Positions 1 through 64,000 of a stretch of 64,000 nt of DNA are shown in pieces. The DNA comes from Chitinophagaceae bacterium LGM1. GTDB lineage: Bacteria > Bacteroidota > Bacteroidia > Chitinophagales > Chitinophagaceae. The position numbers were made by a program, and so were the translations under genes. Every line of letters begins with the position of its first letter. Position 1 is the first letter of the stretch. The notes beneath the pieces are model-generated. The model was not told the origin of the DNA. It saw only the letters and a program-made list of their open reading frames with translations, and did not search any database. The stretch spans positions 2,599,001-2,663,000 of the forward strand of contig CP075895.1 in the NCBI GenBank assembly GCA_018604165.1. Reading direction: 5' to 3'.

Positions 1-330
1 TAATTGTGTTTTTGGAGGCCTTAGTGAAGTTACCGTATTGAAAACTTTCATATCAACAAAGTCATTACCTGTAAATATGTCAAGAGTATCGAAATTCCCC
101 TTGTAACACTTCCTAAGCTCTATCTGATAAGTAGTAGCGTCAATTTTTCTAATCCATCCGTGCTTCATTTTTAATACTGCTTTAGCAGACAGTCCTTTAA
201 TAATAAACATATTCTTTTCCCCTTTGTAAATCTTCTTATTGCTGCCACCCGGAAAATAGGATTCAATAACAACCTGCGCTTGTACAGACAGTGTAACAAA
301 AAACATTAGTATAAAAACTAAGAACCGCAT
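1..330 (-). CDS. Partial secreted protein, C-terminus beyond the left edge
   Basis: The reverse strand is open from an ATG at 328-330 to the window edge (110 codons). The first ~19 residues form a typical signal peptide (basic start, hydrophobic core, ending SVQAQ), so the product is exported. The mature part is beta-rich and contains a phrase like KNMFIIKG and a later stretch ending in LRPPKTQ. This loosely recalls repeats in the C-terminal part of GldM-like proteins, but the resemblance is weak and only by eye. It is divergent from the SNase-like gene at 444. No function is assigned. Confidence 0.75.
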   Translation of the reverse strand, partial: MRFLVFILMFFVTLSVQAQVVIESYFPGGSNKKIYKGEKNMFIIKGLSAKAVLKMKHGWIRKIDATTYQIELRKCYKGNFDTLDIFTGNDFVDMKVFNTVTSLRPPKTQL

Positions 331-443
331 ACTTAAAATTACTACAAAACAGCCATTATAAAATTGTTATGCCATAGACGATTGTTAGTGTTGTTAATAA
401 TATATTATACTTTTATATTATTAACTAATAAAAACAATACTAC

Positions 444-1484
444 ATGGGAACATTAAGAATACAAGGGCAAATAGACATCAACCAGTTTTGGCCTGCTGGC
501 TCTTCTGATGCCGATACTACGAAAATAAAACTCATTGTTGGTAGCAATTCATTCAAATACAGGGCTGGCAATAGTGGTGCGTTTAAAACTACTAAAGTGT
601 ATTACGGTGCCAAATCGAAAGGCAGCATTACATCTGAAGTAGTAAAAACAAGTAAGAAGACGGGCGAGCAAACTATCACGGTACGCCTGCAGGGTGTAGA
701 TGCACCGGAGCTTCATTACAAAGCATCGCCATTGAAAAAAACAGCTGATGTATCTGACGCGGAACGTGCAGCGTTCAACGAAATAAACGAAGAGCGCAGA
801 CAATGCTTTGCGGAAAGCGCTACGGTAGCCTTAGCTATATACCTGTCGCAATTTGCAGATAACAAGGGCATGATAAAAGCTACATTTGAAACACAAGTAG
901 ATGCACCGCACGAAGCAGTTGATACCTACGGCAGGTTTGTTGGCAATATCATAATCGGCAATAAGAAAGATATCAATCTGTGGCTGGTAGAAAATGGCTG
1001 GGGTTTGCCTGCTTTCTATACATCTATGAAAACTGACGAGATAGATTTGTTTCTGAAAGCATGGAAAAAAGGCAAAACAAAAAAGAACAGAACCGGCAAA
1101 GCCATCACGACAGACCTGAATCATTTTGATTGGGATTTGATATACAGAAAGCCCCCCGTAGAAGAAGACTTCAGCGTAGGCGATGACAAAGGGGCAGTGA
1201 TATACCCGAAAGTATATCGTAGGCAAGTGGCTTGGCAGGTATCTGCACATGTAGGCATCCATCAACTTGATTTTAAATCTTACCTCGCCAAGTCGCCCGA
1301 CCAGTTAGTAATGCTGGATGAGTTTCTTGACAATGAGGGAGATTTAAACACAACAACAGTATATGCACTGCACGATTGCATAGATGATAACAACAAACTG
1401 ACTTCCGCACCGCACGAATTGATATTTAAAGAAAAGCCGGGAAAGCTCATCAACTCCAAAGACAAAGAAATAGTGAAATGGTGA
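444..1484 (+). CDS. SNase-like (thermonuclease family) protein
   Basis: A 346-residue protein without a signal peptide, so probably cytoplasmic. Residues ~78-195 carry the staphylococcal nuclease fold signature: VRLQGVDAPE with Arg81, Asp86 and Glu89, then DTYGR with Asp160 and Arg164, then a NLWLVENGWG segment. These match the catalytic Arg, calcium-binding Asp/Glu and second Arg of the family, so phosphodiesterase activity is plausible. The N-terminal ~75 residues (with a QFWPAGSSDADT phrase) and the ~150-residue C-terminus lie outside the SNase core. The gene stands alone and ends at a strong hairpin shared with the convergent VOC gene. The cellular substrate is unknown. Confidence 0.85.
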   Translation: MGTLRIQGQIDINQFWPAGSSDADTTKIKLIVGSNSFKYRAGNSGAFKTTKVYYGAKSKGSITSEVVKTSKKTGEQTITVRLQGVDAPELHYKASPLKKTADVSDAERAAFNEINEERRQCFAESATVALAIYLSQFADNKGMIKATFETQVDAPHEAVDTYGRFVGNIIIGNKKDINLWLVENGWGLPAFYTSMKTDEIDLFLKAWKKGKTKKNRTGKAITTDLNHFDWDLIYRKPPVEEDFSVGDDKGAVIYPKVYRRQVAWQVSAHVGIHQLDFKSYLAKSPDQLVMLDEFLDNEGDLNTTTVYALHDCIDDNNKLTSAPHELIFKEKPGKLINSKDKEIVKW

Positions 1485-1504
1485 GGAATGTATTAGCTGC
1501 AATA

Positions 1505-1534
1505 AAATAAGGATGGTGGTTGCCATCCTTATTT
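1505..1534. terminator. Bidirectional intrinsic terminator
   Basis: A 12-bp perfect stem (1505-1516 with 1523-1534) and a 6-nt loop lie between the convergent SNase-like and VOC genes. The A-rich left arm and T-rich right arm suit termination in both directions. Confidence 0.8.
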
Positions 1535-1548
1535 ATATCAAGTATTCA

Positions 1549-1929
1549 TTAAGCTGGCACAGCATGCAAACCAATACGATTACCCTCACTATCAATAAAT
1601 ACACCCATAAAGCCATGCTCTGGAGAAATCTCTGTTTTAGGAACTAATACACTACCACCAGCAGCTACTACCCTGTCAAGAATTATCTGCACATCAGGGT
1701 TGCCATTCATGTAAATGAGAGGTCCGTCTGTTCCTGATGGTTTATGAAATCCGCCACTATCGCACAAAGCACCACCAACACCCATCATATCTTCCAATGG
1801 AAACATACGCATCCTGATGTTAGGCATATCCATCGGTATCATTTGTATTTGAAAAATAGCTTCATAAAACTTCTGCGCCCTGTCAAGGTCTTTTGTCGGT
1901 ATTTCAAACCAACTGATTGCATTTTTCAT
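1549..1929 (-). CDS. VOC (glyoxalase/bleomycin resistance) family protein
   Basis: A 126-residue single-domain protein. It starts with the family's usual phrase (ISWFEIPTKDLDRAQKFYEAIF) and ends with GFMGVFIDSEGNRIGLHA, the two beta-alpha-beta-beta-beta halves of a vicinal-oxygen-chelate fold. Such proteins bind a divalent metal and act as lyases, isomerases or dioxygenases, or bind drugs; the substrate cannot be read from sequence. The Glu in the first strand and the distal His/Glu positions could be metal ligands. It is monocistronic and convergent with the SNase-like gene. Confidence 0.88.
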   Translation of the reverse strand: MKNAISWFEIPTKDLDRAQKFYEAIFQIQMIPMDMPNIRMRMFPLEDMMGVGGALCDSGGFHKPSGTDGPLIYMNGNPDVQIILDRVVAAGGSVLVPKTEISPEHGFMGVFIDSEGNRIGLHAVPA

Positions 1930-1984
1930 TCAAGTATATCATTTAAGTTGTTAAACTAAAAAATTGAAAGTTTAAAAAAGATTT

Positions 1985-3025
1985 TTATAAATGTTCATAA
2001 TCAAAATCAACTTTTAAGTTCTTCTTTATAAAGTCAATATATTTTTTCTCTTCATCGTTTGCAGGATATTGTCCTACTATTACTATTTTTTTATTTTTCT
2101 GCCCTTCATCAAAATAAGCATATGACATTATTTGTCCTAAACCTTCTCTAATGCAGTCACTTGCATACGGAGCTGACTTTACCTCATAAAATGTGATACT
2201 ATTTTTTAGCTCTAATTTTATGTCGACAAAATTTTGTTCAAGAATTACAGCATGTTTACCATATAGATTTATCAATTTTTCTTTTAGTTGATTTTGAAGT
2301 GTATTATGTATTGCTCTCTTAATATAAGTTATACCTTTTGTTGTCACGATTTGTTCTATATTATTTTTGCTTTCGCTACTACGTCTTTTTCTCAGCTTAC
2401 GCTTACCTGAAGATTTATTTTGGTCTGAATAAGTCTGATATAAAAAATTTGAATACTCATATATATTTAAATGCGGTGGCTTCTTTGAAATCATTAGTTT
2501 CTGAATTGCAGAAATTGTTGTTTTTCGATCAACATTTAGCCCAAAAGCTTTTGCGATTTTTGCTAGGACTTCTTTTTTAAAAATAGGAATAAGCCTTTCA
2601 TTAGAATACAGATAAGCAATTTTCCATTTAAAGAGGCTTGTCAAATGTAAATTATCAATAGCTTCAAAATTTCCAACTAATGCGTATTCAATAGTTTCGA
2701 CAACTTCTTTCCTTACTTGCTTATATGCTTCAAATTTTCCACCAATATCACTGCCATAATAAGACTGCCAAGAATATTGATTATCGTTAACGCATGTCTT
2801 AAGTTTTTTCTTAGAATCTGCCCTTTTGAAAATACCAAATTTTATAGAGGTGATGCCATTAATACCACCTAAACTTTTTGTCCTTGTTTCAATCCATTGA
2901 CAAAATGTATCAGGATTACCTACACTTACGTATTCCTCAAGTTTCATCTTTTTTACACTTTCCAAATCCCACCTCTCTAAAAATTCATTAAGAATTTCTC
3001 TGGCTATTTCTATTCTTGTTTCCAT
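1985..3025 (-). CDS. Orphan restriction-like protein: McrB-type N-terminal domain plus PD-(D/E)XK nuclease
   Basis: A 346-residue protein. Residues ~25-165 resemble the N-terminal domain found before the motor in some McrB-like restriction proteins: LEEYVSVGNPDTFCQWIE, then IKFGIFKR, then a helical part with FKWKIAYLY. A basic linker (~205-222) leads to a nuclease core at ~240-346 with Asp268, the EVK triad Glu281-Val-Lys283, and a following QIMSY helix (Gln298, Tyr302) as in RecB-type PD-(D/E)XK nucleases. No AAA+ motor and no methyltransferase are nearby. The gene is visibly more AT-rich than its neighbours, which suggests transfer. A modified-DNA restriction or other defence role is inference. 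Confidence 0.7.
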   Translation of the reverse strand: METRIEIAREILNEFLERWDLESVKKMKLEEYVSVGNPDTFCQWIETRTKSLGGINGITSIKFGIFKRADSKKKLKTCVNDNQYSWQSYYGSDIGGKFEAYKQVRKEVVETIEYALVGNFEAIDNLHLTSLFKWKIAYLYSNERLIPIFKKEVLAKIAKAFGLNVDRKTTISAIQKLMISKKPPHLNIYEYSNFLYQTYSDQNKSSGKRKLRKRRSSESKNNIEQIVTTKGITYIKRAIHNTLQNQLKEKLINLYGKHAVILEQNFVDIKLELKNSITFYEVKSAPYASDCIREGLGQIMSYAYFDEGQKNKKIVIVGQYPANDEEKKYIDFIKKNLKVDFDYEHL

Positions 3026-3051
3026 ATATGTGAAAGTATAATTTTTTATAA

Positions 3052-3090
3052 TAAAACTAAAAGCCCCGCATTGCGAGGCTTTTAGTTTTA
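3052..3090 (-). terminator. Intrinsic terminator after the acyl-CoA dehydrogenase gene
   Basis: A 14-bp perfect stem (3052-3065 with 3077-3090) encloses a short CG-rich loop. On the minus strand it follows the acyl-CoA dehydrogenase stop codon and has a T-rich 3' arm. Confidence 0.8.
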
Positions 3091-3103
3091 TTCAAACAAC
3101 ATT

Positions 3104-4246
3104 TTAGTCTTTCAACACCGTGCGGCTGATAACGATTTTCTGTACCTCGCTGGTACCCTCATATATCTGTGTAATCTTCGCATCGCGCATCAGGCGTTCT
3201 ACGTGGAATTCTTTTACATAACCATAGCCACCATGTATCTGCACTGCTTCGTTGGTTACCCACTGTGCTATTTCAGATGCATACAGCTTTGCCATAGATG
3301 CAGACAGTGTATAATCTTTGCCCTGGTCTTTCGTCCAAGCAGATTTTATAACCATCAACCTAGCACCCTCAATAGCCGTAGCCATATCTGCGAGTTTGAA
3401 AGCGATTGATTGGTGGTTTGAGATTTCTGTACCGAATGCTTTACGCTCTTTAGAATATTTCAATGCCAGTTCGTATGCACCACTTGCAATACCCAATGCC
3501 TGTGCAGCAATACCAATACGTCCACCTGCCAGTACTTTCATGGCAAATGTAAAGCCGAAGCCATCATCGCCTATACGGTTGGCTTTAGGTACTTTCACAT
3601 CCTGAAACATGATGCTGTGTGTATCGCTACCACGGATGCCGAGTTTGTTTTCTTTTGCGCCTACTGTTACACCCGGCCAGTCTTTATGCACTATCAATGC
3701 ATTAATGCCTTTGTGCTTTTTATCGGGGTATGTTTGTGCTATTACTAAGTAGTATGATGCTGTGCTACCATTTGTTATCCAGTTCTTTGTGCCATTCAGC
3801 AAGTAGTAGTCGCCCATATCTTCGGCAGTAGTACGCTGCGATGTGGCATCAGAACCTGCTTCAGGTTCGCTTAGCAAGAAAGCTCCTATTTTCTGACCAC
3901 TTGCCATTTCTGTCAGATACGTTTGCTTTTGCTCTTCATTGCCGTATGTTTCCAAACCCCAGCAAACAAGCGAGTTGTTTACACTCATACATACAGAGGT
4001 AGAAGCATCTACTTTCGAGATTTCTTCCATAGCCAGAACATAAGACACCGTATCCATACCCGAACCACCATATTTCGGGTCAACCATCATGCCCAAAAAA
4101 CCGAGTTCGCCAAGTTTCTTCACTTGTTCTGCAGGAAACTTCTGGTGTTCATCGCGCTCAATAACACCGGGCAACAATTCATTTTTCGCAAATTCGCGCG
4201 CTGCTGCCTGTACTGCTAATTGTTCCTCTGTGAGTTGAAAATTCAT
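3104..4246 (-). CDS. Acyl-CoA dehydrogenase
   Basis: A 380-residue, full-length member of the FAD-dependent acyl-CoA dehydrogenase family, which introduces the alpha-beta double bond in acyl-CoA during fatty-acid or branched-chain amino-acid breakdown and passes electrons to ETF. Visible signatures are the FAD/substrate loop AFLLSEPEAGSDA, the NGTKNWITNG segment, and the C-terminal QIHGGYGY with the catalytic-base region MRDAKITQIYEGTSEVQ. The latter motif is typical of short-chain (butyryl-CoA) type enzymes. A TACGTTTG promoter element lies 25 bp upstream of the ATG. It is not in an operon with other beta-oxidation genes, so the exact substrate is open. Confidence 0.95.
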   Translation of the reverse strand: MNFQLTEEQLAVQAAAREFAKNELLPGVIERDEHQKFPAEQVKKLGELGFLGMMVDPKYGGSGMDTVSYVLAMEEISKVDASTSVCMSVNNSLVCWGLETYGNEEQKQTYLTEMASGQKIGAFLLSEPEAGSDATSQRTTAEDMGDYYLLNGTKNWITNGSTASYYLVIAQTYPDKKHKGINALIVHKDWPGVTVGAKENKLGIRGSDTHSIMFQDVKVPKANRIGDDGFGFTFAMKVLAGGRIGIAAQALGIASGAYELALKYSKERKAFGTEISNHQSIAFKLADMATAIEGARLMVIKSAWTKDQGKDYTLSASMAKLYASEIAQWVTNEAVQIHGGYGYVKEFHVERLMRDAKITQIYEGTSEVQKIVISRTVLKD

Positions 4247-4271
4247 ATTGTATAATAAAAATTTGGTGCTG

Positions 4272-4279
4272 CAAACGTA
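4272..4279 (-). promoter_or_regulatory. Bacteroidota -7 element (TACGTTTG) of the acyl-CoA dehydrogenase gene
   Basis: The reverse strand reads TACGTTTG, matching TAnnTTTG, 25 bp before the start codon at 4246. I see no clear TTTG at the -33 position. Confidence 0.5.
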
Positions 4280-4306
4280 CGCTTTTTATCCCTATTTTTT
4301 TAGTGC

Positions 4307-4882
4307 TTACCATCTATGTTTAATAGATTCATACTCAATCTGCAGCAACCCATAAACAGCCGAATCTTCAGCTACACCATTTCTTCCGTAGTGCTGACGT
4401 AGCAAGCCTTCTTTGGTAAAGCCATAGTTCTCTATCAGCCTTATGGATGCTATATTTAAGGGGCTTACAAAGGCTTCTACCCTATTCAGGTTCATTGTTT
4501 CAAAACCATGTATTAATACAGCTTTCATAGCTTCGGTCATATAGCTCTGACGTTTATGTTCTTCTCGGTAAATGCTGTATCCTATTTCTGCCCTGTTATG
4601 CACTGCTTTCCATGTATGGTAGCCAATTCTGCCAACTGCAATACCCGTTTCTTTATCTACCATCATAAACCCTTTAAAGCTGAGGTAGTAACTTGTTAAT
4701 CCTTTTAAATATTTCTGCTTCTCCAGTTCGTAATCTTCCAGTGTAGGATTCCCCAAATACATCATTATTTGTTCATCTTTCAGGTTATCAAACAAATAGT
4801 CGTAAAGTTCTGGGGTTAGTTCTTTTAATAATAACCTGTCAGTTTCTAACACTACCGTATCAGGTATTTCAGTATGATTCAT
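4307..4882 (-). CDS. GNAT family N-acetyltransferase (RimJ/RimL type)
   Basis: A 191-residue protein with the layout of the RimJ/RimL branch of GNAT enzymes: an N-terminal ETDRLLLKELTPELYDYLF start, a central AVGRIGYHTWKAVHNRAEIGYSI strand pair, an acetyl-CoA-binding part starting EEHKRQSYMTEAMKAVL, and a C-terminal NRVEAFVSPLNIASIRLIENYGF. It is predicted to transfer acetyl from acetyl-CoA to an amine, either a protein N-terminus or a small molecule. The target is unknown. The usual Q/RxxGxG/A turn is replaced by an RQSYMT variant. Confidence 0.9.
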   Translation of the reverse strand: MNHTEIPDTVVLETDRLLLKELTPELYDYLFDNLKDEQIMMYLGNPTLEDYELEKQKYLKGLTSYYLSFKGFMMVDKETGIAVGRIGYHTWKAVHNRAEIGYSIYREEHKRQSYMTEAMKAVLIHGFETMNLNRVEAFVSPLNIASIRLIENYGFTKEGLLRQHYGRNGVAEDSAVYGLLQIEYESIKHRW

Positions 4883-4937
4883 AACAACCTAATATCGTTA
4901 ATATTTCCCTAATCCATACCCGTATAAGCGAAACTGA

Positions 4938-4970
4938 TTTGGAAATGACAATTCCATGTACGTACATTTG
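4938..4970 (+). promoter_or_regulatory. Promoter of the YceI-family gene
   Basis: TTTG at 4938-4941 and TACATTTG at 4963-4970 are separated by 21 bp, matching the Bacteroidota TTTG / TAnnTTTG consensus. The start codon lies 38 bp downstream. Confidence 0.75.
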
Positions 4971-5008
4971 TTGTAGAAACATTGTAAATAATCACAAAAA
5001 TTAACTGT

Positions 5009-5632
5009 ATGAAAAAATTCTTAATCCTTTCGGCTATGGCTTTTATGCCAATGGTAATGGTAGCACAGTCTGCAAAAAAGCCAATGGCAGCAGCAGAAAC
5101 ACCTACAAAGTGGAATCTTGACCGTAGCCACTCTGGCGTAAAATTCAGCGTATCTCACCTTGTTATATCTGAAACAGAGGGTACTTTCCGCGTATTTGAT
5201 GGTACTATAACTTCTCCAACAACAGATTTTAACAATGCGGCTATCAATTTTTCGGTAGATGTAAACAGCATCAATACAGATGATGAAAAACGTGATGGGC
5301 ACTTGAAAAGCGATGACTTCTTCAATGCAGAGAAATACCCTACAATGAAATTTACCGGTACTTCTTTCAAAAAAGTAAAAGGCAACCAATATGTATTGGA
5401 AGGCAACCTGACAATACGCGATGTAACAAAGAAAGTGAAACTGAATGTAGTATATGGCGGCACTGTAAAAGACCCTTGGGGTAACACAAAAGCAGGGTTC
5501 AAAGCTACAGGTAAAATCAACCGTAAAGATTATGGCTTGAAATGGAGCGCCATGACAGAAGCCGGCGGTGCTGTAGTTGGCGACGAAGTGAATATGGAAA
5601 TAAAAGTTGAGTTTGCTCAACAAAAAGCATAA
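5009..5632 (+). CDS. YceI family periplasmic protein
   Basis: A 207-residue exported protein: a signal peptide of ~20 residues, then the YceI lipocalin-like fold. Family signatures are WNLDRSHSGVKFSVSHL at the mature N-terminus, the central DGHLKSDDFFNAEKYPTMKF and the C-terminal INRKDYGLKWS. YceI proteins form a beta-barrel that binds long polyprenoid or other amphipathic lipids in the periplasm; the ligand here is not known. It has its own promoter and a hairpin terminator downstream, so it is probably transcribed alone. Confidence 0.93.
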   Translation: MKKFLILSAMAFMPMVMVAQSAKKPMAAAETPTKWNLDRSHSGVKFSVSHLVISETEGTFRVFDGTITSPTTDFNNAAINFSVDVNSINTDDEKRDGHLKSDDFFNAEKYPTMKFTGTSFKKVKGNQYVLEGNLTIRDVTKKVKLNVVYGGTVKDPWGNTKAGFKATGKINRKDYGLKWSAMTEAGGAVVGDEVNMEIKVEFAQQKA

Positions 5633-5665
5633 GTATAGGTTTAGTGGTAAATGGTGGTTTAGTGA

Positions 5666-5698
5666 GCAGTCCTGATATTCAGGGCTGCTTTATTTTTT
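5666..5698 (+). terminator. Intrinsic terminator of the YceI gene
   Basis: A 10-bp stem with one G-U pair (5666-5675 with 5679-5688) and a TAT loop is followed by a T-rich tract. Confidence 0.75.
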
Positions 5699-6100
5699 AT
5701 CTTTCAACCTGAAGTAGTACACAGCAAAGCTGCCTTTTTCTTTACCAAATGTATGCACAGTGCCATCATTACACTGCACTTTCACATTGTAAATCCATAT
5801 CGTTCCTTTATCGCCTACTTTCTTAATCAATGCCCTTTGTGGCGAACTGACATTTGCACCGTCAGAAGATACTGGCCCCACTTCTTTTTTGGCTTTATAC
5901 GCTTCACCAAACATATCGAACGACTGTACCTTGCAGCCCTCTTGTTTACTCACCATCACGGGTTTAGAAAGCAGTAGTGTGGTAGTTGTTGTATAAATAC
6001 CTGTTTTAGGATAATTACCGTATTTCACCCAGTCGTTTACATCTTGCGCACGGGCAATGCTGCAAGCTAAAAGCAGTATTACGAAACAGTATGTTTTCAT
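5690..6100 (-). CDS. Small secreted protein of unknown function
   Basis: A 136-residue protein with a clear signal peptide (first ~18 residues, ending SIARAQ). The mature part is ~115 residues with Thr-rich and beta-rich stretches, including TTTTTLLLSKPV, two cysteines (one in EGCKV, one in VQCND) that could form a disulfide, and a lysine-rich end. I recognise no family. It is convergent with the YceI gene and its stop codon lies in the T-tract of that gene's terminator. It is probably periplasmic or surface-exposed. Confidence 0.75.
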   Translation of the reverse strand: MKTYCFVILLLACSIARAQDVNDWVKYGNYPKTGIYTTTTTLLLSKPVMVSKQEGCKVQSFDMFGEAYKAKKEVGPVSSDGANVSSPQRALIKKVGDKGTIWIYNVKVQCNDGTVHTFGKEKGSFAVYYFRLKDKK

Positions 6101-6114
6101 GCATCAAGTATAAA

Positions 6115-6138
6115 GCAAAAATCCCGGGCAGAGCCGGG
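6115..6138 (-). terminator. Intrinsic terminator of the small lipoprotein gene
   Basis: CCCGG (6123-6127) pairs with CCGGG (6134-6138). On the minus strand the hairpin is followed by ATTTTTG. The stem is short, so support is moderate. Confidence 0.55.
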
Positions 6139-6165
6139 TACAGCCATGAAAATGGTATTAAAATA

Positions 6166-6339
6166 TTATGCTATCGATTGCACAGCAGCTTGCTGAACAG
6201 GAGAAGGCATAACCATAGTCAATTTCCTAGGCGGGCGAGGATGCACCTGTGGGCGTGGTACTTTATTAGACGACCCGCAAGATTCTAATGTTGCAGTAAG
6301 GGCAAATAATACACTCGCAAAAACAATCAGCTTTTTCAT
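6166..6339 (-). CDS. Small lipoprotein of 57 residues
   Basis: The start is placed at the MKKLIVF methionine at 6339 rather than further upstream, because this gives a canonical lipoprotein signal: a basic start, a hydrophobic core and the lipobox LESC at about residue 20, followed by GSS. The mature peptide is only ~38 residues, proline- and arginine-rich (PRPQVHPRPPRK) and without recognisable domains. It is expected in the inner or outer membrane. Short Pro/Arg-rich lipoproteins of this kind are common in Bacteroidota but have no assigned function. A weak hairpin terminator follows. Confidence 0.65.
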   Translation of the reverse strand: MKKLIVFASVLFALTATLESCGSSNKVPRPQVHPRPPRKLTMVMPSPVQQAAVQSIA

Positions 6340-6446
6340 GAATGTGAAAATAAGAAGCAATCTGCAAAAAAGCAATCGGTAAATAGATTTGCCAAAAAAG
6401 AATTTAGCTTCAATTGGTTATTAATAGTAGTTATTATTTTTACCAA

Positions 6447-6953
6447 ATGACAAATATCCGCCCTTGTACCATTGCAGATGTTGACATCATACAACAATTG
6501 GCTACAGCCATCTGGTGGCCAACATACAGCCCTATACTTACTGTAGCCCAAATAAACTACATGCTTAATAGCATATACAGCAAAGACACCATCAGTAGCC
6601 AGATAGAAAGTAACATCCAGACCTATATATTATTAATTGTCGGTGATGTACCTACAGGTTTTGCTGCATATAGTCCAAGAACTGAAAATCCTGATGTTTA
6701 CAAACTACATAAACTATACTGCCTTACAACAACCAAAGGCATGGGCTACGGTAAGCTATTATTAGATACTGTAGAAGACGCTGTACGTAAAGAAGGTAAA
6801 TCTGTATTGGAATTGAATGTAAACCGCCACAACACGGCGATAGGATTTTATCAGAAAATGGGCTTTGAAGTTGTTTATAGCGAAGATATAGACATCGGCA
6901 ATGGCTATTGGATGAATGATTATGTAATGCGAAAAAACTGTAGTAGCATTTAG
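6447..6953 (+). CDS. GNAT family N-acetyltransferase
   Basis: A 168-residue protein from the ATG at 6447; an upstream in-frame ATG at 6414 would add 11 residues unrelated to the family. Residues after IRPCTIADVDIIQQLA follow the GNAT fold. The acetyl-CoA-binding motif is KLYCLTTTKGMGYGKLLLD (G-M-G-Y-G turn), followed by LELNVNRHNTAIGFYQKMGF, which is typical of the C-terminal half. It probably acetylates a small amine or a protein N-terminus. It has no operon partner and is convergent with the ompA-like gene, with one hairpin between them. Confidence 0.9.
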   Translation: MTNIRPCTIADVDIIQQLATAIWWPTYSPILTVAQINYMLNSIYSKDTISSQIESNIQTYILLIVGDVPTGFAAYSPRTENPDVYKLHKLYCLTTTKGMGYGKLLLDTVEDAVRKEGKSVLELNVNRHNTAIGFYQKMGFEVVYSEDIDIGNGYWMNDYVMRKNCSSI

Positions 6954-7000
6954 TTTATTAGTCATTACAACTACGAAAGAAGCAAGTTTGTATATCAGAT

Positions 7001-7032
7001 AAAAAAACAATCCCGCCGTTGTTACGGCGGGA
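7001..7032 (-). terminator. Intrinsic terminator of the ompA-like gene
   Basis: A 9-bp GC-rich perfect stem (7011-7019 with 7024-7032) and a TGTT loop are followed on the minus strand by TTGTTTTTTT. Confidence 0.85.
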
Positions 7033-7065
7033 CTGCTCTGTTATGAAGTCTGATATTAATTCAGA

Positions 7066-8799
7066 TTAATCTCTCCTCAGGTTAGGGAAAGGAGGTGCCA
7101 CATTAGCAGGACCTTCTTCACCAGGCATTGCAGAACGATACATTACACCATTTGCATCACCAGCTTGACCATATTGGAATATGAAGCGATTGCGATCAAT
7201 ACCGTGTTTTTCGCTCATATACTCTATGATAGCGTTTACACGATCCCAAGAACGTTGTTGCTGTATTTTACTACCGTTGCCAGCACCTGTAATAACTACC
7301 TTACAAGTTGGGTTAGCTTGCATTTGAGCAGCCAAAGTAGCCAATTGTGCTTGTGCAGCAGGGCGTATTTTAGATGCATTGTTGTCGAAAGTTACGTTAC
7401 CGGCACCTATACTACCGCAAGTAGGGGCAACTGTACCACAACCTTCCGGACAAGGGCATTTACCTACACCGTCAGCGTCAACTGGTTGACATTCAGTCGG
7501 AGTTATCAATTGCTTATCGCGATCGTCAGGTACACCATCACCATCTGTATCAAGTGGGCAACCATGGCTATCAACAGCTACACCAGCAGGTGTACCAGGA
7601 CATTTGTCAAACTGGTCAGTAATACCATCACCATCACTATCAGGCAGAATTGGATCAGGCAGTTGCATGTGGCGAGGATAAGACAATTCGTTGAAAGCAT
7701 GATCCAATGGATTGATCCAGTAAAGTGGTTCGATGCTTTTGCGTTTGTTACCCAAGTTGAAGTTGATACCAAGGCTCAGATAGTTAACACCATCATTTTG
7801 GTTTGTTTGTACCGGAGAACCGAATACTTGCTCAGACCAACGCTGACCGTCTAAGAGATCATCATCCCAAGGTATAGTTACGCGATCTTCAAGAGCCAAG
7901 TTGATGCGTGGGCTAAGACGGAATTGGAAACCAAGACCGAAGCTAGGCGCAAATTGTAAAGTTTTGTTATTGAAGATTTCAGGACGACGGCGATCACGCT
8001 CATGTTCAGCATCCGTTTCATAAGTGCCATCCATTGCATCTTGCAGTTTAGTTTGAATGTCCCTGCGATTTTCATGAATTTGAGTAGAAGCATTGTTTAT
8101 ACCCAAAATTTGATGAAAATTATATTTCTGACTATTAGGTCCTAAAGCATCAACACGTGTGTTATAAGCATATGCACCCAAACCAACAAAGGCATAAGCA
8201 GATATTGCTGTACGAGCTTTGTGGAACTTAATGTTGTTCAAAGATGCAATCAGGTCAAGATTCAATTGATGTGCTTCTAGGCGATAGTTATAAAAAACAG
8301 GATCAGAAGGTTGATTCAAATTCTCTAACCTTGCAGGCTCATAATAATCTTTCCAAGCAGTGTTGAAACGATAGTTACGGCTTTCCTGCCATTGCAAACC
8401 TTTTGCAACGCCATAGATATATTGCAAACGGGTAGATAATACATAACCCCATGCTTTACGAACATGTAAGTGGTAACCAAGGCCACCGCCGCCTTTAGTT
8501 TGCCAAGCCATCAGCGTTGGCACGTCACCAGATACATTGTAAAGACCTGCACCAAAACCAATTTCCCACATGTTACGAGGACGTGCAGGGAAAGCATACT
8601 GGTGATTCAGGAATTTACGATGTTGTTTCATACGGAAACCGGGCACATAGTTTGTGTCCAAAACGTCGTAGCTCTGACCGCGATATGTCATATCACGTCC
8701 AGACCACTTAGCGGTTTGACTTCCTTCTTGTGCGAATACCGGCTGCGTTGCCAATAGTGAGCATACACCGGCTAGCAATAGGTACCTTTTGTTGACCAT
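7066..8799 (-). CDS. OmpA family outer-membrane protein with thrombospondin type 3 repeats
   Basis: The start is the ATG at 8799, which gives a good signal peptide (MVNKRYLLLAG to VFAQ); the open frame extends 29 codons further upstream across the promoter. The product is ~577 residues. The N-terminal ~300 form a predicted beta-barrel. Next come calcium-binding thrombospondin type 3-like repeats (DSDGDGITDQFDKCPG and DTDGDGVPDDRD), a Cys-rich hinge (KCPCPEGC), and a C-terminal OmpA domain starting NVTFDNNASKIRPAAQ. Such proteins anchor the outer membrane to peptidoglycan. The OmpA domain ends in an unusual ~25-residue Pro-rich tail. Confidence 0.9.
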   Translation of the reverse strand: MVNKRYLLLAGVCSLLATQPVFAQEGSQTAKWSGRDMTYRGQSYDVLDTNYVPGFRMKQHRKFLNHQYAFPARPRNMWEIGFGAGLYNVSGDVPTLMAWQTKGGGGLGYHLHVRKAWGYVLSTRLQYIYGVAKGLQWQESRNYRFNTAWKDYYEPARLENLNQPSDPVFYNYRLEAHQLNLDLIASLNNIKFHKARTAISAYAFVGLGAYAYNTRVDALGPNSQKYNFHQILGINNASTQIHENRRDIQTKLQDAMDGTYETDAEHERDRRRPEIFNNKTLQFAPSFGLGFQFRLSPRINLALEDRVTIPWDDDLLDGQRWSEQVFGSPVQTNQNDGVNYLSLGINFNLGNKRKSIEPLYWINPLDHAFNELSYPRHMQLPDPILPDSDGDGITDQFDKCPGTPAGVAVDSHGCPLDTDGDGVPDDRDKQLITPTECQPVDADGVGKCPCPEGCGTVAPTCGSIGAGNVTFDNNASKIRPAAQAQLATLAAQMQANPTCKVVITGAGNGSKIQQQRSWDRVNAIIEYMSEKHGIDRNRFIFQYGQAGDANGVMYRSAMPGEEGPANVAPPFPNLRRD

Positions 8800-8848
8800 A
8801 ACAGATTGTTTAATTATACAAATTTTGGTTAAATTACTCAAAACATGA

Positions 8849-8880
8849 CAAAGGTATAGCACCACATTCAAAAAAACAAA
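8849..8880 (-). promoter_or_regulatory. Promoter of the ompA-like gene
   Basis: Reading the minus strand, TTTG (8880-8877) and TACCTTTG (8856-8849) are 20 bp apart, an exact match to the Bacteroidota promoter pattern. The predicted leader before the ATG at 8799 is ~45 nt. Confidence 0.75.
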
Positions 8881-9027
8881 GAACAAAAAATAAAAAATAT
8901 TTTATGTTATTGTTTACTATACTGCATTGTACATGGGCATAAAAGTAGTTTTTAATATCAACAACATCAACGATTTTTGCTTTTTTTACGATAGGTTAAC
9001 ATGGTGTTCACCGATTATTAACAACGA

Positions 9028-9990
9028 ATGGAGCTCGTTAAACAGGTTATTGGGCAGGAACTGGACGTATTTGAGAAGAAATTCGCTGATAGTGTAAAAG
9101 GCTCAAACCCTTTACTGGATAGGATTATGCGCTTCATCATCAAGCGGAAAGGCAAGCAGATGCGACCCATGTTTGTATTCCTTTCTGCTAAAATTGCAGG
9201 GGGTATTCAAGAAAAGACTTATAGGGCTGCTTCGCTCATAGAATTACTCCATACAGCCACTTTGGTGCATGATGATGTGGTGGATAATGCCATGCTCCGC
9301 CGCAGCTTTTTTTCTATAAACGCCTTGTGGAAAAATAAAATAGCCGTGCTGGTAGGTGACTATTTATTGGCAAAAGGGCTTCTTTTATCGTTAGAAAACG
9401 ATGATTATCAAATACTTAAGATAACATCAAGGGCTGTAAAAGAGATGAGTGAGGGTGAGCTGCTACAGATGGAAAAAGCACGAAAACTGGACATAAAAGA
9501 AGATATTTACTTTGAGATAATACGTGCCAAAACAGCTTCTTTATTATCATCCGCTTGTGCAGCGGGTGCTTATTCGGCATCCGATGATGTTGCTACATCT
9601 GAGCATTTCCGCCTGTTTGGTGAAAAAGTGGGCATTGCCTTTCAGATAAAGGACGACCTTTTTGACTATGGGCAAGACAATGTAGGCAAGCCTACCGGTA
9701 TAGACATCAAAGAAAAGAAAATGACGCTACCACTCATCTATACGCTGAACAATACAGACGCGGCTACCAAGCGAAAAATCATCTATATCGTTAAAAACCA
9801 GAATACCGACCGCAAAAAAGTACAGGAAGTAATAGACCTAGTAAATCATTCGGGCGGCATTGAATATGCCCGCAACAAAATGAACACATACAAACAAGAA
9901 GCATTAGATATGCTGCACCAATACCCGCAAAGCCCCGCCAGAGAAGCGATGGAATCGCTTGTTAATTATGCTATAGAAAGAAAGTACTAA
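9028..9990 (+). CDS. Polyprenyl diphosphate synthase
   Basis: A 320-residue trans-isoprenyl diphosphate synthase. Both aspartate-rich metal-binding motifs are present: DDVVD at residues 82-86 (in LVHDDVVDNAMLRR) and DDLFD at 209-213 (in FQIKDDLFDYGQD), with GKQMRPMF before the first and KPTGIDIKEKKMTLPLIY after the second. It condenses isopentenyl diphosphate with an allylic primer to make a long prenyl chain, probably for menaquinone side chains. The residues before the first motif are small or medium, which fits a long-chain product, but chain length cannot be fixed by eye. It is followed by uvrA after 63 bp on the same strand. Confidence 0.93.
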   Translation: MELVKQVIGQELDVFEKKFADSVKGSNPLLDRIMRFIIKRKGKQMRPMFVFLSAKIAGGIQEKTYRAASLIELLHTATLVHDDVVDNAMLRRSFFSINALWKNKIAVLVGDYLLAKGLLLSLENDDYQILKITSRAVKEMSEGELLQMEKARKLDIKEDIYFEIIRAKTASLLSSACAAGAYSASDDVATSEHFRLFGEKVGIAFQIKDDLFDYGQDNVGKPTGIDIKEKKMTLPLIYTLNNTDAATKRKIIYIVKNQNTDRKKVQEVIDLVNHSGGIEYARNKMNTYKQEALDMLHQYPQSPAREAMESLVNYAIERKY

Positions 9991-10053
9991 CCTGTTCAAA
10001 CAGTTTCAGCAAGCCATTGTTTATATTGCACATCCGCCCACGGCGGAAGCATT

Positions 10054-12912
10054 ATGGCAAACAAAAAAACGGTTGCAAAAACCAATCAGCATATAGAAGT
10101 TTTAGGGGCAAGGGTACACAACCTTAAGAATATAGATGTACGTATTCCTAAAAACCAGTTAGTCGTTATTACAGGTATCAGCGGTAGTGGCAAGTCATCG
10201 CTTGCGTTCGATACTATTTTTGCAGAGGGGCAAAGACGCTACATGGAAAGCTTTGCTGCCTATGCACGCCAGTTTATGGGAGACCTCGACCGCCCAGATG
10301 TTGACAAAGTAAGCGGACTTTCACCCGTTATATCCATCGAACAAAAAACAACCAATCGCAATCCGCGCTCTACGGTTGGTACAGTTACAGAAGTGTACGA
10401 CTTTATGCGCTTGCTGTATGCACGTGTGGCTGATGCCTACTCTTACAATACAGGTAGGAAAATGACAAAATTCAGCGAAGAGGAAATTGTGACGCATGTA
10501 GAGCAAAACTTCAAAGGCAAAAAGATTGTATTGCTGGCACCCATTGTACGGGGTCGCAAAGGGCATTACAGAGAATTGTTTGAGCAACTACGCAAACAAG
10601 GCTATGTGAAAGTGCGTGTAGATGGTGAAATAGTGGAGATGAAAGAACGGATGCAGCTTGACAGGTACAAAATACACGATATAGAACTGGTAATAGACAG
10701 GCTGATAGTACAAGCAGATGCACAGGCACGCCTGGCACAAAGCATACAGAAAAGCCTGCAAACGGGTAAAGACCTGATGTTTTTGCTGGATGCTGACAAG
10801 AATACTGTTACACAATATAGCAAGCAATTGATGTGCGCAGATACTGGCTTGTCTTACGAAGAACCATCGCCCAATACATTTTCATTCAACTCTCCGTATG
10901 GTGCATGCCCAAAATGCAAAGGGCTTGGTAGCGTATATCAGGTAAATATGGCTGAGGTATTGCCCGACAAAACAAAAAGCATCAACGATGGTGGCATTGC
11001 TCCGTTAGGTGGCGAGCGAGAAGCATGGACTTTCAACCAGGCAACCATCTTAGCAAAAAAACATAAAATACCACTCAATACTGCCATCAAAGATATACCC
11101 CAAAAACAACTGAATATATTACTGTACGGTAATGAAGAAGGTATTATCACCTACGAAAATGATGAGGCTGACAGCTATCATCAGAAAGTAGCCGAGAACC
11201 AATACGAAGGCATCATCAATATGCTGCTTCGCTGGTTTAATGAAACTACCAGTGAAGCAATACGCGACTGGGCAGAGGGGTATATGGAACTGAACACTTG
11301 CCCTGAATGTAATGGTGCAAGGCTGAAGAAAGAAAGCCTGTGGTTCAAATTGGCGGATAAAAATATTGCAGAGCTTACACATCAATCGCTACAAGAACTG
11401 GCTGGATGGTTTGCAACTGTCGAAAAGAAATTAAGCACCAAACAGCAGGTAATAGCGAAAGACATACTGAAAGAAATACGCGACAGGCTGCACTTTTTGC
11501 TGGATGTTGGTTTGCACTACCTGACGCTTGACCGCCCAACACGCACATTAAGTGGTGGCGAAAGTCAACGCATCCGGCTGGCTACACAAATAGGCTCACA
11601 ACTTACTGGCATTACATATATACTCGACGAGCCGAGCATAGGACTGCATCAACGCGACAACCACAAGCTGATAAGCGCACTAAAAAACCTGCGAGATGGC
11701 GGTAACAGTGTGTTGGTAGTAGAGCATGATAAAGACATAATGCTGGCTGCAGACTACTTGATAGACATAGGCCCTGCAGCAGGCAAGCATGGTGGACGTA
11801 TTGTAACACAAGGCACGCCTGCACAAATACTGAAAGGCAATACTACCACAGCAGGCTACTTAAGCCACAAATTGAACATTGACATACCCAAAGAAAGACG
11901 CAAAGGAAATGGCAAAAAAATAACGCTGAAAGGCGCAACCGGCAACAACCTGAAGAATGTGAGTATTGAAATGCCGTTAGGTAGTTTTATTTGTGTTAGT
12001 GGTGTATCTGGCAGTGGCAAGAGTACACTGATAAATGAAACACTGTACCCTATCCTTGCAAAACAATGCTATCACAACTTCAAACAAATGCCAATGCCTT
12101 ATAAAAAAGTGGATGGCATAGAGCATATTGATAAAGTAATAGAAATAGACCAAAGCCCTATAGGCCGCACACCACGCAGCAACCCAGCCACATATTGCGG
12201 CTTCTTCAACGAAGTGCGCCAGTTGTTTGCACAAATACCCGAAGCGAAAATACGAGGCTATAATGCAGGCAGGTTTTCATTCAACGTAAAAGGTGGGCGG
12301 TGTGAGGAATGTCAGGGTGGTGGTATGCGTGTGATAGAAATGAACTTCTTGCCCGATGTGTATGTGCCTTGCGAAAAATGTAATGGCAGACGGTATAACC
12401 GCGAAACACTGGAAATACGATATAAAGGCAAATCAATAGCCGATGTGCTGGATATGACTGTTGACGAAGCGGTAGAGTTTTTTGTGAATGTAAACTACCT
12501 GCATCGCAAAATTAAGACACTACAAGACGTTGGGCTTGGATATGTAACACTGGGGCAAAGTGCGGTAACACTAAGCGGTGGTGAAGCACAACGTGTAAAA
12601 TTGGCAACAGAACTATCAAAACGCGATACAGGACAGACCATTTACATACTTGACGAACCAACAACAGGTTTACATTTTGAAGACATCAAGCACCTGCTGG
12701 CTGTACTTAACAGGCTTGTTGACAGAGGCAATACCGTATTGGTAATAGAACACAATCTGGATGTAATAAAAGTAGCAGACTATGTCATAGACATGGGACC
12801 CGAAGGTGGCAATGGTGGTGGGCAATTGGTGGGTAGTGGCTCCCCAGAAGCTATTGCCAAAATAAAAGAAAGCCATACAGGTAAATACCTGAAGGAAGAA
12901 TTAAAATATTAA
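10054..12912 (+). CDS. uvrA: Excinuclease ABC subunit A (UvrA)
   Basis: A 952-residue, full-length UvrA, the damage-recognition ATPase of nucleotide excision repair, which loads UvrB onto lesions. It has two ABC modules. The first has Walker A GISGSGKSSLAFDT and signature LSGGESQRIRL; the second has GVSGSGKSTLINET and LSGGEAQRVKLA. The zinc fingers are visible as CPKC...CPEC in module one and CEEC...CEKC in module two. The order, length and motifs match the family without gaps. The stop codon lies within the 16-bp stem of the terminator that follows. Neighbouring genes are not repair genes. Confidence 0.98.
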   Translation: MANKKTVAKTNQHIEVLGARVHNLKNIDVRIPKNQLVVITGISGSGKSSLAFDTIFAEGQRRYMESFAAYARQFMGDLDRPDVDKVSGLSPVISIEQKTTNRNPRSTVGTVTEVYDFMRLLYARVADAYSYNTGRKMTKFSEEEIVTHVEQNFKGKKIVLLAPIVRGRKGHYRELFEQLRKQGYVKVRVDGEIVEMKERMQLDRYKIHDIELVIDRLIVQADAQARLAQSIQKSLQTGKDLMFLLDADKNTVTQYSKQLMCADTGLSYEEPSPNTFSFNSPYGACPKCKGLGSVYQVNMAEVLPDKTKSINDGGIAPLGGEREAWTFNQATILAKKHKIPLNTAIKDIPQKQLNILLYGNEEGIITYENDEADSYHQKVAENQYEGIINMLLRWFNETTSEAIRDWAEGYMELNTCPECNGARLKKESLWFKLADKNIAELTHQSLQELAGWFATVEKKLSTKQQVIAKDILKEIRDRLHFLLDVGLHYLTLDRPTRTLSGGESQRIRLATQIGSQLTGITYILDEPSIGLHQRDNHKLISALKNLRDGGNSVLVVEHDKDIMLAADYLIDIGPAAGKHGGRIVTQGTPAQILKGNTTTAGYLSHKLNIDIPKERRKGNGKKITLKGATGNNLKNVSIEMPLGSFICVSGVSGSGKSTLINETLYPILAKQCYHNFKQMPMPYKKVDGIEHIDKVIEIDQSPIGRTPRSNPATYCGFFNEVRQLFAQIPEAKIRGYNAGRFSFNVKGGRCEECQGGGMRVIEMNFLPDVYVPCEKCNGRRYNRETLEIRYKGKSIADVLDMTVDEAVEFFVNVNYLHRKIKTLQDVGLGYVTLGQSAVTLSGGEAQRVKLATELSKRDTGQTIYILDEPTTGLHFEDIKHLLAVLNRLVDRGNTVLVIEHNLDVIKVADYVIDMGPEGGNGGGQLVGSGSPEAIAKIKESHTGKYLKEELKY

Positions 12913-12940
12913 AGGGTTGCGAGTGCAACCCTTTAATATT
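12905..12940. terminator. Bidirectional intrinsic terminator between uvrA and the metalloprotease gene
   Basis: A 16-bp perfect stem (12905-12920 with 12925-12940) has loop GAGT and AT-rich ends suited to termination on both strands. The uvrA stop codon is inside the left arm. Confidence 0.85.
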
Positions 12941-12957
12941 TATGTATCACTATCTAT

Positions 12958-15174
12958 TTACTGAACTACAAATTTCCTGTTCAGTATTTCATTCGTGTTT
13001 GTATTTACTAATTGCAAGGAATAAACACCTGCTGCCCAGCTAGCAATCTGCACAGTTGCTTTATCACTAATATCGCTTGTCCATACTTGTTTACCAAGTA
13101 TATTTGTAATGATAGCTTTATAAGATTGCTTCTCCTTAAACTCTATATTAAGCACATCATTTGCAGGTATTGGATAGATGTTTATAAACGCATCCTGTGC
13201 AACATTATTAACAGATGCAGACCACGGAAAGATAGAAAAGTTTTGATTGCTGATATCAAAGAATACGTTACCTGCACCTTTCACTTTCACCCTGCATCCT
13301 TTCGCATAGATATTATTTGGCACAGTGATAGTTTCACTACCATCATTGGCAGTATTTGTTGCTAATGTATACGGATAGGTATATCCACCATCAACAGATA
13401 GCAATATATCTACGTTTGCACAGTTTACCGGAGCAGCAGTTGTATTAGCTACATTCCAGCTAACGTTTGCTGTAGTACCACATTGCCAATGGTCTGTATC
13501 TGCATTAGGAGAATTGACCAAAAACGGGCCTGCATCATTTGTCACATTAAGTGTAAGCTTATCATCAGACAAGTTAATAGTGCCATAGCCATTCAACACA
13601 TCTCTTACCGTCAGTTTAAAATCTAGTACCCTCGTGGTTTCAGGCAGTTTTTCACCAAGATAATTTGTGTTATTAGCTAGCAGTTTTTCAAGTGTGGGGA
13701 ATACCCTTGTTCTTGAAGTAGAGGGATTGAATGAGCGGAATATAGGACCTGAACCTACTGTATTAGCAAAAGACTGTCCAAAGCTACCTAAGTCCCATTG
13801 TTCCCAACAATACGTAAGTGCATCATGGTCTGCATCAGATGCCTCTGGTGCTGTCAATTCAAATGGGGTTAGCTTAGGTATATTGTAAGATTGCTGAATA
13901 GACGTTACAGATGGTGGTGTATTATTTGATGATACTACACTGCCGCAAAGGGCGCCATTAACTGACAAGAAATCTGTTATCTGGTCAAGGCTTTTGTAGT
14001 GGAAATAAGCATCGCTATTGGATTGTATATTATTGTCAGCGCCGCAAATACCTGCATAACCTAAAATAGTAGAACCACTGCCTGGTTCATGCGCGCTGGT
14101 TATATTACCATTACCAGAACACGAGCCTGTATTGGCGTTAAATGTATGCGTGGCCCCTAATTGGTGCCCCATTTCGTGTGCTACAAAATCTATATCAAAA
14201 GATGCGCCCACCGGGTTTGGCTGGCCTGATACTCCTTTTGCCTTATCGCCAAAATCGCACACACTTGCCAGTTGTGCTATTGCATTACCAACGGTGATAA
14301 TTATATGTCCGATATCATAATTCAGTGTGCCGATTACTGCATCTAAATTCGTTTGGTTGGTATTAAAATCAGCCCCCGAATTAGCATAAGGGTCTGTAGA
14401 ACCGTCCAGATAAATAATATTGTCATTATTCCCTATCAGGCTCATGCTTACACCTATCTCACGTTCATACACACCATTTATCCTGTTCACGGTTGTTGTA
14501 ATTGCACTTAGTGATATGGCTTTTGTTGGTGTAGAAGTTCCCGCAACTTTTACAGAATACTGACCTGTGCAAGCCATTGCCAGCCTGTATGTACGCCTTA
14601 CGCTGCCATGTGTTTTGTATTGCACAACTGGCGGTTCGTTGGCTATATGCAACTGCTGATGATTAATCAGCCCTTCATCTTCTTTTGTTTCGCAATACTT
14701 ACTGTCCGTCAGTGAGTATAAATCTTTTTTATAATAACACACATAATATCCTGTAGATGGGTTGCTGTAAGGGTCTATGATGTACGTTGATGCTCCATCG
14801 AAAACCATAGCATGGAAACCCATGTATGTATAGTCGAACTTTGCAGTGATGGCTTTATTATGCAGTGCTACACCGGTAAATGTTTTTATCTCAGGATATT
14901 TAGCTGCTAATGCAGGTTCCATGCATGGTGTTTCTTCCATCCTGAAAGCAACCATTTTACCATCTGGTGCGGGGAATTGCATAATAGCACCTTGTGGCAA
15001 GTTGAATAATGTATTTTTCAATTGTGCTTCCTGGAATGCAAACAGTGCATATGATGCAGGTGTTACGGATTGTACAATATTTGAAGGGGCTTTATCTATG
15101 CGCTGCCATGGGTTTACATTGGCATATACAGTACCAGATATTGCTAATAGAACTATAATCAGGATTTTTCTCAT
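12958..15174 (-). CDS. Secreted zinc metalloprotease (reprolysin-like) with T9SS sorting domain
   Basis: A 738-residue exported protein. It has a signal peptide of ~18 residues, then a propeptide-like region. A catalytic domain carries the extended metzincin zinc site HEMGHQLGATH (His333, Glu334, His337, His343), as in M12B reprolysin-like and related peptidases. After it come Ig-like or PKD-like modules with LTYCWEQWDLG, and a type A T9SS C-terminal sorting domain of ~75 residues starting at FINIYPIPANDVLNIEF. It is therefore predicted to be exported by the Por machinery and attached to, or released from, the cell surface, where it would degrade proteins. It has its own terminator. Confidence 0.92.
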   Translation of the reverse strand: MRKILIIVLLAISGTVYANVNPWQRIDKAPSNIVQSVTPASYALFAFQEAQLKNTLFNLPQGAIMQFPAPDGKMVAFRMEETPCMEPALAAKYPEIKTFTGVALHNKAITAKFDYTYMGFHAMVFDGASTYIIDPYSNPSTGYYVCYYKKDLYSLTDSKYCETKEDEGLINHQQLHIANEPPVVQYKTHGSVRRTYRLAMACTGQYSVKVAGTSTPTKAISLSAITTTVNRINGVYEREIGVSMSLIGNNDNIIYLDGSTDPYANSGADFNTNQTNLDAVIGTLNYDIGHIIITVGNAIAQLASVCDFGDKAKGVSGQPNPVGASFDIDFVAHEMGHQLGATHTFNANTGSCSGNGNITSAHEPGSGSTILGYAGICGADNNIQSNSDAYFHYKSLDQITDFLSVNGALCGSVVSSNNTPPSVTSIQQSYNIPKLTPFELTAPEASDADHDALTYCWEQWDLGSFGQSFANTVGSGPIFRSFNPSTSRTRVFPTLEKLLANNTNYLGEKLPETTRVLDFKLTVRDVLNGYGTINLSDDKLTLNVTNDAGPFLVNSPNADTDHWQCGTTANVSWNVANTTAAPVNCANVDILLSVDGGYTYPYTLATNTANDGSETITVPNNIYAKGCRVKVKGAGNVFFDISNQNFSIFPWSASVNNVAQDAFINIYPIPANDVLNIEFKEKQSYKAIITNILGKQVWTSDISDKATVQIASWAAGVYSLQLVNTNTNEILNRKFVVQ

Positions 15175-15268
15175 AACTAATATTTAAACAGGGCTGGTTA
15201 CCTATATGTAAATTAACAAAACAAGTGCCTGATTTTGTAACCGTTATGTCTTTTTTATGACATTTTAA

Positions 15269-17401
15269 CTAACGGCTAATCTTTCTAATACCCAAACGTA
15301 GCGAGTTGAAGATAAGCACTACATCGCTCAATGCCATGATGCCTGCACCATAAGTGGGCTTCAACATACCTGCTGCGGCAACGGGTATTGCAATAATATT
15401 GTAGAGAAATGCCCAAAATAGGTTTTGCTTTATAGTTTGCGATGTGTATATACCTAAACGTATTGCTTTGGGCAGTGTTGCCAATTGATTATTTGACAGT
15501 ATTACATTGGCAGACTGTATGGCTATCTGTGTAGATTCGCTCAACGATATGCCTACGGTGGCTCTTGCCAATGCAGGTGCATCATTGATACCATCACCCA
15601 CCATGGCGGTTGGTGCTATCTTCAATAGCTCATCCAATTTGGCATTTTTCATTTCGGGGCTGTGCTCTGCGTACACTTCTGTAATACCTAATTGTGCGGC
15701 AATCCGTTGGCACTTGTCTTTTTTATCACCACTCAGCAAAATGGTTTTGAAACCCATCTCATTCAGTTCAGCTATGGTTGCTGCAGCATCGGGGCGTAGT
15801 GTATCGGCTATCTTCAAAGCACCTGCATACTGGTTGTTTTTATACAGGTATAAATCGTATCCGCTATTATCTGCTGTATGATGCAGCCATCTTTCTGAGC
15901 CCAACTGCCATATATCACCTGTTGCATCAATAGCTTCCATACCCTTGCCTTTTACTTCTTTTACATCTGTAAAATCTACCTCATCAACCCCTCTCCATTG
16001 ATTGCTAATAGACTTTGCTATAGGATGAGAAGAATGATTTTCGATAGATACAACTACCGACTGAAATACTTCTTTGGTCAATACGCTTTCGTTGCACACA
16101 TACGCATCTATTTGTAGCTTGCCCGTAGTAAGTGTACCTGTTTTATCAAATACAATTTGTTTAACGGTTTTCATACGCTCCAACGTATCGCCACCTTTTA
16201 TCAGCATACCATTACGCGCCGCACGACCTAAGCCTACGGCTACAGCAGCAGGTGTTGCCAGCCCCATAGCACATGGGCATGAAATAACCATAACCGCTAT
16301 AGCACGCATCATAGCCTCTGCAAAACTATGTTCCAGCACAAAGTAGTTTACCAGTATCGTTACCAATGCTACACCTGCCACCACCGGTACAAATATGGCA
16401 CTGATTTTATCTGCCAGCTTCTGCAATGGTGGCTTCACACCCTGTGCCTCTCGCACCATCCGTATGATGTTGGATAATACAGATGTATTACCCACCGTTG
16501 TAGCCTTTAGCTTGATGTTGCCATCGGCTACCAGCGTACCGCCCACTACCGCATCGCCTACGCGCTTATGTACAGGTACGCTTTCGCCTGTTATCATGTG
16601 TTCATCTACCTGTGCATCGCCATATATTATTTCGCCATCAACAGGTATGCTATCGCCATGGTTTACTAACACTACATCGCCCTCTTTCACATACTTGCTT
16701 TCCACATCCAGTATAGTTTCTTTACCCATACTGTCTGTCATTACAATACGTGCATGTTGTGGCTGTAGTCTTACCAATGCGTCAATAGCTACGGTAGTAG
16801 ATTTCACCGTACGATGTTCCAGCCAGTTACCAAACATTACCAATGTGATGATGGATGCAGTTGTTTCAAAAAACAAATAATCATGGGCTGCTTCTGTATA
16901 TACCAGTAAGCCAATAAGAGAATAGATATACGCTGCCGATGCACCTAATATTATCAACACATCCATATTGGGCAGCCGATGCTTTAATGAGCGTACCGCA
17001 CTCTTACCAAACACCCATAAACCAATGGCATATACAGGCGTAGATAGTACCAACTGTACCCACGGGTTGTGCAGCCAATGCCAGCTTACAAACATATGCA
17101 GCAACAACGGCAGGGTAAAGACAGCGCATATTATCAGGTACGTGGTGGTATTATCCGTATGCTCGCTCGTGTTTACTACTCCATCTGCCGCATCGCCACG
17201 CACTACTTTATAGCCCATACTGTCTATACTATCATATAGCATATTCACATCCGCCGCATCAGGCAGGCTGAAACTTACCTCGCCCGATGCTGCATTAGCC
17301 GCAATATTCGTTGCGCCTTTCTTTTCCAGCAGTTTGGAAATAGTAAGCGCGCAATTACCGCATGTCATCCCCTCTACTACCGTAGCATGTGTTTTTTGCA
17401 T
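15269..17401 (-). CDS. copA: Heavy-metal (copper-type) P1B ATPase
   Basis: A 710-residue P-type ATPase. An N-terminal heavy-metal-associated domain has the metal site GMTCGNC (Cys14, Cys17). Then come the transmembrane CPC motif (VISCPCAMGLATPAA), the phosphorylation motif DKTGTLTTGK and the hinge GDGINDAPALA. CPC with an HMA domain is the pattern of P1B-1 enzymes, which export Cu(I) from the cytoplasm; Ag(I) is also possible. The gene is divergent from tsaE and the two 5' regions overlap, so the promoter lies within or just upstream of the tsaE start. No copper regulator is adjacent. An MbnP/MbnH-like operon near 50 kb may also concern copper. Confidence 0.93.
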   Translation of the reverse strand: MQKTHATVVEGMTCGNCALTISKLLEKKGATNIAANAASGEVSFSLPDAADVNMLYDSIDSMGYKVVRGDAADGVVNTSEHTDNTTTYLIICAVFTLPLLLHMFVSWHWLHNPWVQLVLSTPVYAIGLWVFGKSAVRSLKHRLPNMDVLIILGASAAYIYSLIGLLVYTEAAHDYLFFETTASIITLVMFGNWLEHRTVKSTTVAIDALVRLQPQHARIVMTDSMGKETILDVESKYVKEGDVVLVNHGDSIPVDGEIIYGDAQVDEHMITGESVPVHKRVGDAVVGGTLVADGNIKLKATTVGNTSVLSNIIRMVREAQGVKPPLQKLADKISAIFVPVVAGVALVTILVNYFVLEHSFAEAMMRAIAVMVISCPCAMGLATPAAVAVGLGRAARNGMLIKGGDTLERMKTVKQIVFDKTGTLTTGKLQIDAYVCNESVLTKEVFQSVVVSIENHSSHPIAKSISNQWRGVDEVDFTDVKEVKGKGMEAIDATGDIWQLGSERWLHHTADNSGYDLYLYKNNQYAGALKIADTLRPDAAATIAELNEMGFKTILLSGDKKDKCQRIAAQLGITEVYAEHSPEMKNAKLDELLKIAPTAMVGDGINDAPALARATVGISLSESTQIAIQSANVILSNNQLATLPKAIRLGIYTSQTIKQNLFWAFLYNIIAIPVAAAGMLKPTYGAGIMALSDVVLIFNSLRLGIRKISR

Positions 17402-17429
17402 CCCGTTTATTCAAACCGATGTTTGACAG

Positions 17430-17437
17430 TATCTTTG
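17430..17437 (+). promoter_or_regulatory. -7 element (TATCTTTG) of tsaE
   Basis: TATCTTTG matches TAnnTTTG and ends 8 bp before the ATG at 17446. A GTTTA at 17405-17409 stands near the -33 position. The transcript would be almost leaderless. Confidence 0.55.
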
Positions 17438-17445
17438 CAGACACT

Positions 17446-17892
17446 ATGGCATCGGTTCCTTTATTACAAATTTCCTATTCTTTAGCCACAATAGAAAATG
17501 CCGCACATCAGTTATGGCAATCCGCACATCAGTATAACGTATGGGCATTTCGTGGCGAGATGGGGGCAGGTAAAACTACTTTCATCCATGCACTGTGCAA
17601 TGTGTTGGGTGTAAAAGACGCTGTAAGCAGCCCCACATTCGCACTCATCAACGAATACCATTTTCTGCAACAGGGTACAGACCGTACTATATACCACATG
17701 GACTGGTACAGATTGCGAGATACTGATGAGGCCATCAATGCAGGTATGGAAGATTGTGTACTGCAAAAAAATAATTATTCCTTAATAGAATGGCCTGAAA
17801 AAGCACCTGAACTGCTACCACACCCTCATATATGGATAAGCATTGAAGAAACAGATGCTACCAACCGTAGCATGACGGTATGGGTGAAATGA
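17446..17892 (+). CDS. tsaE: tRNA threonylcarbamoyladenosine biosynthesis ATPase TsaE
   Basis: The start is taken as the ATG at 17446 (MASVPLL), just after a -7 promoter box; upstream in-frame ATGs at 17389 and 17419 would lie in or before the promoter and overlap the copA start. The ~148-residue product has the TsaE P-loop FRGEMGAGKTTFIHALCN, SSPTFALINEY, and the C-terminal SLIEWPEKAPELLP. TsaE is the ATPase of the TsaBDE complex, which makes the t6A base at position 37 of ANN-decoding tRNAs. Length and motifs are complete. The other tsa genes are not in the window. Confidence 0.93.
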   Translation: MASVPLLQISYSLATIENAAHQLWQSAHQYNVWAFRGEMGAGKTTFIHALCNVLGVKDAVSSPTFALINEYHFLQQGTDRTIYHMDWYRLRDTDEAINAGMEDCVLQKNNYSLIEWPEKAPELLPHPHIWISIEETDATNRSMTVWVK

Positions 17893-17966
17893 TACCATAC
17901 CCAATTTTATCACCATGTTATGAGTTTTGCAGGTAGGCGTTCCGCGTAAGTTTTTTATCTTACACC

Positions 17967-18674
17967 ATGCATTTACTCGATGCAATCATTAAAGGATTAT
18001 TACTCGGGCTGTTCATGGCCATATCCGTAGGCCCTACGCTGTTTGCGGTATTGCGCTACAGCCTCAACCATAGCTATAGGGCGGGTATCGCTTTTATAGC
18101 CGGGGTATCACTGAGCGATATAGTATATGTAACAGTAGCCAATGTGGCGGCCGAATGGCTGGAACTGCTGCACGAATACGAAAAATACATTGCGTACGGC
18201 GGTGCCATCATATTGATAGGGGCAGGGTTGGCTGGGCTCGTCAGGAAGTACAAACCCATACGCCCCAATGCCAAAACGGTAACTATTACAGGCGGGCATT
18301 ACTTCCGCATCTTTATCAGTGGTTTTCTTATTAACACTATCAATCCGGGCGTTATTATTATTTGGCTTGGTGCGGTAACGGCTACTGCCAATACCACCAG
18401 CCTGTACAGGATTGTACTCTTCGGCAGTTGTTTGGGCTTGATATTAACCGTAGATATATGCAAGGTTTTTCTGGCAGATGCCATACGTAGAAAGCTGACA
18501 TTGCGCAGGGTGATGTACCTGCAAAAAATATCAGCGGGTTGCATCTTATCCATCGGTATAGCTTTGCTACTGAGTACTGCCCTGAATATCCACTTCAAAC
18601 AGCCTGAAATAAAGCAGCCTGTTGCATATCAGCATTTTCAATCTGTATATAATAGAAACTTCGGCAAAGCTTAG
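17967..18674 (+). CDS. LysE/RhtB family transporter
   Basis: A 235-residue membrane protein of the LysE superfamily. It begins AIIKGLLLGLFMAISVGPTLFAVLRYSL, the typical first helix with its ISVGP signature, and has about six hydrophobic segments. Members export amino acids such as lysine, homoserine or threonine across the cytoplasmic membrane; here the substrate is unknown. The loop around residues 90-110 (VRKYKPIRPNAK) is cytoplasmic and basic. It lies between tsaE and purF on the same strand, but purF has its own promoter box within the last bases of this gene. Confidence 0.88.
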   Translation: MHLLDAIIKGLLLGLFMAISVGPTLFAVLRYSLNHSYRAGIAFIAGVSLSDIVYVTVANVAAEWLELLHEYEKYIAYGGAIILIGAGLAGLVRKYKPIRPNAKTVTITGGHYFRIFISGFLINTINPGVIIIWLGAVTATANTTSLYRIVLFGSCLGLILTVDICKVFLADAIRRKLTLRRVMYLQKISAGCILSIGIALLLSTALNIHFKQPEIKQPVAYQHFQSVYNRNFGKA

Positions 18675-18682
18675 TATCTTTG
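18675..18682 (+). promoter_or_regulatory. -7 element (TATCTTTG) of purF
   Basis: TATCTTTG ends 7 bp before the purF ATG at 18690, straddling the end of the LysE-type gene. No TTTG is seen at -33. A near-leaderless transcript is predicted. Confidence 0.55.
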
Positions 18683-18689
18683 CCGCCTC

Positions 18690-20531
18690 ATGTCTGACGC
18701 GATACGCCACGAATGTGGATTGGCTTATATCCGCTTGCTGAAGCCACTGGCATATTACCACCGCAAATACGGTACAGCATTTTACGGCCTTAACAAACTA
18801 TACCTGCTGATGGAAAAGCAACACAATCGCGGGCAGGATGGCGCGGGTATTGCTACTGTTAAGCTGAATACGGAACCGGGCCACCAGTTTATGCACCGCT
18901 TGCGCATCAGTGGCGGGCAGGCCATCTCTCAGATATTCCAGAATGTGCAACAGGAAGTAGCCGAGTTGGAGAAAATGTACCCTGAAATACGCCAATACCC
19001 CGGCTTACTGAAAGGTTACCTGCGCTTTATGGGCGAGGTACTACTGGGGCATTTACGTTACGGCACACAGGGTAAAAACAATGTAGAATTCTGCCACCCG
19101 TTTCATAAACCGGACATCAACCCTACCCGCAATCTGGCTATGGCCGGCAACTTCAATCTTGTGAATACGGATGAGTTGTTTGACATGCTGAACGCGCACC
19201 CAAACAGTACTATTCGTGAGAGTGACTTGGGAGCGATGATAGAAACCATGCATTATTACCTGTGCATTGCAGACGATACCGACCCTCAAAACCTGAACCT
19301 GGAAGGTGTACTGAAACAAGCGGCAGCTCACTTTGACGGTGGTTTTGTTTGTAGTGGGTTAGTAGGCAACGGCGATAGCTTTGTGCTACGCGATGCCAAT
19401 GGCATACGCCCTGCTTATTTTTATAAAAACGATGAGATAGTAGTTGTAGCTTCTGAACGCCCTGCTATCATGACGGCATTCAATACCCAGCTGGACGAGG
19501 TACAGGAACTGAAGCCGGGGCACGCTGTAATAGTAAAAGCAAACGGTGATTTCAGCAATCCACGCATACTGGCAGAAAAAGAATTGAAAGCTTGCAGCTT
19601 CGAGCGTATATACTTCAGCCGTGGTAGCGATAAGGATATTTACAAAGAGCGCAAACAACTGGGGCGCAACCTTGCAGAGAAAGTATTGCAGGCTGTTGAC
19701 TACAAACTGAAAAACACGATTGTTTCTTTCATTCCCAATACTGCCGAAACGGCTTTCTACGGTTTGATAAAAGGACTGGAACAATTCCTGAATAAGATAA
19801 AGATAGAGCGCATCACATCGGGCAAGCTGAATAATGAGGAGATTGAAGAAATGATAAGCCGCCGTGTACGCATTGAGAAGATTGCCATTAAGGACGTGAA
19901 GATGCGCACCTTCATCACAGAAGATGCCAGCCGAAACGAGATGGTGCAACACGTGTATGATATTACCTATGGCACTGTAGAGCGTGGTGTAGATACATTA
20001 GTTGTGATTGACGACTCTATAGTACGCGGTACTACCCTGCGCGAAAGTATCATCAAAATGCTGGACAGGCTGGGGCCAAAACGTATCATCATCGTATCAT
20101 CGGCACCGCAAATACGCTACCCCGATTGCTATGGTATAGATATGAGCCGTATGGGCGATTTCATTGCTTTTCAAGCAGCAGTTGAGTTGCTGAAACAAAA
20201 CGGCAAAGCTGCATTGTTGGATGAAACATACGATAAGTGCAAAGCTGCTGACGAAGCAGGCACGCTGAAAGAACAGAACTACGTGAAAGCTATATACGAT
20301 TCGTTTACGGCAGACGAAGTAAGCGCGCAAATAGCGAAGATGCTACGCCCGGATGATGTTACTGCTGATGTTGATATAATCTACCAATCTATAGAGGGGC
20401 TGTACGATGCTTGCCCCAACAACCATGGCGACTGGTACTTTACAGGCAACTACCCCACTGCTGGTGGCAATAAAGTAGCCAACAAAGCCTTTATGAACTA
20501 CATGGAGCGCAAAGAGGGAAGAGGGTATTAA
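18690..20531 (+). CDS. purF: Amidophosphoribosyltransferase (PurF), long Bacteroidota form
   Basis: A 613-residue protein combining a class II glutamine amidotransferase domain with a phosphoribosyltransferase domain. Cys9, in HECGLAY, is the likely N-terminal nucleophile after removal of MSDAIRHE. QHNRGQDGAGIA and GHLRYGTQG are glutaminase signatures. The PRPP-binding loop is VVIDDSIVRGTTLRESI. It would form 5-phosphoribosylamine from PRPP and glutamine, the first step of purine synthesis. It is ~100 residues longer than E. coli PurF (~505), with an inserted helical part after residue 70 and an extended C-terminus. Such long forms occur in Bacteroidota, so a divergent paralogue with a shifted role cannot be excluded. 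Confidence 0.9.
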   Translation: MSDAIRHECGLAYIRLLKPLAYYHRKYGTAFYGLNKLYLLMEKQHNRGQDGAGIATVKLNTEPGHQFMHRLRISGGQAISQIFQNVQQEVAELEKMYPEIRQYPGLLKGYLRFMGEVLLGHLRYGTQGKNNVEFCHPFHKPDINPTRNLAMAGNFNLVNTDELFDMLNAHPNSTIRESDLGAMIETMHYYLCIADDTDPQNLNLEGVLKQAAAHFDGGFVCSGLVGNGDSFVLRDANGIRPAYFYKNDEIVVVASERPAIMTAFNTQLDEVQELKPGHAVIVKANGDFSNPRILAEKELKACSFERIYFSRGSDKDIYKERKQLGRNLAEKVLQAVDYKLKNTIVSFIPNTAETAFYGLIKGLEQFLNKIKIERITSGKLNNEEIEEMISRRVRIEKIAIKDVKMRTFITEDASRNEMVQHVYDITYGTVERGVDTLVVIDDSIVRGTTLRESIIKMLDRLGPKRIIIVSSAPQIRYPDCYGIDMSRMGDFIAFQAAVELLKQNGKAALLDETYDKCKAADEAGTLKEQNYVKAIYDSFTADEVSAQIAKMLRPDDVTADVDIIYQSIEGLYDACPNNHGDWYFTGNYPTAGGNKVANKAFMNYMERKEGRGY

Positions 20532-20613
20532 TTGTATTAATTCCTGATTGACAAGCAGTTATTCCTTGTTGGTTAAAAATTAATTTGCAGAAATTATATT
20601 ATTACATAGTTTC

Positions 20614-20648
20614 GGTGCCTTAATTGAAAAATAAGGCACCTTATTTTT
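20614..20648 (+). terminator. Intrinsic terminator after purF
   Basis: GGTGCCTTA (20614-20622) pairs with TAAGGCACC (20632-20640), a perfect 9-bp stem followed by TTATTTTTTG. It lies 82 bp after the purF stop codon. Confidence 0.8.
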
Positions 20649-20792
20649 TGTGAAAATGAACTGTTGCTGAGGCCTCAATCAACATTGCAACGATGTCATA
20701 CAAAACAAACAACCTTAACGGGTTGTCAGGTGTTATTATGCTTCAGTAAAAGGAATGTAACGTTAAAAAAGAAAGCTAACCTGTAGAAAGAG

Positions 20793-20990
20793 ATGATAAA
20801 CATCAAAAACAAAGAACAAGAAGTATGCTCGCTAATGGTGGTTGATATGAACGGACGTGTGTGCTACGAAACACACATGGAACCACAAGACAACCTGACA
20901 CTCGATATGCGCTCGCTGTTAACAGGCATCTACACCCTTATATTCAAAACAACGACTACCAGCTTTACACAACAGATAGTGAAGTACTGA
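20793..20990 (+). CDS. Orphan T9SS sorting-domain-like mini-protein
   Basis: A 65-residue protein that looks like the last two thirds of a type A T9SS C-terminal sorting domain and nothing else. The phrases VVDMNGRVCYE, LDMRSLLTGIYTLIF and the QQIVKY end match the usual GxxV...L..GIY.....KIVK pattern. The YPNPA start of such domains and any passenger protein are missing. There is no signal peptide, and a TAG lies three codons upstream in frame. It sits between the purF terminator and a strong bidirectional hairpin. It may be a relic of a lost secreted protein or a real cytoplasmic miniprotein; the open frame and terminator favour neither clearly. Confidence 0.6.
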   Translation: MINIKNKEQEVCSLMVVDMNGRVCYETHMEPQDNLTLDMRSLLTGIYTLIFKTTTTSFTQQIVKY

Positions 20991-21009
20991 TATTTCGCAT
21001 TGCACATAA

Positions 21010-21042
21010 ACGACAAAGCCACTCATAGAGTGGCTTTGTCGT
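21010..21042. terminator. Strong bidirectional intrinsic terminator
   Basis: A 15-bp perfect stem (21010-21024 with 21028-21042) with a 3-nt loop lies between the orphan sorting-domain gene (+) and the M1 peptidase gene (-). Confidence 0.85.
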
Positions 21043-21056
21043 TATCAGTATGTTTA

Positions 21057-24000
21057 TTAAAACGTCCTGTTGACACCCACTAAATACCTGAAAGCCAGAT
21101 ATTCAGGATTAGCAGCAGGTGGGCGGTTCAGGAAGAGTGGCATATCAAAGCGTAGTGTCAGTGGCTTGGCTTTGTCAAACCATCCCCATTTCTTAATCGT
21201 CAATGCAAAGCCTACACCCGCATCTACACGTATATCGCTCCACATAGTTGTAGGTGCGGTTATCCAATATTGCGCCAGCGATGCACTGCTCAATTCTATA
21301 GCACCTGCATCGGCAAACAAATAGGCATCAAGATGCAGATAATCTCTTACATACTTCGGTTTGAATTTGATGTACTCATCAAAATCTACCTCTGCACTTA
21401 CAGATGCACCACTACGTCCTTTATACCCTATCAGTATATTACCATTGCGCTCATCTGCAATAAAATAACCTGCATAGCCACGCAAATTTAGCCCCCCACC
21501 CATCTGGAAGCGATTGGTTTCGTTGCTTGTTATATCGCTCCAGCCATCGGGTATAAAGCCAAGTGTGCGTGTATATTTATTATCCATCAACTCTTCGGGG
21601 TTGGCACCTGCCAGCCACAACGTGCTTTCATGCGGCATATTATTACCTGTGCCGTATCTGCCAAACAAGCGTGTACGTATTTCTAATTTGCCAAGCCTGT
21701 TATGGTTCACTGCTTCAAACTGTGCATACGCATAGTCAAAGGCATTCGCATTATTACCTGTCAGGAAAGGTGCACGTACTGACAGTTTGTAATTACCACT
21801 ACCACGCTTGTAAGCGTAACGATGTGTCCACGACGCATTGAGCGATGAGTTGGGTAAACCCCGACCACTGCTCCACTCGTTTTTGTATATCAGGTAGTCC
21901 CTGTCGTAGCTCAAAGCACGCCACATGGTTTGCCCGTAGAGCGATAGTGTGTTGTTTCCATTCACCAACCAGTTGCCACCTACACGATGATACCATAAAC
22001 CATCAAGAAAACGGCTGTTGATTTGTGATTGCAACTTAGGCATCCAGCGTGTGATTGGGGAAGTATGGTTGAAAGTATAGTTGATGGGGACATACCTGTC
22101 ATACCAGCCCTCACTCTGGAAAGCCTGATAATCATAATGCTGCAATACGTGCGTATTAAACCATACCGATGCATCTACTTTGTGCATGGTGTAGAGGTAA
22201 TCGCCCTCAAAATGTACACCTGCTTTTATACCATCTACAGGGTTATACCACAAATCTGGACGAACATACATCCGCTTATGTTGTCTATCCCATGGCGCAG
22301 ATACACCACCATCCAATTTCACCGCTATTGCTTTGGGCGATAATGGCATGTGGCGCGATTTGTAGTTATCCAGCACATACACATCTGCCAATCGGTGTGT
22401 AGTATCTATCTGCACATTGCGTATGCCGCTTGGCACTTCTACGTATGCGGTGTAATCTTCGTTCAGCTTGCCCCAACCATACCACTTAGGTAGCACGGTA
22501 GCATCTGTTTCTTTTACAAACCATGTATTGGGTATATGAAAACTACGCTTAGCACCGCCGCGCGATGTGATGGTAAAATCAAGCGGCATCTGCATCTGCC
22601 CCCTACGGCGAAACTTGATAGCAAATGTATCATTGTCTTTTTTGCGGATGCCCTCTACACTGTAGTCAATAGCCTTAGTTGTTTCAAGCCATTGGTCGAA
22701 AAACCAGTTGAGGTCCACTTTTGTAAACTGTATAACAGAGTTGCGGAAATCTTCAAAGTACGGATGCGCAAAACGCCATTGATGAAAATAGTTTTGTAGC
22801 GCTGCGAGGAACAATGAATCGCCCAACGTGTATTGCAGGTTGTAGAGCATGGTTGCTGTTTTGTAATACACACCACGGTAGCCCCCCTCGTGCCCTACGG
22901 CATTGTTAAAGTCATTAGAATGTGTATTAAGCGGCAGTTCATCTTTATTCAGCGCATCATATAGGTAAGCATTATACACCCTTTTGTCAACCACTATTTC
23001 AGGCTCGTAAAACATGCGGCGATACCAGTTTTTAGGTTTTTTCTCTACTAATGTATCACCATCTATACGGCGCAAACCCCATGCGGTGAGGAACTGCGTA
23101 AAGCCCTCATCAAGTGCTGCGCGGTAAGTTTCGTTATTGCCTACTTGTCCGTAAAACCAGTTATGTGCTATTTCATGCGTCAGCAAACCACGATAACCCG
23201 GGTCACTACCACCATCCAACGTCAGCATCGGGTATTCCATACCATCCGCAGCGTCTGCTGCTACCATCTTGGGGTATTGGTACATTCCTATGTCTTCCGA
23301 AAAAGTCTTTATGATTTTAGCAACATACTCCGCGCCATTCTGCCAACCACTTGCATGTGGTTCTTGCGCTATGGCTACACACTCTACACCATTCCAAGTA
23401 GTAGTGCCGATGCGGTAACTGGGGTCTGCTGTAAATGCAAAGTCGTGCACATTGTTGGCAAGGTATCGCCATACTTTGCGCTCGCCTTTGGTGTACGGTA
23501 TTATCTCACTTGGTTTTTCATTCCATGTTTTTTTAGCAAAATTTTTCAGGTCAATTTTTTCTCTAAGTTCGGCAGGCAATACTTCATTTTTGTTTTGTAA
23601 CACACCTGTTGCTTCTACTATATAATTGGATGCAAAATTGAGCGACACATCATAAGAGCCGAAGTCTGCATAAAACTCTTTATTCAGGTGCTGGTAAGTA
23701 TCCCATCCAAACTTGCGGTCGTACACACATATTTTAGGGAACCACTGCACACCGTTGTAGTGTTTAAAGCCCCAAGCATCGTACATCTTCATACGGCGGC
23801 GTGTAGCCCCATTATCGAAATATGTTTTGAAGTTCATAGAGAAACTAACCTTGCTATTGGGGTATAACGGTTTTGGCAAGTACACTTTCAGGATGGTATT
23901 ATCCAGTTCCATTTTTACCTCTTTGCCATCTGCTTTCAAATCTTCAATGGTTGTACCCAAGCCCTTGCGCTCGTATCTGCCCATGCGCACTTTTACATTC

Positions 24001-24308
24001 ACCGCATCTTCCAACGAGTGCAGGTACGAACCTTTTACAAACGCATTCTGCCAAAGGTGGAAGTACACGTAGTACAATGTATCGGGCGAGTTGTTCCAAT
24101 AGTCCAGCGTTTCATCAGCCGTTATTACATGGCTTTCTTCGTCCACTTTAGCATTAATCTTATAATGCACATCCTGCTGCCAATATGCTGCATCGGGTTG
24201 GCGATTTTTCCAGTAAAGCGTATTGCCCTTGCTTCTGTATTCCCCTTTTTGTGCCGATGCAGAAAAAGCAACAACCAAACAAACCAATGCGAATAATAAT
24301 TTCCTCAT
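21057..24308 (-). CDS. M1 family zinc aminopeptidase fused to an Omp85-like outer-membrane barrel
   Basis: A 1,083-residue exported protein with a signal peptide (first ~19 residues). Residues ~35-600 are an M1 (gluzincin) peptidase with the zinc site HEIAHNW (His378, Glu379, His382) and the third ligand Glu401, exactly 18 residues after the second His. The last ~400 residues are unlike a normal M1 tail. They are alternating beta strands, contain GGLNLRGYAGYF (similar to the VRGF loop of Omp85/BamA barrels), LFADAGA, VDAGVGFAL and LRFDMPLFLN, and end in the aromatic terminus NRTF. This fits a C-terminal Omp85-type barrel that would display the peptidase at the outer membrane. The fusion reading is by eye. 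Confidence 0.85.
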   Translation of the reverse strand: MRKLLFALVCLVVAFSASAQKGEYRSKGNTLYWKNRQPDAAYWQQDVHYKINAKVDEESHVITADETLDYWNNSPDTLYYVYFHLWQNAFVKGSYLHSLEDAVNVKVRMGRYERKGLGTTIEDLKADGKEVKMELDNTILKVYLPKPLYPNSKVSFSMNFKTYFDNGATRRRMKMYDAWGFKHYNGVQWFPKICVYDRKFGWDTYQHLNKEFYADFGSYDVSLNFASNYIVEATGVLQNKNEVLPAELREKIDLKNFAKKTWNEKPSEIIPYTKGERKVWRYLANNVHDFAFTADPSYRIGTTTWNGVECVAIAQEPHASGWQNGAEYVAKIIKTFSEDIGMYQYPKMVAADAADGMEYPMLTLDGGSDPGYRGLLTHEIAHNWFYGQVGNNETYRAALDEGFTQFLTAWGLRRIDGDTLVEKKPKNWYRRMFYEPEIVVDKRVYNAYLYDALNKDELPLNTHSNDFNNAVGHEGGYRGVYYKTATMLYNLQYTLGDSLFLAALQNYFHQWRFAHPYFEDFRNSVIQFTKVDLNWFFDQWLETTKAIDYSVEGIRKKDNDTFAIKFRRRGQMQMPLDFTITSRGGAKRSFHIPNTWFVKETDATVLPKWYGWGKLNEDYTAYVEVPSGIRNVQIDTTHRLADVYVLDNYKSRHMPLSPKAIAVKLDGGVSAPWDRQHKRMYVRPDLWYNPVDGIKAGVHFEGDYLYTMHKVDASVWFNTHVLQHYDYQAFQSEGWYDRYVPINYTFNHTSPITRWMPKLQSQINSRFLDGLWYHRVGGNWLVNGNNTLSLYGQTMWRALSYDRDYLIYKNEWSSGRGLPNSSLNASWTHRYAYKRGSGNYKLSVRAPFLTGNNANAFDYAYAQFEAVNHNRLGKLEIRTRLFGRYGTGNNMPHESTLWLAGANPEELMDNKYTRTLGFIPDGWSDITSNETNRFQMGGGLNLRGYAGYFIADERNGNILIGYKGRSGASVSAEVDFDEYIKFKPKYVRDYLHLDAYLFADAGAIELSSASLAQYWITAPTTMWSDIRVDAGVGFALTIKKWGWFDKAKPLTLRFDMPLFLNRPPAANPEYLAFRYLVGVNRTF

Positions 24309-24451
24309 ACCTATGTTTTCGTAAAGCAGGCTTGAAAATACGAAACAGATGGCAAGCAGAAAGGGGGAAGTTTGTAACAGGGTGAAGAATAAAATCTTTT
24401 ATTTAAGATAATATTTACATTCAAATTACCGTTTATTCAAACAATTTAGTA

Positions 24452-24459
24452 TATTTTTG
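24452..24459 (+). promoter_or_regulatory. -7 element (TATTTTTG) before a candidate small RNA
   Basis: TATTTTTG matches TAnnTTTG on the plus strand where no protein gene follows. A GTTTA at 24431-24435 is a poor, closely spaced -33 candidate. Confidence 0.45.
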
Positions 24460-24463
24460 TATC

Positions 24464-24570
24464 GGCGGGATGGAAATTTGTGTGGTTTGAGCATGTTGCA
24501 GCCCCTGTATTACTTGCACCGTACCGTCAAGGCCTTATTGGATTTACCGCTTTATGAGCGGTTTTTTCTT
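24464..24570 (+). ncRNA. Candidate structured small RNA of about 105 nt
   Basis: Between a divergent gene start (24308) and a minus-strand stop (24573), the plus strand has a -7 promoter box, a structured stretch and a Rho-independent terminator, but no open reading frame. GGCGGGATGG (24464-24473) can pair with CCGTACCGTC (24519-24528) over 9 of 10 positions including two G-U pairs. Inside, GGTT (24484-24487) plus GCA (24491-24493) can pair with TGC (24497-24499) plus AGCC (24500-24503). The terminator is ACCGCT (24546-24551) with AGCGGT (24557-24562) followed by a run of T. The class is unknown; a 6S-like or other Bacteroidota motif is possible. Confidence 0.55.
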
Positions 24571-24572
24571 TC

Positions 24573-25238
24573 TTATACCCTACCTATCATAGCACCACCT
24601 TCCAGAAAATCTTCTTGCTTACCTGTGTATTGATTGAAACCTGCTTCCAATAGTTTTTCGTGTATGCGTTGATGGTTATCGTAACTATATACATGCAGGT
24701 AACCGTATTTGCAGATGTACAATACCCAATCTGCACCAGTAGCCGTAAAATGTATGTAAGGCAATAAAGCATTGCATCGCCCCAGCCAGAATATTGTTTT
24801 GATAATGCGTTTTAACTCTACACCAGTTGCAGTAATAGCATCTGTACTGTCTGCATTCATACCAATACTTTGTAGATATTTCAACTCTGCTGCTACAAGT
24901 GGGTAGGCATTTCTTTGCAGCAACCACGGTATTTTATACAATACCATAAACGACATACCATTCCAACCCATCAATTCTGCCAACTTAAAAACACCGTCTG
25001 ACAAACCTTGCAGGTAATCATAAATATTATCAGCTTCCAGTTTGTAAATCGTTTCGCCTTGTAGTATGTGCGTATAGTTGTGTGTAATACCATCCATTTG
25101 CCCACGGAAGAAAGTGAGTTCATCTTCATCAGCATCTGCCAGCATGTCTTCATACTCTGCCTGTTGCCAGTCTTGCATGTATTTTGCAAGTGCTGGACAT
25201 TGAGAGAGAATTTCTGAGCGTTCTGATAGAAAAATCAT
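24573..25238 (-). CDS. Conserved-looking cytoplasmic protein of unknown function
   Basis: A 221-residue soluble protein without signal peptide or membrane segments. The N-terminus is acidic and helical (CPALAKYMQDWQQAEYEDML, DADEDELTF). The middle has a WNGMSFMVLYKIPWLLQRN phrase, and the C-terminal ~60 residues are aromatic (YIHFTATGADWVLYICKYGY). I recognise no family. It lies just upstream (in the minus direction) of the candidate small RNA locus and downstream of the sigma/anti-sigma genes, from which it is separated by a small membrane-protein gene. No function is proposed. Confidence 0.7.
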   Translation of the reverse strand: MIFLSERSEILSQCPALAKYMQDWQQAEYEDMLADADEDELTFFRGQMDGITHNYTHILQGETIYKLEADNIYDYLQGLSDGVFKLAELMGWNGMSFMVLYKIPWLLQRNAYPLVAAELKYLQSIGMNADSTDAITATGVELKRIIKTIFWLGRCNALLPYIHFTATGADWVLYICKYGYLHVYSYDNHQRIHEKLLEAGFNQYTGKQEDFLEGGAMIGRV

Positions 25239-25282
25239 GCTTGTTATATACGTGAATGATGCTATTACTACAATAGACTACA

Positions 25283-25816
25283 TTAAAAGTTTACAATGTG
25301 GACTACTATTTTATTATCCTTATAAAACCCGATAGATAAATCGTGTTCTTCTTCTAAACAACTAAATGAAATTACTTGTTTGTCTTGCTCAAATTCTGAA
25401 GATATGTTGTCAAGTTGTTTGCTACCCCTTACTAAACTTTTATCTATAGTGTATCTTTTATCGCTTCTAAATTTATTAATCAAATTGCTGTAGTCTTTTT
25501 GATTAACTGTCATAACAAAAGCAGCGACGTAATCACCATGAAAATCAGGATAAGAAGCATCTTTATCTAAAATCTCACCAGATGCAGGAAAGTCTGTTTT
25601 AAAATAATATTTAAACTCGTCTTTGTAAAAATCATCTGTAGGGTATATGGCAGTGTAAACGAAATAAATAACAGACAGAACAATGGTACATAATATAATA
25701 ATACCTGCCTTATGGTATCTATTTCTCTCAAACCATCTATATAATTTATACAGCAAATAGCCACTTAAAAGTAGTAGCAGAAAATATATCAGTATAAAGA
25801 AAAAAATCCACTCCAT
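25283..25816 (-). CDS. Small membrane protein of unknown function
   Basis: The start is taken as the ATG at 25816 (MEWIFFF), 2 bp after the stop of the anti-sigma gene; an ATG 5 codons upstream overlaps that gene. The ~177-residue protein has two transmembrane helices in its first ~55 residues (IFFFILIYFLLLLLSGYLL and IIILCTIVLSVIYFVYTAIY) and a soluble C-terminal domain of ~120 residues, probably extracytoplasmic, with acidic and aromatic residues. It is AT-richer than the genes upstream. Tight spacing suggests co-transcription with the sigma/anti-sigma pair, so it might take part in that envelope signalling; this is inference. Confidence 0.7.
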   Translation of the reverse strand: MEWIFFFILIYFLLLLLSGYLLYKLYRWFERNRYHKAGIIILCTIVLSVIYFVYTAIYPTDDFYKDEFKYYFKTDFPASGEILDKDASYPDFHGDYVAAFVMTVNQKDYSNLINKFRSDKRYTIDKSLVRGSKQLDNISSEFEQDKQVISFSCLEEEHDLSIGFYKDNKIVVHIVNF

Positions 25817-25818
25817 AC

Positions 25819-26991
25819 TTACTCTTCCCAACCCAATTCTTTCAGCATACGTTTAGCCTCGCGCTTGCGGGGGCCGCCCTCGTTTACTATACTGATGAGT
25901 ATGTCTTTGGCTTTGTATCGGTTGCCCAATGCCAGATAGCAACGTGCAGCGCCAATAGCGGCTTCCTGCCTTTTGCCTTTGCTCGATGCGCTCCGCATTT
26001 CCTGTGTGTAGAGGTTCAGCGCATCGTTTGTTTTGCCGGCTTGCAATAACTTATCTGCCTGGTCTGTTTTACTGATGGCTTCTTTCTCATTACCTGCATT
26101 ATTAGCAGCATCTTCCACAACAGGCTCATAGCTATTACCTGCTGATGGTGCAGTAGTGCGTGATGGCATTTTATCTATCGCGTTCACATCACTGCGCTCT
26201 TCTTTGGGTTTCAGTTTTTGCTCTTCGGTAAATTGGTTTTTGGCAGACGTAGCATATTTATCGGGGTTGTCGTTTTTAATAGCCCCCATTACCTGCTGTG
26301 TCGCTTTTTTGGCGGCGGCAGTTTCTATTTTATTGCCAAGGCGTTTCAGTAAGCCTTCTTTCTGTTCTTTTTCTTTTGCGCCATCTGCCATCGCCACTAC
26401 ACCACCTTTTTGTGTAGCCTCGCTTTGCGTTATAGTTTTTATGGCAGCCGGAGCATCTGCCAATTCTTGTTGTGCACTCATATCCTCTACCACTGCTGCT
26501 AATGTTTCTTGTGGCACAGGTGCAGGTAACGCAGGCTGTTCTGTTTCGGGCAATTGCTGTGCTATTGGGCTATTGCGCATCATTGCATCTTCCGACAATC
26601 TGTAATACCACACGGCTACCATAGCCAGTAATATTGTCGCTGCCATAGCCGTTACCCTGAATGCGAAATAACTCTTAGTGGCTTTAGCACGATGCATGGC
26701 AGGTGCTTTTTTTGTATTGGTACGTGTTGCAGTCAATGGTATATCTGTGTTTGTTTTTGGCAAATGTGCGTTCAGGAAATCGGCATTCAACTTGCCGATA
26801 GCCGCCGTTCCTTGTTCTTTGTGGGCAAGCAAGCCATCAACCGCATCGCTGCATAGGGGGCAACTGTTCAGGTGCAGTTCTACAGCGTGGGCTTCTTCGC
26901 GCGTCATGCTGCCATCTGCATAGCCTTTCAGTTGCTTTTTGGTAAGGCAACTGCTCTGGTCGAATATATGTTTCAACTGCTCCCTGTTCAT
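25819..26991 (-). CDS. Anti-sigma factor with zinc-binding ZAS domain and TPR-like C-terminus
   Basis: A 390-residue membrane protein. The N-terminal ~55 residues form a zinc-binding anti-sigma domain with HLNSCPLC (the His-x3-Cys-x2-Cys signature). One transmembrane helix follows at ~110-135 (FRVTAMAATILLAMVAVWYY). A long low-complexity Ala/Lys/Glu-rich extracytoplasmic linker comes next, and the last ~75 residues look like two TPR-type helical hairpins (ADKLLQAGKTNDALNLY and AARCYLALGNRYKAKDIL). It overlaps the upstream sigma gene by 4 bp (ATGA), so the two are translationally coupled. It should hold the ECF sigma factor inactive at the membrane until an envelope signal arrives. Confidence 0.85.
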   Translation of the reverse strand: MNREQLKHIFDQSSCLTKKQLKGYADGSMTREEAHAVELHLNSCPLCSDAVDGLLAHKEQGTAAIGKLNADFLNAHLPKTNTDIPLTATRTNTKKAPAMHRAKATKSYFAFRVTAMAATILLAMVAVWYYRLSEDAMMRNSPIAQQLPETEQPALPAPVPQETLAAVVEDMSAQQELADAPAAIKTITQSEATQKGGVVAMADGAKEKEQKEGLLKRLGNKIETAAAKKATQQVMGAIKNDNPDKYATSAKNQFTEEQKLKPKEERSDVNAIDKMPSRTTAPSAGNSYEPVVEDAANNAGNEKEAISKTDQADKLLQAGKTNDALNLYTQEMRSASSKGKRQEAAIGAARCYLALGNRYKAKDILISIVNEGGPRKREAKRMLKELGWEE

Positions 26992-27587
26992 GTGCTCACA
27001 TTTCTTTTTGCTTCCAGTTTCAATTTCAGGTTTCGCTTGCCGTTTTGTATGGCACTCTTTACCTGCATCATGGTATAGCCTGTTTGCTGTGCAATATCGG
27101 CATAGGTCATTTTTTCAAGGTAAAACATTTTTATGCATACCTGCTGCTCTGCTGCCAGTTCACCTATACACAGTTCAAGGTTATCCAATAATTGCTCCTG
27201 TTCTATTTTATGATGCCATCCGTCGTCAAATTCCATATCGGCTTCCCTGTCTATTTCGCCATTCACCTCATGCACAGTCTTTCGTAGCTGCATAAAGCAA
27301 TGGTTTTTAGCCACCTGATACAGCCACGGCTTAAAGCTGTCTATCTTAAAACGCTTCAGGTCTTCAAGTAGTTTGATGAACACCTGCTGCATGGCATCTT
27401 TAGCAGCCTCGGCATCTTTCAGGTACTTGAGGCATACACCATATACCAAATGCCCGTACCGCTCGAAGAGGGTGGCAAATGCAGCCTGCTCGCCCCGCTG
27501 TGCATAGCGAAACACCAATTCTTCATCTGCCAGTTTTTTATAATCCCCTTGCGGCAATGCCTGATTGTTTAAGTTGACTTGTAGCAC
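26988..27587 (-). CDS. RNA polymerase ECF-type sigma factor
   Basis: A 199-residue sigma-70 family protein of the ECF group. Region 2 covers ~25-100 (DEELVFRYAQRGEQAAFATLFERYGHLVY, then DAMQQVFIKLLEDLKRFK and FKPWLYQVAKNHCFMQLRK). Region 4 covers ~135-190 (LEKMTYADIAQQTGYTMMQVKSAIQNGKRNLK), the helix-turn-helix that reads the -35-like element. No region 3 is present, as expected for ECF factors. It is the first gene of an operon with its anti-sigma factor. The regulon is unknown. A GTG or upstream start is not needed; the ATG at 27587 gives a normal N-terminus. Confidence 0.93.
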   Translation of the reverse strand: MLQVNLNNQALPQGDYKKLADEELVFRYAQRGEQAAFATLFERYGHLVYGVCLKYLKDAEAAKDAMQQVFIKLLEDLKRFKIDSFKPWLYQVAKNHCFMQLRKTVHEVNGEIDREADMEFDDGWHHKIEQEQLLDNLELCIGELAAEQQVCIKMFYLEKMTYADIAQQTGYTMMQVKSAIQNGKRNLKLKLEAKRNVST

Positions 27588-27699
27588 CTAAAAATAGGGA
27601 AATAGATACTAAGAAACGGCACTAAACACATTGCAAAAAAGCTAATAACCATTCTGTTTCGATGGGTTTTGAAACCTATGATTTTCGAGCCCAAACAGC

Positions 27700-27707
27700 T
27701 ATCTTTG
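27700..27707 (+). promoter_or_regulatory. -7 element (TATCTTTG) of hppA
   Basis: TATCTTTG matches TAnnTTTG 34 bp before the hppA start codon. No well-spaced TTTG is seen at -33. Confidence 0.5.
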
Positions 27708-27741
27708 CCCCACTTTTAATTACAACACACATAGTTTTAAT

Positions 27742-29925
27742 ATGAATTCACTGTTTTACTTAGTACCTGCGTTCGGAGCGTTGGCATTGCTATATACCAT
27801 GGTCAAAGGTGCATGGGTTGGCAAACAAGATGCGGGCAACGACCGCATGAAAGAAATCTCTAAATACATAGCCGAGGGTGCTATGGCGTTTCTGAAAGCA
27901 GAGTATAAAATACTCACTTACTTCGTTATCATAGCCGGATTGCTTTTGGGCTTTATGGGTTACAGCAATCCAAAATCGAGCCCTGTAATAGCTTTAGCCT
28001 TTATTATTGGTGCGGTATTCAGTGCATTAGCAGGTTTTATAGGTATGCGCATAGCTACCAAAGCCAATGTACGTACTGCCAACGCGGCACGTACAAGCCT
28101 TAGCAAAGCATTGGCCGTGTCTTTTGGTGGTGGTTCTGTAATGGGTATGGGTGTTGCGGGCTTGGCTGTGCTGGGCTTGGGTAGCTTATTCATCATCTTC
28201 AAAATGATGTTTGCTCCTGATGCTGCTGTAGGCAGCGAAGAAATGGAACGTGCTATTGAGGTGCTGACTGGTTTCTCTCTCGGTGCGGAAAGTATTGCTT
28301 TGTTTGCACGTGTGGGCGGTGGTATCTATACCAAAGCTGCCGACGTAGGTGCTGACTTGGTAGGTAAAGTAGAAGCAGGCATACCTGAAGATGACCCACG
28401 CAACCCTGCTACTATTGCCGATAACGTAGGCGATAATGTAGGTGACGTAGCAGGTATGGGTGCCGACTTATTTGGCTCTTATGTAGCTACCGTATTGGCT
28501 ACCATGGTATTAGGCCGTGAAACAATCTCTGCTGATAATTTCGGTGGCTTTGGCCCGATATTGCTACCTATGCTGATAGCCGGTATCGGTATCGTTCTCT
28601 CTATTATTGGTACGTTGATGGTGCGTATATCTGACAATGCAGGCATCAGCACAAACGCTGTACAAAAAGCATTGAATATAGGCAACTATGGTTCTATGGT
28701 GCTTACAGCTATTGTTTCTTACTTTCTGGTAATGTACGTCCTGCCATCTTCAATGGAACTGCGTGGTATTACATTCAGCAATACTGAAGTATTTGGTGCT
28801 ATAGTTATAGGCCTTGTAGTTGGTACGCTGATGAGTGTTATTACAGAATACTATACAGCTATGGGCAAACGCCCTGTGCTGAGCATCATACGCCAATCTG
28901 CTACGGGCCATGCAACAAACGTTATCGGTGGTCTTGCCATTGGTATGGAAAGTACATTCCTGCCCATCCTTGTATTGGCAGGTGGTATATGGGGCTCTTA
29001 TGCAATGGCTGGTTTGTATGGCGTGGCAATAGCTGCAGCTGGTATGATGGCTACTACAGCTATGCAATTAGCTATAGACGCCTTTGGTCCTATAGCCGAC
29101 AATGCAGGTGGTATTGCTGAAATGAGCGAACTACCTAAAGAAGTGCGCGAGAAAACAGACGTGCTGGATGCTGTAGGTAACACAACGGCAGCAACAGGTA
29201 AAGGCTTCGCTATAGCTTCTGCTGCGTTGACTGCATTGGCATTGTTTGCAGCCTATGTAGGTGTAGCAGGTATTGATGGCATCAACATATACAAAGCAGA
29301 GGTATTAGCTATGTTGTTTGTAGGTGCTATGATTCCTTTCATCTTTTCATCTCTCGCTATACGTGCAGTAGGACAAGCTGCTATGTCTATGGTGGAAGAA
29401 GTACGTCGCCAGTTCCGTGAGATACCGGGAATTATGGAAGGTAAAGGCAAACCAGAGTATGATAAATGCGTAGCTATATCTACAGATGCCTCTATTAAAA
29501 AAATGATATTGCCTGGTGCTATTACTATTATCGCACCATTGCTGGTTGGCTTCCTTGCAGGGCCTGAAGCATTGGGTGGTATGTTGGCAGGCGCTACCGT
29601 AAGTGGTGTATTGATGGGTATGTTCCAAAACAATGCAGGCGGTGCTTGGGATAATGCTAAGAAATCATTTGAGAAAGGTGTAGAAATAAACGGCGAGATG
29701 TACTACAAAAAATCTGACCCGCACAAAGCATCTGTAACAGGTGACACCGTAGGCGATCCATTTAAAGATACATCCGGCCCTTCTATGAATATCCTGATAA
29801 AGCTGATGTCTATCGTTGCATTAGTGATAGCACCTACGCTGGCTAATATGCACGGCAAATCTACAGAAGCTGCTAAAGCACCTGTAAAGCAGGAAGTGAA
29901 AGCTACAGTTGTTACGATGAAATAA
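27742..29925 (+). CDS. hppA: Membrane-bound pyrophosphatase, K+-dependent cation pump
   Basis: A 727-residue integral membrane pyrophosphatase with ~16 helices that couples PPi hydrolysis to H+ or Na+ export. The active site is visible as [19 protein letters not shown] and [19 protein letters not shown], with the second Asp cluster near the C-terminus (GGAWDNAKK and [14 protein letters not shown]). The segment [14 protein letters not shown] has Ala and Gly at the two positions that are Lys and Thr in K+-independent enzymes, so this is the K+-dependent type. Such enzymes in Bacteroidota often pump Na+, sometimes with H+; the ion is not settled here. It is monocistronic with a strong terminator. 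Confidence 0.95.
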
Positions 29926-29940
29926 GATTGTATTTCAGAT

Positions 29941-29975
29941 AAAAAAAGCACCGCTCAATGAGCGGTGCTTTTTTT
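29941..29975. terminator. Bidirectional intrinsic terminator after hppA
   Basis: A 15-bp perfect stem (29941-29955 with 29961-29975), loop CAATG, has an A-run on the left and a T-run on the right. It serves hppA (+) and the convergent glycosyltransferase gene (-). Confidence 0.9.
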
Positions 29976-30723
29976 ATTGCGGTTTGTTATACAGTTTACT
30001 CTTTACTATACCTCTCTTGTGCAGCCAGTGTGCCATAGATACACGCAATACACCAAGTCCGTACTTCATGCTACGGCTGAAGTTGATGCTGCTGGCTTCT
30101 TCAAAATATTTAGTAGGGCAGGTTACCTCACCTATCTCATACCCATTCATGAATATTTGCGAAATCATCTCGTTATCAAACACAAAATCATCACTATTGT
30201 GGGTGAAGTCTATAGAACGGATAACCTCTGCACTAAACGCCCTATAACCTGTGTGGTATTCGCTCAACTTCTGCCCCAGCATGATGTTTTCAAACAAGGT
30301 AAGGCAACGGTTGAAGATGTATTTGTACATAGGCATACCACCTTTCAGCGCACCTTTGCCTAATATTCTGCTACCGAATGATACAGGATACACATCATAC
30401 GCTATCACGGCTGCCATGGCATGTATTAGTTTGGGAGTGTACTGATAGTCGGGGTGCAGCATGATGACAATATCCGCACCAATTTCCAGTGCCTTTGCAT
30501 AGCAGCTTTTCTGGTTGCCGCCATAGCCCTTATTCACCTCATGGCGAATGATGTGTTTGATGCCCAGTTTAGCACCTACTTCAGCCGTATTATCGGGGCT
30601 GTGGTCATCTACCAGCACTACGTCGTCCACTATATCAAAAGGTATCTCTGCATAGGTACGCTCTATGGTGAGCGCGGCCCTGTATGCAGGCAGTACCACT
30701 ACTATATTTTTACCGTTCAGCAT
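29974..30723 (-). CDS. Family 2 glycosyltransferase, polyprenyl-phosphate mannose synthase-like
   Basis: A 249-residue GT-A fold transferase without membrane segments. Signatures are VVVLPAYRAALTIE at the nucleotide-binding start, DDVVLVDDHSPDNTAEV, the acidic LHPDYQYTPKLI (metal site region), and EYHTGYRAFSAEVI near the acceptor site. This is the pattern of dolichyl- or polyprenyl-phosphate sugar synthases, which transfer a sugar from a nucleotide donor to a lipid phosphate at the cytoplasmic membrane. Lack of C-terminal transmembrane helices sets it apart from ArnC-type proteins. The exact sugar is unknown. The stop is within the hppA terminator region. Confidence 0.88.
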   Translation of the reverse strand: MLNGKNIVVVLPAYRAALTIERTYAEIPFDIVDDVVLVDDHSPDNTAEVGAKLGIKHIIRHEVNKGYGGNQKSCYAKALEIGADIVIMLHPDYQYTPKLIHAMAAVIAYDVYPVSFGSRILGKGALKGGMPMYKYIFNRCLTLFENIMLGQKLSEYHTGYRAFSAEVIRSIDFTHNSDDFVFDNEMISQIFMNGYEIGEVTCPTKYFEEASSINFSRSMKYGLGVLRVSMAHWLHKRGIVKSKLYNKPQ

Positions 30724-30770
30724 CTTAGAAATTCAAAAGTAAAAATTCAAAAGCCAAAAACGAAACCTAT

Positions 30771-31253
30771 TTAGTTAGCCACTTTATAATCGCCATCTAC
30801 GGGTTTCATGCCCGTTACTATCAGGTTGCTGGTAGCTTTGCCCAGCAGCCTTTTCGCCATATCGTACACACGGCACTCTACGTGTATTATCTTTTTACCT
30901 GCTCGTATCACTTCTGCTGTTGCTTGCAGCCTATCCCCTTGTTTGATGGCGTAGAGAAAGTCCACATTCAGGTTCAGCGATGTGTAATGATTATTGGTAT
31001 CGAGGCTTACCACAGCCCAGCCAATAACTTCGTCCATCACCAATGCCATCATGCCACCATGTATATTGCCATATGGGTTGGTCATATCGTGCTTCACTTC
31101 CAGCGATATGGTTGCTATCCCTTTATCTATGGCCTCTAAGGTAAATACCATCCAGTTACCTGCAGGCGAGCGAGAGCCAGTAACCAGCTTACCCAGATAA
31201 TGATCTTTGATGTATTGCAGTACCGCGCCTTGCGGTATGTCTTTATTACTCAT
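30771..31253 (-). CDS. PaaI-type hotdog thioesterase
   Basis: A 160-residue hotdog-fold protein. The central helix signature is NPYGNIHGGMMALVMDEVIGWAVV, as in PaaI-type acyl-CoA thioesterases, with later LNVDFLYAIKQGDRLQATAEV. It would hydrolyse an acyl-CoA; the His-Gly-Gly and following Asp-Glu are the usual catalytic region. The start codon overlaps the stop of the upstream YdeI-like gene (TAATG), so the two are coupled. The co-translated partner does not hint at the substrate. Confidence 0.88.
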   Translation of the reverse strand: MSNKDIPQGAVLQYIKDHYLGKLVTGSRSPAGNWMVFTLEAIDKGIATISLEVKHDMTNPYGNIHGGMMALVMDEVIGWAVVSLDTNNHYTSLNLNVDFLYAIKQGDRLQATAEVIRAGKKIIHVECRVYDMAKRLLGKATSNLIVTGMKPVDGDYKVAN

Positions 31254-31903
31254 TATTTCTTCTTATTATCTTTATCTGTTTTCATTTTCAGCAACATTTC
31301 TATCGTCTTCTCTATTCGGCGTTGGCGGGTTTCGGGTTTCTTTGCATCTGCTATGGCTTCTGCATATTCTTTTTTATGGGTGAAGGACAAGGCATTAAAA
31401 AACTGCTCCAAGCCTTTGTAGGGTTTCATTGCTGCTACCGCGTCTTTAGGTAAGGCTACAGTACGCTTTACATAATCCACACCCTCTGTTTTACGCTGCG
31501 CCATGGGTATATCACGTAGTTTATCTCCAATGGCAGCAGTTTTACGAAAACGTAGTGCCGACCAGTCTGCATCTATCGCTATTTGTGTTACACCTTCGTA
31601 TTGGTAAGTATCCATTACTGCCCAGCCTTCATCCCGTGTAAGGTCGGACTTAATACTGCCACTCTTTTTAGGATACGCAACCCAAAACAATGCATCAGCT
31701 TCCAGCCTATCGGCTATTTTAGTTATGGCAGCATCCAAAGTTTTCTTGTCTTTAGCAAATACAACAGCCTGTGTGTAAGTAGCTTTGCCTGCAAGGGTCG
31801 CTTTTACATCATACCCCACAAAAACTGCTTTACAGCTTTCAGGCATATGCAAGACGGCAAGGGTTGCGTCTGTTTTCAATCGTAGCTTTTGTGCTATTGA
31901 CAT
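31253..31903 (-). CDS. DUF3052-like plus YdeI/OmdA-like two-domain protein
   Basis: A 216-residue soluble protein with two parts. The first ~105 residues resemble DUF3052-type proteins (KLRLKTDATLAVLHMP at the start, LFWVAYPKKSGSIKSDLTRD near the end). The last ~90 resemble the YdeI/OmpD-associated domain (VALPKDAVAAMKPYKGLEQFF, then LSFTHKKEYAEAIADAKKPETRQRRIEK), a family linked by genetics to bacteriocin protection or envelope stress. The molecular function of both domains is unknown. It overlaps the downstream thioesterase start by 1 bp. Domain assignments are by eye; the second is the firmer. Confidence 0.78.
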   Translation of the reverse strand: MSIAQKLRLKTDATLAVLHMPESCKAVFVGYDVKATLAGKATYTQAVVFAKDKKTLDAAITKIADRLEADALFWVAYPKKSGSIKSDLTRDEGWAVMDTYQYEGVTQIAIDADWSALRFRKTAAIGDKLRDIPMAQRKTEGVDYVKRTVALPKDAVAAMKPYKGLEQFFNALSFTHKKEYAEAIADAKKPETRQRRIEKTIEMLLKMKTDKDNKKK

Positions 31904-31954
31904 AACAGAAAATTTGGCGCAAAGTTACCTCAATATTCTTTGCAGGCATAAGAA

Positions 31955-31980
31955 AAGCGGGTAGTTTTTGCTACCCGCTT
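31955..31980 (-). terminator. Intrinsic terminator of the large T9SS protein gene
   Basis: A 10-bp perfect stem (31955-31964 with 31971-31980) has loop TTTTTG; on the minus strand TTTTCTT follows. Confidence 0.75.
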
Positions 31981-32007
31981 TATCCAATATAATAAATTAC
32001 TGAAAAC

Positions 32008-35000
32008 TTACCTGTTAACAACAAACGGCTTATTGATAGCCACTTTATCTGTTTGCAGCTTCAGTATATAGTTACCAATAGGCAGGCTGCTGATGTCTAT
32101 CTGTTGCTTTTTAGCATTTGTTGCTTTTTGTTGCAATACAACAGCACCGAGTGTATTTACAATAATGATATCTGCATCTGCAGGCATATCTTCATATTCA
32201 AACGTAATGCTGCTATTGGCAGGATTGGGATACAATAACGCATTGTCATTGGCAGATGTGATGTTGCTGATACCGAGCGGTATTACTAATTCTGTAGTAT
32301 CAGAACCGCAATCGTTTGATAATATCAACTTAACCGTATATATACCAGACGTAGTATAATTGTGCATTACTACAGGACCCATAGCGTACGTGCCGTCTCC
32401 AAACAACCACTTGATTGTGTTTGCATGTTGTACACCTGCGGCTGAAAACCAGTAATCATTACCATTGCGTTGATAAGAAATACCAGATGTTTCGGGTAAG
32501 GGGTTGATAAATACTTCAACCGTATCGCTGCTTTTACAATATTTATCAACTTCCACCCAATAAATGCCAGGCGCATTCTTTACACTAATGGTTTGTGTAA
32601 ACTGCTGTGTATTCCAAACATATGTGCCCCCGGTATGCCCTGCGTCCAATATGATGTCTTCATCTTCACAGCCAATAATATCCTTACCCAAATTGGCAAC
32701 TGGTGCAGGTCCTGTATAAGTCCTGATGGGCTCGAGAGGACTCTCGCACAATGCTGCACCTTTATTGTAAAACACAGTACCGTTAAACATACGGCTTGCG
32801 TTTGTACCACCAAACTGGCTACACAAACCTGTACCTGTCTGAATAGTTACATCAGCGTTTGAGAACGTTGTGTTACCGTTAGTATAAGAAGCATTATAGT
32901 TAATGTATATACCGTATGTATTACCTCCCATTACAGGAAGTGCTACAGGTAGTTTAAAATTTGTAAATGCAGTTGTAGATGTTGCATTTACATTCACTGT
33001 TGCCAATAATGTCCATGCACTTGCTACAGTTTCATTACCGGCAAAACTACCCAGCCTGTAATATACATTTACTGTTTGACTGCCTGTAGCGGCAAACAAT
33101 GCAGCAAAACTATCAATCTGCATGTTTACATTTGGTATAACATCAAACATGGCACCGCCACCACAGCCATTTCCTGCTGCATTGGTAGTTGTTAGTGAGC
33201 CTGTATTAAGCGTTGATGGCTCTGAACATACATAGAACATAGTATCGCGCTGTATGTTGGGTATACGTAGCGTATCGCCAACAAATACTTTAGTACCGTA
33301 CATAGAGGTCATGTACCAATTGTGCTTGTATCCATCGGGCAGTACATGCAGCATTGCTTCATCTCCAACGCATACAGAATCTACTCGTACTATTGGCGGA
33401 TTAGCAACTCCATTCAGTTTCATACCAACAGCCATCGTATCATTTCCGTTATTCATATCACCCGAAAGCTGTGTGTGAGCCGTAACTGTATATTGACCCG
33501 GGAAGAAGAGATTATAACTGGTAAGTGATAATGTATCTGTTCTGAAAGGCTGCAATGTATTTGTATATAATGTGCTGAATGAAGATGTTGCAGGGCCGGT
33601 AAGATTTACAGCAACATTAAAATTGCTTTGTGCTGCAGTGCCGTTATTATAGATAACTACCCTTACAGGTATGTCTTTAAACGGACAGAACTCAATATTA
33701 GCAAAAGGAGACAGTATTGCTTGCAACTTAATATCATTTAACGGTGCTGGTGTAATGTTAATTACAAAATCTTCTGTTTCGCCTGATGCTATATTACTAC
33801 AGGCATTTGCAGCACCGTTTGTAGCTGCAGGGTCTGAACTGCGTATCCGCATACCAGTAAGCCCGCTAAGTGCAGTTGGTGGTACTTGAAACACTACTTC
33901 ACCTGTGGTTGCATTTGTGTTTATTCTAGTCCATTCACTTGCTTCAAAAAGATTGTTTTGGTTAGCATCTATCCATAAAGAACCTGCTGCTGCTGACCCA
34001 TATTTAACAGTAAGTGTATATAAGCTGCCAGCTTGCAATGTAGCAGTAACAGGCACAACAGGCTGATATTGTGTGTAAAATCCGGGAGCAGTACCGGGTG
34101 AACCATTTTTCAATGTAGTACCTTTTACTATTACAGAGTCAATAGATGCTGTTGCACTACCCCCTAATCCTGTCTTACAATAGCAAACATAAAAGTTATT
34201 GATACCGATAGACACTGCTGCTGTATTTACTGTTTGAGAGCTATTGAAACAAGTAACTACACACCTGTACTCTCTTGGCACAGTAGTGTTTGTAGTAATA
34301 GTAGATGTAGTAGCAGCAGGTATATTGGTAAACGTACCACCAGGCAATGTACGCGATTGCCATTGATATAAAATACCCGGCCCTATTGAGTGACCTGATA
34401 ATGAAAGATTGAAATTAGCACCTGGACATACATTTGCAGGGGCGTTTACAGTACCCGCAACAGGTGTGCCAACACATGGCGGTGGCGGGTCAAAACGGTA
34501 ACCGTTGCCATTGCCTGGCCACGCACCGGCAGTAGTTGTTAATGTAAATGAGCCATTCAATGCATTGATGAACCTGTTTGCACCGCCAACAGCATCTTCA
34601 ATGCCTATCGTTCTGCCTGTAGTAAGTGCACCTGATTGTGTACCATACAGCATTTCAATACGGCCAGGTGTTGCAGAGCCTTGTCCGTAAATCCTTATCA
34701 TAAAATTGATGAGGTTTACGGTAGTACTGCCAAAACCGGAACCAGTCGCATTTCGCCACTCAAAAGTATATACACCCGGGGCTGTAAGGCCGTGTACCAT
34801 ACTGCCTATACCTGCGGGACCGGGAAAATTGGCAGACATATCGCCAAACCAGGCAGCTAATGTATTATTAGGTACTGTTGTAGTAAACAAATTAGCTGAG
34901 GCCCTGCCTTGTGCAGCAGTGATGCCAAGCTGGTTGCCCATACCTACCCAACCATTAGTACAAAAAGTTACTTGATTGAAATTATTGTTATCATACGCAA

Positions 35001-35241
35001 AGGTAAATGGCAGGTTAACCAACACTGCGCCATCATCAGCATTTCCACCAATAGTGCCGGCACTAAGGCCTGCATTTGTATTAATAACAGTACCACCAAC
35101 AATGGGTGTATACGTTTGTGCTGATAACACCGTACGGCTATACAGCGTTATCTGTGCATGGCTGCGGCCTGCCATAAGGCAAATAAGGGCAGTAACTATA
35201 GATAAGTTCACTGCGACTAAGGATAGTAACTTTTTAAACAT
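32008..35241 (-). CDS. Large T9SS-exported surface protein with GEVED and PKD domains
   Basis: The ATG at 35241 (MFKKLLSLVAV) gives a proper signal peptide ending RSHAQ; the open frame runs 19 codons further upstream. The product is ~1,077 residues. In order: an N-terminal ~250-residue beta domain resembling nidogen-like or adhesin sheets, Ig-like repeats, a GEVED domain (phrases VKYGSAAAGSLWIDANQNN and GETEDFVINI), a CARDB-like stretch, a PKD domain (WLFGDGTYAMGP then HNYTTSGIYTVKLI), and a C-terminal T9SS sorting domain (LLYPNPANSSITFEYE). It is probably a cell-surface adhesin or matrix protein. No enzyme motif is seen. Confidence 0.9.
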   Translation of the reverse strand: MFKKLLSLVAVNLSIVTALICLMAGRSHAQITLYSRTVLSAQTYTPIVGGTVINTNAGLSAGTIGGNADDGAVLVNLPFTFAYDNNNFNQVTFCTNGWVGMGNQLGITAAQGRASANLFTTTVPNNTLAAWFGDMSANFPGPAGIGSMVHGLTAPGVYTFEWRNATGSGFGSTTVNLINFMIRIYGQGSATPGRIEMLYGTQSGALTTGRTIGIEDAVGGANRFINALNGSFTLTTTAGAWPGNGNGYRFDPPPPCVGTPVAGTVNAPANVCPGANFNLSLSGHSIGPGILYQWQSRTLPGGTFTNIPAATTSTITTNTTVPREYRCVVTCFNSSQTVNTAAVSIGINNFYVCYCKTGLGGSATASIDSVIVKGTTLKNGSPGTAPGFYTQYQPVVPVTATLQAGSLYTLTVKYGSAAAGSLWIDANQNNLFEASEWTRINTNATTGEVVFQVPPTALSGLTGMRIRSSDPAATNGAANACSNIASGETEDFVINITPAPLNDIKLQAILSPFANIEFCPFKDIPVRVVIYNNGTAAQSNFNVAVNLTGPATSSFSTLYTNTLQPFRTDTLSLTSYNLFFPGQYTVTAHTQLSGDMNNGNDTMAVGMKLNGVANPPIVRVDSVCVGDEAMLHVLPDGYKHNWYMTSMYGTKVFVGDTLRIPNIQRDTMFYVCSEPSTLNTGSLTTTNAAGNGCGGGAMFDVIPNVNMQIDSFAALFAATGSQTVNVYYRLGSFAGNETVASAWTLLATVNVNATSTTAFTNFKLPVALPVMGGNTYGIYINYNASYTNGNTTFSNADVTIQTGTGLCSQFGGTNASRMFNGTVFYNKGAALCESPLEPIRTYTGPAPVANLGKDIIGCEDEDIILDAGHTGGTYVWNTQQFTQTISVKNAPGIYWVEVDKYCKSSDTVEVFINPLPETSGISYQRNGNDYWFSAAGVQHANTIKWLFGDGTYAMGPVVMHNYTTSGIYTVKLILSNDCGSDTTELVIPLGISNITSANDNALLYPNPANSSITFEYEDMPADADIIIVNTLGAVVLQQKATNAKKQQIDISSLPIGNYILKLQTDKVAINKPFVVNR

Positions 35242-35319
35242 AAAAAGAGTATTAGCTAATAATAAACACTGTAAGGGGTAATCAAGTTCAGACGGCAAGT
35301 CATACTTGTGCAGACATTA

Positions 35320-35351
35320 CAAAATTAAGCTAAGGTTTGTTCAGTATCAAA
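35320..35351 (-). promoter_or_regulatory. Promoter of the large T9SS protein gene
   Basis: On the minus strand TTTG (35351-35348) and TAATTTTG (35327-35320) are 20 bp apart, an exact consensus match. The leader to the ATG at 35241 is about 70-75 nt. Confidence 0.75.
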
Positions 35352-35501
35352 AAAGGAAGTTTTTTTAACCCCTTTTTAATAGTAATAATAGTGTGTATTA
35401 GCTGATAATTAATGCTATTATCGGTAGTTGGAGTTCAGGCATCAGCATTTATGCGCTTATTTTGTTAACACTATCAATTTTCTCTATATAAAATATTGGC
35501 G

Positions 35502-35509
35502 TAGGTTTG
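35502..35509 (+). promoter_or_regulatory. -7 element (TAGGTTTG) of oxyR
   Basis: TAGGTTTG matches TAnnTTTG 20 bp before the oxyR start. TTTT at 35478-35481 is at a fitting distance (20 bp) for a degenerate -33 element. Confidence 0.55.
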
Positions 35510-35529
35510 TAGCAGAATAGAATATTACA

Positions 35530-36486
35530 ATGACAATAACTCAATTAGAATATGTAGTAGCTGTTGCTACTTATAAAAGTTTTGTTTCGGCAGCCGAAAA
35601 ATGCTTTGTTACCCAGCCTACACTTAGTATGCAGATACAAAAACTGGAGGAAGAGCTTGGAATCAAACTTTTTGACCGTAACAAGCACCCGATAGCCATA
35701 ACTGCTATGGGCGAGGCTATAGTAGAACAAGCGCGTAATATACTGGCAGAGTGTGAGCGAATAACTGAACTGATACAAAACCAACATAACACGCTGAGTG
35801 GAAAATTCAGGTTAGCGGTAATACCTACAGTAGCTCCTTACATACTACCTGGCTTGCTGGAAAAATACGCAGGTAAATACCCTGATGTAAAGATGGAAGT
35901 GAAGGAGATGGAAACCAAGCAGATAGTACTTGCTTTGCGCAACAATGAAATAGATGCAGCTTTGGTAAGCACACCGCTTGAGGAAAATAATATCAAAGAA
36001 TATCCACTATTTTCGGAGCCTTTTGTGGCTTATTTTTCGGCAGACGAACCTGCATTGAAAAAACGATTGATTACGCCCGATGATGTTTCGCTAGAACGTA
36101 TCTGGTTGTTAAATGAAGGGCATTGTATGCGCAACCAGATACTGGACCTGTGCAGTGACCAAGTGCAGGTATTGCAGGCAGACAAGCCATACAGGTACGA
36201 CAGCAGCAACGTTGAAACACTGCGCAAAATGGTGGATAAAAACAAAGGTCTGACTGTACTACCCGAACTGGCAACGTTTGAGTTTACAGAAGACCAGCAA
36301 GATAGGGTGCGCTATTTTGAAGACCCTGAACCTGTACGCGAAATAAGCATCGTTACAAACGACCATTTTGTACGCCTTTCTTTGCTGCAAACACTGATAG
36401 ATGAAATAAGCGAACTGGTACCAGAAAAAATGCGTGTACAAAAGAAGAACAGGAAAGTATTGCGCATACAGTCTGCTAAGCTGTAG
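35530..36486 (+). CDS. oxyR: Hydrogen-peroxide-sensing LysR-type regulator OxyR
   Basis: A 318-residue LysR-type transcription factor. The N-terminal winged helix-turn-helix is at ~1-60 (MTITQLEYVVAVATYKSFVSAAEKCFVTQPTLSMQ in part). The effector domain has EGHCMRNQILDLC, with cysteines at residues 199 and 208. This matches both the local sequence and the numbering of the redox pair of E. coli OxyR, whose disulfide switches the protein to an activator of catalase and peroxidase genes. The C-terminal ~20 residues are basic. It is convergent with, and overlaps by 11 bp, a methyltransferase gene. No target peroxidase gene is adjacent. Confidence 0.9.
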   Translation: MTITQLEYVVAVATYKSFVSAAEKCFVTQPTLSMQIQKLEEELGIKLFDRNKHPIAITAMGEAIVEQARNILAECERITELIQNQHNTLSGKFRLAVIPTVAPYILPGLLEKYAGKYPDVKMEVKEMETKQIVLALRNNEIDAALVSTPLEENNIKEYPLFSEPFVAYFSADEPALKKRLITPDDVSLERIWLLNEGHCMRNQILDLCSDQVQVLQADKPYRYDSSNVETLRKMVDKNKGLTVLPELATFEFTEDQQDRVRYFEDPEPVREISIVTNDHFVRLSLLQTLIDEISELVPEKMRVQKKNRKVLRIQSAKL

Positions 36487-37132
36487 CAATCACAATTCGG
36501 TTCATGCCGTCTTCTAATATTTCACATTTACTGAAAGTGGTTTCTATACAATGCCTGGCTGCTTGCCAGGCATCTTTGTTTATTACAATATAGTTAAGCA
36601 CTAAAACACCACCATCAGCTAATGCTGCTTTACAAGACAGCAGAAACACTTGCGATGTTACAAATGCAGGCACTACCCTGCTATTAAAAATATCTACCAC
36701 TACCAAACTATACTGTTGGCTGTTTGTTGCCATATATTGTTCTGCATCTTCATGTATAGGTATTGCTTCTGTTGCAACAGCTTTGGGTAAGGTATCTATT
36801 GCCCATTGCAGAATAGTGGCATCAGCTTCTACCAAAGTATATGTTGGTGAATAACCAAAGCCATACAAAATATGTACAACACTACCCAACCCTGTACCCA
36901 ATACCAACACACTGTCGCCTATAGCTTTCCTTTTATGGAGATAACGAATAGCAAGCCTAAGCGGACGATAGCGGCTACCGTCTGAATACAAAGCATCGTA
37001 CGTGGCCAATTGGTACTGCCCTCGGTGATAATAAAGCTCCAATACTGCGTTTTGTTGTGTAGCAGCTTTGGCAATTTTTACCGGGTACAGATAGCTCAGC
37101 AGCCTTTGATGCCATGATAGCTCATGCTCCAT
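36476..37132 (-). CDS. Spermidine synthase-like SAM-dependent methyltransferase fold protein
   Basis: A 218-residue Rossmann-fold protein. The nucleotide-binding glycine loop is SVLVLGTGLGSVVHILYG, followed by the acidic strand end TLVEAD and VVVDIFNSRVVPAFVTS, as in the polyamine aminopropyltransferase (spermidine synthase) branch. It lacks the N-terminal beta domain of true spermidine synthases. The catalytic Asp of the usual DxxDP is replaced by DIFNS. It may therefore be a methyltransferase or an inactive relative. It is next to the M48 protease gene (1 bp gap), suggesting co-transcription. Confidence 0.78.
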   Translation of the reverse strand: MEHELSWHQRLLSYLYPVKIAKAATQQNAVLELYYHRGQYQLATYDALYSDGSRYRPLRLAIRYLHKRKAIGDSVLVLGTGLGSVVHILYGFGYSPTYTLVEADATILQWAIDTLPKAVATEAIPIHEDAEQYMATNSQQYSLVVVDIFNSRVVPAFVTSQVFLLSCKAALADGGVLVLNYIVINKDAWQAARHCIETTFSKCEILEDGMNRIVIATA

Positions 37133-37133
37133 C

Positions 37134-37931
37134 TTATGGCTTGTAGTACTGCATTGCTTTGGGCATCCAGCCTTTCAGTTGGTTGATGCGGGTAACATCG
37201 CTGGGGTGGGTGCTCAAAAACTCAGGTGGTTTCTGCCCGCCTTTGGCAGCCATGCGTTGCCAGAATACAGGAGCCTCATTAGGATTGTACCCCGCCATTG
37301 CCATAAAATAAAGCCCCATTTCATCGGCTTCGCTTTCGTGCGTACGAGAGTATTTTAACACTGCTAATGTAGACCCAACACCATACGCAACATTGAATAG
37401 CTCTTGTGCCTGCTGTGGCTTACTTGACATAAGTACAGATAGTGTAACACCACCTGCTTGTTGTATCAAACCTTGGCTCATACGCTCATTACCATGTCTT
37501 GCTACCGCGTGGGCTATTTCATGCCCCATAATAACTGCAAGACCTGTTTCATTAGCTGCTATCGGCAAGATACCACTATACACCACTACTTTACCACCAG
37601 GCATACAAAATGCATTCACCTCATTGTTATTTACCAAGTTGAATTCCCACTGATAACCGGCAATTAAATCTTGCTTCCCTATTTGTTTCAGATATTCCTG
37701 GACAGCTAAAGCCATTTTGTTACCTACACGTTTTACCATTTCAGCTTCGGCAGTACCATTCACAGGTCTATTAGTTGCTAAAAAACTACTGTATGATGTT
37801 GCTGACATTTGCCTTACAGATCCTTCATCTACAAGGTTTACGGAACTCCTACCCGTTACAGGGTTTTTAAAACAAGAACTGAATATTGCAGGCATCAACA
37901 TAATAGCTGCAATGGCTGATAGTTTTCTCAT
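37134..37931 (-). CDS. M48 family metallopeptidase, predicted lipoprotein
   Basis: A 265-residue peptidase. The N-terminus is a lipoprotein-like signal (MLMPAIFSSC, Cys20). The catalytic motif is GHEIAHAVARHG (His137, Glu138, His141), with a third-ligand region SRTHESEADEMGLYFMAMAGYNP. This is the BepA/LoiP-like branch of M48, secreted proteases that handle misassembled outer-membrane proteins or the envelope. It may act at the inner face of the outer membrane. The FSSC lipobox is slightly non-standard, so lipidation is likely but not certain. Confidence 0.92.
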   Translation of the reverse strand: MRKLSAIAAIMLMPAIFSSCFKNPVTGRSSVNLVDEGSVRQMSATSYSSFLATNRPVNGTAEAEMVKRVGNKMALAVQEYLKQIGKQDLIAGYQWEFNLVNNNEVNAFCMPGGKVVVYSGILPIAANETGLAVIMGHEIAHAVARHGNERMSQGLIQQAGGVTLSVLMSSKPQQAQELFNVAYGVGSTLAVLKYSRTHESEADEMGLYFMAMAGYNPNEAPVFWQRMAAKGGQKPPEFLSTHPSDVTRINQLKGWMPKAMQYYKP

Positions 37932-37978
37932 ACCAAATACGTTTGGGTAATATCAATAAAAAAAATGCTACAACACGC

Positions 37979-38611
37979 TTACTTGCGAAACCTGCGCTTA
38001 CGGAAGAGGGGGACTTTACTTTCGTTACCGTTCAGCAGCCTGTTTATGTTTTTGTGATGTGTAAGCACCACAAGGCAAGCAGTAGCTACTGCAAATATAC
38101 GATAACTGATTTCGGGTTCGCGAAAGATGAATAGAATTAATAACGGAAAGGCAATACTGGCTACGATGCTGCTAAGCGATACATAACGCGTGAGGTATAG
38201 CATACACACAAACACCAACACAAGGCTAATGGCTACTTGTGGTTGTATGCCCAGTATCATACCAAATAATGTGGCAATACCTTTACCACCCCTGAAGTCG
38301 GCCCAAATAGGGAATATATGCCCTATAACGGCACATAAGCCTAGTATTATCTGCAGGTTGGTAATAGCCTCTGTATGCCAGCCATAATTGGATAATAATG
38401 AGAGCTTTACAGCAATAAAGCCCTTCATCATGTCTATCAACATCACTACAGAGCCTGCTTTAGAGCCTAATATCCTGAATGTATTGGTAGCACCTGCATT
38501 ACCGCTGCCATGCTCCCTTATGTCAATACCATATACGTTTTTGCTTACCCATACCGCCGTAGGCACAGAGCCTATCAGGTAAGCTAATACTACAAGGATT
38601 GCAATCGTCAT
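37979..38611 (-). CDS. plsY: Acyl-phosphate glycerol-3-phosphate acyltransferase PlsY
   Basis: A 210-residue integral membrane enzyme with about five helices. Family motifs are visible: the first IGSVPTAVWVSK, then EHGSGNAGATNTFRILG, and FRGGKGIATLFG. PlsY transfers an acyl group from acyl-phosphate to glycerol-3-phosphate, the first step of phospholipid synthesis in most bacteria. Length and motifs are complete. The basic C-terminal tail is short. The partner PlsX is not in the window. Confidence 0.96.
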   Translation of the reverse strand: MTIAILVVLAYLIGSVPTAVWVSKNVYGIDIREHGSGNAGATNTFRILGSKAGSVVMLIDMMKGFIAVKLSLLSNYGWHTEAITNLQIILGLCAVIGHIFPIWADFRGGKGIATLFGMILGIQPQVAISLVLVFVCMLYLTRYVSLSSIVASIAFPLLILFIFREPEISYRIFAVATACLVVLTHHKNINRLLNGNESKVPLFRKRRFRK

Positions 38612-38736
38612 TCTATTAATTTCGGGTTGAAGACAACAAATATAAACTTTGGGCTCGGTATATCCTATACCCGCAAAATTGCAAATTTAACACGTTAATT
38701 GTTTATGAAATATTAAAAGAAAACAACTACTGATTA

Positions 38737-39552
38737 TCATTTTTCATATTCAAGACATATCCAATTACTGTAGCTGTTTGTCTTTATATATATATAGCCG
38801 CTATTTTCAGCACATTTTCGTATTACGGATTCATCTTCTGTAAGCAAGCCACTCATCAATAGCTTACCACCAGCATTGGTAAGCATATACATATCTTGCA
38901 TGTAATGTAAAAGTATGTGGCGGTTGATGTTGGCTAGCACTACATCGTAATGGCGCGGTGGTAATTGTTCAAGACTGCCTTGTGAAGCTGTAATATGTTT
39001 ACAAGCATTTCTCTCAATATTCTCTCTGGTGTTTTCATAAGCCCATTCGTCATTGTCTATAGCTGCTATATCGGTAGCCCCCATCTTTTCTGCCAGTATA
39101 GCCAATATACCCGTGCCGGTACCTAAATCCAGTACAGATTTACCTGCAAAGTCTATATGCCGCATATTAGCTACCATCATCCGTGTAGTGGCATGATGCC
39201 CAGTACCGAATGACATTTTGGGCGTGATGATGATTTCGTGGGTTGTTACAACGTCCAGCTGATGAAAATCTGCCCTAATGGTACAAAAGTCGTCCACCAC
39301 TACTGGCTGAAAATTCTTTTCCCATTCTGCATTCCAGTTTTGTTGGCCTATCGTTTCTGTGTCATATGCCAACTGATACTGATCAGCCAGCAGTTGCAGC
39401 GTTTCAGCATCAAAGCTATCTGTAGGTATATAAGCGTACAATGCATCGTCTGTTTCTTCAAAACCATCATAACCCTCAGCAGCCAGCCTGGCAATCAATA
39501 TCTCGCGCGTCGATGCTTCTGTGGTGTGTAGTATTGCTTTATGATATTGCAT
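38737..39552 (-). CDS. prmA: Ribosomal protein L11 methyltransferase PrmA
   Basis: The start is set at the ATG at 39552 (MQYHKAI); 28 further in-frame codons upstream are unlike the family. The ~271-residue protein has a variable N-terminal domain that recognises L11 and a C-terminal methyltransferase domain with GTGHHATTRMM, the SAM loop VLDLGTGTGILAILAEKMG, and the VLANINRHILL motif (the N-I-N/P-type motif IV). It trimethylates L11 on several residues. Length is slightly below that of E. coli PrmA (~293). It is separated from plsY by ~125 bp. Confidence 0.93.
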   Translation of the reverse strand: MQYHKAILHTTEASTREILIARLAAEGYDGFEETDDALYAYIPTDSFDAETLQLLADQYQLAYDTETIGQQNWNAEWEKNFQPVVVDDFCTIRADFHQLDVVTTHEIIITPKMSFGTGHHATTRMMVANMRHIDFAGKSVLDLGTGTGILAILAEKMGATDIAAIDNDEWAYENTRENIERNACKHITASQGSLEQLPPRHYDVVLANINRHILLHYMQDMYMLTNAGGKLLMSGLLTEDESVIRKCAENSGYIYIKTNSYSNWICLEYEK

Positions 39553-39590
39553 AATGACAAAGGTAATGGCTGGCAGGTGTATATAAAAAA

Positions 39591-39617
39591 TCATCCCGCA
39601 GATATAGTGCGGGATGA
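39591..39617 (-). terminator. Intrinsic terminator after the porE-like gene
   Basis: A 10-bp perfect stem (39591-39600 with 39608-39617) is followed on the minus strand by TTTTTTATAT. Confidence 0.85.
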
Positions 39618-39643
39618 TTAAAATATGACTAAACAAATATTTA

Positions 39644-41824
39644 TTACTTATTAACCCTGCTACCCGGCGTTGTCATATCGGGCGTGCCATCTGTAGGGTC
39701 TGCATCTTCATTGTTATTTTCGTTCTGCATCAGGTTTTTAGATTGTTCGTCCATATTGCCTGGCTTAGCACTGTTGTATAATATGCGACGTGTGGGCACA
39801 TCTGTAACAATACGGAACTCAGTACGGCGGTTCAACTGGCGACCAACGGGGTTGTCTTTACCATTGGTAGTATTAGGAGCGGCAGGCATAGCAGCACCAA
39901 ATCCTTTTGCTACCAGACGTGTTTGTTCAATACCTGCACCTACCAGATAATCAATCACAGATTGTGCACGTCTTTCAGACAATTTCTTATTGTAGTCGTC
40001 TTTACCTTTACCGTCAGTAAAAGAGTACACTTCAACATTAAATGAAGGATTGTCTTTCAGGAAGTTTACTACAGAATCTAATGAAGCAACTGATTCAGGA
40101 CGTAATTCTGCTTTATCATAATCGTAGTATACATTGCTTACTGCGAATGTATAGACGGGTGTAATTTCATCCATATAGATGGTAACCGTTACTGTATCAT
40201 CCGGGTCAGTACGTTTTACATCCATTGTATTAACCGTTGCGCGGCTTGATGCAAAACCTTGCCTGTCACCATTCAATACATATGATTTACTGCGGGCAAT
40301 GTTGAAAGCGAAATTACCGTCTGTAGAATTGAATGTCTTCAAATCTCCATTCTGGTCAACCATTTTCACCACCACTTCATTCATCAGTTGCGATGTTTTG
40401 CGGTCAACCACTTTACCAATAACAACCAGTTTTGGTTCGTATTGTATGCGCCAGATATCATCGCAACAAGTTGGGTTTTTCAATGCCACAGAGCCCAAGC
40501 GGTTTGATACTACATAAGCATCTGGTTTACCAACCGGATCTTTGATGTAATACATTTCATCTGCTGCAGTATTAACCGGATAACCTAAATTTTGAACATT
40601 TGAATAACGAGATGGTCCACCGTCGGCAGAGTAGATATCAAAACCACCCATTGTCACCCAACCGTTTGAGGCAAAATACAATTTATTAACACGGCTATCG
40701 TAGTATGGTGTTACCTCATCTCGCTCAGTATTGATTTGCTTACCTGCATTTTGCGGGCGACGGTATGTACCGTTGCGTGAGTCAATTACAGAATACCATA
40801 TATCATAACCACCACGGCTTTGCAGTTTGCGATTTGATGAGAAGAATAATATTTCTTTCTTGCCCACTTTTGCAATAAATGGTTGTGTGTTAGAACCACC
40901 TTCGTTAATGCCTTCGCCCAACAGTTGCGGTTCACCCCATTTAGCTTTTTCAAACTTAGAAACGTAGATTTTACATTCTACTTTCAAAGAGTCACCTTCA
41001 GCACATTTAGTAAAGTAAAAGCGTTCTCCACCAACACTGTAGCATCCATTACCTACGTGTGCTTTTTTGGTGTTAAAACCACCGTCTTTAAATTCCAATG
41101 CCCATTGAAATGAATCTACACGTTCAGTGTACATTTGTTTGCGAGACACCATGAAACTTGACATATACTCGGCACTGCGTTTGTCAAACTCAGCAATGCT
41201 GTTTTGACGCATGCTGGAGAACAACAACGTTGTATCACCCAGTGGATAAGGGGCAGATTCAGTATATGCACTGTTTACGTTAGGACCGGCATTGATGATC
41301 GTAACAGCCTGTGGGTCTTTAACAGAATTCATGGCCATGTTACAACCTTCTATCTCGCGCAATGCACGTTTCTTTTCTTTTTTGAATGTTTTGGGATTGT
41401 CAGTAATAAATTTATTGAACTGAACAATCGCATCTTCATAGCGACCTTGTTGCTTCAGCATCAGCGCGCTTTTGAAGATAGCTTCAGGATACATTTTCGG
41501 AGACATAGAATATACCTCTGAAAAATAAGCTGCCGCAGGAGCATAGTCGCGCGTCATCCAATAGCATTCTGCCAGTTGGTACGTCAGGTAAGGATTGCGT
41601 TCATCCTCCTGTTTCAGTTGTTGATAATACTCTATCGCGTTGAAGTAGCTTCCTTCGCGGTAAAGCCCATCTGCCCAACGTAATTTTTTATAGTACGGGA
41701 GCTTCGATACGGGATCGTCAGCTTTGTTTCTATACTTCTCTTTACGTTGCTGCTGTGCGTTAGCATCAAATTGAATAGTAACCAGAACCGTAGCCAGAAT
41801 CAGTAGCAGCCAATTTTTTCTCAT
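39644..41824 (-). CDS. PorE-like OmpA family protein with TPR, PD40 propeller and CRD domains
   Basis: A 726-residue exported protein. After a signal peptide (~23 residues, ending ANAQ) come TPR hairpins (~50-165), a WD40/PD40-like propeller (~190-450), a carboxypeptidase-regulatory-like domain (~455-530), and an OmpA peptidoglycan-binding domain (~560-680, with YDYDKAELRPESVASLD and FTDGKGKDDYNKKLSERRAQSV). This order is that of PorE, a T9SS component thought to tether the machine to peptidoglycan. It follows porP in the same direction, with a hairpin between. The last ~45 residues are acidic and Asn-rich. Confidence 0.88.
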   Translation of the reverse strand: MRKNWLLLILATVLVTIQFDANAQQQRKEKYRNKADDPVSKLPYYKKLRWADGLYREGSYFNAIEYYQQLKQEDERNPYLTYQLAECYWMTRDYAPAAAYFSEVYSMSPKMYPEAIFKSALMLKQQGRYEDAIVQFNKFITDNPKTFKKEKKRALREIEGCNMAMNSVKDPQAVTIINAGPNVNSAYTESAPYPLGDTTLLFSSMRQNSIAEFDKRSAEYMSSFMVSRKQMYTERVDSFQWALEFKDGGFNTKKAHVGNGCYSVGGERFYFTKCAEGDSLKVECKIYVSKFEKAKWGEPQLLGEGINEGGSNTQPFIAKVGKKEILFFSSNRKLQSRGGYDIWYSVIDSRNGTYRRPQNAGKQINTERDEVTPYYDSRVNKLYFASNGWVTMGGFDIYSADGGPSRYSNVQNLGYPVNTAADEMYYIKDPVGKPDAYVVSNRLGSVALKNPTCCDDIWRIQYEPKLVVIGKVVDRKTSQLMNEVVVKMVDQNGDLKTFNSTDGNFAFNIARSKSYVLNGDRQGFASSRATVNTMDVKRTDPDDTVTVTIYMDEITPVYTFAVSNVYYDYDKAELRPESVASLDSVVNFLKDNPSFNVEVYSFTDGKGKDDYNKKLSERRAQSVIDYLVGAGIEQTRLVAKGFGAAMPAAPNTTNGKDNPVGRQLNRRTEFRIVTDVPTRRILYNSAKPGNMDEQSKNLMQNENNNEDADPTDGTPDMTTPGSRVNK

Positions 41825-41871
41825 GTTAGCGAGCGTTGTTAATGGGTATAAAAGTATAAATTGCTTTAAAA

Positions 41872-41912
41872 AAAAGAAAGGGCTTTAAAAAATTTTTTTG
41901 CCCTTTCTTTTT
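41872..41912 (-). terminator. Hairpin between porP and the porE-like gene
   Basis: AAAAGAAAGGGC (41872-41883) pairs with GCCCTTTCTTTT (41900-41911), a 12-bp stem with a 16-nt AT loop. It could act as terminator or as attenuator that sets a lower porE-like level. Confidence 0.7.
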
Positions 41913-41930
41913 TGGTTATTTAGAATGTTG

Positions 41931-42971
41931 TTAGAAGCGAGCGCAAGGATATATCAATTTACGCGCAAAATCAAGCGGGTCGGGCGCTATATATATCAGC
42001 GATATCTCAAAACCACCGTTACCGTTTGATGCTGTTTTGAGGTTTGACGTGTTGTAATCGTAGCTCACACCTACACGGAGTCCTTTAAATTCAACACCTG
42101 CGTTTACCATCAAAGCATCATTTGAACGATAATAACCGCCTAAGAATACCGCCGTTGTAAAGTTGCGGAATTCCGGATTGCCTACTATCAGGTGAAATTC
42201 ATTACCTGCAACCAACTCTGTTGCTGTAGACTGTGACTGGTAAAGCACTGCCGGGCGCAAGCTGAATTTTTCGCTAACATAAGCTATAGCACCTACCTGT
42301 GCGGTATAACGCATACCTAAGCCTACATCTTTTGTGCGCTTGCGCATAAATGATTCCTGAGGTTGGTTCAGGTTGTTTGCACCCAAACCAATTACATAAC
42401 CAAAGTTTGAACCTACAGACTGTGCCCAAGAGATGCCTGCATTCAGCGTAAAGTAGTTAACCCTGTTATTCATAGCCTCTCCGGATGTACCGGGGTCAAA
42501 CTGGCCGTTATTGAATTCGTTCTGAAAATACAACTTTGTCAGATCAATACTTTTTTGCGTATAACCGCCCTGAAAGCCTACTGACAGAGATTTGTTCTGA
42601 TTACCACCAAGAAATTTGTGGTACGCAACAGAACCTAATACAGACAGATTAGAGAGATTGCCATCACCTGCGCGGTCGTTATACAATTGCAAACCACCAG
42701 CAAGATAATCATCATGTGATAAATCGTTGATGATAGGCGCATCAATAGACACAGCATACGTTTTGAACGGAGAAGTAACGCTTCTCCACTGATCGCGATA
42801 GATAGCTGTCGCGCGCCATTGTCCGCTGAAGTTGCCTGTGAATGCAGGGTTCACGATAAGCGGTGCAGCGTTGAACTGTGTGAAGTGCACATCCTGCGCC
42901 TGTACTGTGTTGAAAGCAAGAGCCAATGCTGCTACTACGCTTGCCCGGCTAATTGTATTTTTCATCGTCAT
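41931..42971 (-). CDS. PorP/SprF family type IX secretion membrane protein
   Basis: A 346-residue outer-membrane protein with a signal peptide (~25 residues, ending TVQAQ). The start AQDVHFTQFNAAPLIVNPAFTG is the hallmark of PorP/SprF proteins, followed by a ~300-residue beta-barrel ending in RKLIYPCARF with an aromatic terminus. SprF-type proteins help move specific adhesins through the T9SS and hold them at the surface. It is upstream of a PorE-like gene. In many Bacteroidota such pairs serve a particular large adhesin; none lies next to this pair, but several sorting-domain proteins are in the window. Confidence 0.92.
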   Translation of the reverse strand: MTMKNTISRASVVAALALAFNTVQAQDVHFTQFNAAPLIVNPAFTGNFSGQWRATAIYRDQWRSVTSPFKTYAVSIDAPIINDLSHDDYLAGGLQLYNDRAGDGNLSNLSVLGSVAYHKFLGGNQNKSLSVGFQGGYTQKSIDLTKLYFQNEFNNGQFDPGTSGEAMNNRVNYFTLNAGISWAQSVGSNFGYVIGLGANNLNQPQESFMRKRTKDVGLGMRYTAQVGAIAYVSEKFSLRPAVLYQSQSTATELVAGNEFHLIVGNPEFRNFTTAVFLGGYYRSNDALMVNAGVEFKGLRVGVSYDYNTSNLKTASNGNGGFEISLIYIAPDPLDFARKLIYPCARF

Positions 42972-43337
42972 GATATATTAACCTTGTTGTTAGTATCTTA
43001 AAAGTTAAAAGTATGCTATTTATCTATTGTTTGCAAGCCATACTAAATAGGTATAGTCGCAGTTTCTCAACGGTTGAAAATACGGAAATATTTCAAAGTT
43101 GCAATGCCTGTATGCAGATTTTTTGACGCAACCCGCACAGAGCCTTTATTTACCAACAGCTAAAAAAACATAGTCCGCCCGCTAATTTTATTAGACAGAC
43201 CTATGACATTGATGGTTGGTTGTTGTTTTATTGCAATATGTTCTTTTTCAAAATGGAGTAGATGTAAGTTTTAGTTATAGCCGTTATTTTAGCCCGTGGT
43301 TTATTGAAAATTGTACTTTTGCCACCTACTGCCTGCT
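42972..43337. other. Divergent intergenic region porP / ftsK
   Basis: 366 bp without a gene. The right end holds the ftsK -7 element TACTTTTG at 43314-43321. I could not find a clear TTTG/TAnnTTTG pair for porP on the minus strand, and no hairpin or repeat stands out. Confidence 0.6.
43314..43321 (+). promoter_or_regulatory. -7 element (TACTTTTG) of ftsK
   Basis: TACTTTTG matches TAnnTTTG and ends 16 bp before the ftsK ATG. The -33 region has only TTTTA (43287-43291), a weak match. Confidence 0.5.
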
Positions 43338-45893
43338 ATGGCCAAAACAAAGACTACCCAGAAAAAAGCTGCTGAGCAGCCTGTTGACAACACAACTACT
43401 ACTACAGACCGTATAAGGCAGCTACGCCTTGGGTTTGGTATGTTTTTATTGCTATTCGGCATATTCCTGACCGTTTCTATTGCCAGCTATTTTTATAACT
43501 GGACGGCAGACTTCGACAAAGCATCTGTAAATATGTTGCTGAAAGGCAAAACCAACGTAGCTAATTGGGGTGGTCGCTTCGGGGCTACGCTATCTCATGC
43601 ATTGGTGTATAAGGGTGCAGGTGTTGCATCTTTAGCTATAGGTATATGGGTGGGTATGCTTGGGCTGAATATGATATACGGCAGACGTGTAGTACCCATT
43701 ATACGTTATCTGCGTTGGCTTTCTATATTGCTGCTGATAGTAGCTCCCATACTGGCTTACGTGTTACCCAATGCAGGCTTTCCATATGGTGGTGCATGGG
43801 GCAACGAGGCTATTGCTTACATGAATAGTTTCTTCGGGCATGGGGGTACGGGTATGATACTATTTGCCATCGTGTGTTTCTTTGCATTTGTTGTATTCGC
43901 GTTGGACATTTCGCCCATACTGCGTCGTGCGCGTACTACTGCCAAAGCCGTTGCCAGCATTATACCAACAGCCGTAAAAACAGGTGATAGCGAAACAGCT
44001 ACTGACGACGAAACAGAACCAACTAAAGAGATACCAACAAAAAACAGGAAAACTGAAGGCGGTGATTTTGTAAAGCCCATACTAATGGATGAAGAACCCA
44101 TGCAGGATGAGTGGAACATGACCATGAGCGACAAAACAGCCCCACATACTAATGCGCTGAAAACCACACCCTTAGCAGATTTGGGGATGACGCAAGAAGA
44201 GGAAGAGGAAACAGAAGAAGCGTACGAAACAGACGATGAGGCGACAGAAGAAATGGAGCTATCCATACCTGTTGCAGAAAAACCTGCCAAACAACAAGAA
44301 GAACCAGAGCTATCTATAGAAATTATACAGCAGGACGAAGAGCCTACAGTTGTTACCAAAAATGCACACATCAGCATAGAAGATAACGAACCGTATGCCC
44401 CTGAACTGGACTTGAGGGATTATAAATTTCCTACGCTCGATTTGCTGCAAGACCGTAGTGAAACCATCACCCTTGATAAAGACGAACTGGAAAAAAACAA
44501 AAACCAGATAATACAAACCCTACGCAGCTTTGGCATAGAAATACAACGCATCAGTGCTACCGTAGGCCCTACCGTAACGCTGTATGAAATAGTGCCTGCC
44601 GAGGGTGTGCGTATATCTAAAATCCGCAATCTGGAAGACGACATAGCGCTGAACCTTGCCGCATTGGGCATACGCATCATAGCTCCCATACCGGGGCGTG
44701 GCACCATAGGTATTGAAGTACCTAATACCAACAAGCAGATAGTATCTATGCGTACACTATTGTCAAGCGAAAAGTTTGCAAAGTCGAACATGAGCCTGCC
44801 GATAGCGTTGGGCAAAAAGATTGATAACGAAAACTATATTGTTGACCTTGCAACCATGCCGCACTTACTGATGGCGGGTGCTACAGGACAGGGTAAATCG
44901 GTAGGTATCAACGCTATACTGGTATCGTTGCTGTATAAAAAACATCCATCGCAACTGAAGTTTGTGATGATAGACCCTAAAAAAGTGGAGCTATCCATCT
45001 ACCGCACTATCGAAAAACATTTTCTGGCAAAACTACCCAATGAAGAGGAAGCCATCATTACCGATACCAAGAAAGTTATCTATACGCTCAATGCCCTGTG
45101 CATAGAGATGGATAACCGCTACGAACTGCTGAAAGAAGCTGGTGCGCGCAACATCAAAGAATACAACGAGAAGTTTATAGCCCGCAAGCTGAACCCACAG
45201 CGCGGCCATAAATACTTGCCATTCATAGTACTGGTAATAGATGAGTTTGCCGACCTGATAATGACGGCTGGCAAAGAAGTGGAAATGCCCATCGCGCGTT
45301 TGGCACAGTTGGCACGTGCCATCGGTATACACCTTATCATTGCTACACAACGCCCAAGTGTAAATGTGATAACGGGCACTATCAAAGCCAACTTCCCGGG
45401 GCGTATTGCTTTTAAAGTATCTGCAAAAGTAGATAGCCGTACCATACTGGATGCGGGCGGTGCAGAGCAACTGATAGGGCGCGGCGATATGCTGGTGTCT
45501 TATGGCAGCGAGCTATTGCGTGTACAGTGTGCGTTTGTGGACACGCCCGAAGTAGAAAAAATAGTTGACTTCATAGGTACACAGCGTGGTTACCCTTCTG
45601 CTTTTGAACTGCCTGAATACGAGGGCGAAGATGGCGAGAACGATAAAATCGTTGACCTGACCAACCGCGACAAACTGTTTGAAGACTGCGCCCGTACCGT
45701 GGTGCAGACACAAAGCGGCAGCACCAGTATGCTGCAACGCCGCTACAACCTCGGGTACAACCGTGCAGGCCGCATTATGGACCAACTGGAAGGAGCTGGC
45801 ATTGTAGGCCCTGCCGTAGGCAGCAAACCACGCGAGGTGTACTTTAAAACAGAAGCCGAGCTCGACCAGTTTTTAAGCAACCTTAACGATTAA
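43338..45893 (+). CDS. ftsK: DNA translocase FtsK/SpoIIIE
   Basis: The start is the ATG at 43338 (MAKTKTTQKK), downstream of the -7 box; a TTG 9 codons upstream would lie inside the promoter. The ~851-residue protein has four N-terminal transmembrane helices (~30-200), an acidic linker (~210-350), the translocase motor with Walker A GATGQGKSVG and Walker B VLVIDEFADLI, and a C-terminal gamma winged helix (LQRRYNLGYNRAGRIMDQLE) that reads polar sequences in the chromosome. It pumps DNA at the septum and activates XerCD at dif. The linker is short compared with that of E. coli FtsK. Confidence 0.97.
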   Translation: MAKTKTTQKKAAEQPVDNTTTTTDRIRQLRLGFGMFLLLFGIFLTVSIASYFYNWTADFDKASVNMLLKGKTNVANWGGRFGATLSHALVYKGAGVASLAIGIWVGMLGLNMIYGRRVVPIIRYLRWLSILLLIVAPILAYVLPNAGFPYGGAWGNEAIAYMNSFFGHGGTGMILFAIVCFFAFVVFALDISPILRRARTTAKAVASIIPTAVKTGDSETATDDETEPTKEIPTKNRKTEGGDFVKPILMDEEPMQDEWNMTMSDKTAPHTNALKTTPLADLGMTQEEEEETEEAYETDDEATEEMELSIPVAEKPAKQQEEPELSIEIIQQDEEPTVVTKNAHISIEDNEPYAPELDLRDYKFPTLDLLQDRSETITLDKDELEKNKNQIIQTLRSFGIEIQRISATVGPTVTLYEIVPAEGVRISKIRNLEDDIALNLAALGIRIIAPIPGRGTIGIEVPNTNKQIVSMRTLLSSEKFAKSNMSLPIALGKKIDNENYIVDLATMPHLLMAGATGQGKSVGINAILVSLLYKKHPSQLKFVMIDPKKVELSIYRTIEKHFLAKLPNEEEAIITDTKKVIYTLNALCIEMDNRYELLKEAGARNIKEYNEKFIARKLNPQRGHKYLPFIVLVIDEFADLIMTAGKEVEMPIARLAQLARAIGIHLIIATQRPSVNVITGTIKANFPGRIAFKVSAKVDSRTILDAGGAEQLIGRGDMLVSYGSELLRVQCAFVDTPEVEKIVDFIGTQRGYPSAFELPEYEGEDGENDKIVDLTNRDKLFEDCARTVVQTQSGSTSMLQRRYNLGYNRAGRIMDQLEGAGIVGPAVGSKPREVYFKTEAELDQFLSNLND

Positions 45894-45990
45894 TGGCGTA
45901 AATTCGCCCCTCGTTTTGCAGGATACCGTTAAACGTTTTCGTGCGGCTGGTGTCAAAAAGATTATCCATAACTAAATAAGAGAAAAGCAG

Positions 45991-46638
45991 ATGAAAAAGA
46001 TTTTGTGTTTAAGCATGGTGGCCGCTATGGCATTTGTACAACCCGCACTGGCACAAGGCGATGCTAAAGCCAAAACCATACTGGAAGCGGTGAGCAAGAA
46101 AGTAAACAGCCTGAAATCGCTGAAAGCCAATTTTGCACTGCACCTGACAGGCAATGGCGGCAAGGTAAAAGAAACGAAGAAAGGTACTTTCTACATGAAA
46201 GGCCCTAAATACCGTGTAGAGATAGCAGGGCAACAAATAATGTGCGATAACAAAACCGTGTGGACGTATATGAAAGCTACCAACGAGGTGCAGGTAAGCA
46301 ACTACAACCCCAACGAGCAGACTCTATCGCCCACTAAACTGTTTACTAATTTCTACGATAAAGAATACAACTACAAATACATAGGCACTCGTAAAGTAGG
46401 CACTAAGACTTGCGATATTATTGAAATGACCCCCATTGCCAAAGGCAAACAACTGAGCAAGGTAGAACTGGCAGTAGATAACACCAGCACCATAGTAGGC
46501 GGCAATGTGTGGGAAAAGAACGGCAATATGTACAAATACGAAGTAAGTGGTTTTACCCCCAACGCTACGGTAAATGATGGCATGTTCTCTTTCGACAAAA
46601 ATAAATACCCTGGCGTAGAGGTGGTTGATTTGCGATAG
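45991..46638 (+). CDS. lolA: Outer-membrane lipoprotein carrier protein LolA-like
   Basis: A 215-residue periplasmic protein. The signal peptide (~22 residues, ending PALAQ) is followed by the LolA half-barrel: KTILEAVSKKVNSLKSLKANF, then KKGTFYMKGPKYRVEIAGQQ and the strand DNKTVWTYMKATNEVQVS. LolA carries lipoproteins released by LolCDE across the periplasm. LolB is usually absent in Bacteroidota, so the last step may differ. It follows ftsK on the same strand, a common order in this phylum, and ends at a clear terminator. Confidence 0.92.
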   Translation: MKKILCLSMVAAMAFVQPALAQGDAKAKTILEAVSKKVNSLKSLKANFALHLTGNGGKVKETKKGTFYMKGPKYRVEIAGQQIMCDNKTVWTYMKATNEVQVSNYNPNEQTLSPTKLFTNFYDKEYNYKYIGTRKVGTKTCDIIEMTPIAKGKQLSKVELAVDNTSTIVGGNVWEKNGNMYKYEVSGFTPNATVNDGMFSFDKNKYPGVEVVDLR

Positions 46639-46673
46639 GACCCCAAACTCCTAAAGGGGCTTAATGATATTTT

Positions 46674-46705
46674 AAAAGGCACTTAATTGAGTGCCTTTTG
46701 TTTTG
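46674..46705 (+). terminator. Intrinsic terminator of lolA
   Basis: AAAAGGCACT (46674-46683) pairs with AGTGCCTTTT (46690-46699), loop TAATTG, followed by GTTTTG. The A-rich left arm also suits the convergent PIN-domain gene. Confidence 0.85.
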
Positions 46706-46715
46706 TAGGATTAAA

Positions 46716-48842
46716 TTAATCATCTAGTTTATCTAAGTGTTTCAAATTATCAGGAATTTGTAACATATCCTTAAACGCTTTGACATTAGATTGGTTTCTA
46801 TATTTATTAATTAAATTCCTAACAACAAGAAAAATTACAATAGTAATAATAATCGGAACTGTCCATTTTAGAATTATATTGTTGGATAATTCATCTAATT
46901 TTGATATAAACTTGCTAACATTCCATTGACAGTTATAAAAGATACAAAGCACTATCAACACTATTACTAAAATACAAAAAAACAACTCCCGCCATGACTT
47001 CGATCTCCATTTTTTAACTTCGGTTTTTACCCATTCCTCTCTTAGTTCTTTTCTTATTTTATTTTTTTCAATTAACCTTTTTTGTTTTTGCTCTTCGATT
47101 TCTTTTGACATTTCCTGTAACTTATCTTGAGCCTCTTTTGACTGTCTTTCATGGCTGCTTTTTACTCTATCTAAGTTATCAATTTTCTTAACTAGCCCTT
47201 TAAGTAGTTCATCCATTTTCTTTTTTTCTTCCTCTTCTTCTTCTTTTTGTGCCAGTGACATTGTTTCTAATCGCCTAACGAACTCTTCAGAATCCTTTTG
47301 AGCTAACAAGTTCAACTGCTCAATATTATTAACCCTTTTATTAGCTATTCTTGTTGCTACCCTGTATACATCTTTATCAGTTAAGTTATCCTTAGCGTAT
47401 TTTTGAATGTTGTCGTCTAACTCTTTTATGATGCTTGCCTTGGGTAAATTTTCGTTTAATGTGCATGAAATTAAAGTTGTAATCCCTATATCCACAAGTT
47501 CAGAGTTATGAATATTCATTGAAACATTAGGGTTGCTTAACCATAATATATTTAATAAGTCATCAACCTTGATGGTTATAGGTAAACTATCTTTCCCCTT
47601 AGCATAATCCACGCTCTGATAATTATCAGAAATTGAATTATTTACAAACCAACAATTAACTTTTTCGAAGTCTTTTATCTTCTTATCCCCTCTTTTTGAC
47701 TTTACGTACTGTATTGCAGTAGCATCATGTAATGCTGCTATATCATTATATCTAATTTTTTTCAGTGCTATGTATTCATCACTGAACTTTCCTAAGTTTC
47801 TATATTTAGTTGTATCGGGAATAACAATAATCCCTTTACTGCTTAATGTATCCTCTAAGTTATCAGCAATTCTATCAATATCTACTTTACTTAATTTTCT
47901 ACGATCGCAAGCATTATAAATATCCTCAGGATTGACTTTTTTCTGAAGAAACGTCTTATCGAAATTTTCTGCTTTTTTATGAAGAAGGTTACTAGCTTCC
48001 TCAATAGTATCAATCAAAACATTTGTTTTAAACCCCAATGATTTTGCAACATCCAATAGTTTCGAACAGGTTTTAGTAGATTCTGGTGTGTTTAAATCAA
48101 TAAGACTTATTATGTAATTAGTATCAAATACTAATTCCACTTCTACTTTTATTTTTTCTGGTTCATACTCTATGTAACTTGAAATTATTGACCCTAAGTA
48201 TATGTTTCTAATCAATTCATATACTGTAGCAATAGACTTAAAGTACTCTACAAATCTAGCTTCAATTGTATAGTCATGGTTATTTGTTTTAACACTGCCT
48301 TTTAAATATTTACCTAGTGTTAATTTATTAAGTTCTATAAAGGTGAAAATTGAACCGTATTCTTCTCTTGTAATATTATTTAACTTACAAAACTGGATAA
48401 ATATTCTTTCTAGTTCTTGTATTTCAAATGCCTTCTTTTCAATAAAATCGTCAAACTGGGCAAATACGTAATTATTTATTGCAAATGAACCATCTTGGTA
48501 TAATTGGAAATGAATAACATCTTCTGTATTAACTTCTTTTGCTATTTTTAATAATATCTTTTTTAATACTGGAAGCGGTATCTCAATATCATATAATTGG
48601 CTCACTATAGCCTCAATTTCAGATATATTTTTCCCGCTGAATTGTCCCTCTCTATTCAAAATAGATATTGCTCGTTTTACTATAGGCACAAAAACATCAA
48701 GTAAGTCAGTCATTAACGTTGAAGAATTATATACGTGCGCTAACAAACTGTATGCAAGTATTCTATCTGTCTTTTTCAAATCAAAATAATTTACTAACTC
48801 TAATCTACAACACCCTTTGTTAACAACAAAAAAGCTGCCCAT
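46716..48842 (-). CDS. Membrane-anchored protein with PIN-like nuclease domain and coiled coil
   Basis: Up to 708 residues; numbering is from the first ATG. The first ~225 residues are helical with no known family. Residues ~235-405 look like a PIN-like domain: VFDTNYIISLID with Asp240, TIEEA with Glu281/282, ALHDATAIQYV with Asp373, then CWFVNNS where the last acidic residue of the usual TnD is Asn. A charged coiled coil covers ~525-610 and two transmembrane helices lie at ~618-637 and ~656-675, leaving a short cytoplasmic tail. It is strikingly AT-rich compared with its neighbours. The first ATG lies inside the upstream terminator loop, so the true start may be later (for example Met44 at 48713). 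It may be a defence or toxin-like RNase. Confidence 0.7.
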   Translation of the reverse strand: MGSFFVVNKGCCRLELVNYFDLKKTDRILAYSLLAHVYNSSTLMTDLLDVFVPIVKRAISILNREGQFSGKNISEIEAIVSQLYDIEIPLPVLKKILLKIAKEVNTEDVIHFQLYQDGSFAINNYVFAQFDDFIEKKAFEIQELERIFIQFCKLNNITREEYGSIFTFIELNKLTLGKYLKGSVKTNNHDYTIEARFVEYFKSIATVYELIRNIYLGSIISSYIEYEPEKIKVEVELVFDTNYIISLIDLNTPESTKTCSKLLDVAKSLGFKTNVLIDTIEEASNLLHKKAENFDKTFLQKKVNPEDIYNACDRRKLSKVDIDRIADNLEDTLSSKGIIVIPDTTKYRNLGKFSDEYIALKKIRYNDIAALHDATAIQYVKSKRGDKKIKDFEKVNCWFVNNSISDNYQSVDYAKGKDSLPITIKVDDLLNILWLSNPNVSMNIHNSELVDIGITTLISCTLNENLPKASIIKELDDNIQKYAKDNLTDKDVYRVATRIANKRVNNIEQLNLLAQKDSEEFVRRLETMSLAQKEEEEEEKKKMDELLKGLVKKIDNLDRVKSSHERQSKEAQDKLQEMSKEIEEQKQKRLIEKNKIRKELREEWVKTEVKKWRSKSWRELFFCILVIVLIVLCIFYNCQWNVSKFISKLDELSNNIILKWTVPIIITIVIFLVVRNLINKYRNQSNVKAFKDMLQIPDNLKHLDKLDD

Positions 48843-48852
48843 ACAGGCAGCT
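48827..48852 (-). terminator. Intrinsic terminator of the YHYH gene
   Basis: AGCTGCC (48833-48839) pairs with GGCAGCT (48846-48852); on the minus strand the stem is followed by TTTTTTGTTG. The first ATG of the PIN-domain frame is in the loop. Confidence 0.85.
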
Positions 48853-48883
48853 CCTCTTTACTGAAACCTCAAAATGAAAATAC

Positions 48884-50071
48884 TTATTGCTTCACTACAC
48901 GTTTTATAAAGCCAGCACCCTTATCATCCTGTAAACCTATAAAGTACATGCCATAGCTATAGCTACTCATGTCTATCTGCACGGTGGTATTTATTTTCTT
49001 TTCTTGCAACACTTTACCCTCTACATTATATACTGTCAGGGTATAGTTCTTATTTTCTTTTAGTTGCACAGTCAGGTAGTCTTTTACAGGTACGGGGTAC
49101 ATCTTCACAGCATCGTCCATTGCTTCTACTTCTTTTACAGCCGTAGTTGGTTGGTATTGTGTAGCACCGCCCGGCACGGTAGCTTTACCACCATTAGGAC
49201 CTGTATTACCTGTTTGCAGGTTGCCATAATATGTAGGTCCTATAAAATATGGGTAGATGGGTTTCAACGATGCATCTACCGTAGTAAAGTATGCGTACGT
49301 GCCGTTGGGGTATTCAGGTGTTTTACAGAAACGGCCATTGTGCTCGTCCAGATGCCCGGAGCCTGCTGTGTATTGCCAGTCTTCTATAAAACAGCCTATC
49401 GGGTATTGTGTGTTCACATTCGGTCCGTTAGTACGTGTGGTGTACGATTTTGTACTGTAGCTGGTTTGCATCCTTGTAATGCCACCAGTACCATCTGTAT
49501 TGGCATAGGCATAAGGGCCATACACAGGGTAGCCATCCCATGCATAGGCTACAATGGGAGAGTGTTTGGATGCATCAAAATCGTGCAGTGCGAGATTATC
49601 AAAATGGTGGTGGTACATATTGGTAGGTGTACTGTGCCCGTTGTACGGGTCCATATCATTGCCTTCAAAATAATAGGCAAGCCTGTTCCATACACCAGCA
49701 CCGTTGTAAGACTGTGCATCGCCCGGGTGAAAGAATACGGAGCCATCATACATGAGCCCCGTTTGTCCGCCTACCACGCTGGGCTTGGTAGTAGCTACAG
49801 ATGGAGTACGTGGCAATGTCCAAGTGGCTTGCAAATCTTTGGCGTTGTTTACAGTCAGGCCATCTTTGTAATAATTGGGGATGCCGCTTGTCTTTACATA
49901 CACATTGGTAGTGGTATAGTACACCGCTTCTACATCTGTTAGAATGCCGTTATATTTATTGTTAGTCGTGTTAAACCACCATTTGGTTATCATGGGGTCT
50001 GTAACTGTTTGTGCACCTGCTATGGCAGTGTACATAAGCATAAGCATCAGGAGTGCGTTTTTCTTCAGCAT
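48884..50071 (-). CDS. YHYH domain protein with T9SS sorting domain
   Basis: A 395-residue exported protein with a signal peptide (~20 residues, ending AGAQ). The central region (~130-290) is a YHYH domain: the His-rich MYHHHFDNLALHDFD, AYAWDGYPVYGPYAY, GCFIEDWQYT, GHLDEHNGRFCKTPEYPNG and YPYFIGPTYYG. The last ~75 residues are a T9SS sorting domain (VKMYPVPVKDYLTVQL to KRVVKQ). The His and acidic clusters suggest metal binding, but the biochemical role of YHYH proteins is not known to me. It is the last gene of a probable operon with MbnP-like and MbnH-like genes and ends at a strong terminator. Confidence 0.9.
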   Translation of the reverse strand: MLKKNALLMLMLMYTAIAGAQTVTDPMITKWWFNTTNNKYNGILTDVEAVYYTTTNVYVKTSGIPNYYKDGLTVNNAKDLQATWTLPRTPSVATTKPSVVGGQTGLMYDGSVFFHPGDAQSYNGAGVWNRLAYYFEGNDMDPYNGHSTPTNMYHHHFDNLALHDFDASKHSPIVAYAWDGYPVYGPYAYANTDGTGGITRMQTSYSTKSYTTRTNGPNVNTQYPIGCFIEDWQYTAGSGHLDEHNGRFCKTPEYPNGTYAYFTTVDASLKPIYPYFIGPTYYGNLQTGNTGPNGGKATVPGGATQYQPTTAVKEVEAMDDAVKMYPVPVKDYLTVQLKENKNYTLTVYNVEGKVLQEKKINTTVQIDMSSYSYGMYFIGLQDDKGAGFIKRVVKQ

Positions 50072-50135
50072 AAATATTTTTGTTTTAGCAGATACAATAT
50101 GGTTGTCTTCTTATCATGTTTAGACGACAGCCACT

Positions 50136-51170
50136 TTACAATCCTTCGCTCTGTTCAAAATATTTTTTCGGAAAGCCGTATGCAGTATTGGAAACAAATG
50201 TTTTATCATTCAGCGTTGCCAGAAAACTTATCAGGTAAAACTTCTCTTCATTATTCATAAACACTCCTTTTTGCAACTGTGTTGCCAGTGTAGGTGTACG
50301 CTGGATGCCCATAGCATAATGGTTGAGTACCTGCCCCAAATGTTTAAACCTGCCATCGTGCATGTAAGGGTAGCTATACTTCAGGTTGCGGAGTGTGGGC
50401 ACTTTAAACTTCAACGAGTCTATTGGCAGTTTGGTTATTGCCATACGCCCGCTGTCATTCAGGGTATTGTCAACATACAATCCGTTGTTCTCAAAGCTGT
50501 AATTGGTAAACAATGGCTCTGTATGGCAAGATGCACAATGCTGTTTGTACAAGGCATAGCCTTTACTTTCCTGCTCGGTAAATGCTGCCTGCTTGCGCAT
50601 CACGCTATCGTACTTTGCATTTTTACTCACAAGCGTGAGCATGAATTGCGAAAGGGCTTGCAGCAGGTGTTGTCCTGTTATTACAGAATCTCCATAGGCT
50701 TTATAAAACAAGTTGGGGTAACGTGTATTGCTTTGCAGTTTGCGGATAACGTTGGGCAAGCTCTCATCCATTTCAAGCGGATTGGTAATGGGAGCAAGCG
50801 ATTGCACGTCAAGGTGGTTTATAGAGCCATCCCACATAAAGCTGCTACTCCATGCAAGGTTCATCAACGCCGGAGAATTGCGCTTGCCAATCCTGTCATT
50901 AATCCCATGGCTCAAGTCATGGTCAACATGCGTAAAAGCATTGAATGGCGAATGACAACTTGCACAAGATGTAGTGCTATCTCTTGATAGTACAGGGTCG
51001 TAAAACAGCATCCTGCCCAGTTCCACTTTGTTGAGCGATAGTGGGTTTTTACCAAAATCATATACAGGCTTAGGCCAGCCCTTGGGTATGGCAAACTGTA
51101 TCTTGTTCGTCTTAAACGATAGCAAGGCAACCGTTGCCAGCAGACAGCTTATGACCAATCCCTTTTTCAC
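50136..51170 (-). CDS. Diheme MauG/MbnH-like cytochrome c peroxidase family protein
   Basis: The start is a GTG at 51170, overlapping the upstream stop as GTGA, so translation is coupled. The 344-residue protein has an N-terminal signal or anchor and two heme c sites, CASCH at 69-73 and CASCH at 212-216. FMWDGS (Trp113) and PYMHDGRF (His271) match the bacterial diheme peroxidase/MauG fold. In this family MauG and MbnH use high-valent hemes to modify a Trp of a partner protein. The neighbour is MbnP-like, so an MbnH role is more likely than H2O2 removal. Haem ligand details cannot be settled from sequence alone. Confidence 0.88.
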   Translation of the reverse strand: MKKGLVISCLLATVALLSFKTNKIQFAIPKGWPKPVYDFGKNPLSLNKVELGRMLFYDPVLSRDSTTSCASCHSPFNAFTHVDHDLSHGINDRIGKRNSPALMNLAWSSSFMWDGSINHLDVQSLAPITNPLEMDESLPNVIRKLQSNTRYPNLFYKAYGDSVITGQHLLQALSQFMLTLVSKNAKYDSVMRKQAAFTEQESKGYALYKQHCASCHTEPLFTNYSFENNGLYVDNTLNDSGRMAITKLPIDSLKFKVPTLRNLKYSYPYMHDGRFKHLGQVLNHYAMGIQRTPTLATQLQKGVFMNNEEKFYLISFLATLNDKTFVSNTAYGFPKKYFEQSEGL

Positions 51171-51865
51171 TGCTGTTGTATGTTTAGGGTAGCTGCTAAT
51201 TGTTTAGCAAGTTGTACGGCCTCTGCACTCGGACTCATGATGGTGTGTTGCTGGCGCAAGTCTATTTGTTGCAGCCATTTGTCTAAAGGTATCTCTATCG
51301 TCATGGCATTAGGTGCATCTACATTTCGCAATGTTACCTGTACCAGTGCATTATCCTTGCCTGCATAGCCCCCAATATGAAACTGAAACTCGTTACGACG
51401 TGTATTACAGAGGTTGCTGTTGCCCTCAACCTTGAAGTTGATATAACCACTCTGCCAAGCCCAATACATGCCTTTTTCGGGGTCTAAATCGCCACCATGT
51501 GCCCCAGATACACTCATGATACTATCTACACCAATACTGAAATGAATTGCATCGTACTTGGGTATGTTTGACAATCGTAGCTGCAAGGTGGTTGGTTCAG
51601 CCATATCCAGTAAGTGATAACTATTGGGTTCTCTGTAAACTATCTTACCGTTTACAGACAAGGATATAGCCGATATATAACAACGGAAATTGGTTATTTG
51701 CAAACTATCGCCCGATGGTAGCTTGTAATACTTCTCTGCATCTACAGGCTTACCACCCCATGTGGGTACAAACCGTAAGTTGAGGTGCTGTGCTACTACC
51801 ACCTGTGCGCAACAGAACAAACATATCAACAATAGCGGGCGGAGAAGCATATATGGGTGTTTCAC
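51167..51865 (-). CDS. MbnP family protein (putative copper-binding)
   Basis: A 232-residue exported protein with a signal peptide (~26 residues). The body has the MbnP pattern: LNLRFVPTWGGKPVDAEKYY at the mature start, LQITNFRCYISAISL, and the signature GMYWAWQSGYINFKVEG with Trp135 and Trp137, then RRNEFQFHIGGY. MbnP proteins are periplasmic partners of the diheme enzyme MbnH; in methanotrophs a Trp is oxidised to kynurenine and takes part in copper binding. Here the diheme gene overlaps its end by 4 bp. The C-terminus is helical. Whether a Trp here is modified is inference. Confidence 0.85.
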   Translation of the reverse strand: MKHPYMLLRPLLLICLFCCAQVVVAQHLNLRFVPTWGGKPVDAEKYYKLPSGDSLQITNFRCYISAISLSVNGKIVYREPNSYHLLDMAEPTTLQLRLSNIPKYDAIHFSIGVDSIMSVSGAHGGDLDPEKGMYWAWQSGYINFKVEGNSNLCNTRRNEFQFHIGGYAGKDNALVQVTLRNVDAPNAMTIEIPLDKWLQQIDLRQQHTIMSPSAEAVQLAKQLAATLNIQQQ

Positions 51866-51916
51866 TTACAATATACAGACGATATTAGTAAGATTTCCCT
51901 TCGGGTAGCTGCAATA

Positions 51917-51938
51917 AAAAAAGCGGGAATAATCCCGC
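51917..51938 (-). terminator. Intrinsic terminator of the 169-residue lipoprotein gene
   Basis: GCGGGA (51923-51928) pairs with TCCCGC (51933-51938), loop ATAA; on the minus strand TTTTTTTATTG follows. It separates the lipoprotein gene from the MbnP operon. Confidence 0.8.
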
Positions 51939-51964
51939 CTTGTCTATTTACCTGTCCCTTGCTA

Positions 51965-52474
51965 TCAGAGTTTTGCCAATTGTACTTTGGTAAAAAAGCC
52001 TTCCGTTATCACCAAAGAGTCGGTCATGGTAAATTTTTCTGTATCTGCATTGTAGAGATACAGCGTACCACTGAATTTGCCTGTTGCTTTTCTATCGCTC
52101 GTCAGTTCTGTCATTTCAAGGCTGCCTTTATTACTCATGTACATTTTATTGTTTTCAGGAAAGTAATATATCCTGGCCTTACCTTTCAGGCGTTTGTCGC
52201 CAACTGTGTAGTTGCCTGCCGTATTGCCGAATATATCTATAGACAATTGTTTTACACCCTCTTCGTATTTAACGAATGTAAAAGTATCTGCCATCAGGTA
52301 GCCACCACCTGTTTTACTGATTTGTGTACCGTTCAGCTTAAAACACACGTTACCATCGCCACAGCCACCATTGCTGGTATTGTTATTAGTAGTGGTAGGT
52401 GTTGTAGTAGTTTTGTCTTTTTTACACGCTGCCAATAAAGCCATGCAGATACATACGTAGAATAGTTTTTTCAT
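51965..52474 (-). CDS. Predicted lipoprotein of unknown function
   Basis: A 169-residue protein with a clear lipoprotein signal (LLAAC, Cys17). It is followed by a Thr/Asn-rich linker (~20-36) and a ~130-residue beta-rich domain with GNVCFKLNGTQIS, YLMADTFTFVKYEEG, and LYLYNADTEKFT. It resembles small outer-membrane-anchored domains common in Bacteroidota, but I cannot name a family. It has its own terminator. It lies upstream of the MbnP operon on the same strand, but a terminator between them argues against one transcript. Confidence 0.8.
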   Translation of the reverse strand: MKKLFYVCICMALLAACKKDKTTTTPTTTNNNTSNGGCGDGNVCFKLNGTQISKTGGGYLMADTFTFVKYEEGVKQLSIDIFGNTAGNYTVGDKRLKGKARIYYFPENNKMYMSNKGSLEMTELTSDRKATGKFSGTLYLYNADTEKFTMTDSLVITEGFFTKVQLAKL

Positions 52475-52570
52475 ACTCGGGATATTTATTTGATGTAAAG
52501 CTACCGAGCATCCCTTTACCGTTTCCTACACTTATCGGTGTATTTATGCCTACCTGCCAGTACGGATATA

Positions 52571-52593
52571 AAAAAGCAGGGATAGACCCTGCT
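52571..52593 (-). terminator. Intrinsic terminator of the small barrel-protein gene
   Basis: AGCAGGG (52575-52581) pairs with CCCTGCT (52587-52593), loop ATAGA; on the minus strand TTTTTATATCC follows. Confidence 0.75.
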
Positions 52594-52656
52594 CATTATA
52601 ACCATCTGCTATGCACGCTTCGCCGTAAGTGGTTTGTACACGCATCAATCCCTGCC

Positions 52657-53259
52657 TTACAACAGTAAGCGCACACCTACATTGGTTAAAAAACCATTGG
52701 CATATATCGGCTTACCTACGCTTTTCTCTGCTGTACCCCCTGTACCCATACCACCCATTTCTATATGGAATGCAATAGGCTTGGCAAGAAAAAACTCAAA
52801 GCCAAAAAGCCCATAGCCACCTATAGTGCTATTGGCAGAAAACTCGTCGTTTGGCATTATTACCACTACACCACCCTCACCATAAAAACGCATATTTTTC
52901 TTAACAGCACCATCACCACCTACAAGCCCTAATTGCAACATACCGTATGGCGACCATATTGTAGCTGCAGGAGCTGCCGTGGGTATGTGTTGCAGAAATT
53001 GCATATTGGCACGCAGGCGCACTGCCATACTTTTATCAAAAAAATAAGGGCTAGTAAGATTCAGCCCAACACCAAAGCTGTTTTGTATATCCGTCAGGTT
53101 GTAACCGATAGCTATTTTATTGGCAGCTTTGGTAGGTTTTGCATCCATTCTTTTTTCAATAATGTCCATGTCTTTTTCAACATCATCATTTTGCGCATTT
53201 GCCGTGAAAGCTGCCAGCGCAAGGCAGCAGGAAATAAATAGTGTCTTTGTGAAGTACAT
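52657..53259 (-). CDS. Small predicted outer-membrane beta-barrel protein
   Basis: A 200-residue exported protein with a signal peptide (~22 residues, ending TANAQ). After an acidic linker, ~150 residues alternate hydrophobic and polar residues as in 8-stranded barrels: IGYNLTDIQNSFGVGLNL, FYGEGGVVVIMPN, TIGGYGLFGFEFFLAKP, ending FLTNVGVRLLL. It resembles the OmpW/OmpX-like or outer-membrane beta-barrel domain proteins of Bacteroidota. No ligand can be named. It has its own terminator and faces the large intergenic region to the right. Confidence 0.78.
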   Translation of the reverse strand: MYFTKTLFISCCLALAAFTANAQNDDVEKDMDIIEKRMDAKPTKAANKIAIGYNLTDIQNSFGVGLNLTSPYFFDKSMAVRLRANMQFLQHIPTAAPAATIWSPYGMLQLGLVGGDGAVKKNMRFYGEGGVVVIMPNDEFSANSTIGGYGLFGFEFFLAKPIAFHIEMGGMGTGGTAEKSVGKPIYANGFLTNVGVRLLL

Positions 53260-53402
53260 AGCTTGTTTTTTACATTAATAAATAAGTAAGCCGCAACATC
53301 TTGTAATCGGCAGCAACAAAACTACCCACACACATCCTTAACAATTGATAAATAAGTATAAGAGAATATTAAAAACCATCAACAACAAACAAAACTTAGT
53401 AT

Positions 53403-53517
53403 TCTGTTATCTGCTGTTGTTTTCTGTTATCTACTGTACTCTACTATTCTATCCTCTCCTTGTTGCAAGGTAGTTGCAAGCACCTTGCAAGGGGGTTGCG
53501 TAAGTGACTGATTTACA
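53403..53517. repeat. Duplicated 115-bp element, copy 1, with three 11-bp repeats
   Basis: A 62-bp conserved left part (53403-53464) is followed by three 11-bp repeats, GCAAGGTAGTT, GCAAGCACCTT and GCAAGGGGGTT (53465-53497), then GCG and a 17-bp right part ending ATTTACA. The left part is 57/62 identical to copy 2 and alignable without gaps. The 33-bp core is different in sequence but identical in architecture. Confidence 0.85.
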
Positions 53518-53580
53518 TACCCCATTGTTATATACCTCAACACTAAAAATTAACAACGTCAGAAAAAAACTATTTTCTGT

Positions 53581-53695
53581 TCTGTTATCTGCTGTTATTT
53601 TCTGTTATTTACTTTACTCTACTGTTCTCTCCTCTCCTTGTTCAACGTACGCTGAACGTGCGTTGAACGTACGTTGCATAATGAATTGATTTACA
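53581..53695. repeat. Duplicated 115-bp element, copy 2, with three 11-bp repeats
   Basis: The 62-bp left part (53581-53642) matches copy 1 except at five positions. The core (53643-53675) is CAACGTACGCT, GAACGTGCGTT and GAACGTACGTT, followed by GCA and a 17-bp right part ending ATTTACA. The copy starts 178 bp after copy 1 and has the same length. Confidence 0.85.
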
Positions 53696-53791
53696 ACAGC
53701 TATTGATGATAGGGGTGATAATGGATTTATTGCGGGTAATATTATTGCGTGGCAAATCCCTTAAATCCAACTAATCCAGGTTCTGAAGTAA

Positions 53792-53817
53792 TAAAAAAAC
53801 CTGCCAATAAGCAGGTT
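53792..53817 (-). terminator. Intrinsic terminator on the minus strand
   Basis: AACCTGC (53798-53804) pairs with GCAGGTT (53811-53817), loop CAATAA; on the minus strand TTTTTTTA follows. The only upstream candidate on this strand before fabD is the 26-codon frame. Confidence 0.8.
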
Positions 53818-53918
53818 CTCTGTTCAGGGTGGAAAGGTTGCAGCAGTATGCCGCCTATCATTCCGAATGGGTTTATACGCCCATCATGTTTTCTATTTTT
53901 TGCAGCAATGTGTTATTA

Positions 53919-53999
53919 TCACATCAGCATCAGGTAAACAGCAATAATACTCATTACGATGCCTGCAATTAATTCGGCTGTTTTCAAAGATTTACTCAT
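53919..53999 (-). CDS. Predicted 26-residue transmembrane peptide
   Basis: The reverse strand from an ATG at 53999 to a TGA at 53919 encodes 26 residues. A short basic N-terminus (MSKSLKTAE) is followed by a hydrophobic run of ~17 residues (LIAGIVMSIIAVYLMLM), enough to span the membrane. AAGGA stands directly before the ATG as a possible ribosome-binding site, and a good terminator lies ~100 bp downstream on the same strand. No longer frame competes here. The size is below usual annotation limits, so translation needs proof. No function is proposed. Confidence 0.5.
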   Translation of the reverse strand: MSKSLKTAELIAGIVMSIIAVYLMLM

Positions 54000-54324
54000 T
54001 CCTTCAGGTTTTTAAAAAGTTAAGCAATACAATACCATCAGCCATAGGCTGTACCCTTACTCTTTTCCCTTATTGTTTGTTTTGCTGAACTGATAGAACC
54101 CTGTTTGGAATGCTATCCTCTATATTCTGTTGTTCTCTCTGCAACAAATGTAGGTAAAAAATCAGAAAAAAAAGAACCCGGATTAATGAAGATTAAAGGA
54201 TTAACCCTGATTAATACGAGTTGTGTATAAACCTTTATAAGAAGGTGGATTTCAAGGATAAAGGGATTTACCCAACAACTATCTTTCCCCGGTTAATCCA
54301 TCAATCCCAAAAATCCAGGTTCAG

Positions 54325-55206
54325 TTAATTAATACCTGCCGTTTCTACCTCTTTGGCTATTTTCTTTACCAAGCCTTGCAATACATTGCCTGGTCCTACT
54401 TCAGTAAACTTAGCAGCACCGTCTACAACCATATTTTGTACGCTTTGTGTCCAACGCACTGGGGCAGTCAATTGGTTTATCAGGTTTTGTTTGATGCTGG
54501 CAGCATCTGTATATGGTTTTGCATCCACATTCTGATACACAGGGCATAATGCATTTCCAAAAGCAGTAGCCTCAATAGCAGCTTGTAGTTCTTCACGAGC
54601 TGGCTCCATCAACGGCGAGTGGAATGCGCCACCTACCTGCAACACCAATGCACGCTTAGCACCTGCCGCTTTCAGCAGTTCGCAGGCTTTGTTGATGCCA
54701 TCTATACTGCCGCTTATTACCAATTGACCCGGGCAGTTGTAGTTGGCTGCTACTACCACATCATCCGTTATGCCTGCGCATATTTCTTCTACTTTCGCAT
54801 CTTCAAGCCCCAATACTGCCGCCATTGTTGATGGGTTGATTTCGCAAGCACGTTGCATGGCTGCTGCTCTTTTAGCAACCAACCTCAGCCCGTCTTCAAA
54901 AGACAATACTTTATTAGCCACCAACGCGCTGAACTCACCCAATGAATGCCCCGCTACCATATCGGGTTTCAAATCGGGTGTAGTGAGAAATAATATAGTG
55001 CTATGCAGGAAGATAGCGGGTTGTGTTACTTTAGTTTGTTTCAGGTCTTCGTCAGTACCTGCAAACATGGTATCTGTAATGCGGAAGCCCAATATCTCGT
55101 TGGCTTGCTCAAAATATTCTTTTGCCAGTGTGTTGGCTTCGTACAGGTTTTTGCCCATACCCGAAAACTGTGCCCCCTGACCGGGAAATACAAATGCTTG
55201 TTTCAT
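54325..55206 (-). CDS. fabD: Malonyl-CoA:ACP transacylase FabD
   Basis: A 293-residue enzyme that moves malonyl from CoA to acyl carrier protein for fatty-acid synthesis. The N-terminal FVFPGQGAQFSGMG, the active-site nucleophile motif VAGHSLGEFSALV (catalytic Ser in GHSLG), the Arg region GLRLVAKRAAAMQRA, and GGAFHSPLM (His of the dyad) are all present. The C-terminal VRWTQSVQNMV matches the family. It is monocistronic here, not in a fab cluster. Confidence 0.97.
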   Translation of the reverse strand: MKQAFVFPGQGAQFSGMGKNLYEANTLAKEYFEQANEILGFRITDTMFAGTDEDLKQTKVTQPAIFLHSTILFLTTPDLKPDMVAGHSLGEFSALVANKVLSFEDGLRLVAKRAAAMQRACEINPSTMAAVLGLEDAKVEEICAGITDDVVVAANYNCPGQLVISGSIDGINKACELLKAAGAKRALVLQVGGAFHSPLMEPAREELQAAIEATAFGNALCPVYQNVDAKPYTDAASIKQNLINQLTAPVRWTQSVQNMVVDGAAKFTEVGPGNVLQGLVKKIAKEVETAGIN

Positions 55207-55329
55207 AATCGGCGAAAATAATAATTAATGGTTGACTTGTTAATTGCCTGACATGTTTATATGAAAACCATATAAAAAAACTCTATACAGAGATTAACTA
55301 TTCAACAAATCAACCAGTCAACTAACACA

Positions 55330-55337
55330 TACCTTTG
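55330..55337 (+). promoter_or_regulatory. -7 element (TACCTTTG) of ytxJ
   Basis: TACCTTTG matches TAnnTTTG and ends only 5 bp before the ATG at 55343, so the transcript is probably leaderless. No clear -33 TTTG is seen. Confidence 0.55.
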
Positions 55338-55342
55338 CATCT

Positions 55343-55675
55343 ATGAATTGGATTGATTTAGCAGACGAAACACAACTAACCGCCATCAAACAAGAAAGTA
55401 CGGAAAAACCCGTTGTTATCTTCAAACACAGTACCCGTTGCAGCATTAGTGTGATGGTAAAAAACAGGCTCGACAAAGCAGCACAACCAGACGGCATAAA
55501 ATTCTATTATCTGGATTTGTTACAACACCGCAATATATCTAACAAGGTAGCGGAAGATTTTCAGGTACACCACGAAAGCCCACAGGTGCTGCTGATAAAA
55601 AATGGTGAATGTGTATATGAGGAAAGCCACAACGGCATCTTTATGGAAGAGATAGCAGAGCAATCAGCTAATTGA
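55343..55675 (+). CDS. ytxJ: Monothiol bacilliredoxin YtxJ
   Basis: A 110-residue thioredoxin-fold protein with FKHSTRCSIS: a single active-site Cys33 in a CSIS context, as in the YtxJ (DUF2847) family of bacillithiol-linked bacilliredoxins. The rest (YLDLLQHRNISNKVAEDF, then HHESPQVLLIKNGECVYEESH) fits the family. It would remove bacillithiol from S-bacillithiolated proteins. This implies that the organism makes bacillithiol, but the synthesis genes bshABC are not in the window. A second Cys in KNGECV is outside the active site. Confidence 0.92.
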   Translation: MNWIDLADETQLTAIKQESTEKPVVIFKHSTRCSISVMVKNRLDKAAQPDGIKFYYLDLLQHRNISNKVAEDFQVHHESPQVLLIKNGECVYEESHNGIFMEEIAEQSAN

Positions 55676-55687
55676 CAAGATGGCAAA

Positions 55688-55771
55688 AGGTTAATAAGGC
55701 AATAAGGTATCGCCGTTCTGTTCAATGCCTTATTAACTTATTGGCTTATTGACTTCTTACCTTATTAACCT
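55688..55771. repeat. AT-rich inverted repeat between ytxJ and the MATE gene
   Basis: AGGTTAATAAGG (55688-55699) and CCTTATTAACCT (55760-55771) form a perfect 12-bp inverted repeat, with further CCTTATT and AATAAGG words between. It lies between two convergent genes and may act as a poor terminator. Confidence 0.55.
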
Positions 55772-55775
55772 ATCA

Positions 55776-57107
55776 TCAAATCGTCTTCCCTTTCCACTTA
55801 CCACTACGTAAGTACAGATAGCTGATAATAAACAGCGATGACCAGTAAACAAACTCCGAACCCCAAGCCCATGCCAGTGGCATCTTTGCTCGTTCTATGA
55901 ATAGGTAGCAATACACCAAGTAGATGCCTACACAGGCTACTTCTATCAGCAGGTTTATCATTGTATTGCCCGTACCTACTACCCCATTGAAGAGAACAGT
56001 TGACAATGACATAATGAGCGTTGCCAGCAGTATCAATCGCAAGCTGGGTAGTGATAGAGCTACTAAAGAAACATCATCTCTATAAAGAGATAAAAACTCT
56101 GAAGGGAACACCAGCAAGGGCAAACAGATAACAGTAGTACAAATAAAACTAAGCAAGCCTATTTTTTTGATAACGGGTATTACCTCATATTGTTTACCCT
56201 GCCCTATTACATTACTCACCAACGTATTGCAGGTACTGGCAAATGCCCATGTTACCACACTCACTACACCAAACACACTGCGCAATATCTGCGATGCTGC
56301 CAACTCTCGCTCGCCCAGATGCTCTACAAATATGAAAAACACCTGCCAACCACCAATGCTGAAAAGGTATTGCAGTATCAATGGTGCAGACACATTCAGG
56401 CTACGGCGGGCTAATGTCAAATCGAACCGCGATTGGGTAAAGACAGGAAACGTCTTGTATATCTTACGGAAGTAGAAGATACCGTACATCACAAGGCAAT
56501 ACACCATCTCTGCTATTACAGATGCTACGGCAGCACCATTCAGCCCCAATTGCGGGAAACCACCCTTACCGAAGATGAAAAAATAATCGAGTACAATATT
56601 GGTAAGCGTAGCCGCCAGCGAGCCATACATCAAAAACCTCGACTGACCAGTGGAAATATAAAACGCGTTCATCAACTGCACCAGTAGCAGAAAGGGCAAA
56701 CCCAATACCCGTATATTCAGGTAGCCCACACTGCTTTGTACATGGCTTTGATCGTGCAGGCTCATACCAAAGATGAAGGGTGCCAACAACATGGCAAGCA
56801 CCATCAATACTGCCGATGATATAACACCCAGCAGCATACCATTTGTAAGTGTCCTGCCAAGCTCTGCATTATCGCCCTCACCGCCACGTCTTGCCATCTG
56901 TGCCTGAATACCACTGTTAAGCCCGTAGCCTATCATGCTCATGGTAAGATAAAACACGCCTGTAAGCCCGTTAACAGCCAATTCGTGCTCGCCCAACCTG
57001 CCAAGGAAGGCTGTGTTGGTCAGGAAATTAAGTTGTGGTATCAATATAGCGAGCGATATGGGTGCCGCCAGTTTGATAATACCTTTGTTGGTGATTGATA
57101 ATTGCAC
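55776..57107 (-). CDS. MATE family multidrug efflux transporter
   Basis: A 443-residue membrane protein with 12 predicted helices in two MatE halves. The N-terminal IIKLAAPISLAILIPQLNFLTNTAFLGRLGEHELA is a typical first helix region with the conserved Gly/Asn positions; the second half starts near LNVSAPLILQYLFSIGGW. MATE proteins exchange drugs or metabolites for Na+ or H+. The exported compound is unknown. It is monocistronic and convergent with ytxJ. Confidence 0.92.
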   Translation of the reverse strand: MQLSITNKGIIKLAAPISLAILIPQLNFLTNTAFLGRLGEHELAVNGLTGVFYLTMSMIGYGLNSGIQAQMARRGGEGDNAELGRTLTNGMLLGVISSAVLMVLAMLLAPFIFGMSLHDQSHVQSSVGYLNIRVLGLPFLLLVQLMNAFYISTGQSRFLMYGSLAATLTNIVLDYFFIFGKGGFPQLGLNGAAVASVIAEMVYCLVMYGIFYFRKIYKTFPVFTQSRFDLTLARRSLNVSAPLILQYLFSIGGWQVFFIFVEHLGERELAASQILRSVFGVVSVVTWAFASTCNTLVSNVIGQGKQYEVIPVIKKIGLLSFICTTVICLPLLVFPSEFLSLYRDDVSLVALSLPSLRLILLATLIMSLSTVLFNGVVGTGNTMINLLIEVACVGIYLVYCYLFIERAKMPLAWAWGSEFVYWSSLFIISYLYLRSGKWKGKTI

Positions 57108-57255
57108 TACCTGTAAAATCTTAACACATCCTATAAATAATATTATTTCTTCCTATGACAGTATCAATAAGCCTTTCAGAGGAATACAAACAGGCATACG
57201 GTGATGCCCTATGCTGCAAGTGTCGCAAATTTACCCTATAATTGTGTGCTTTTCT

Positions 57256-58098
57256 ATGTCAGAGGTTACAAATAGCGGATTTAATCAGCAGATATACAAA
57301 GTGCATAATGGCGATAGTCTTGTGTCGCAAGTAGCACGTATTATACTCGTGCTCACGCCACGTAGTGTTACCACTGCAGGCTTTAGCGAGCAGGGAGATT
57401 TGCTGATGATCAGCCACAACGACTACAAGAAAAGCCTGCCTGCCTGGATAATTGATTTCTTCGAACACGAGTTTCTAAACGATACTTTATTAGGTGCACC
57501 GCACAAAGTCATATCAGCTTTCATAGCTACCGACAAAGCGATGCTGATTCCCGAAATACTGTTTAAAGAACAAGAGGCGGATAAATGGGTGCGGCAACTG
57601 CATTTTGTTGAGAAGAATGAAATAATGAGCACTTATCACCTGCGTGAAGATAAGGCACACTATATGTATGCATGGCCTGCAGCCATCAAAAGCCTGATAG
57701 GCAGGTACTTCAGCAAAGCCAAGATTTTACCGTTTTCAGCTTACCAGTTTTACAAGCCTTTCAAGTCGGAGTCTTCTTTGCAGTGTACCATTACCAACGA
57801 TCAGGTATTTGCCACATTGTATAAAAACCGTGCATTGCACTGGCATCAGGTTTTTCCATACCAAACTGCCGAAGATATAGCCTACCATTTGAAGCATCTT
57901 TGTCAGCATACAGGTATACACGAAAATGAACTGGCATTGCAATGTACCAATGCCAACCGTAATATGGCAGGTATTGTTACAGAGCTATCTCAATACTTCC
58001 CCGAACTGAAAGACGGTACCGGTAGTGTACCATCCAACGACCGCAGTTGGACGGGAACAATCTATTTATTACAACAGTTGTACGCATGCGCATTGTAG
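57256..58098 (+). CDS. DUF3822 family protein
   Basis: The start is taken as the ATG at 57256 (MSEVTNSG); an ATG 15 codons upstream gives a hydrophobic extension without support. The ~280-residue protein begins like a Bacteroidota-specific family (DUF3822) found just before rsmD and coaD, as here. It reads as a divergent actin-like ATPase fold without clear catalytic residues, an impression only. It overlaps rsmD by 13 bp, so translation is coupled. The function is unknown; the fixed location points to a link with rRNA modification or CoA synthesis. Confidence 0.85.
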   Translation: MSEVTNSGFNQQIYKVHNGDSLVSQVARIILVLTPRSVTTAGFSEQGDLLMISHNDYKKSLPAWIIDFFEHEFLNDTLLGAPHKVISAFIATDKAMLIPEILFKEQEADKWVRQLHFVEKNEIMSTYHLREDKAHYMYAWPAAIKSLIGRYFSKAKILPFSAYQFYKPFKSESSLQCTITNDQVFATLYKNRALHWHQVFPYQTAEDIAYHLKHLCQHTGIHENELALQCTNANRNMAGIVTELSQYFPELKDGTGSVPSNDRSWTGTIYLLQQLYACAL

Positions 58099-58631
58099 GC
58101 GGAGAATTCAGCGGCAGACGCTTCAGCCCGCCAACCAATACACCTGCACGCCCTACTACCGATGTGGCTAAAGAAGGATTATTCAACATACTTGAAAATC
58201 TGATAGATATAGACGGTGCTATTACTTGTGATTTGTTTGGAGGCACCGGCAGCATAAGCTATGAGTTGGCATCACGCGGAGCAAAAGACCTTACGCTAAT
58301 TGAACGTGATCTAGGCAACATAGACTTCATAAAAAAAACAGCTACCGCATTAGGCATTTTAGACAGAATGCATATCATTCGTGGCGATGTATTCAAGTTT
58401 ATGAAACAATGTACTGAACAGTACGATTTTATCTTTGCAGGACCACCTTATGCCTTGCAGAATATAGATGATATACCCATGCTGGTGTTTGATAGAAAAA
58501 TGTTGGTACCCGGTGGCATTTTTGTACATGAACATACACCACGTAACGACTACCAAAAACATCCTAACTTTATGCGAATGAAAAACTATGGCACTACCGT
58601 ATTTACATTCTTCAAACAACCAAGCGAATAA
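58086..58631 (+). CDS. rsmD: 16S rRNA (guanine966-N2) methyltransferase RsmD, variant motif IV
   Basis: The ATG at 58086 (MRIVGGEFSGRRF) matches the conserved start of RsmD, although the frame is open further upstream. The 181-residue protein has PPTNTPARPTTDVAKEGLFNIL, the SAM loop CDLFGGTGSISYELASRGA, and motif IV region FIFAGPPYAL. In RsmD this is normally DPPY; here the first residue is Gly, coded by GGA. The enzyme would methylate G966 of 16S rRNA; whether the change permits activity is open. It overlaps the DUF3822 gene and is 3 bp from coaD. Confidence 0.88.
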   Translation: MRIVGGEFSGRRFSPPTNTPARPTTDVAKEGLFNILENLIDIDGAITCDLFGGTGSISYELASRGAKDLTLIERDLGNIDFIKKTATALGILDRMHIIRGDVFKFMKQCTEQYDFIFAGPPYALQNIDDIPMLVFDRKMLVPGGIFVHEHTPRNDYQKHPNFMRMKNYGTTVFTFFKQPSE

Positions 58632-58634
58632 ACT

Positions 58635-59093
58635 ATGCAACGCATCTGCTTATTTCCCGGCACGTTCGACCCCATAACACTGGGGCATGTAGATGTCATA
58701 AAACGCTCTGCATCACTTTTCGATAAATTGGTCATAGCCATTGGTGTCAACTCGCAAAAAGCCCCTATGTTCAGCATAGAACAGCGTATAGCTTGGATAG
58801 AAGAAATATTCAAAGATTATCCGCAAGTAAGTGCTACGAGCTATTCCGGACTTACCATCAACTATTGCAAAGAAATAGGCGCGCAATACATGATACGAGG
58901 TATACGCTATATATCTGATTTTGAATACGAAAAAGCTATTGCAGATATGAACCGTATGCTGATGCCTGAAATAGAAACCATCTTCCTGACCTGCGCACCT
59001 GAATACTCTACTATCTCATCTACTATAGTAAGAGATGTAATACGCAATGGTGGCGATGTAAGCAAAATAGTACCGAAAGAAGTGAAGTTTTAG
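58635..59093 (+). CDS. coaD: Phosphopantetheine adenylyltransferase CoaD
   Basis: A 152-residue nucleotidyltransferase that makes dephospho-CoA from 4'-phosphopantetheine and ATP. The HxGH motif is GTFDPITLGHVDVIKRSASLF, the substrate loop has YCKEIGAQYMIRGIRYISDFEYE, and the end has YSTISSTIVRDVIRNGG. All are complete. It is the third gene of DUF3822-rsmD-coaD, 3 bp after rsmD. It overlaps the convergent YkvA gene by 4 bp at the stop codons. Confidence 0.97.
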   Translation: MQRICLFPGTFDPITLGHVDVIKRSASLFDKLVIAIGVNSQKAPMFSIEQRIAWIEEIFKDYPQVSATSYSGLTINYCKEIGAQYMIRGIRYISDFEYEKAIADMNRMLMPEIETIFLTCAPEYSTISSTIVRDVIRNGGDVSKIVPKEVKF

Positions 59094-59401
59094 TAGTGTA
59101 CTTTCCTGCCCATTACCTTAGCCCGCACATATCGGTGTGCTTCTTTTTGCAACCTTTTTACAAGCAACACTATGACGAATGCATCATCTACCCAGCCAAT
59201 AAACGGCACCCAGTCAAAATCTAATGGTAGTAATACATAAGCTATTCCTGCCAGCAACAACCATTTACTCAACCCCGACATTTTATAGTTGCCACGCCAC
59301 ACATCTTTCAGCATACACCAGATAGTCTTTCTGTTCTTCACTAACTGCCAGCCTGTGTGTATATTTCCTGTTTTTCTTAATTGTGTAACCCTCGACATCA
59401 T
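59090..59401 (-). CDS. YkvA family (DUF1232) membrane protein
   Basis: A 103-residue protein with the DUF1232 signature LLAGIAYVLLPLDFDWVPFIGWVDDAFVIVLLVKRL: one or two membrane helices with the conserved L/PxD and GxxDD motifs. The N-terminal ~50 residues are basic (RVTQLRKTGNIHTGWQLVKNRK in part). The function of the family is unknown. It is monocistronic on this strand and convergent with coaD. Confidence 0.88.
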   Translation of the reverse strand: MMSRVTQLRKTGNIHTGWQLVKNRKTIWCMLKDVWRGNYKMSGLSKWLLLAGIAYVLLPLDFDWVPFIGWVDDAFVIVLLVKRLQKEAHRYVRAKVMGRKVHY

Positions 59402-59480
59402 CCGCTTCTTTTACACAAAATTACAGCCCCTATTGTTGCAGCAATGTTAAGGTATAGCTTATATAAAGTTAAAAGGTCGC

Positions 59481-60113
59481 CTACCACTTGAAGCCCGCTT
59501 CTGCCAGCACTTCTCTGATGGCTTCGTACGATTTATAAACCACAAAACGCAAGTCTTTTTCTTTCAGCCATTCTGCTTTTTCAATGTTCTCTTCCGCTTG
59601 TGGCGCAAGCGTATCGGTAGTGCTACCCTGCATCTTATACCATGCAGTACACTTCAGCAGGCTTTGTCCGTATTGAGAATACACATGATAGGTATCGCAT
59701 ATCTTATCGCCCAATTGCAGCTTTTTCAATCCTGTTTCTTCTTCCACTTCACGCAATGCACAGGTAGCTACATCTTCACCATCATCCCGCTTGCCTTTTG
59801 GCAAATCCCACTTACCACGGCGGTATATCATCAACACCGCACCATCTTCATTCACTACCACGCCACCACCCGCATCTATAGGCTGGTACAGTTCATACAA
59901 TTGTTCTTGCAACGAATTAGACGATACATCCTCTATGATAGCACCCAATGTCCCCGGCTTTTCAAGATGCTGCAAAGCCAACCTGAAATTTCGGCTGAAC
60001 GCGCCTGTAAACAGCATATATCCCTCTGCTATAGGGTGCGTTTCCATATAGCTGCGGGCATTGGTAGCCAGTATCAGGGGCTTATTATTAACGTATATTT
60101 TTTGTGTGAACAT
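59481..60113 (-). CDS. NUDIX hydrolase
   Basis: A 210-residue protein. The C-terminal ~140 residues form a Nudix domain with the Nudix box GKRDDGEDVATCALREVEEETGL (GX5EX7REUXEEXGU), preceded by LMIYRRGKWDLPKG. The N-terminal ~70 residues are a separate alpha/beta module found in similar Bacteroidota proteins. It hydrolyses a nucleoside diphosphate linked to another moiety; the substrate is unknown. It is divergent from pyrE over 50 bp, and TAAGTTTA on its strand (60137-60130) is a near -7 match. Confidence 0.9.
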   Translation of the reverse strand: MFTQKIYVNNKPLILATNARSYMETHPIAEGYMLFTGAFSRNFRLALQHLEKPGTLGAIIEDVSSNSLQEQLYELYQPIDAGGGVVVNEDGAVLMIYRRGKWDLPKGKRDDGEDVATCALREVEEETGLKKLQLGDKICDTYHVYSQYGQSLLKCTAWYKMQGSTTDTLAPQAEENIEKAEWLKEKDLRFVVYKSYEAIREVLAEAGFKW

Positions 60114-60125
60114 CTGCTGCCTTAG

Positions 60126-60156
60126 TTTGTAAACTTATGTATTTGACGTAGGTTTG
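60126..60156 (+). promoter_or_regulatory. Promoter of pyrE
   Basis: TTTG (60126-60129) and TAGGTTTG (60149-60156) are 19 bp apart, an exact consensus match. The ATG follows 7 bp after the -7 box, so the mRNA is probably leaderless or nearly so. Confidence 0.8.
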
Positions 60157-60163
60157 AGCGGTT

Positions 60164-60793
60164 ATGAGTACACAAAAACATTTCGCCGAAAAACTATTGC
60201 AAATTAAAGCATTGCAGATAAACCTGCAAAAGCCATATGTATGGGCATCTGGCTGGAACTCCCCCGTTTATTGCGACAATCGTAAAGTATTGTCTTACCC
60301 CTATGTACGCGATTTTGTGAAAAGTGAACTGGCAAACATGGTATTGGAGCATTTCCCTGATGCGGAAGTGATTGCGGGTGTAGCCACAGCAGGCATAGCG
60401 CACGGTGTGATGGCTGCCGACTTGCTGAAACTGCCTTTTATATACGTGCGTAGCAAACCCAAAGAGCACGGCATGGGCAACCAGATAGAGGGCTATATGG
60501 AAGCAGGCAAAAAAGTAGTGGTAGTTGAAGACCTGGTATCTACCGGCAAAAGCAGCTTGCAAGCCGTAGATGCCATACGTGCTGCAGGTGGCGAAGTAAT
60601 AGGTATGTGCGCCTTGTTTACATACGGCTTTAACGCTGCGGCTGATGCATTTGCCCAAGCAGATGTACCACTGCATACCATCAGCAATTATCAGGCTTTG
60701 ATGGAAGTAGCGGAAGAGCAACAACTGATAGCATCTGAACAAAAAGCATCGCTTGAGCAATGGCGAGTGGACCCTGCAGGATGGGGGAAATAG
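60164..60793 (+). CDS. pyrE: Orotate phosphoribosyltransferase PyrE
   Basis: A 209-residue type I phosphoribosyltransferase that joins orotate to PRPP to form OMP in pyrimidine synthesis. The PRPP loop is VVVVEDLVSTGKSSLQAVDAI, with YVRSKPKEHGMGNQIEG for substrate binding and catalysis (Lys and His of the flexible loop), and WASGWNSPVYCDNRKVL at the start. It opens a likely operon with ubiA-like and maf genes, 34 bp before the next start. It has its own promoter. The product is complete. Confidence 0.96.
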   Translation: MSTQKHFAEKLLQIKALQINLQKPYVWASGWNSPVYCDNRKVLSYPYVRDFVKSELANMVLEHFPDAEVIAGVATAGIAHGVMAADLLKLPFIYVRSKPKEHGMGNQIEGYMEAGKKVVVVEDLVSTGKSSLQAVDAIRAAGGEVIGMCALFTYGFNAAADAFAQADVPLHTISNYQALMEVAEEQQLIASEQKASLEQWRVDPAGWGK

Positions 60794-60827
60794 TTGACTT
60801 ATCTAAAAGTCAACCAATCAACACAAT

Positions 60828-61778
60828 ATGTACTGGCTGCAACTGATACGATGGAAGAACCTGCTGATAGTTTTCCTCACACAACTGCTGGCGTGGGCAT
60901 GTGTTATATTACCCATTCGCGATTACAGCGAACTATCCTTATTGCTGGATGGTAAAAACTTCTTCTTGCTTTCATTATCTACCGTACTCATTGCAGCTGC
61001 GGGTTATATCATCAACGATTATTTCGATATAAAGATTGACGTCATCAACAGGCCCGAAAAAATGGTACTTGAGAAACAGATACCGTTGAAGTTTGCCATA
61101 TTGATGCATTCTCTATTGAATGTAGCAGCATTGATAATGTCTGCCTATGTAGCAAGGTTGGCAGGGCATTATAGTTGGCTTGCACTGCAATTAAGCTGTA
61201 CGATATTGCTATGGTTTTATTCCACCCATTTCAAAAGGCAGTTCATGACGGGCAATGTGGTGGTAGCTCTGCTGACGGCACTTACTATTGTCGTATTGAT
61301 ACTCTACGAACCTGCCATCCACACACTAGCATCGCAAGGCGCATTCATCATTATACCAGACAATAAGATACCCAACCCCGTATGGGTATTAGGCATCTAC
61401 ACCTGCTTTGCATTCACCCTTACATGGATGCGTGAGATAGTAAAAGACATGGAAGATTTTAAAGGTGATGCGCAAGAGGGTTGTATTACCATGCCTATAC
61501 AATGGGGACTGCTTCGCTCTGTAAGGTTTACGCAAGTGTTGGGCATCGTAGCACTCATACCATTGATAACGGGGGCTGTCAAGCTGCTGAATGCTGGATG
61601 GATGATGCTCGGTATTTACACAATACTATTGCTCACCATACCTATTATGGTGTGGATGTATTACCTGCCCAAAAAAGCTACTTCACAACATTATCATACC
61701 ATGAGCCGATGGTTGAAGATGATTATGATTTCAGGTATCGGCTCACTTATTATCTATTACTTCCACGCACATGCATAA
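60828..61778 (+). CDS. UbiA family prenyltransferase (GGGP-type)
   Basis: A 316-residue membrane enzyme with ~8-9 helices. The two Asp-rich motifs that hold the prenyl diphosphate through Mg2+ are NDYFDIKIDVINRPEKMV at ~residue 68 and DMEDFKGDAQEG at ~208. The sequence reads closest to the geranylgeranylglycerol-phosphate geranylgeranyltransferase branch seen in Bacteroidota, but could be another UbiA member. It would attach a prenyl chain to a lipid or aromatic acceptor at the inner membrane. It overlaps maf by 8 bp. The link with pyrE is only operonic. Confidence 0.88.
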   Translation: MYWLQLIRWKNLLIVFLTQLLAWACVILPIRDYSELSLLLDGKNFFLLSLSTVLIAAAGYIINDYFDIKIDVINRPEKMVLEKQIPLKFAILMHSLLNVAALIMSAYVARLAGHYSWLALQLSCTILLWFYSTHFKRQFMTGNVVVALLTALTIVVLILYEPAIHTLASQGAFIIIPDNKIPNPVWVLGIYTCFAFTLTWMREIVKDMEDFKGDAQEGCITMPIQWGLLRSVRFTQVLGIVALIPLITGAVKLLNAGWMMLGIYTILLLTIPIMVWMYYLPKKATSQHYHTMSRWLKMIMISGIGSLIIYYFHAHA

Positions 61779-62337
61779 AATAATACTGGCATCACAATCG
61801 CCGCGCCGCAAACAGTTGATGGAAGCTGCAGAACTTACATTCAACATCATCATAGCAGATGTGGATGAAACCAATCCACCCGGTATGCCCGGCAAAGAAG
61901 TGCCTGAATATCTTGCCAAAAAGAAAGCAGCTGCAATAGAGCAACAAGTGCATAATGCCATCATCATAGCTGCAGATACCATCGTACTATTGGATGATGA
62001 AATATTAGGCAAACCCAAAGATGAAGCAGATGCCATCAGCATACTCACCAAGCTTTCGGGACGGAAACATGAAGTGATAACAGGTGTATGTATGCAACGT
62101 GGTGATAAACAGATTTGCTTTTCAACTACTACAGAGGTGTATTTCAGAAGTCTCACAACAGAACAAATAAAGCACTATGTAGTAAACTACCAACCCTACG
62201 ACAAAGCAGGAGCCTACGCTATACAGGAATGGATTGGCATGATAGGCATTGAAAAAATAGACGGTGATTATTATAATGTTATGGGGTTGCCAATAGGAGA
62301 AATCATCCCCCTGTTGATGGAAGAGTTTACATATTAA
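61771..62337 (+). CDS. maf: Maf family nucleotide pyrophosphatase
   Basis: A 188-residue Maf/HAM1-like protein. The N-terminal IILASQSPRRKQLMEAAEL, IIIADVDETNP, VPEYLAKKKAAA, IIIAADTIVLLDDEILGKP and the end QEWIGMIGIEKIDGDYYNVMGLP are the family motifs. Maf proteins hydrolyse dTTP, UTP or modified nucleotides and are linked to arrest of septation. The start overlaps the ubiA-like gene, and the end overlaps the convergent FAD oxidoreductase gene by 11 bp. Confidence 0.95.
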   Translation: MHKIILASQSPRRKQLMEAAELTFNIIIADVDETNPPGMPGKEVPEYLAKKKAAAIEQQVHNAIIIAADTIVLLDDEILGKPKDEADAISILTKLSGRKHEVITGVCMQRGDKQICFSTTTEVYFRSLTTEQIKHYVVNYQPYDKAGAYAIQEWIGMIGIEKIDGDYYNVMGLPIGEIIPLLMEEFTY

Positions 62338-63460
62338 TTAACCCAACGAGGGAACGCCCCACATCACTACCCAACGCAACCCCCATACCACCCATACGGA
62401 AAGCACCGTACACCCTTTTTGAAAATGCTTTTACTATCGGTTGTTTAGTTTCGCCAAAAGCCATGATGCCAGCCCAGCGTTGTGCTATGGTAAAATCTGT
62501 ATCAGGCAGTATGATGCTTCTTAGCTTGGCTTCAAGGTCTTGTTGTATCAAATCCGTCAATGCAAAAGTCGTTGTAGCCTCGCCCTCAAAGTCAAGGTTT
62601 CTGCCACCACCCAGCAATACACGCCCATCTATCTCACGGAAATAATAATAGCCCTTATCAAAATGATACACTCCTTTAAATTTCAAACCCGCTATGGGCT
62701 CTGTTATCAGTACCTGTCCACGCCCGGGCACTACATCTACATCGGGTAGCAACTGTTTTGTAAACGCATTGGTACAGATGGACAATGTATCGCAATACAG
62801 CAACAACATTTCGTCCCTTACCGGGTCGGCAATATGCACCACTACCTTTTTTTCTTCTTCATCAAACCTACACACTTCAGCACCTGTCTTTATTTCCACA
62901 CCTTTCATCAGCGCATAGTCTGTCAAAGCACGTAGCATCTTACCAGTATGCAGTTCTCCCTCACAAGTATTTTCTATCAGCGCCTTTACTGCATCTTTCG
63001 CAAACCCAAATGCTGCAATCTTCTCATTCACCAACCTGAAAGCTGGTTGTTTTGTAACAGGCAATAATAGATTATTTACATAATCCAACTTATCCAGTGT
63101 TGGCAATTCATTATCACCAATCAGTTCATAGCTACCGTTGTTTTTATAACCAATAGCTGCATCGCCCAGCCTGCTGCGCATCAACTCTAATCCACGCTTA
63201 CGCCACTCATACAGTTTTACTATCTCGTCTTCATTAGTGTATTGGCTGTCGTCCAGTATTTCCGTCAGGCTGCCCATACAGGCAAAACCAGCATTGCGGC
63301 TGCTGGCACCCGTAGGCAGCAAACCACGCTCCAGCACCAATACAGATTGTGCAGGGTATTTTTCTTTCAACTCTATCGCTGTGCTCAACCCAACAATACC
63401 TGCACCAACCACGATATGGTTGTACCTTACGAAACTTTGCCGCTCCCAATAACTTAGCAT
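62327..63460 (-). CDS. FAD-dependent oxidoreductase (DAO/glycine oxidase family)
   Basis: The ATG at 63460 is chosen; an upstream GTG adds two residues. The ~377-residue protein starts with the dinucleotide-binding fold HIVVGAGIVGLSTAIELKEKYP and ERGLLPTGASSRNAGFACMG, as in D-amino-acid oxidase-type flavoproteins. Later VVPGRGQVLITEPIAG and the C-terminal GGMGVALGSDVGRSLVGLI fit the family. It oxidises an amine or amino acid; the substrate is unknown. It is probably cytoplasmic or peripherally bound. It is divergent from the truncated gene at the right edge. Confidence 0.9.
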   Translation of the reverse strand: MLSYWERQSFVRYNHIVVGAGIVGLSTAIELKEKYPAQSVLVLERGLLPTGASSRNAGFACMGSLTEILDDSQYTNEDEIVKLYEWRKRGLELMRSRLGDAAIGYKNNGSYELIGDNELPTLDKLDYVNNLLLPVTKQPAFRLVNEKIAAFGFAKDAVKALIENTCEGELHTGKMLRALTDYALMKGVEIKTGAEVCRFDEEEKKVVVHIADPVRDEMLLLYCDTLSICTNAFTKQLLPDVDVVPGRGQVLITEPIAGLKFKGVYHFDKGYYYFREIDGRVLLGGGRNLDFEGEATTTFALTDLIQQDLEAKLRSIILPDTDFTIAQRWAGIMAFGETKQPIVKAFSKRVYGAFRMGGMGVALGSDVGRSLVGLINM

Positions 63461-63505
63461 AATCACAAATGTGCAAATTATTCGCTAATCATGTAAATTG
63501 CCGTT

Positions 63506-64000
63506 ATGAAAAGGTTACTGACTCTGATAGGACTTTTACCATTCACAGCATTTGCCCAAAAAGACACCGCCGATTGCAAAATGGACATCTACGGCTGTTA
63601 TGTATATGCACTCAACGCGTTTGCAAAGGGCAGCGACGGGCTGGCACCACTTAAAAAACAGGTAACAGGCAAAGCCAAAGAGGTATATGTTGCTAAACAA
63701 TATTTCACCGTCAACCTACCTAAAAAAGCGGATAAGCTAACTTATCAGTACGAAGACATTAATGACAATGTACAAGACATCTATACAAAACAAGAAGCTG
63801 GTAGTGCTGGCATCATGTACATGACCGAACTGAGTGTAAATGCAGACACCTGCCATTTGTGGATGATGCCGATAGTATTGAAGAAAGAGGGTGCTGATAT
63901 AGAAATGGATTATCCGTCTAAAGGTTGTAAGTTGAACTTCATTGTAAATAAAAACTCCGGCAAACTGTGTTTTGCAAATGTGCATTGTCCACCTGCCGAT
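63506..64000 (+). CDS. Partial secreted protein, C-terminus beyond the right edge
   Basis: An ATG at 63506 opens 165 codons to the window edge without a stop. The first ~18 residues are a signal peptide (KRLLTLIGLLPFTAFAQ). The mature part begins KDTADCKMDIYGCYVYALNAF and contains several cysteines, aromatic residues and a SVNADTCHLWMMP stretch. I do not recognise the family; the cysteines suggest an extracytoplasmic, disulfide-bonded domain. The true length is unknown because the gene leaves the window. Confidence 0.8.
   Translation, partial: MKRLLTLIGLLPFTAFAQKDTADCKMDIYGCYVYALNAFAKGSDGLAPLKKQVTGKAKEVYVAKQYFTVNLPKKADKLTYQYEDINDNVQDIYTKQEAGSAGIMYMTELSVNADTCHLWMMPIVLKKEGADIEMDYPSKGCKLNFIVNKNSGKLCFANVHCPPAD

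Follow-up and report, generated by a model that had tools for sequence, protein, structure and literature searches.

The question raised by this locus is whether an MbnP-family gene, a MauG/MbnH-type diheme gene and a YHYH gene with a T9SS sorting domain, found side by side in the window (the whole analysed stretch of DNA, 64,000 nucleotides long), constitute one functional set, and in what capacity the YHYH protein would belong to it. All three genes point the same way on the minus strand, and between the diheme and the YHYH genes there is a gap of 64 bases:

51865-51167, minus strand: MbnP-family secreted protein, 232 aa
51170-50136, minus strand: MauG/MbnH-type diheme enzyme, 344 aa
50071-48884, minus strand: YHYH protein with a C-terminal T9SS sorting domain, 395 aa
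51920-51941, minus strand: terminator-like hairpin upstream of the MbnP gene, at the end of the preceding lipoprotein gene (terminator scan)
48833-48852 (stem), reported by the scan on the plus strand: terminator-like hairpin downstream of the YHYH gene

The three open reading frames, when checked on the minus strand, were found where the initial annotation had placed them, co-directional and with the MbnP and diheme frames overlapping by GTGA. The flanking terminators with none between, which it had also claimed, were recovered as the two hairpins listed above, and the scan detected no terminator in the minus direction inside the three-gene set. In minus-strand letters the stem of the downstream hairpin reads AGCTGCC...GGCAGCTTTTTT. 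Since the number of terminators in the region (6) is only slightly higher than in shuffled sequences (4.1 +/- 2.2), these signals alone are weak evidence for a common unit.

The first product was assigned to the MbnP family by the Pfam profile PF20243 (155.2 bits against a cut-off of 27, E 2.4e-45) and remained below the cut-off of the NCBIfam equivalog model TIGR04052 (39.9 against 140 bits). The second was matched by CCP_MauG (PF03150; 182 bits, E 1.5e-53) and likewise scored below the NCBIfam cut-offs of both MbnH (TIGR04039; 202.7 against 362.85) and MauG (TIGR03791; 205.4 against 443.9). Because these values are far below the equivalog cut-offs, the MbnP and MbnH of the window are to be regarded as members of their families and not as orthologues of the methanotroph proteins.

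The likely true start of the MbnP gene is the ATG at 51850, from which a protein with a signal peptide and without a lipobox is read, while the residue numbers used here are counted from the GTG start. Counted in this way, the WxW phrase with Trp135 and Trp137 pointed out in the initial annotation is exact. Two features of the protein were derived from alignments of MbnPs from loci that contain all three genes (hereafter trios):

51455-51469, minus strand: WxW motif, M133-Y-W135-A-W137 (alignment of trio MbnPs)
51377-51379, minus strand: His163, candidate copper ligand, invariant in alignments A2 and A4 and aligned to a His of 7l6g

Residues W135, W137, M133 and H163 were invariant in 30 of 30 aligned trio MbnPs, and WxW was kept in every trio MbnP spanning that region. 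In profile alignment the WxW columns coincide with the GMAWNW segment of 7l6g, the solved MbnP structure of Methylosinus trichosporium, and H163 coincides with one of its His residues. According to the paper describing the MbnP structure, MbnH reportedly turns the first Trp of WxW into kynurenine, and the ligands of Cu(I) are said to be a Met and a His. On the basis of homology and conservation W135 is the predicted kynurenine site, and M133 and H163 are candidate copper ligands; M133 may be no obligatory ligand, as it is replaced by Leu in a planctomycete MbnP-MbnH fusion (L133). The PDB search gave no match with the single MbnP sequence or with the trio profile, and 7l6g was reached at E 0.02 with a broad MbnP profile. 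The AlphaFold model of MbnP (30 sequences, pLDDT 88) was matched by Foldseek to 7l6g at E 3.5e-9 with a TM of 0.53-0.63 by query length, the next and unrelated match having E 0.075 and no other fold being significant.

The diheme product carries the residues expected of a MauG-type enzyme:

50952-50966, minus strand: haem 1 motif, C69-x-x-C72-H73, invariant in 20 trio MbnHs
50523-50537, minus strand: haem 2 motif, C212-x-x-C215-H216, invariant in 20 trio MbnHs
50316-50318, minus strand: Tyr285, equivalent of the haem ligand Tyr294 of MauG (ungapped alignment), invariant in trio MbnHs

Since Tyr285 falls without gaps on residue 294 of MauG (3svw/4y5r), where a Met is found in the peroxidases (3o5c), the protein is considered a MauG-type enzyme. 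The window enzyme keeps the inter-haem Trp (W113), a position at which the trio MbnHs of L031, L039, L040 and L053 have Q, L or R instead. The suggestion that the window encodes an MbnP/MbnH-type pair with its key residues therefore holds on both sides, as the copper-site Trp of WxW and the Tyr haem ligand are both present. Methanobactin biosynthesis genes had not been seen in the initial annotation, and a search of the whole genome for MbnB likewise gave no TIGR04159 match.

The third product contains the YHYH domain (PF14240; 142 bits against a cut-off of 25, E 2.7e-41) followed by a Por secretion tail (PF18962; 49 bits, E 7e-13):

49268-49825, minus strand: YHYH domain, residues 83-268 (alignment A3, 61 sequences)
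48887-49102, minus strand: T9SS type A sorting domain, residues 324-395 (TIGR04183)

The sorting domain read from the sequence earlier is supported by TIGR04183 (41 bits) and by the fold of the tail, which matches the T9SS C-terminal domains 8qb1 and 8glk. The T9SS component SprA is encoded in the window genome (2579 bits). In the predicted model of YHYH (pLDDT 91) only this tail was matched among solved structures, and the core gave nothing significant. Across the 61 sequences of A3 the residues H146, H154, H156, H170, D118, E136, D141, D179 and D231 are invariant, and YHYH is likely a metalloprotein judging from this pattern. As the His/Asp set is identical with or without MbnP/MbnH nearby, the metal site itself does not need these neighbours, and it is the partner genes that suggest copper as the metal. 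W31 and W128 are also invariant or nearly so, including in proteins with no diheme neighbour; a Trp specific to the diheme-linked YHYHs was ruled out, both residues being conserved in all.

The conservation of the YHYH-MbnP/MbnH neighbourhood, on which the initial annotation had staked its proposal, was found in many genomes, several of which are draft metagenome bins. The trio recurs, in two gene orders (A and B), at 43 loci that differ in their MbnH sequence. Among 80 YHYH loci of named genomes, which were chosen by YHYH similarity alone, 29 have all three genes, 14 as MbnP-MbnH-YHYH and 15 as YHYH-MbnP-MbnH, and one more trio locus (L038) has a divergent YHYH gene. A locus labelled Actinomyces viscosus (L082) is nevertheless of Bacteroidota type. 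Among 121 relatives an MbnP gene was found within 5 kb of 20 of the 32 full-length YHYH genes. In a phylum-wide even sample of 296 Bacteroidota genomes MbnP and YHYH were no more than 5 kb apart in 8 of the 13 genomes with both families, for which a generous chance model ignoring phylogeny gives a rough chance of 2e-10. According to this recurrence in many genomes, the three-gene set is more than a chance arrangement. The search for plasmid-borne MbnP gave none; in Loktanella, Pacificitalea, Deinococcus and Tsukamurella the plasmid YHYHs stand beside other genes.

The trio proteins differ from their relatives in the same genomes. The MbnPs of trios have no CKKDD-type lipoprotein signal, which almost every other MbnP of the same genomes carries, both further MbnPs of the window genome included. 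A tree obtained by a quick, short search covered 58 diheme proteins, of which trios contributed 43. In it the trio enzymes group away from those of the YHYH-less, lipoprotein-type pairs with two interspersed exceptions, and the labels change 3 times per group against 13 to 19 times when shuffled. In one of the two exceptions (L065) the YHYH gene is decayed. The clustering in the tree together with the missing lipoprotein signal indicates that the YHYH-linked MbnP/MbnH form a subfamily of their own with another predicted location.

Outside Bacteroidota the composition of the set changes. MbnP was detected in only 1 of 216 Planctomycetota genomes, that one being the chosen centre of the sample, and in its Phycisphaeraceae locus (L133) MbnP is fused to MbnH in a product of 631 residues encoded directly after the YHYH gene. 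Among 19 other Planctomycetota genomes with full-length YHYH, a MauG-type gene adjoins YHYH in 3, and the same was found at two loci of the earlier YHYH search (L118 and L126). These five loci (L118, L126, L155, L156, L157) all lack MbnP and encode instead a small lipoprotein that is YtkA-like and follows the pattern MPxHGHGM...GMx[YF]HMxGxWE, the Trp of its GxWE[LV] segment being invariant in the five sequences; beside the remaining YHYH loci neither this small protein nor a MauG gene was found. The YtkA domain is known to support CuA assembly in B. subtilis (PMC13344008). Because these sets exist without MbnP, the constant core is YHYH with a MauG-type enzyme, while the small copper-linked protein is exchangeable. 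The proposal of YHYH as a third partner is thus retained as far as the conserved neighbourhood is concerned, but YHYH is not a mere accessory of MbnP, since in Planctomycetota it pairs with the MauG-type enzyme and the YtkA-like protein.

The reading preferred here, to which we give about even chances, is that the trio is a conserved extracytoplasmic copper module, in which MbnH makes the kynurenine of MbnP and MbnP serves YHYH. MbnP would be secreted to the periplasm, and its W135 would be oxidised to kynurenine by the MauG/MbnH-type enzyme; the kynurenine, with the nearby Met and His, would then form a site for Cu(I). Loaded with copper, MbnP would either keep it for YHYH or pass it on, YHYH itself would be a His/Asp-rich metalloprotein and probably an enzyme, and the copper step would take place before or during the transport of YHYH by T9SS to the cell surface. 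Beside the YHYH and MauG-type core of Planctomycetota, the role of MbnP would fall to the YtkA-like His/Met lipoprotein. Kynurenine formation and copper binding by MbnP are predicted from homology and residue conservation, copper transfer to YHYH is suggested by the neighbourhood and by the exchange of MbnP and YtkA, and an activity of YHYH by the neighbourhood; its export is expected from the sorting domain and the presence of SprA. The ECF/Spy-type cassettes and CueO-like oxidases that accompany some of the trios (see below) add a link to metals. Several observations speak against this reading: the His/Asp set of YHYH does not depend on MbnP/MbnH neighbours, many YHYHs are encoded elsewhere, the domain has been predicted to be a Zn-dependent hydrolase (PMC7824862), W113 is exchanged in some trio MbnHs, M133 is Leu in the planctomycete fusion, and the window has neither the cassette beside its locus nor a multicopper oxidase in its genome. 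A bolder extension, put forward tentatively and rather unlikely to hold, is that the YHYHs represent a new client class of MauG-type enzymes, in which the diheme enzyme and an exchangeable copper donor (MbnP or YtkA-like) build a metal or radical site in YHYH post-translationally, so that a surface copper enzyme would be matured by a dedicated system of three proteins present in two phyla or more.

The main rival assigns the diheme enzyme another target: YHYH would be its substrate, or its second substrate, and a residue such as W31, W128 or a Tyr would be oxidised in the periplasm before export to give a metal site or a cofactor derived from the protein itself; the only role of MbnP or YtkA would be to supply copper. 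The Planctomycetota loci, where YHYH is paired with a Tyr-ligand MauG-type enzyme without MbnP and the spacing of the genes is as short as 4-10 bp (L157, and L118 via YtkA), agree with such a relation, as does the (near) invariance of W31 and W128. However, both Trp residues are equally conserved where there is no diheme neighbour, and in Planctomycetota the target of the enzyme could be the YtkA-like protein with its invariant Trp, so this reading is considered unlikely.

In comparison with the copper module, a detoxification or sequestration function, with YHYH as a surface metal sponge or metal-stress enzyme induced by metal excess via an ECF/Spy-type envelope sensor, is suggested by the genes that accompany some of the trios. 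Directly upstream of MbnP, about 10 of the 26 order-A trios have an ECF sigma factor gene, a gene for a membrane protein of about 90 residues and a Spy/CpxP-like LTXXQ gene, a layout that resembles the envelope and metal sensing sigma systems, e.g., CnrYXH. A CueO-like multicopper oxidase, a detoxification enzyme, here with a T9SS tail, adjoins YHYH or lies inside the set at L145, L122, L132, L136 and L032. Despite these neighbours, the cassette was found in no order-B trio, LTXXQ proteins respond to general envelope stress too, and the window locus has neither cassette nor oxidase, which makes a detoxification function quite improbable. The cassette was ruled out as a part of the window module, being absent beside this locus, and the oxidase as a constant member, as the window genome encodes no multicopper oxidase.

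It is very doubtful that YHYH is an independent metal-dependent hydrolase whose neighbours are surface functions linked to it only by co-regulation or co-transfer, since, despite the Zn-hydrolase prediction for this domain (PMC7824862) and the many YHYHs without the pair beside sulfatases, phosphatases or PEBP and HupE/UreJ genes, co-transfer alone can hardly account for re-linking in two gene orders and a divergent orientation, for the fusion in another phylum and for the separate YHYH-MauG-YtkA set.

If the copper module is accepted, the conserved third protein provides a concrete candidate client for kynurenine copper sites, whose role is thereby addressed, and the copper-delivery domain which replaces MbnP in the Planctomycetota sets suggests that MbnP is a copper donor. 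For the YHYH proteins, which are common among bacteria, phages and diatoms, this provides a biochemical context that can be tested. While the MbnP-MbnH pair is already known, the YHYH partnership and the MbnP/YtkA swap are apparently undescribed: no YHYH-MbnH link was found in the literature covered, which was partial and did not extend to subscription papers.

Among the known systems the closest is the MbnP-MbnH pair itself (TIGR04052/TIGR04039, GenProp0940, "metallo-mystery pair"), which shares with the window the PF20243 fold, WxW with His and Met near it, and the adjacent MauG-family diheme gene. These pairs occur also outside methanobactin operons, are widespread outside methanotrophs and were called mysterious partners (PMC3621798). 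The window set differs in being under both equivalog cut-offs, in having YHYH-T9SS as a third conserved gene and in its MbnP, predicted to be soluble and secreted, whereas lipoproteins make up nearly all of the MbnPs observed here outside trios. MopE/SACCP and CorA/CorB also combine a diheme partner with a kynurenine copper site and are copper-repressed, kynurenine next to copper being documented for both MopE and CorA (PMC3912023); these two are no MbnP homologues by sequence (PMC3621798), and their systems include no YHYH. MauG has the Tyr haem ligand and two CxxCH motifs in common with the window enzyme and oxidises Trp in its partner protein. The window enzyme, however, scores about equally with the MauG and MbnH models and well under the MauG cut-off, no methylamine dehydrogenase context was seen beside it, and the inter-haem Trp is not invariant in its family. 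With the YtkA/CtaK copper-delivery domain the Planctomycetota sets share a His/Met lipoprotein in the place of MbnP, but no heme-copper oxidase genes lie beside it, and the window locus has no YtkA-like protein. The YHYH domain of phage tails, whose His triad and Asp led to the prediction of a Zn site and hydrolase activity (PMC7824862), is the same PF14240 domain and has these residues in common with the window protein, whereas here it is part of a cellular protein that is secreted, carries a T9SS tail and is encoded beside copper-protein genes.

Between the YHYH gene of the window trio and the next conserved gene lies one further reading frame:

46716-48842 of the window, minus strand, ORF of 708 aa

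This ORF had no match in Pfam or NCBIfam and no convincing one in PHROG, and it looks like an insertion, because the same-genus relatives L043, L045, and L046 lack it at the corresponding place. Its listed ATG falls within the terminator hairpin downstream of the YHYH gene, and therefore the real start is probably located further downstream.

The window genome encodes two further MbnPs, both lipoprotein-type, one of which is paired with its own MbnH while the other has no diheme neighbour:

G000:C1:424172-425462, MbnP
G000:C1:1000954-1001544, MbnP

Broken copies of the trio are found in other genomes. In Chryseobacterium formosus (locus L120) the MbnP and YHYH genes are intact and the MbnH frame is split, with a further gene after it:

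L120:5865-6934, MbnH with split reading frame (136 + 233 aa)
L120:8385-9590, second CCP_MauG lipoprotein gene

At L065 (G025:C4) the decayed YHYH gene carries three in-frame stops, and MbnP-MbnH is intact. A Bacteroidota-type trio is present at L082 in a record named Actinomyces viscosus, which is probably a mislabelled metagenome bin.

A cassette of ECF sigma factor, small membrane protein, and LTXXQ (Spy/CpxP-like) protein is located upstream of MbnP at L031, L032, L037, L039, L040, L103, L117, L120, and L145, and adjoins a lone YHYH gene at L092 and L101. In Bacteroidota, YHYH also stands beside T9SS sulfatases, metallophosphatases, and thioredoxins, and in Planctomycetota its neighbours are FGE-sulfatase-domain proteins (L132, L134, L136, L137; L098, L112, L116, L119, L123). 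The arrangements at the plasmid loci L161 (Loktanella) and L163 (Deinococcus) are a YHYH-PEBP-PEBP-YHYH tandem and a HupE/UreJ family gene coming after YHYH.

In a Phycisphaeraceae genome a natural fusion stands directly after YHYH, retaining WSW and having Leu in place of the Met before WxW:

L133:8115-10010, MbnP-MbnH fusion, 631 aa

The three-gene set of Planctomycetota loci L118, L126, L155, L156, and L157 comprises YHYH, a MauG-type diheme protein, and a YtkA-like His/Met lipoprotein.
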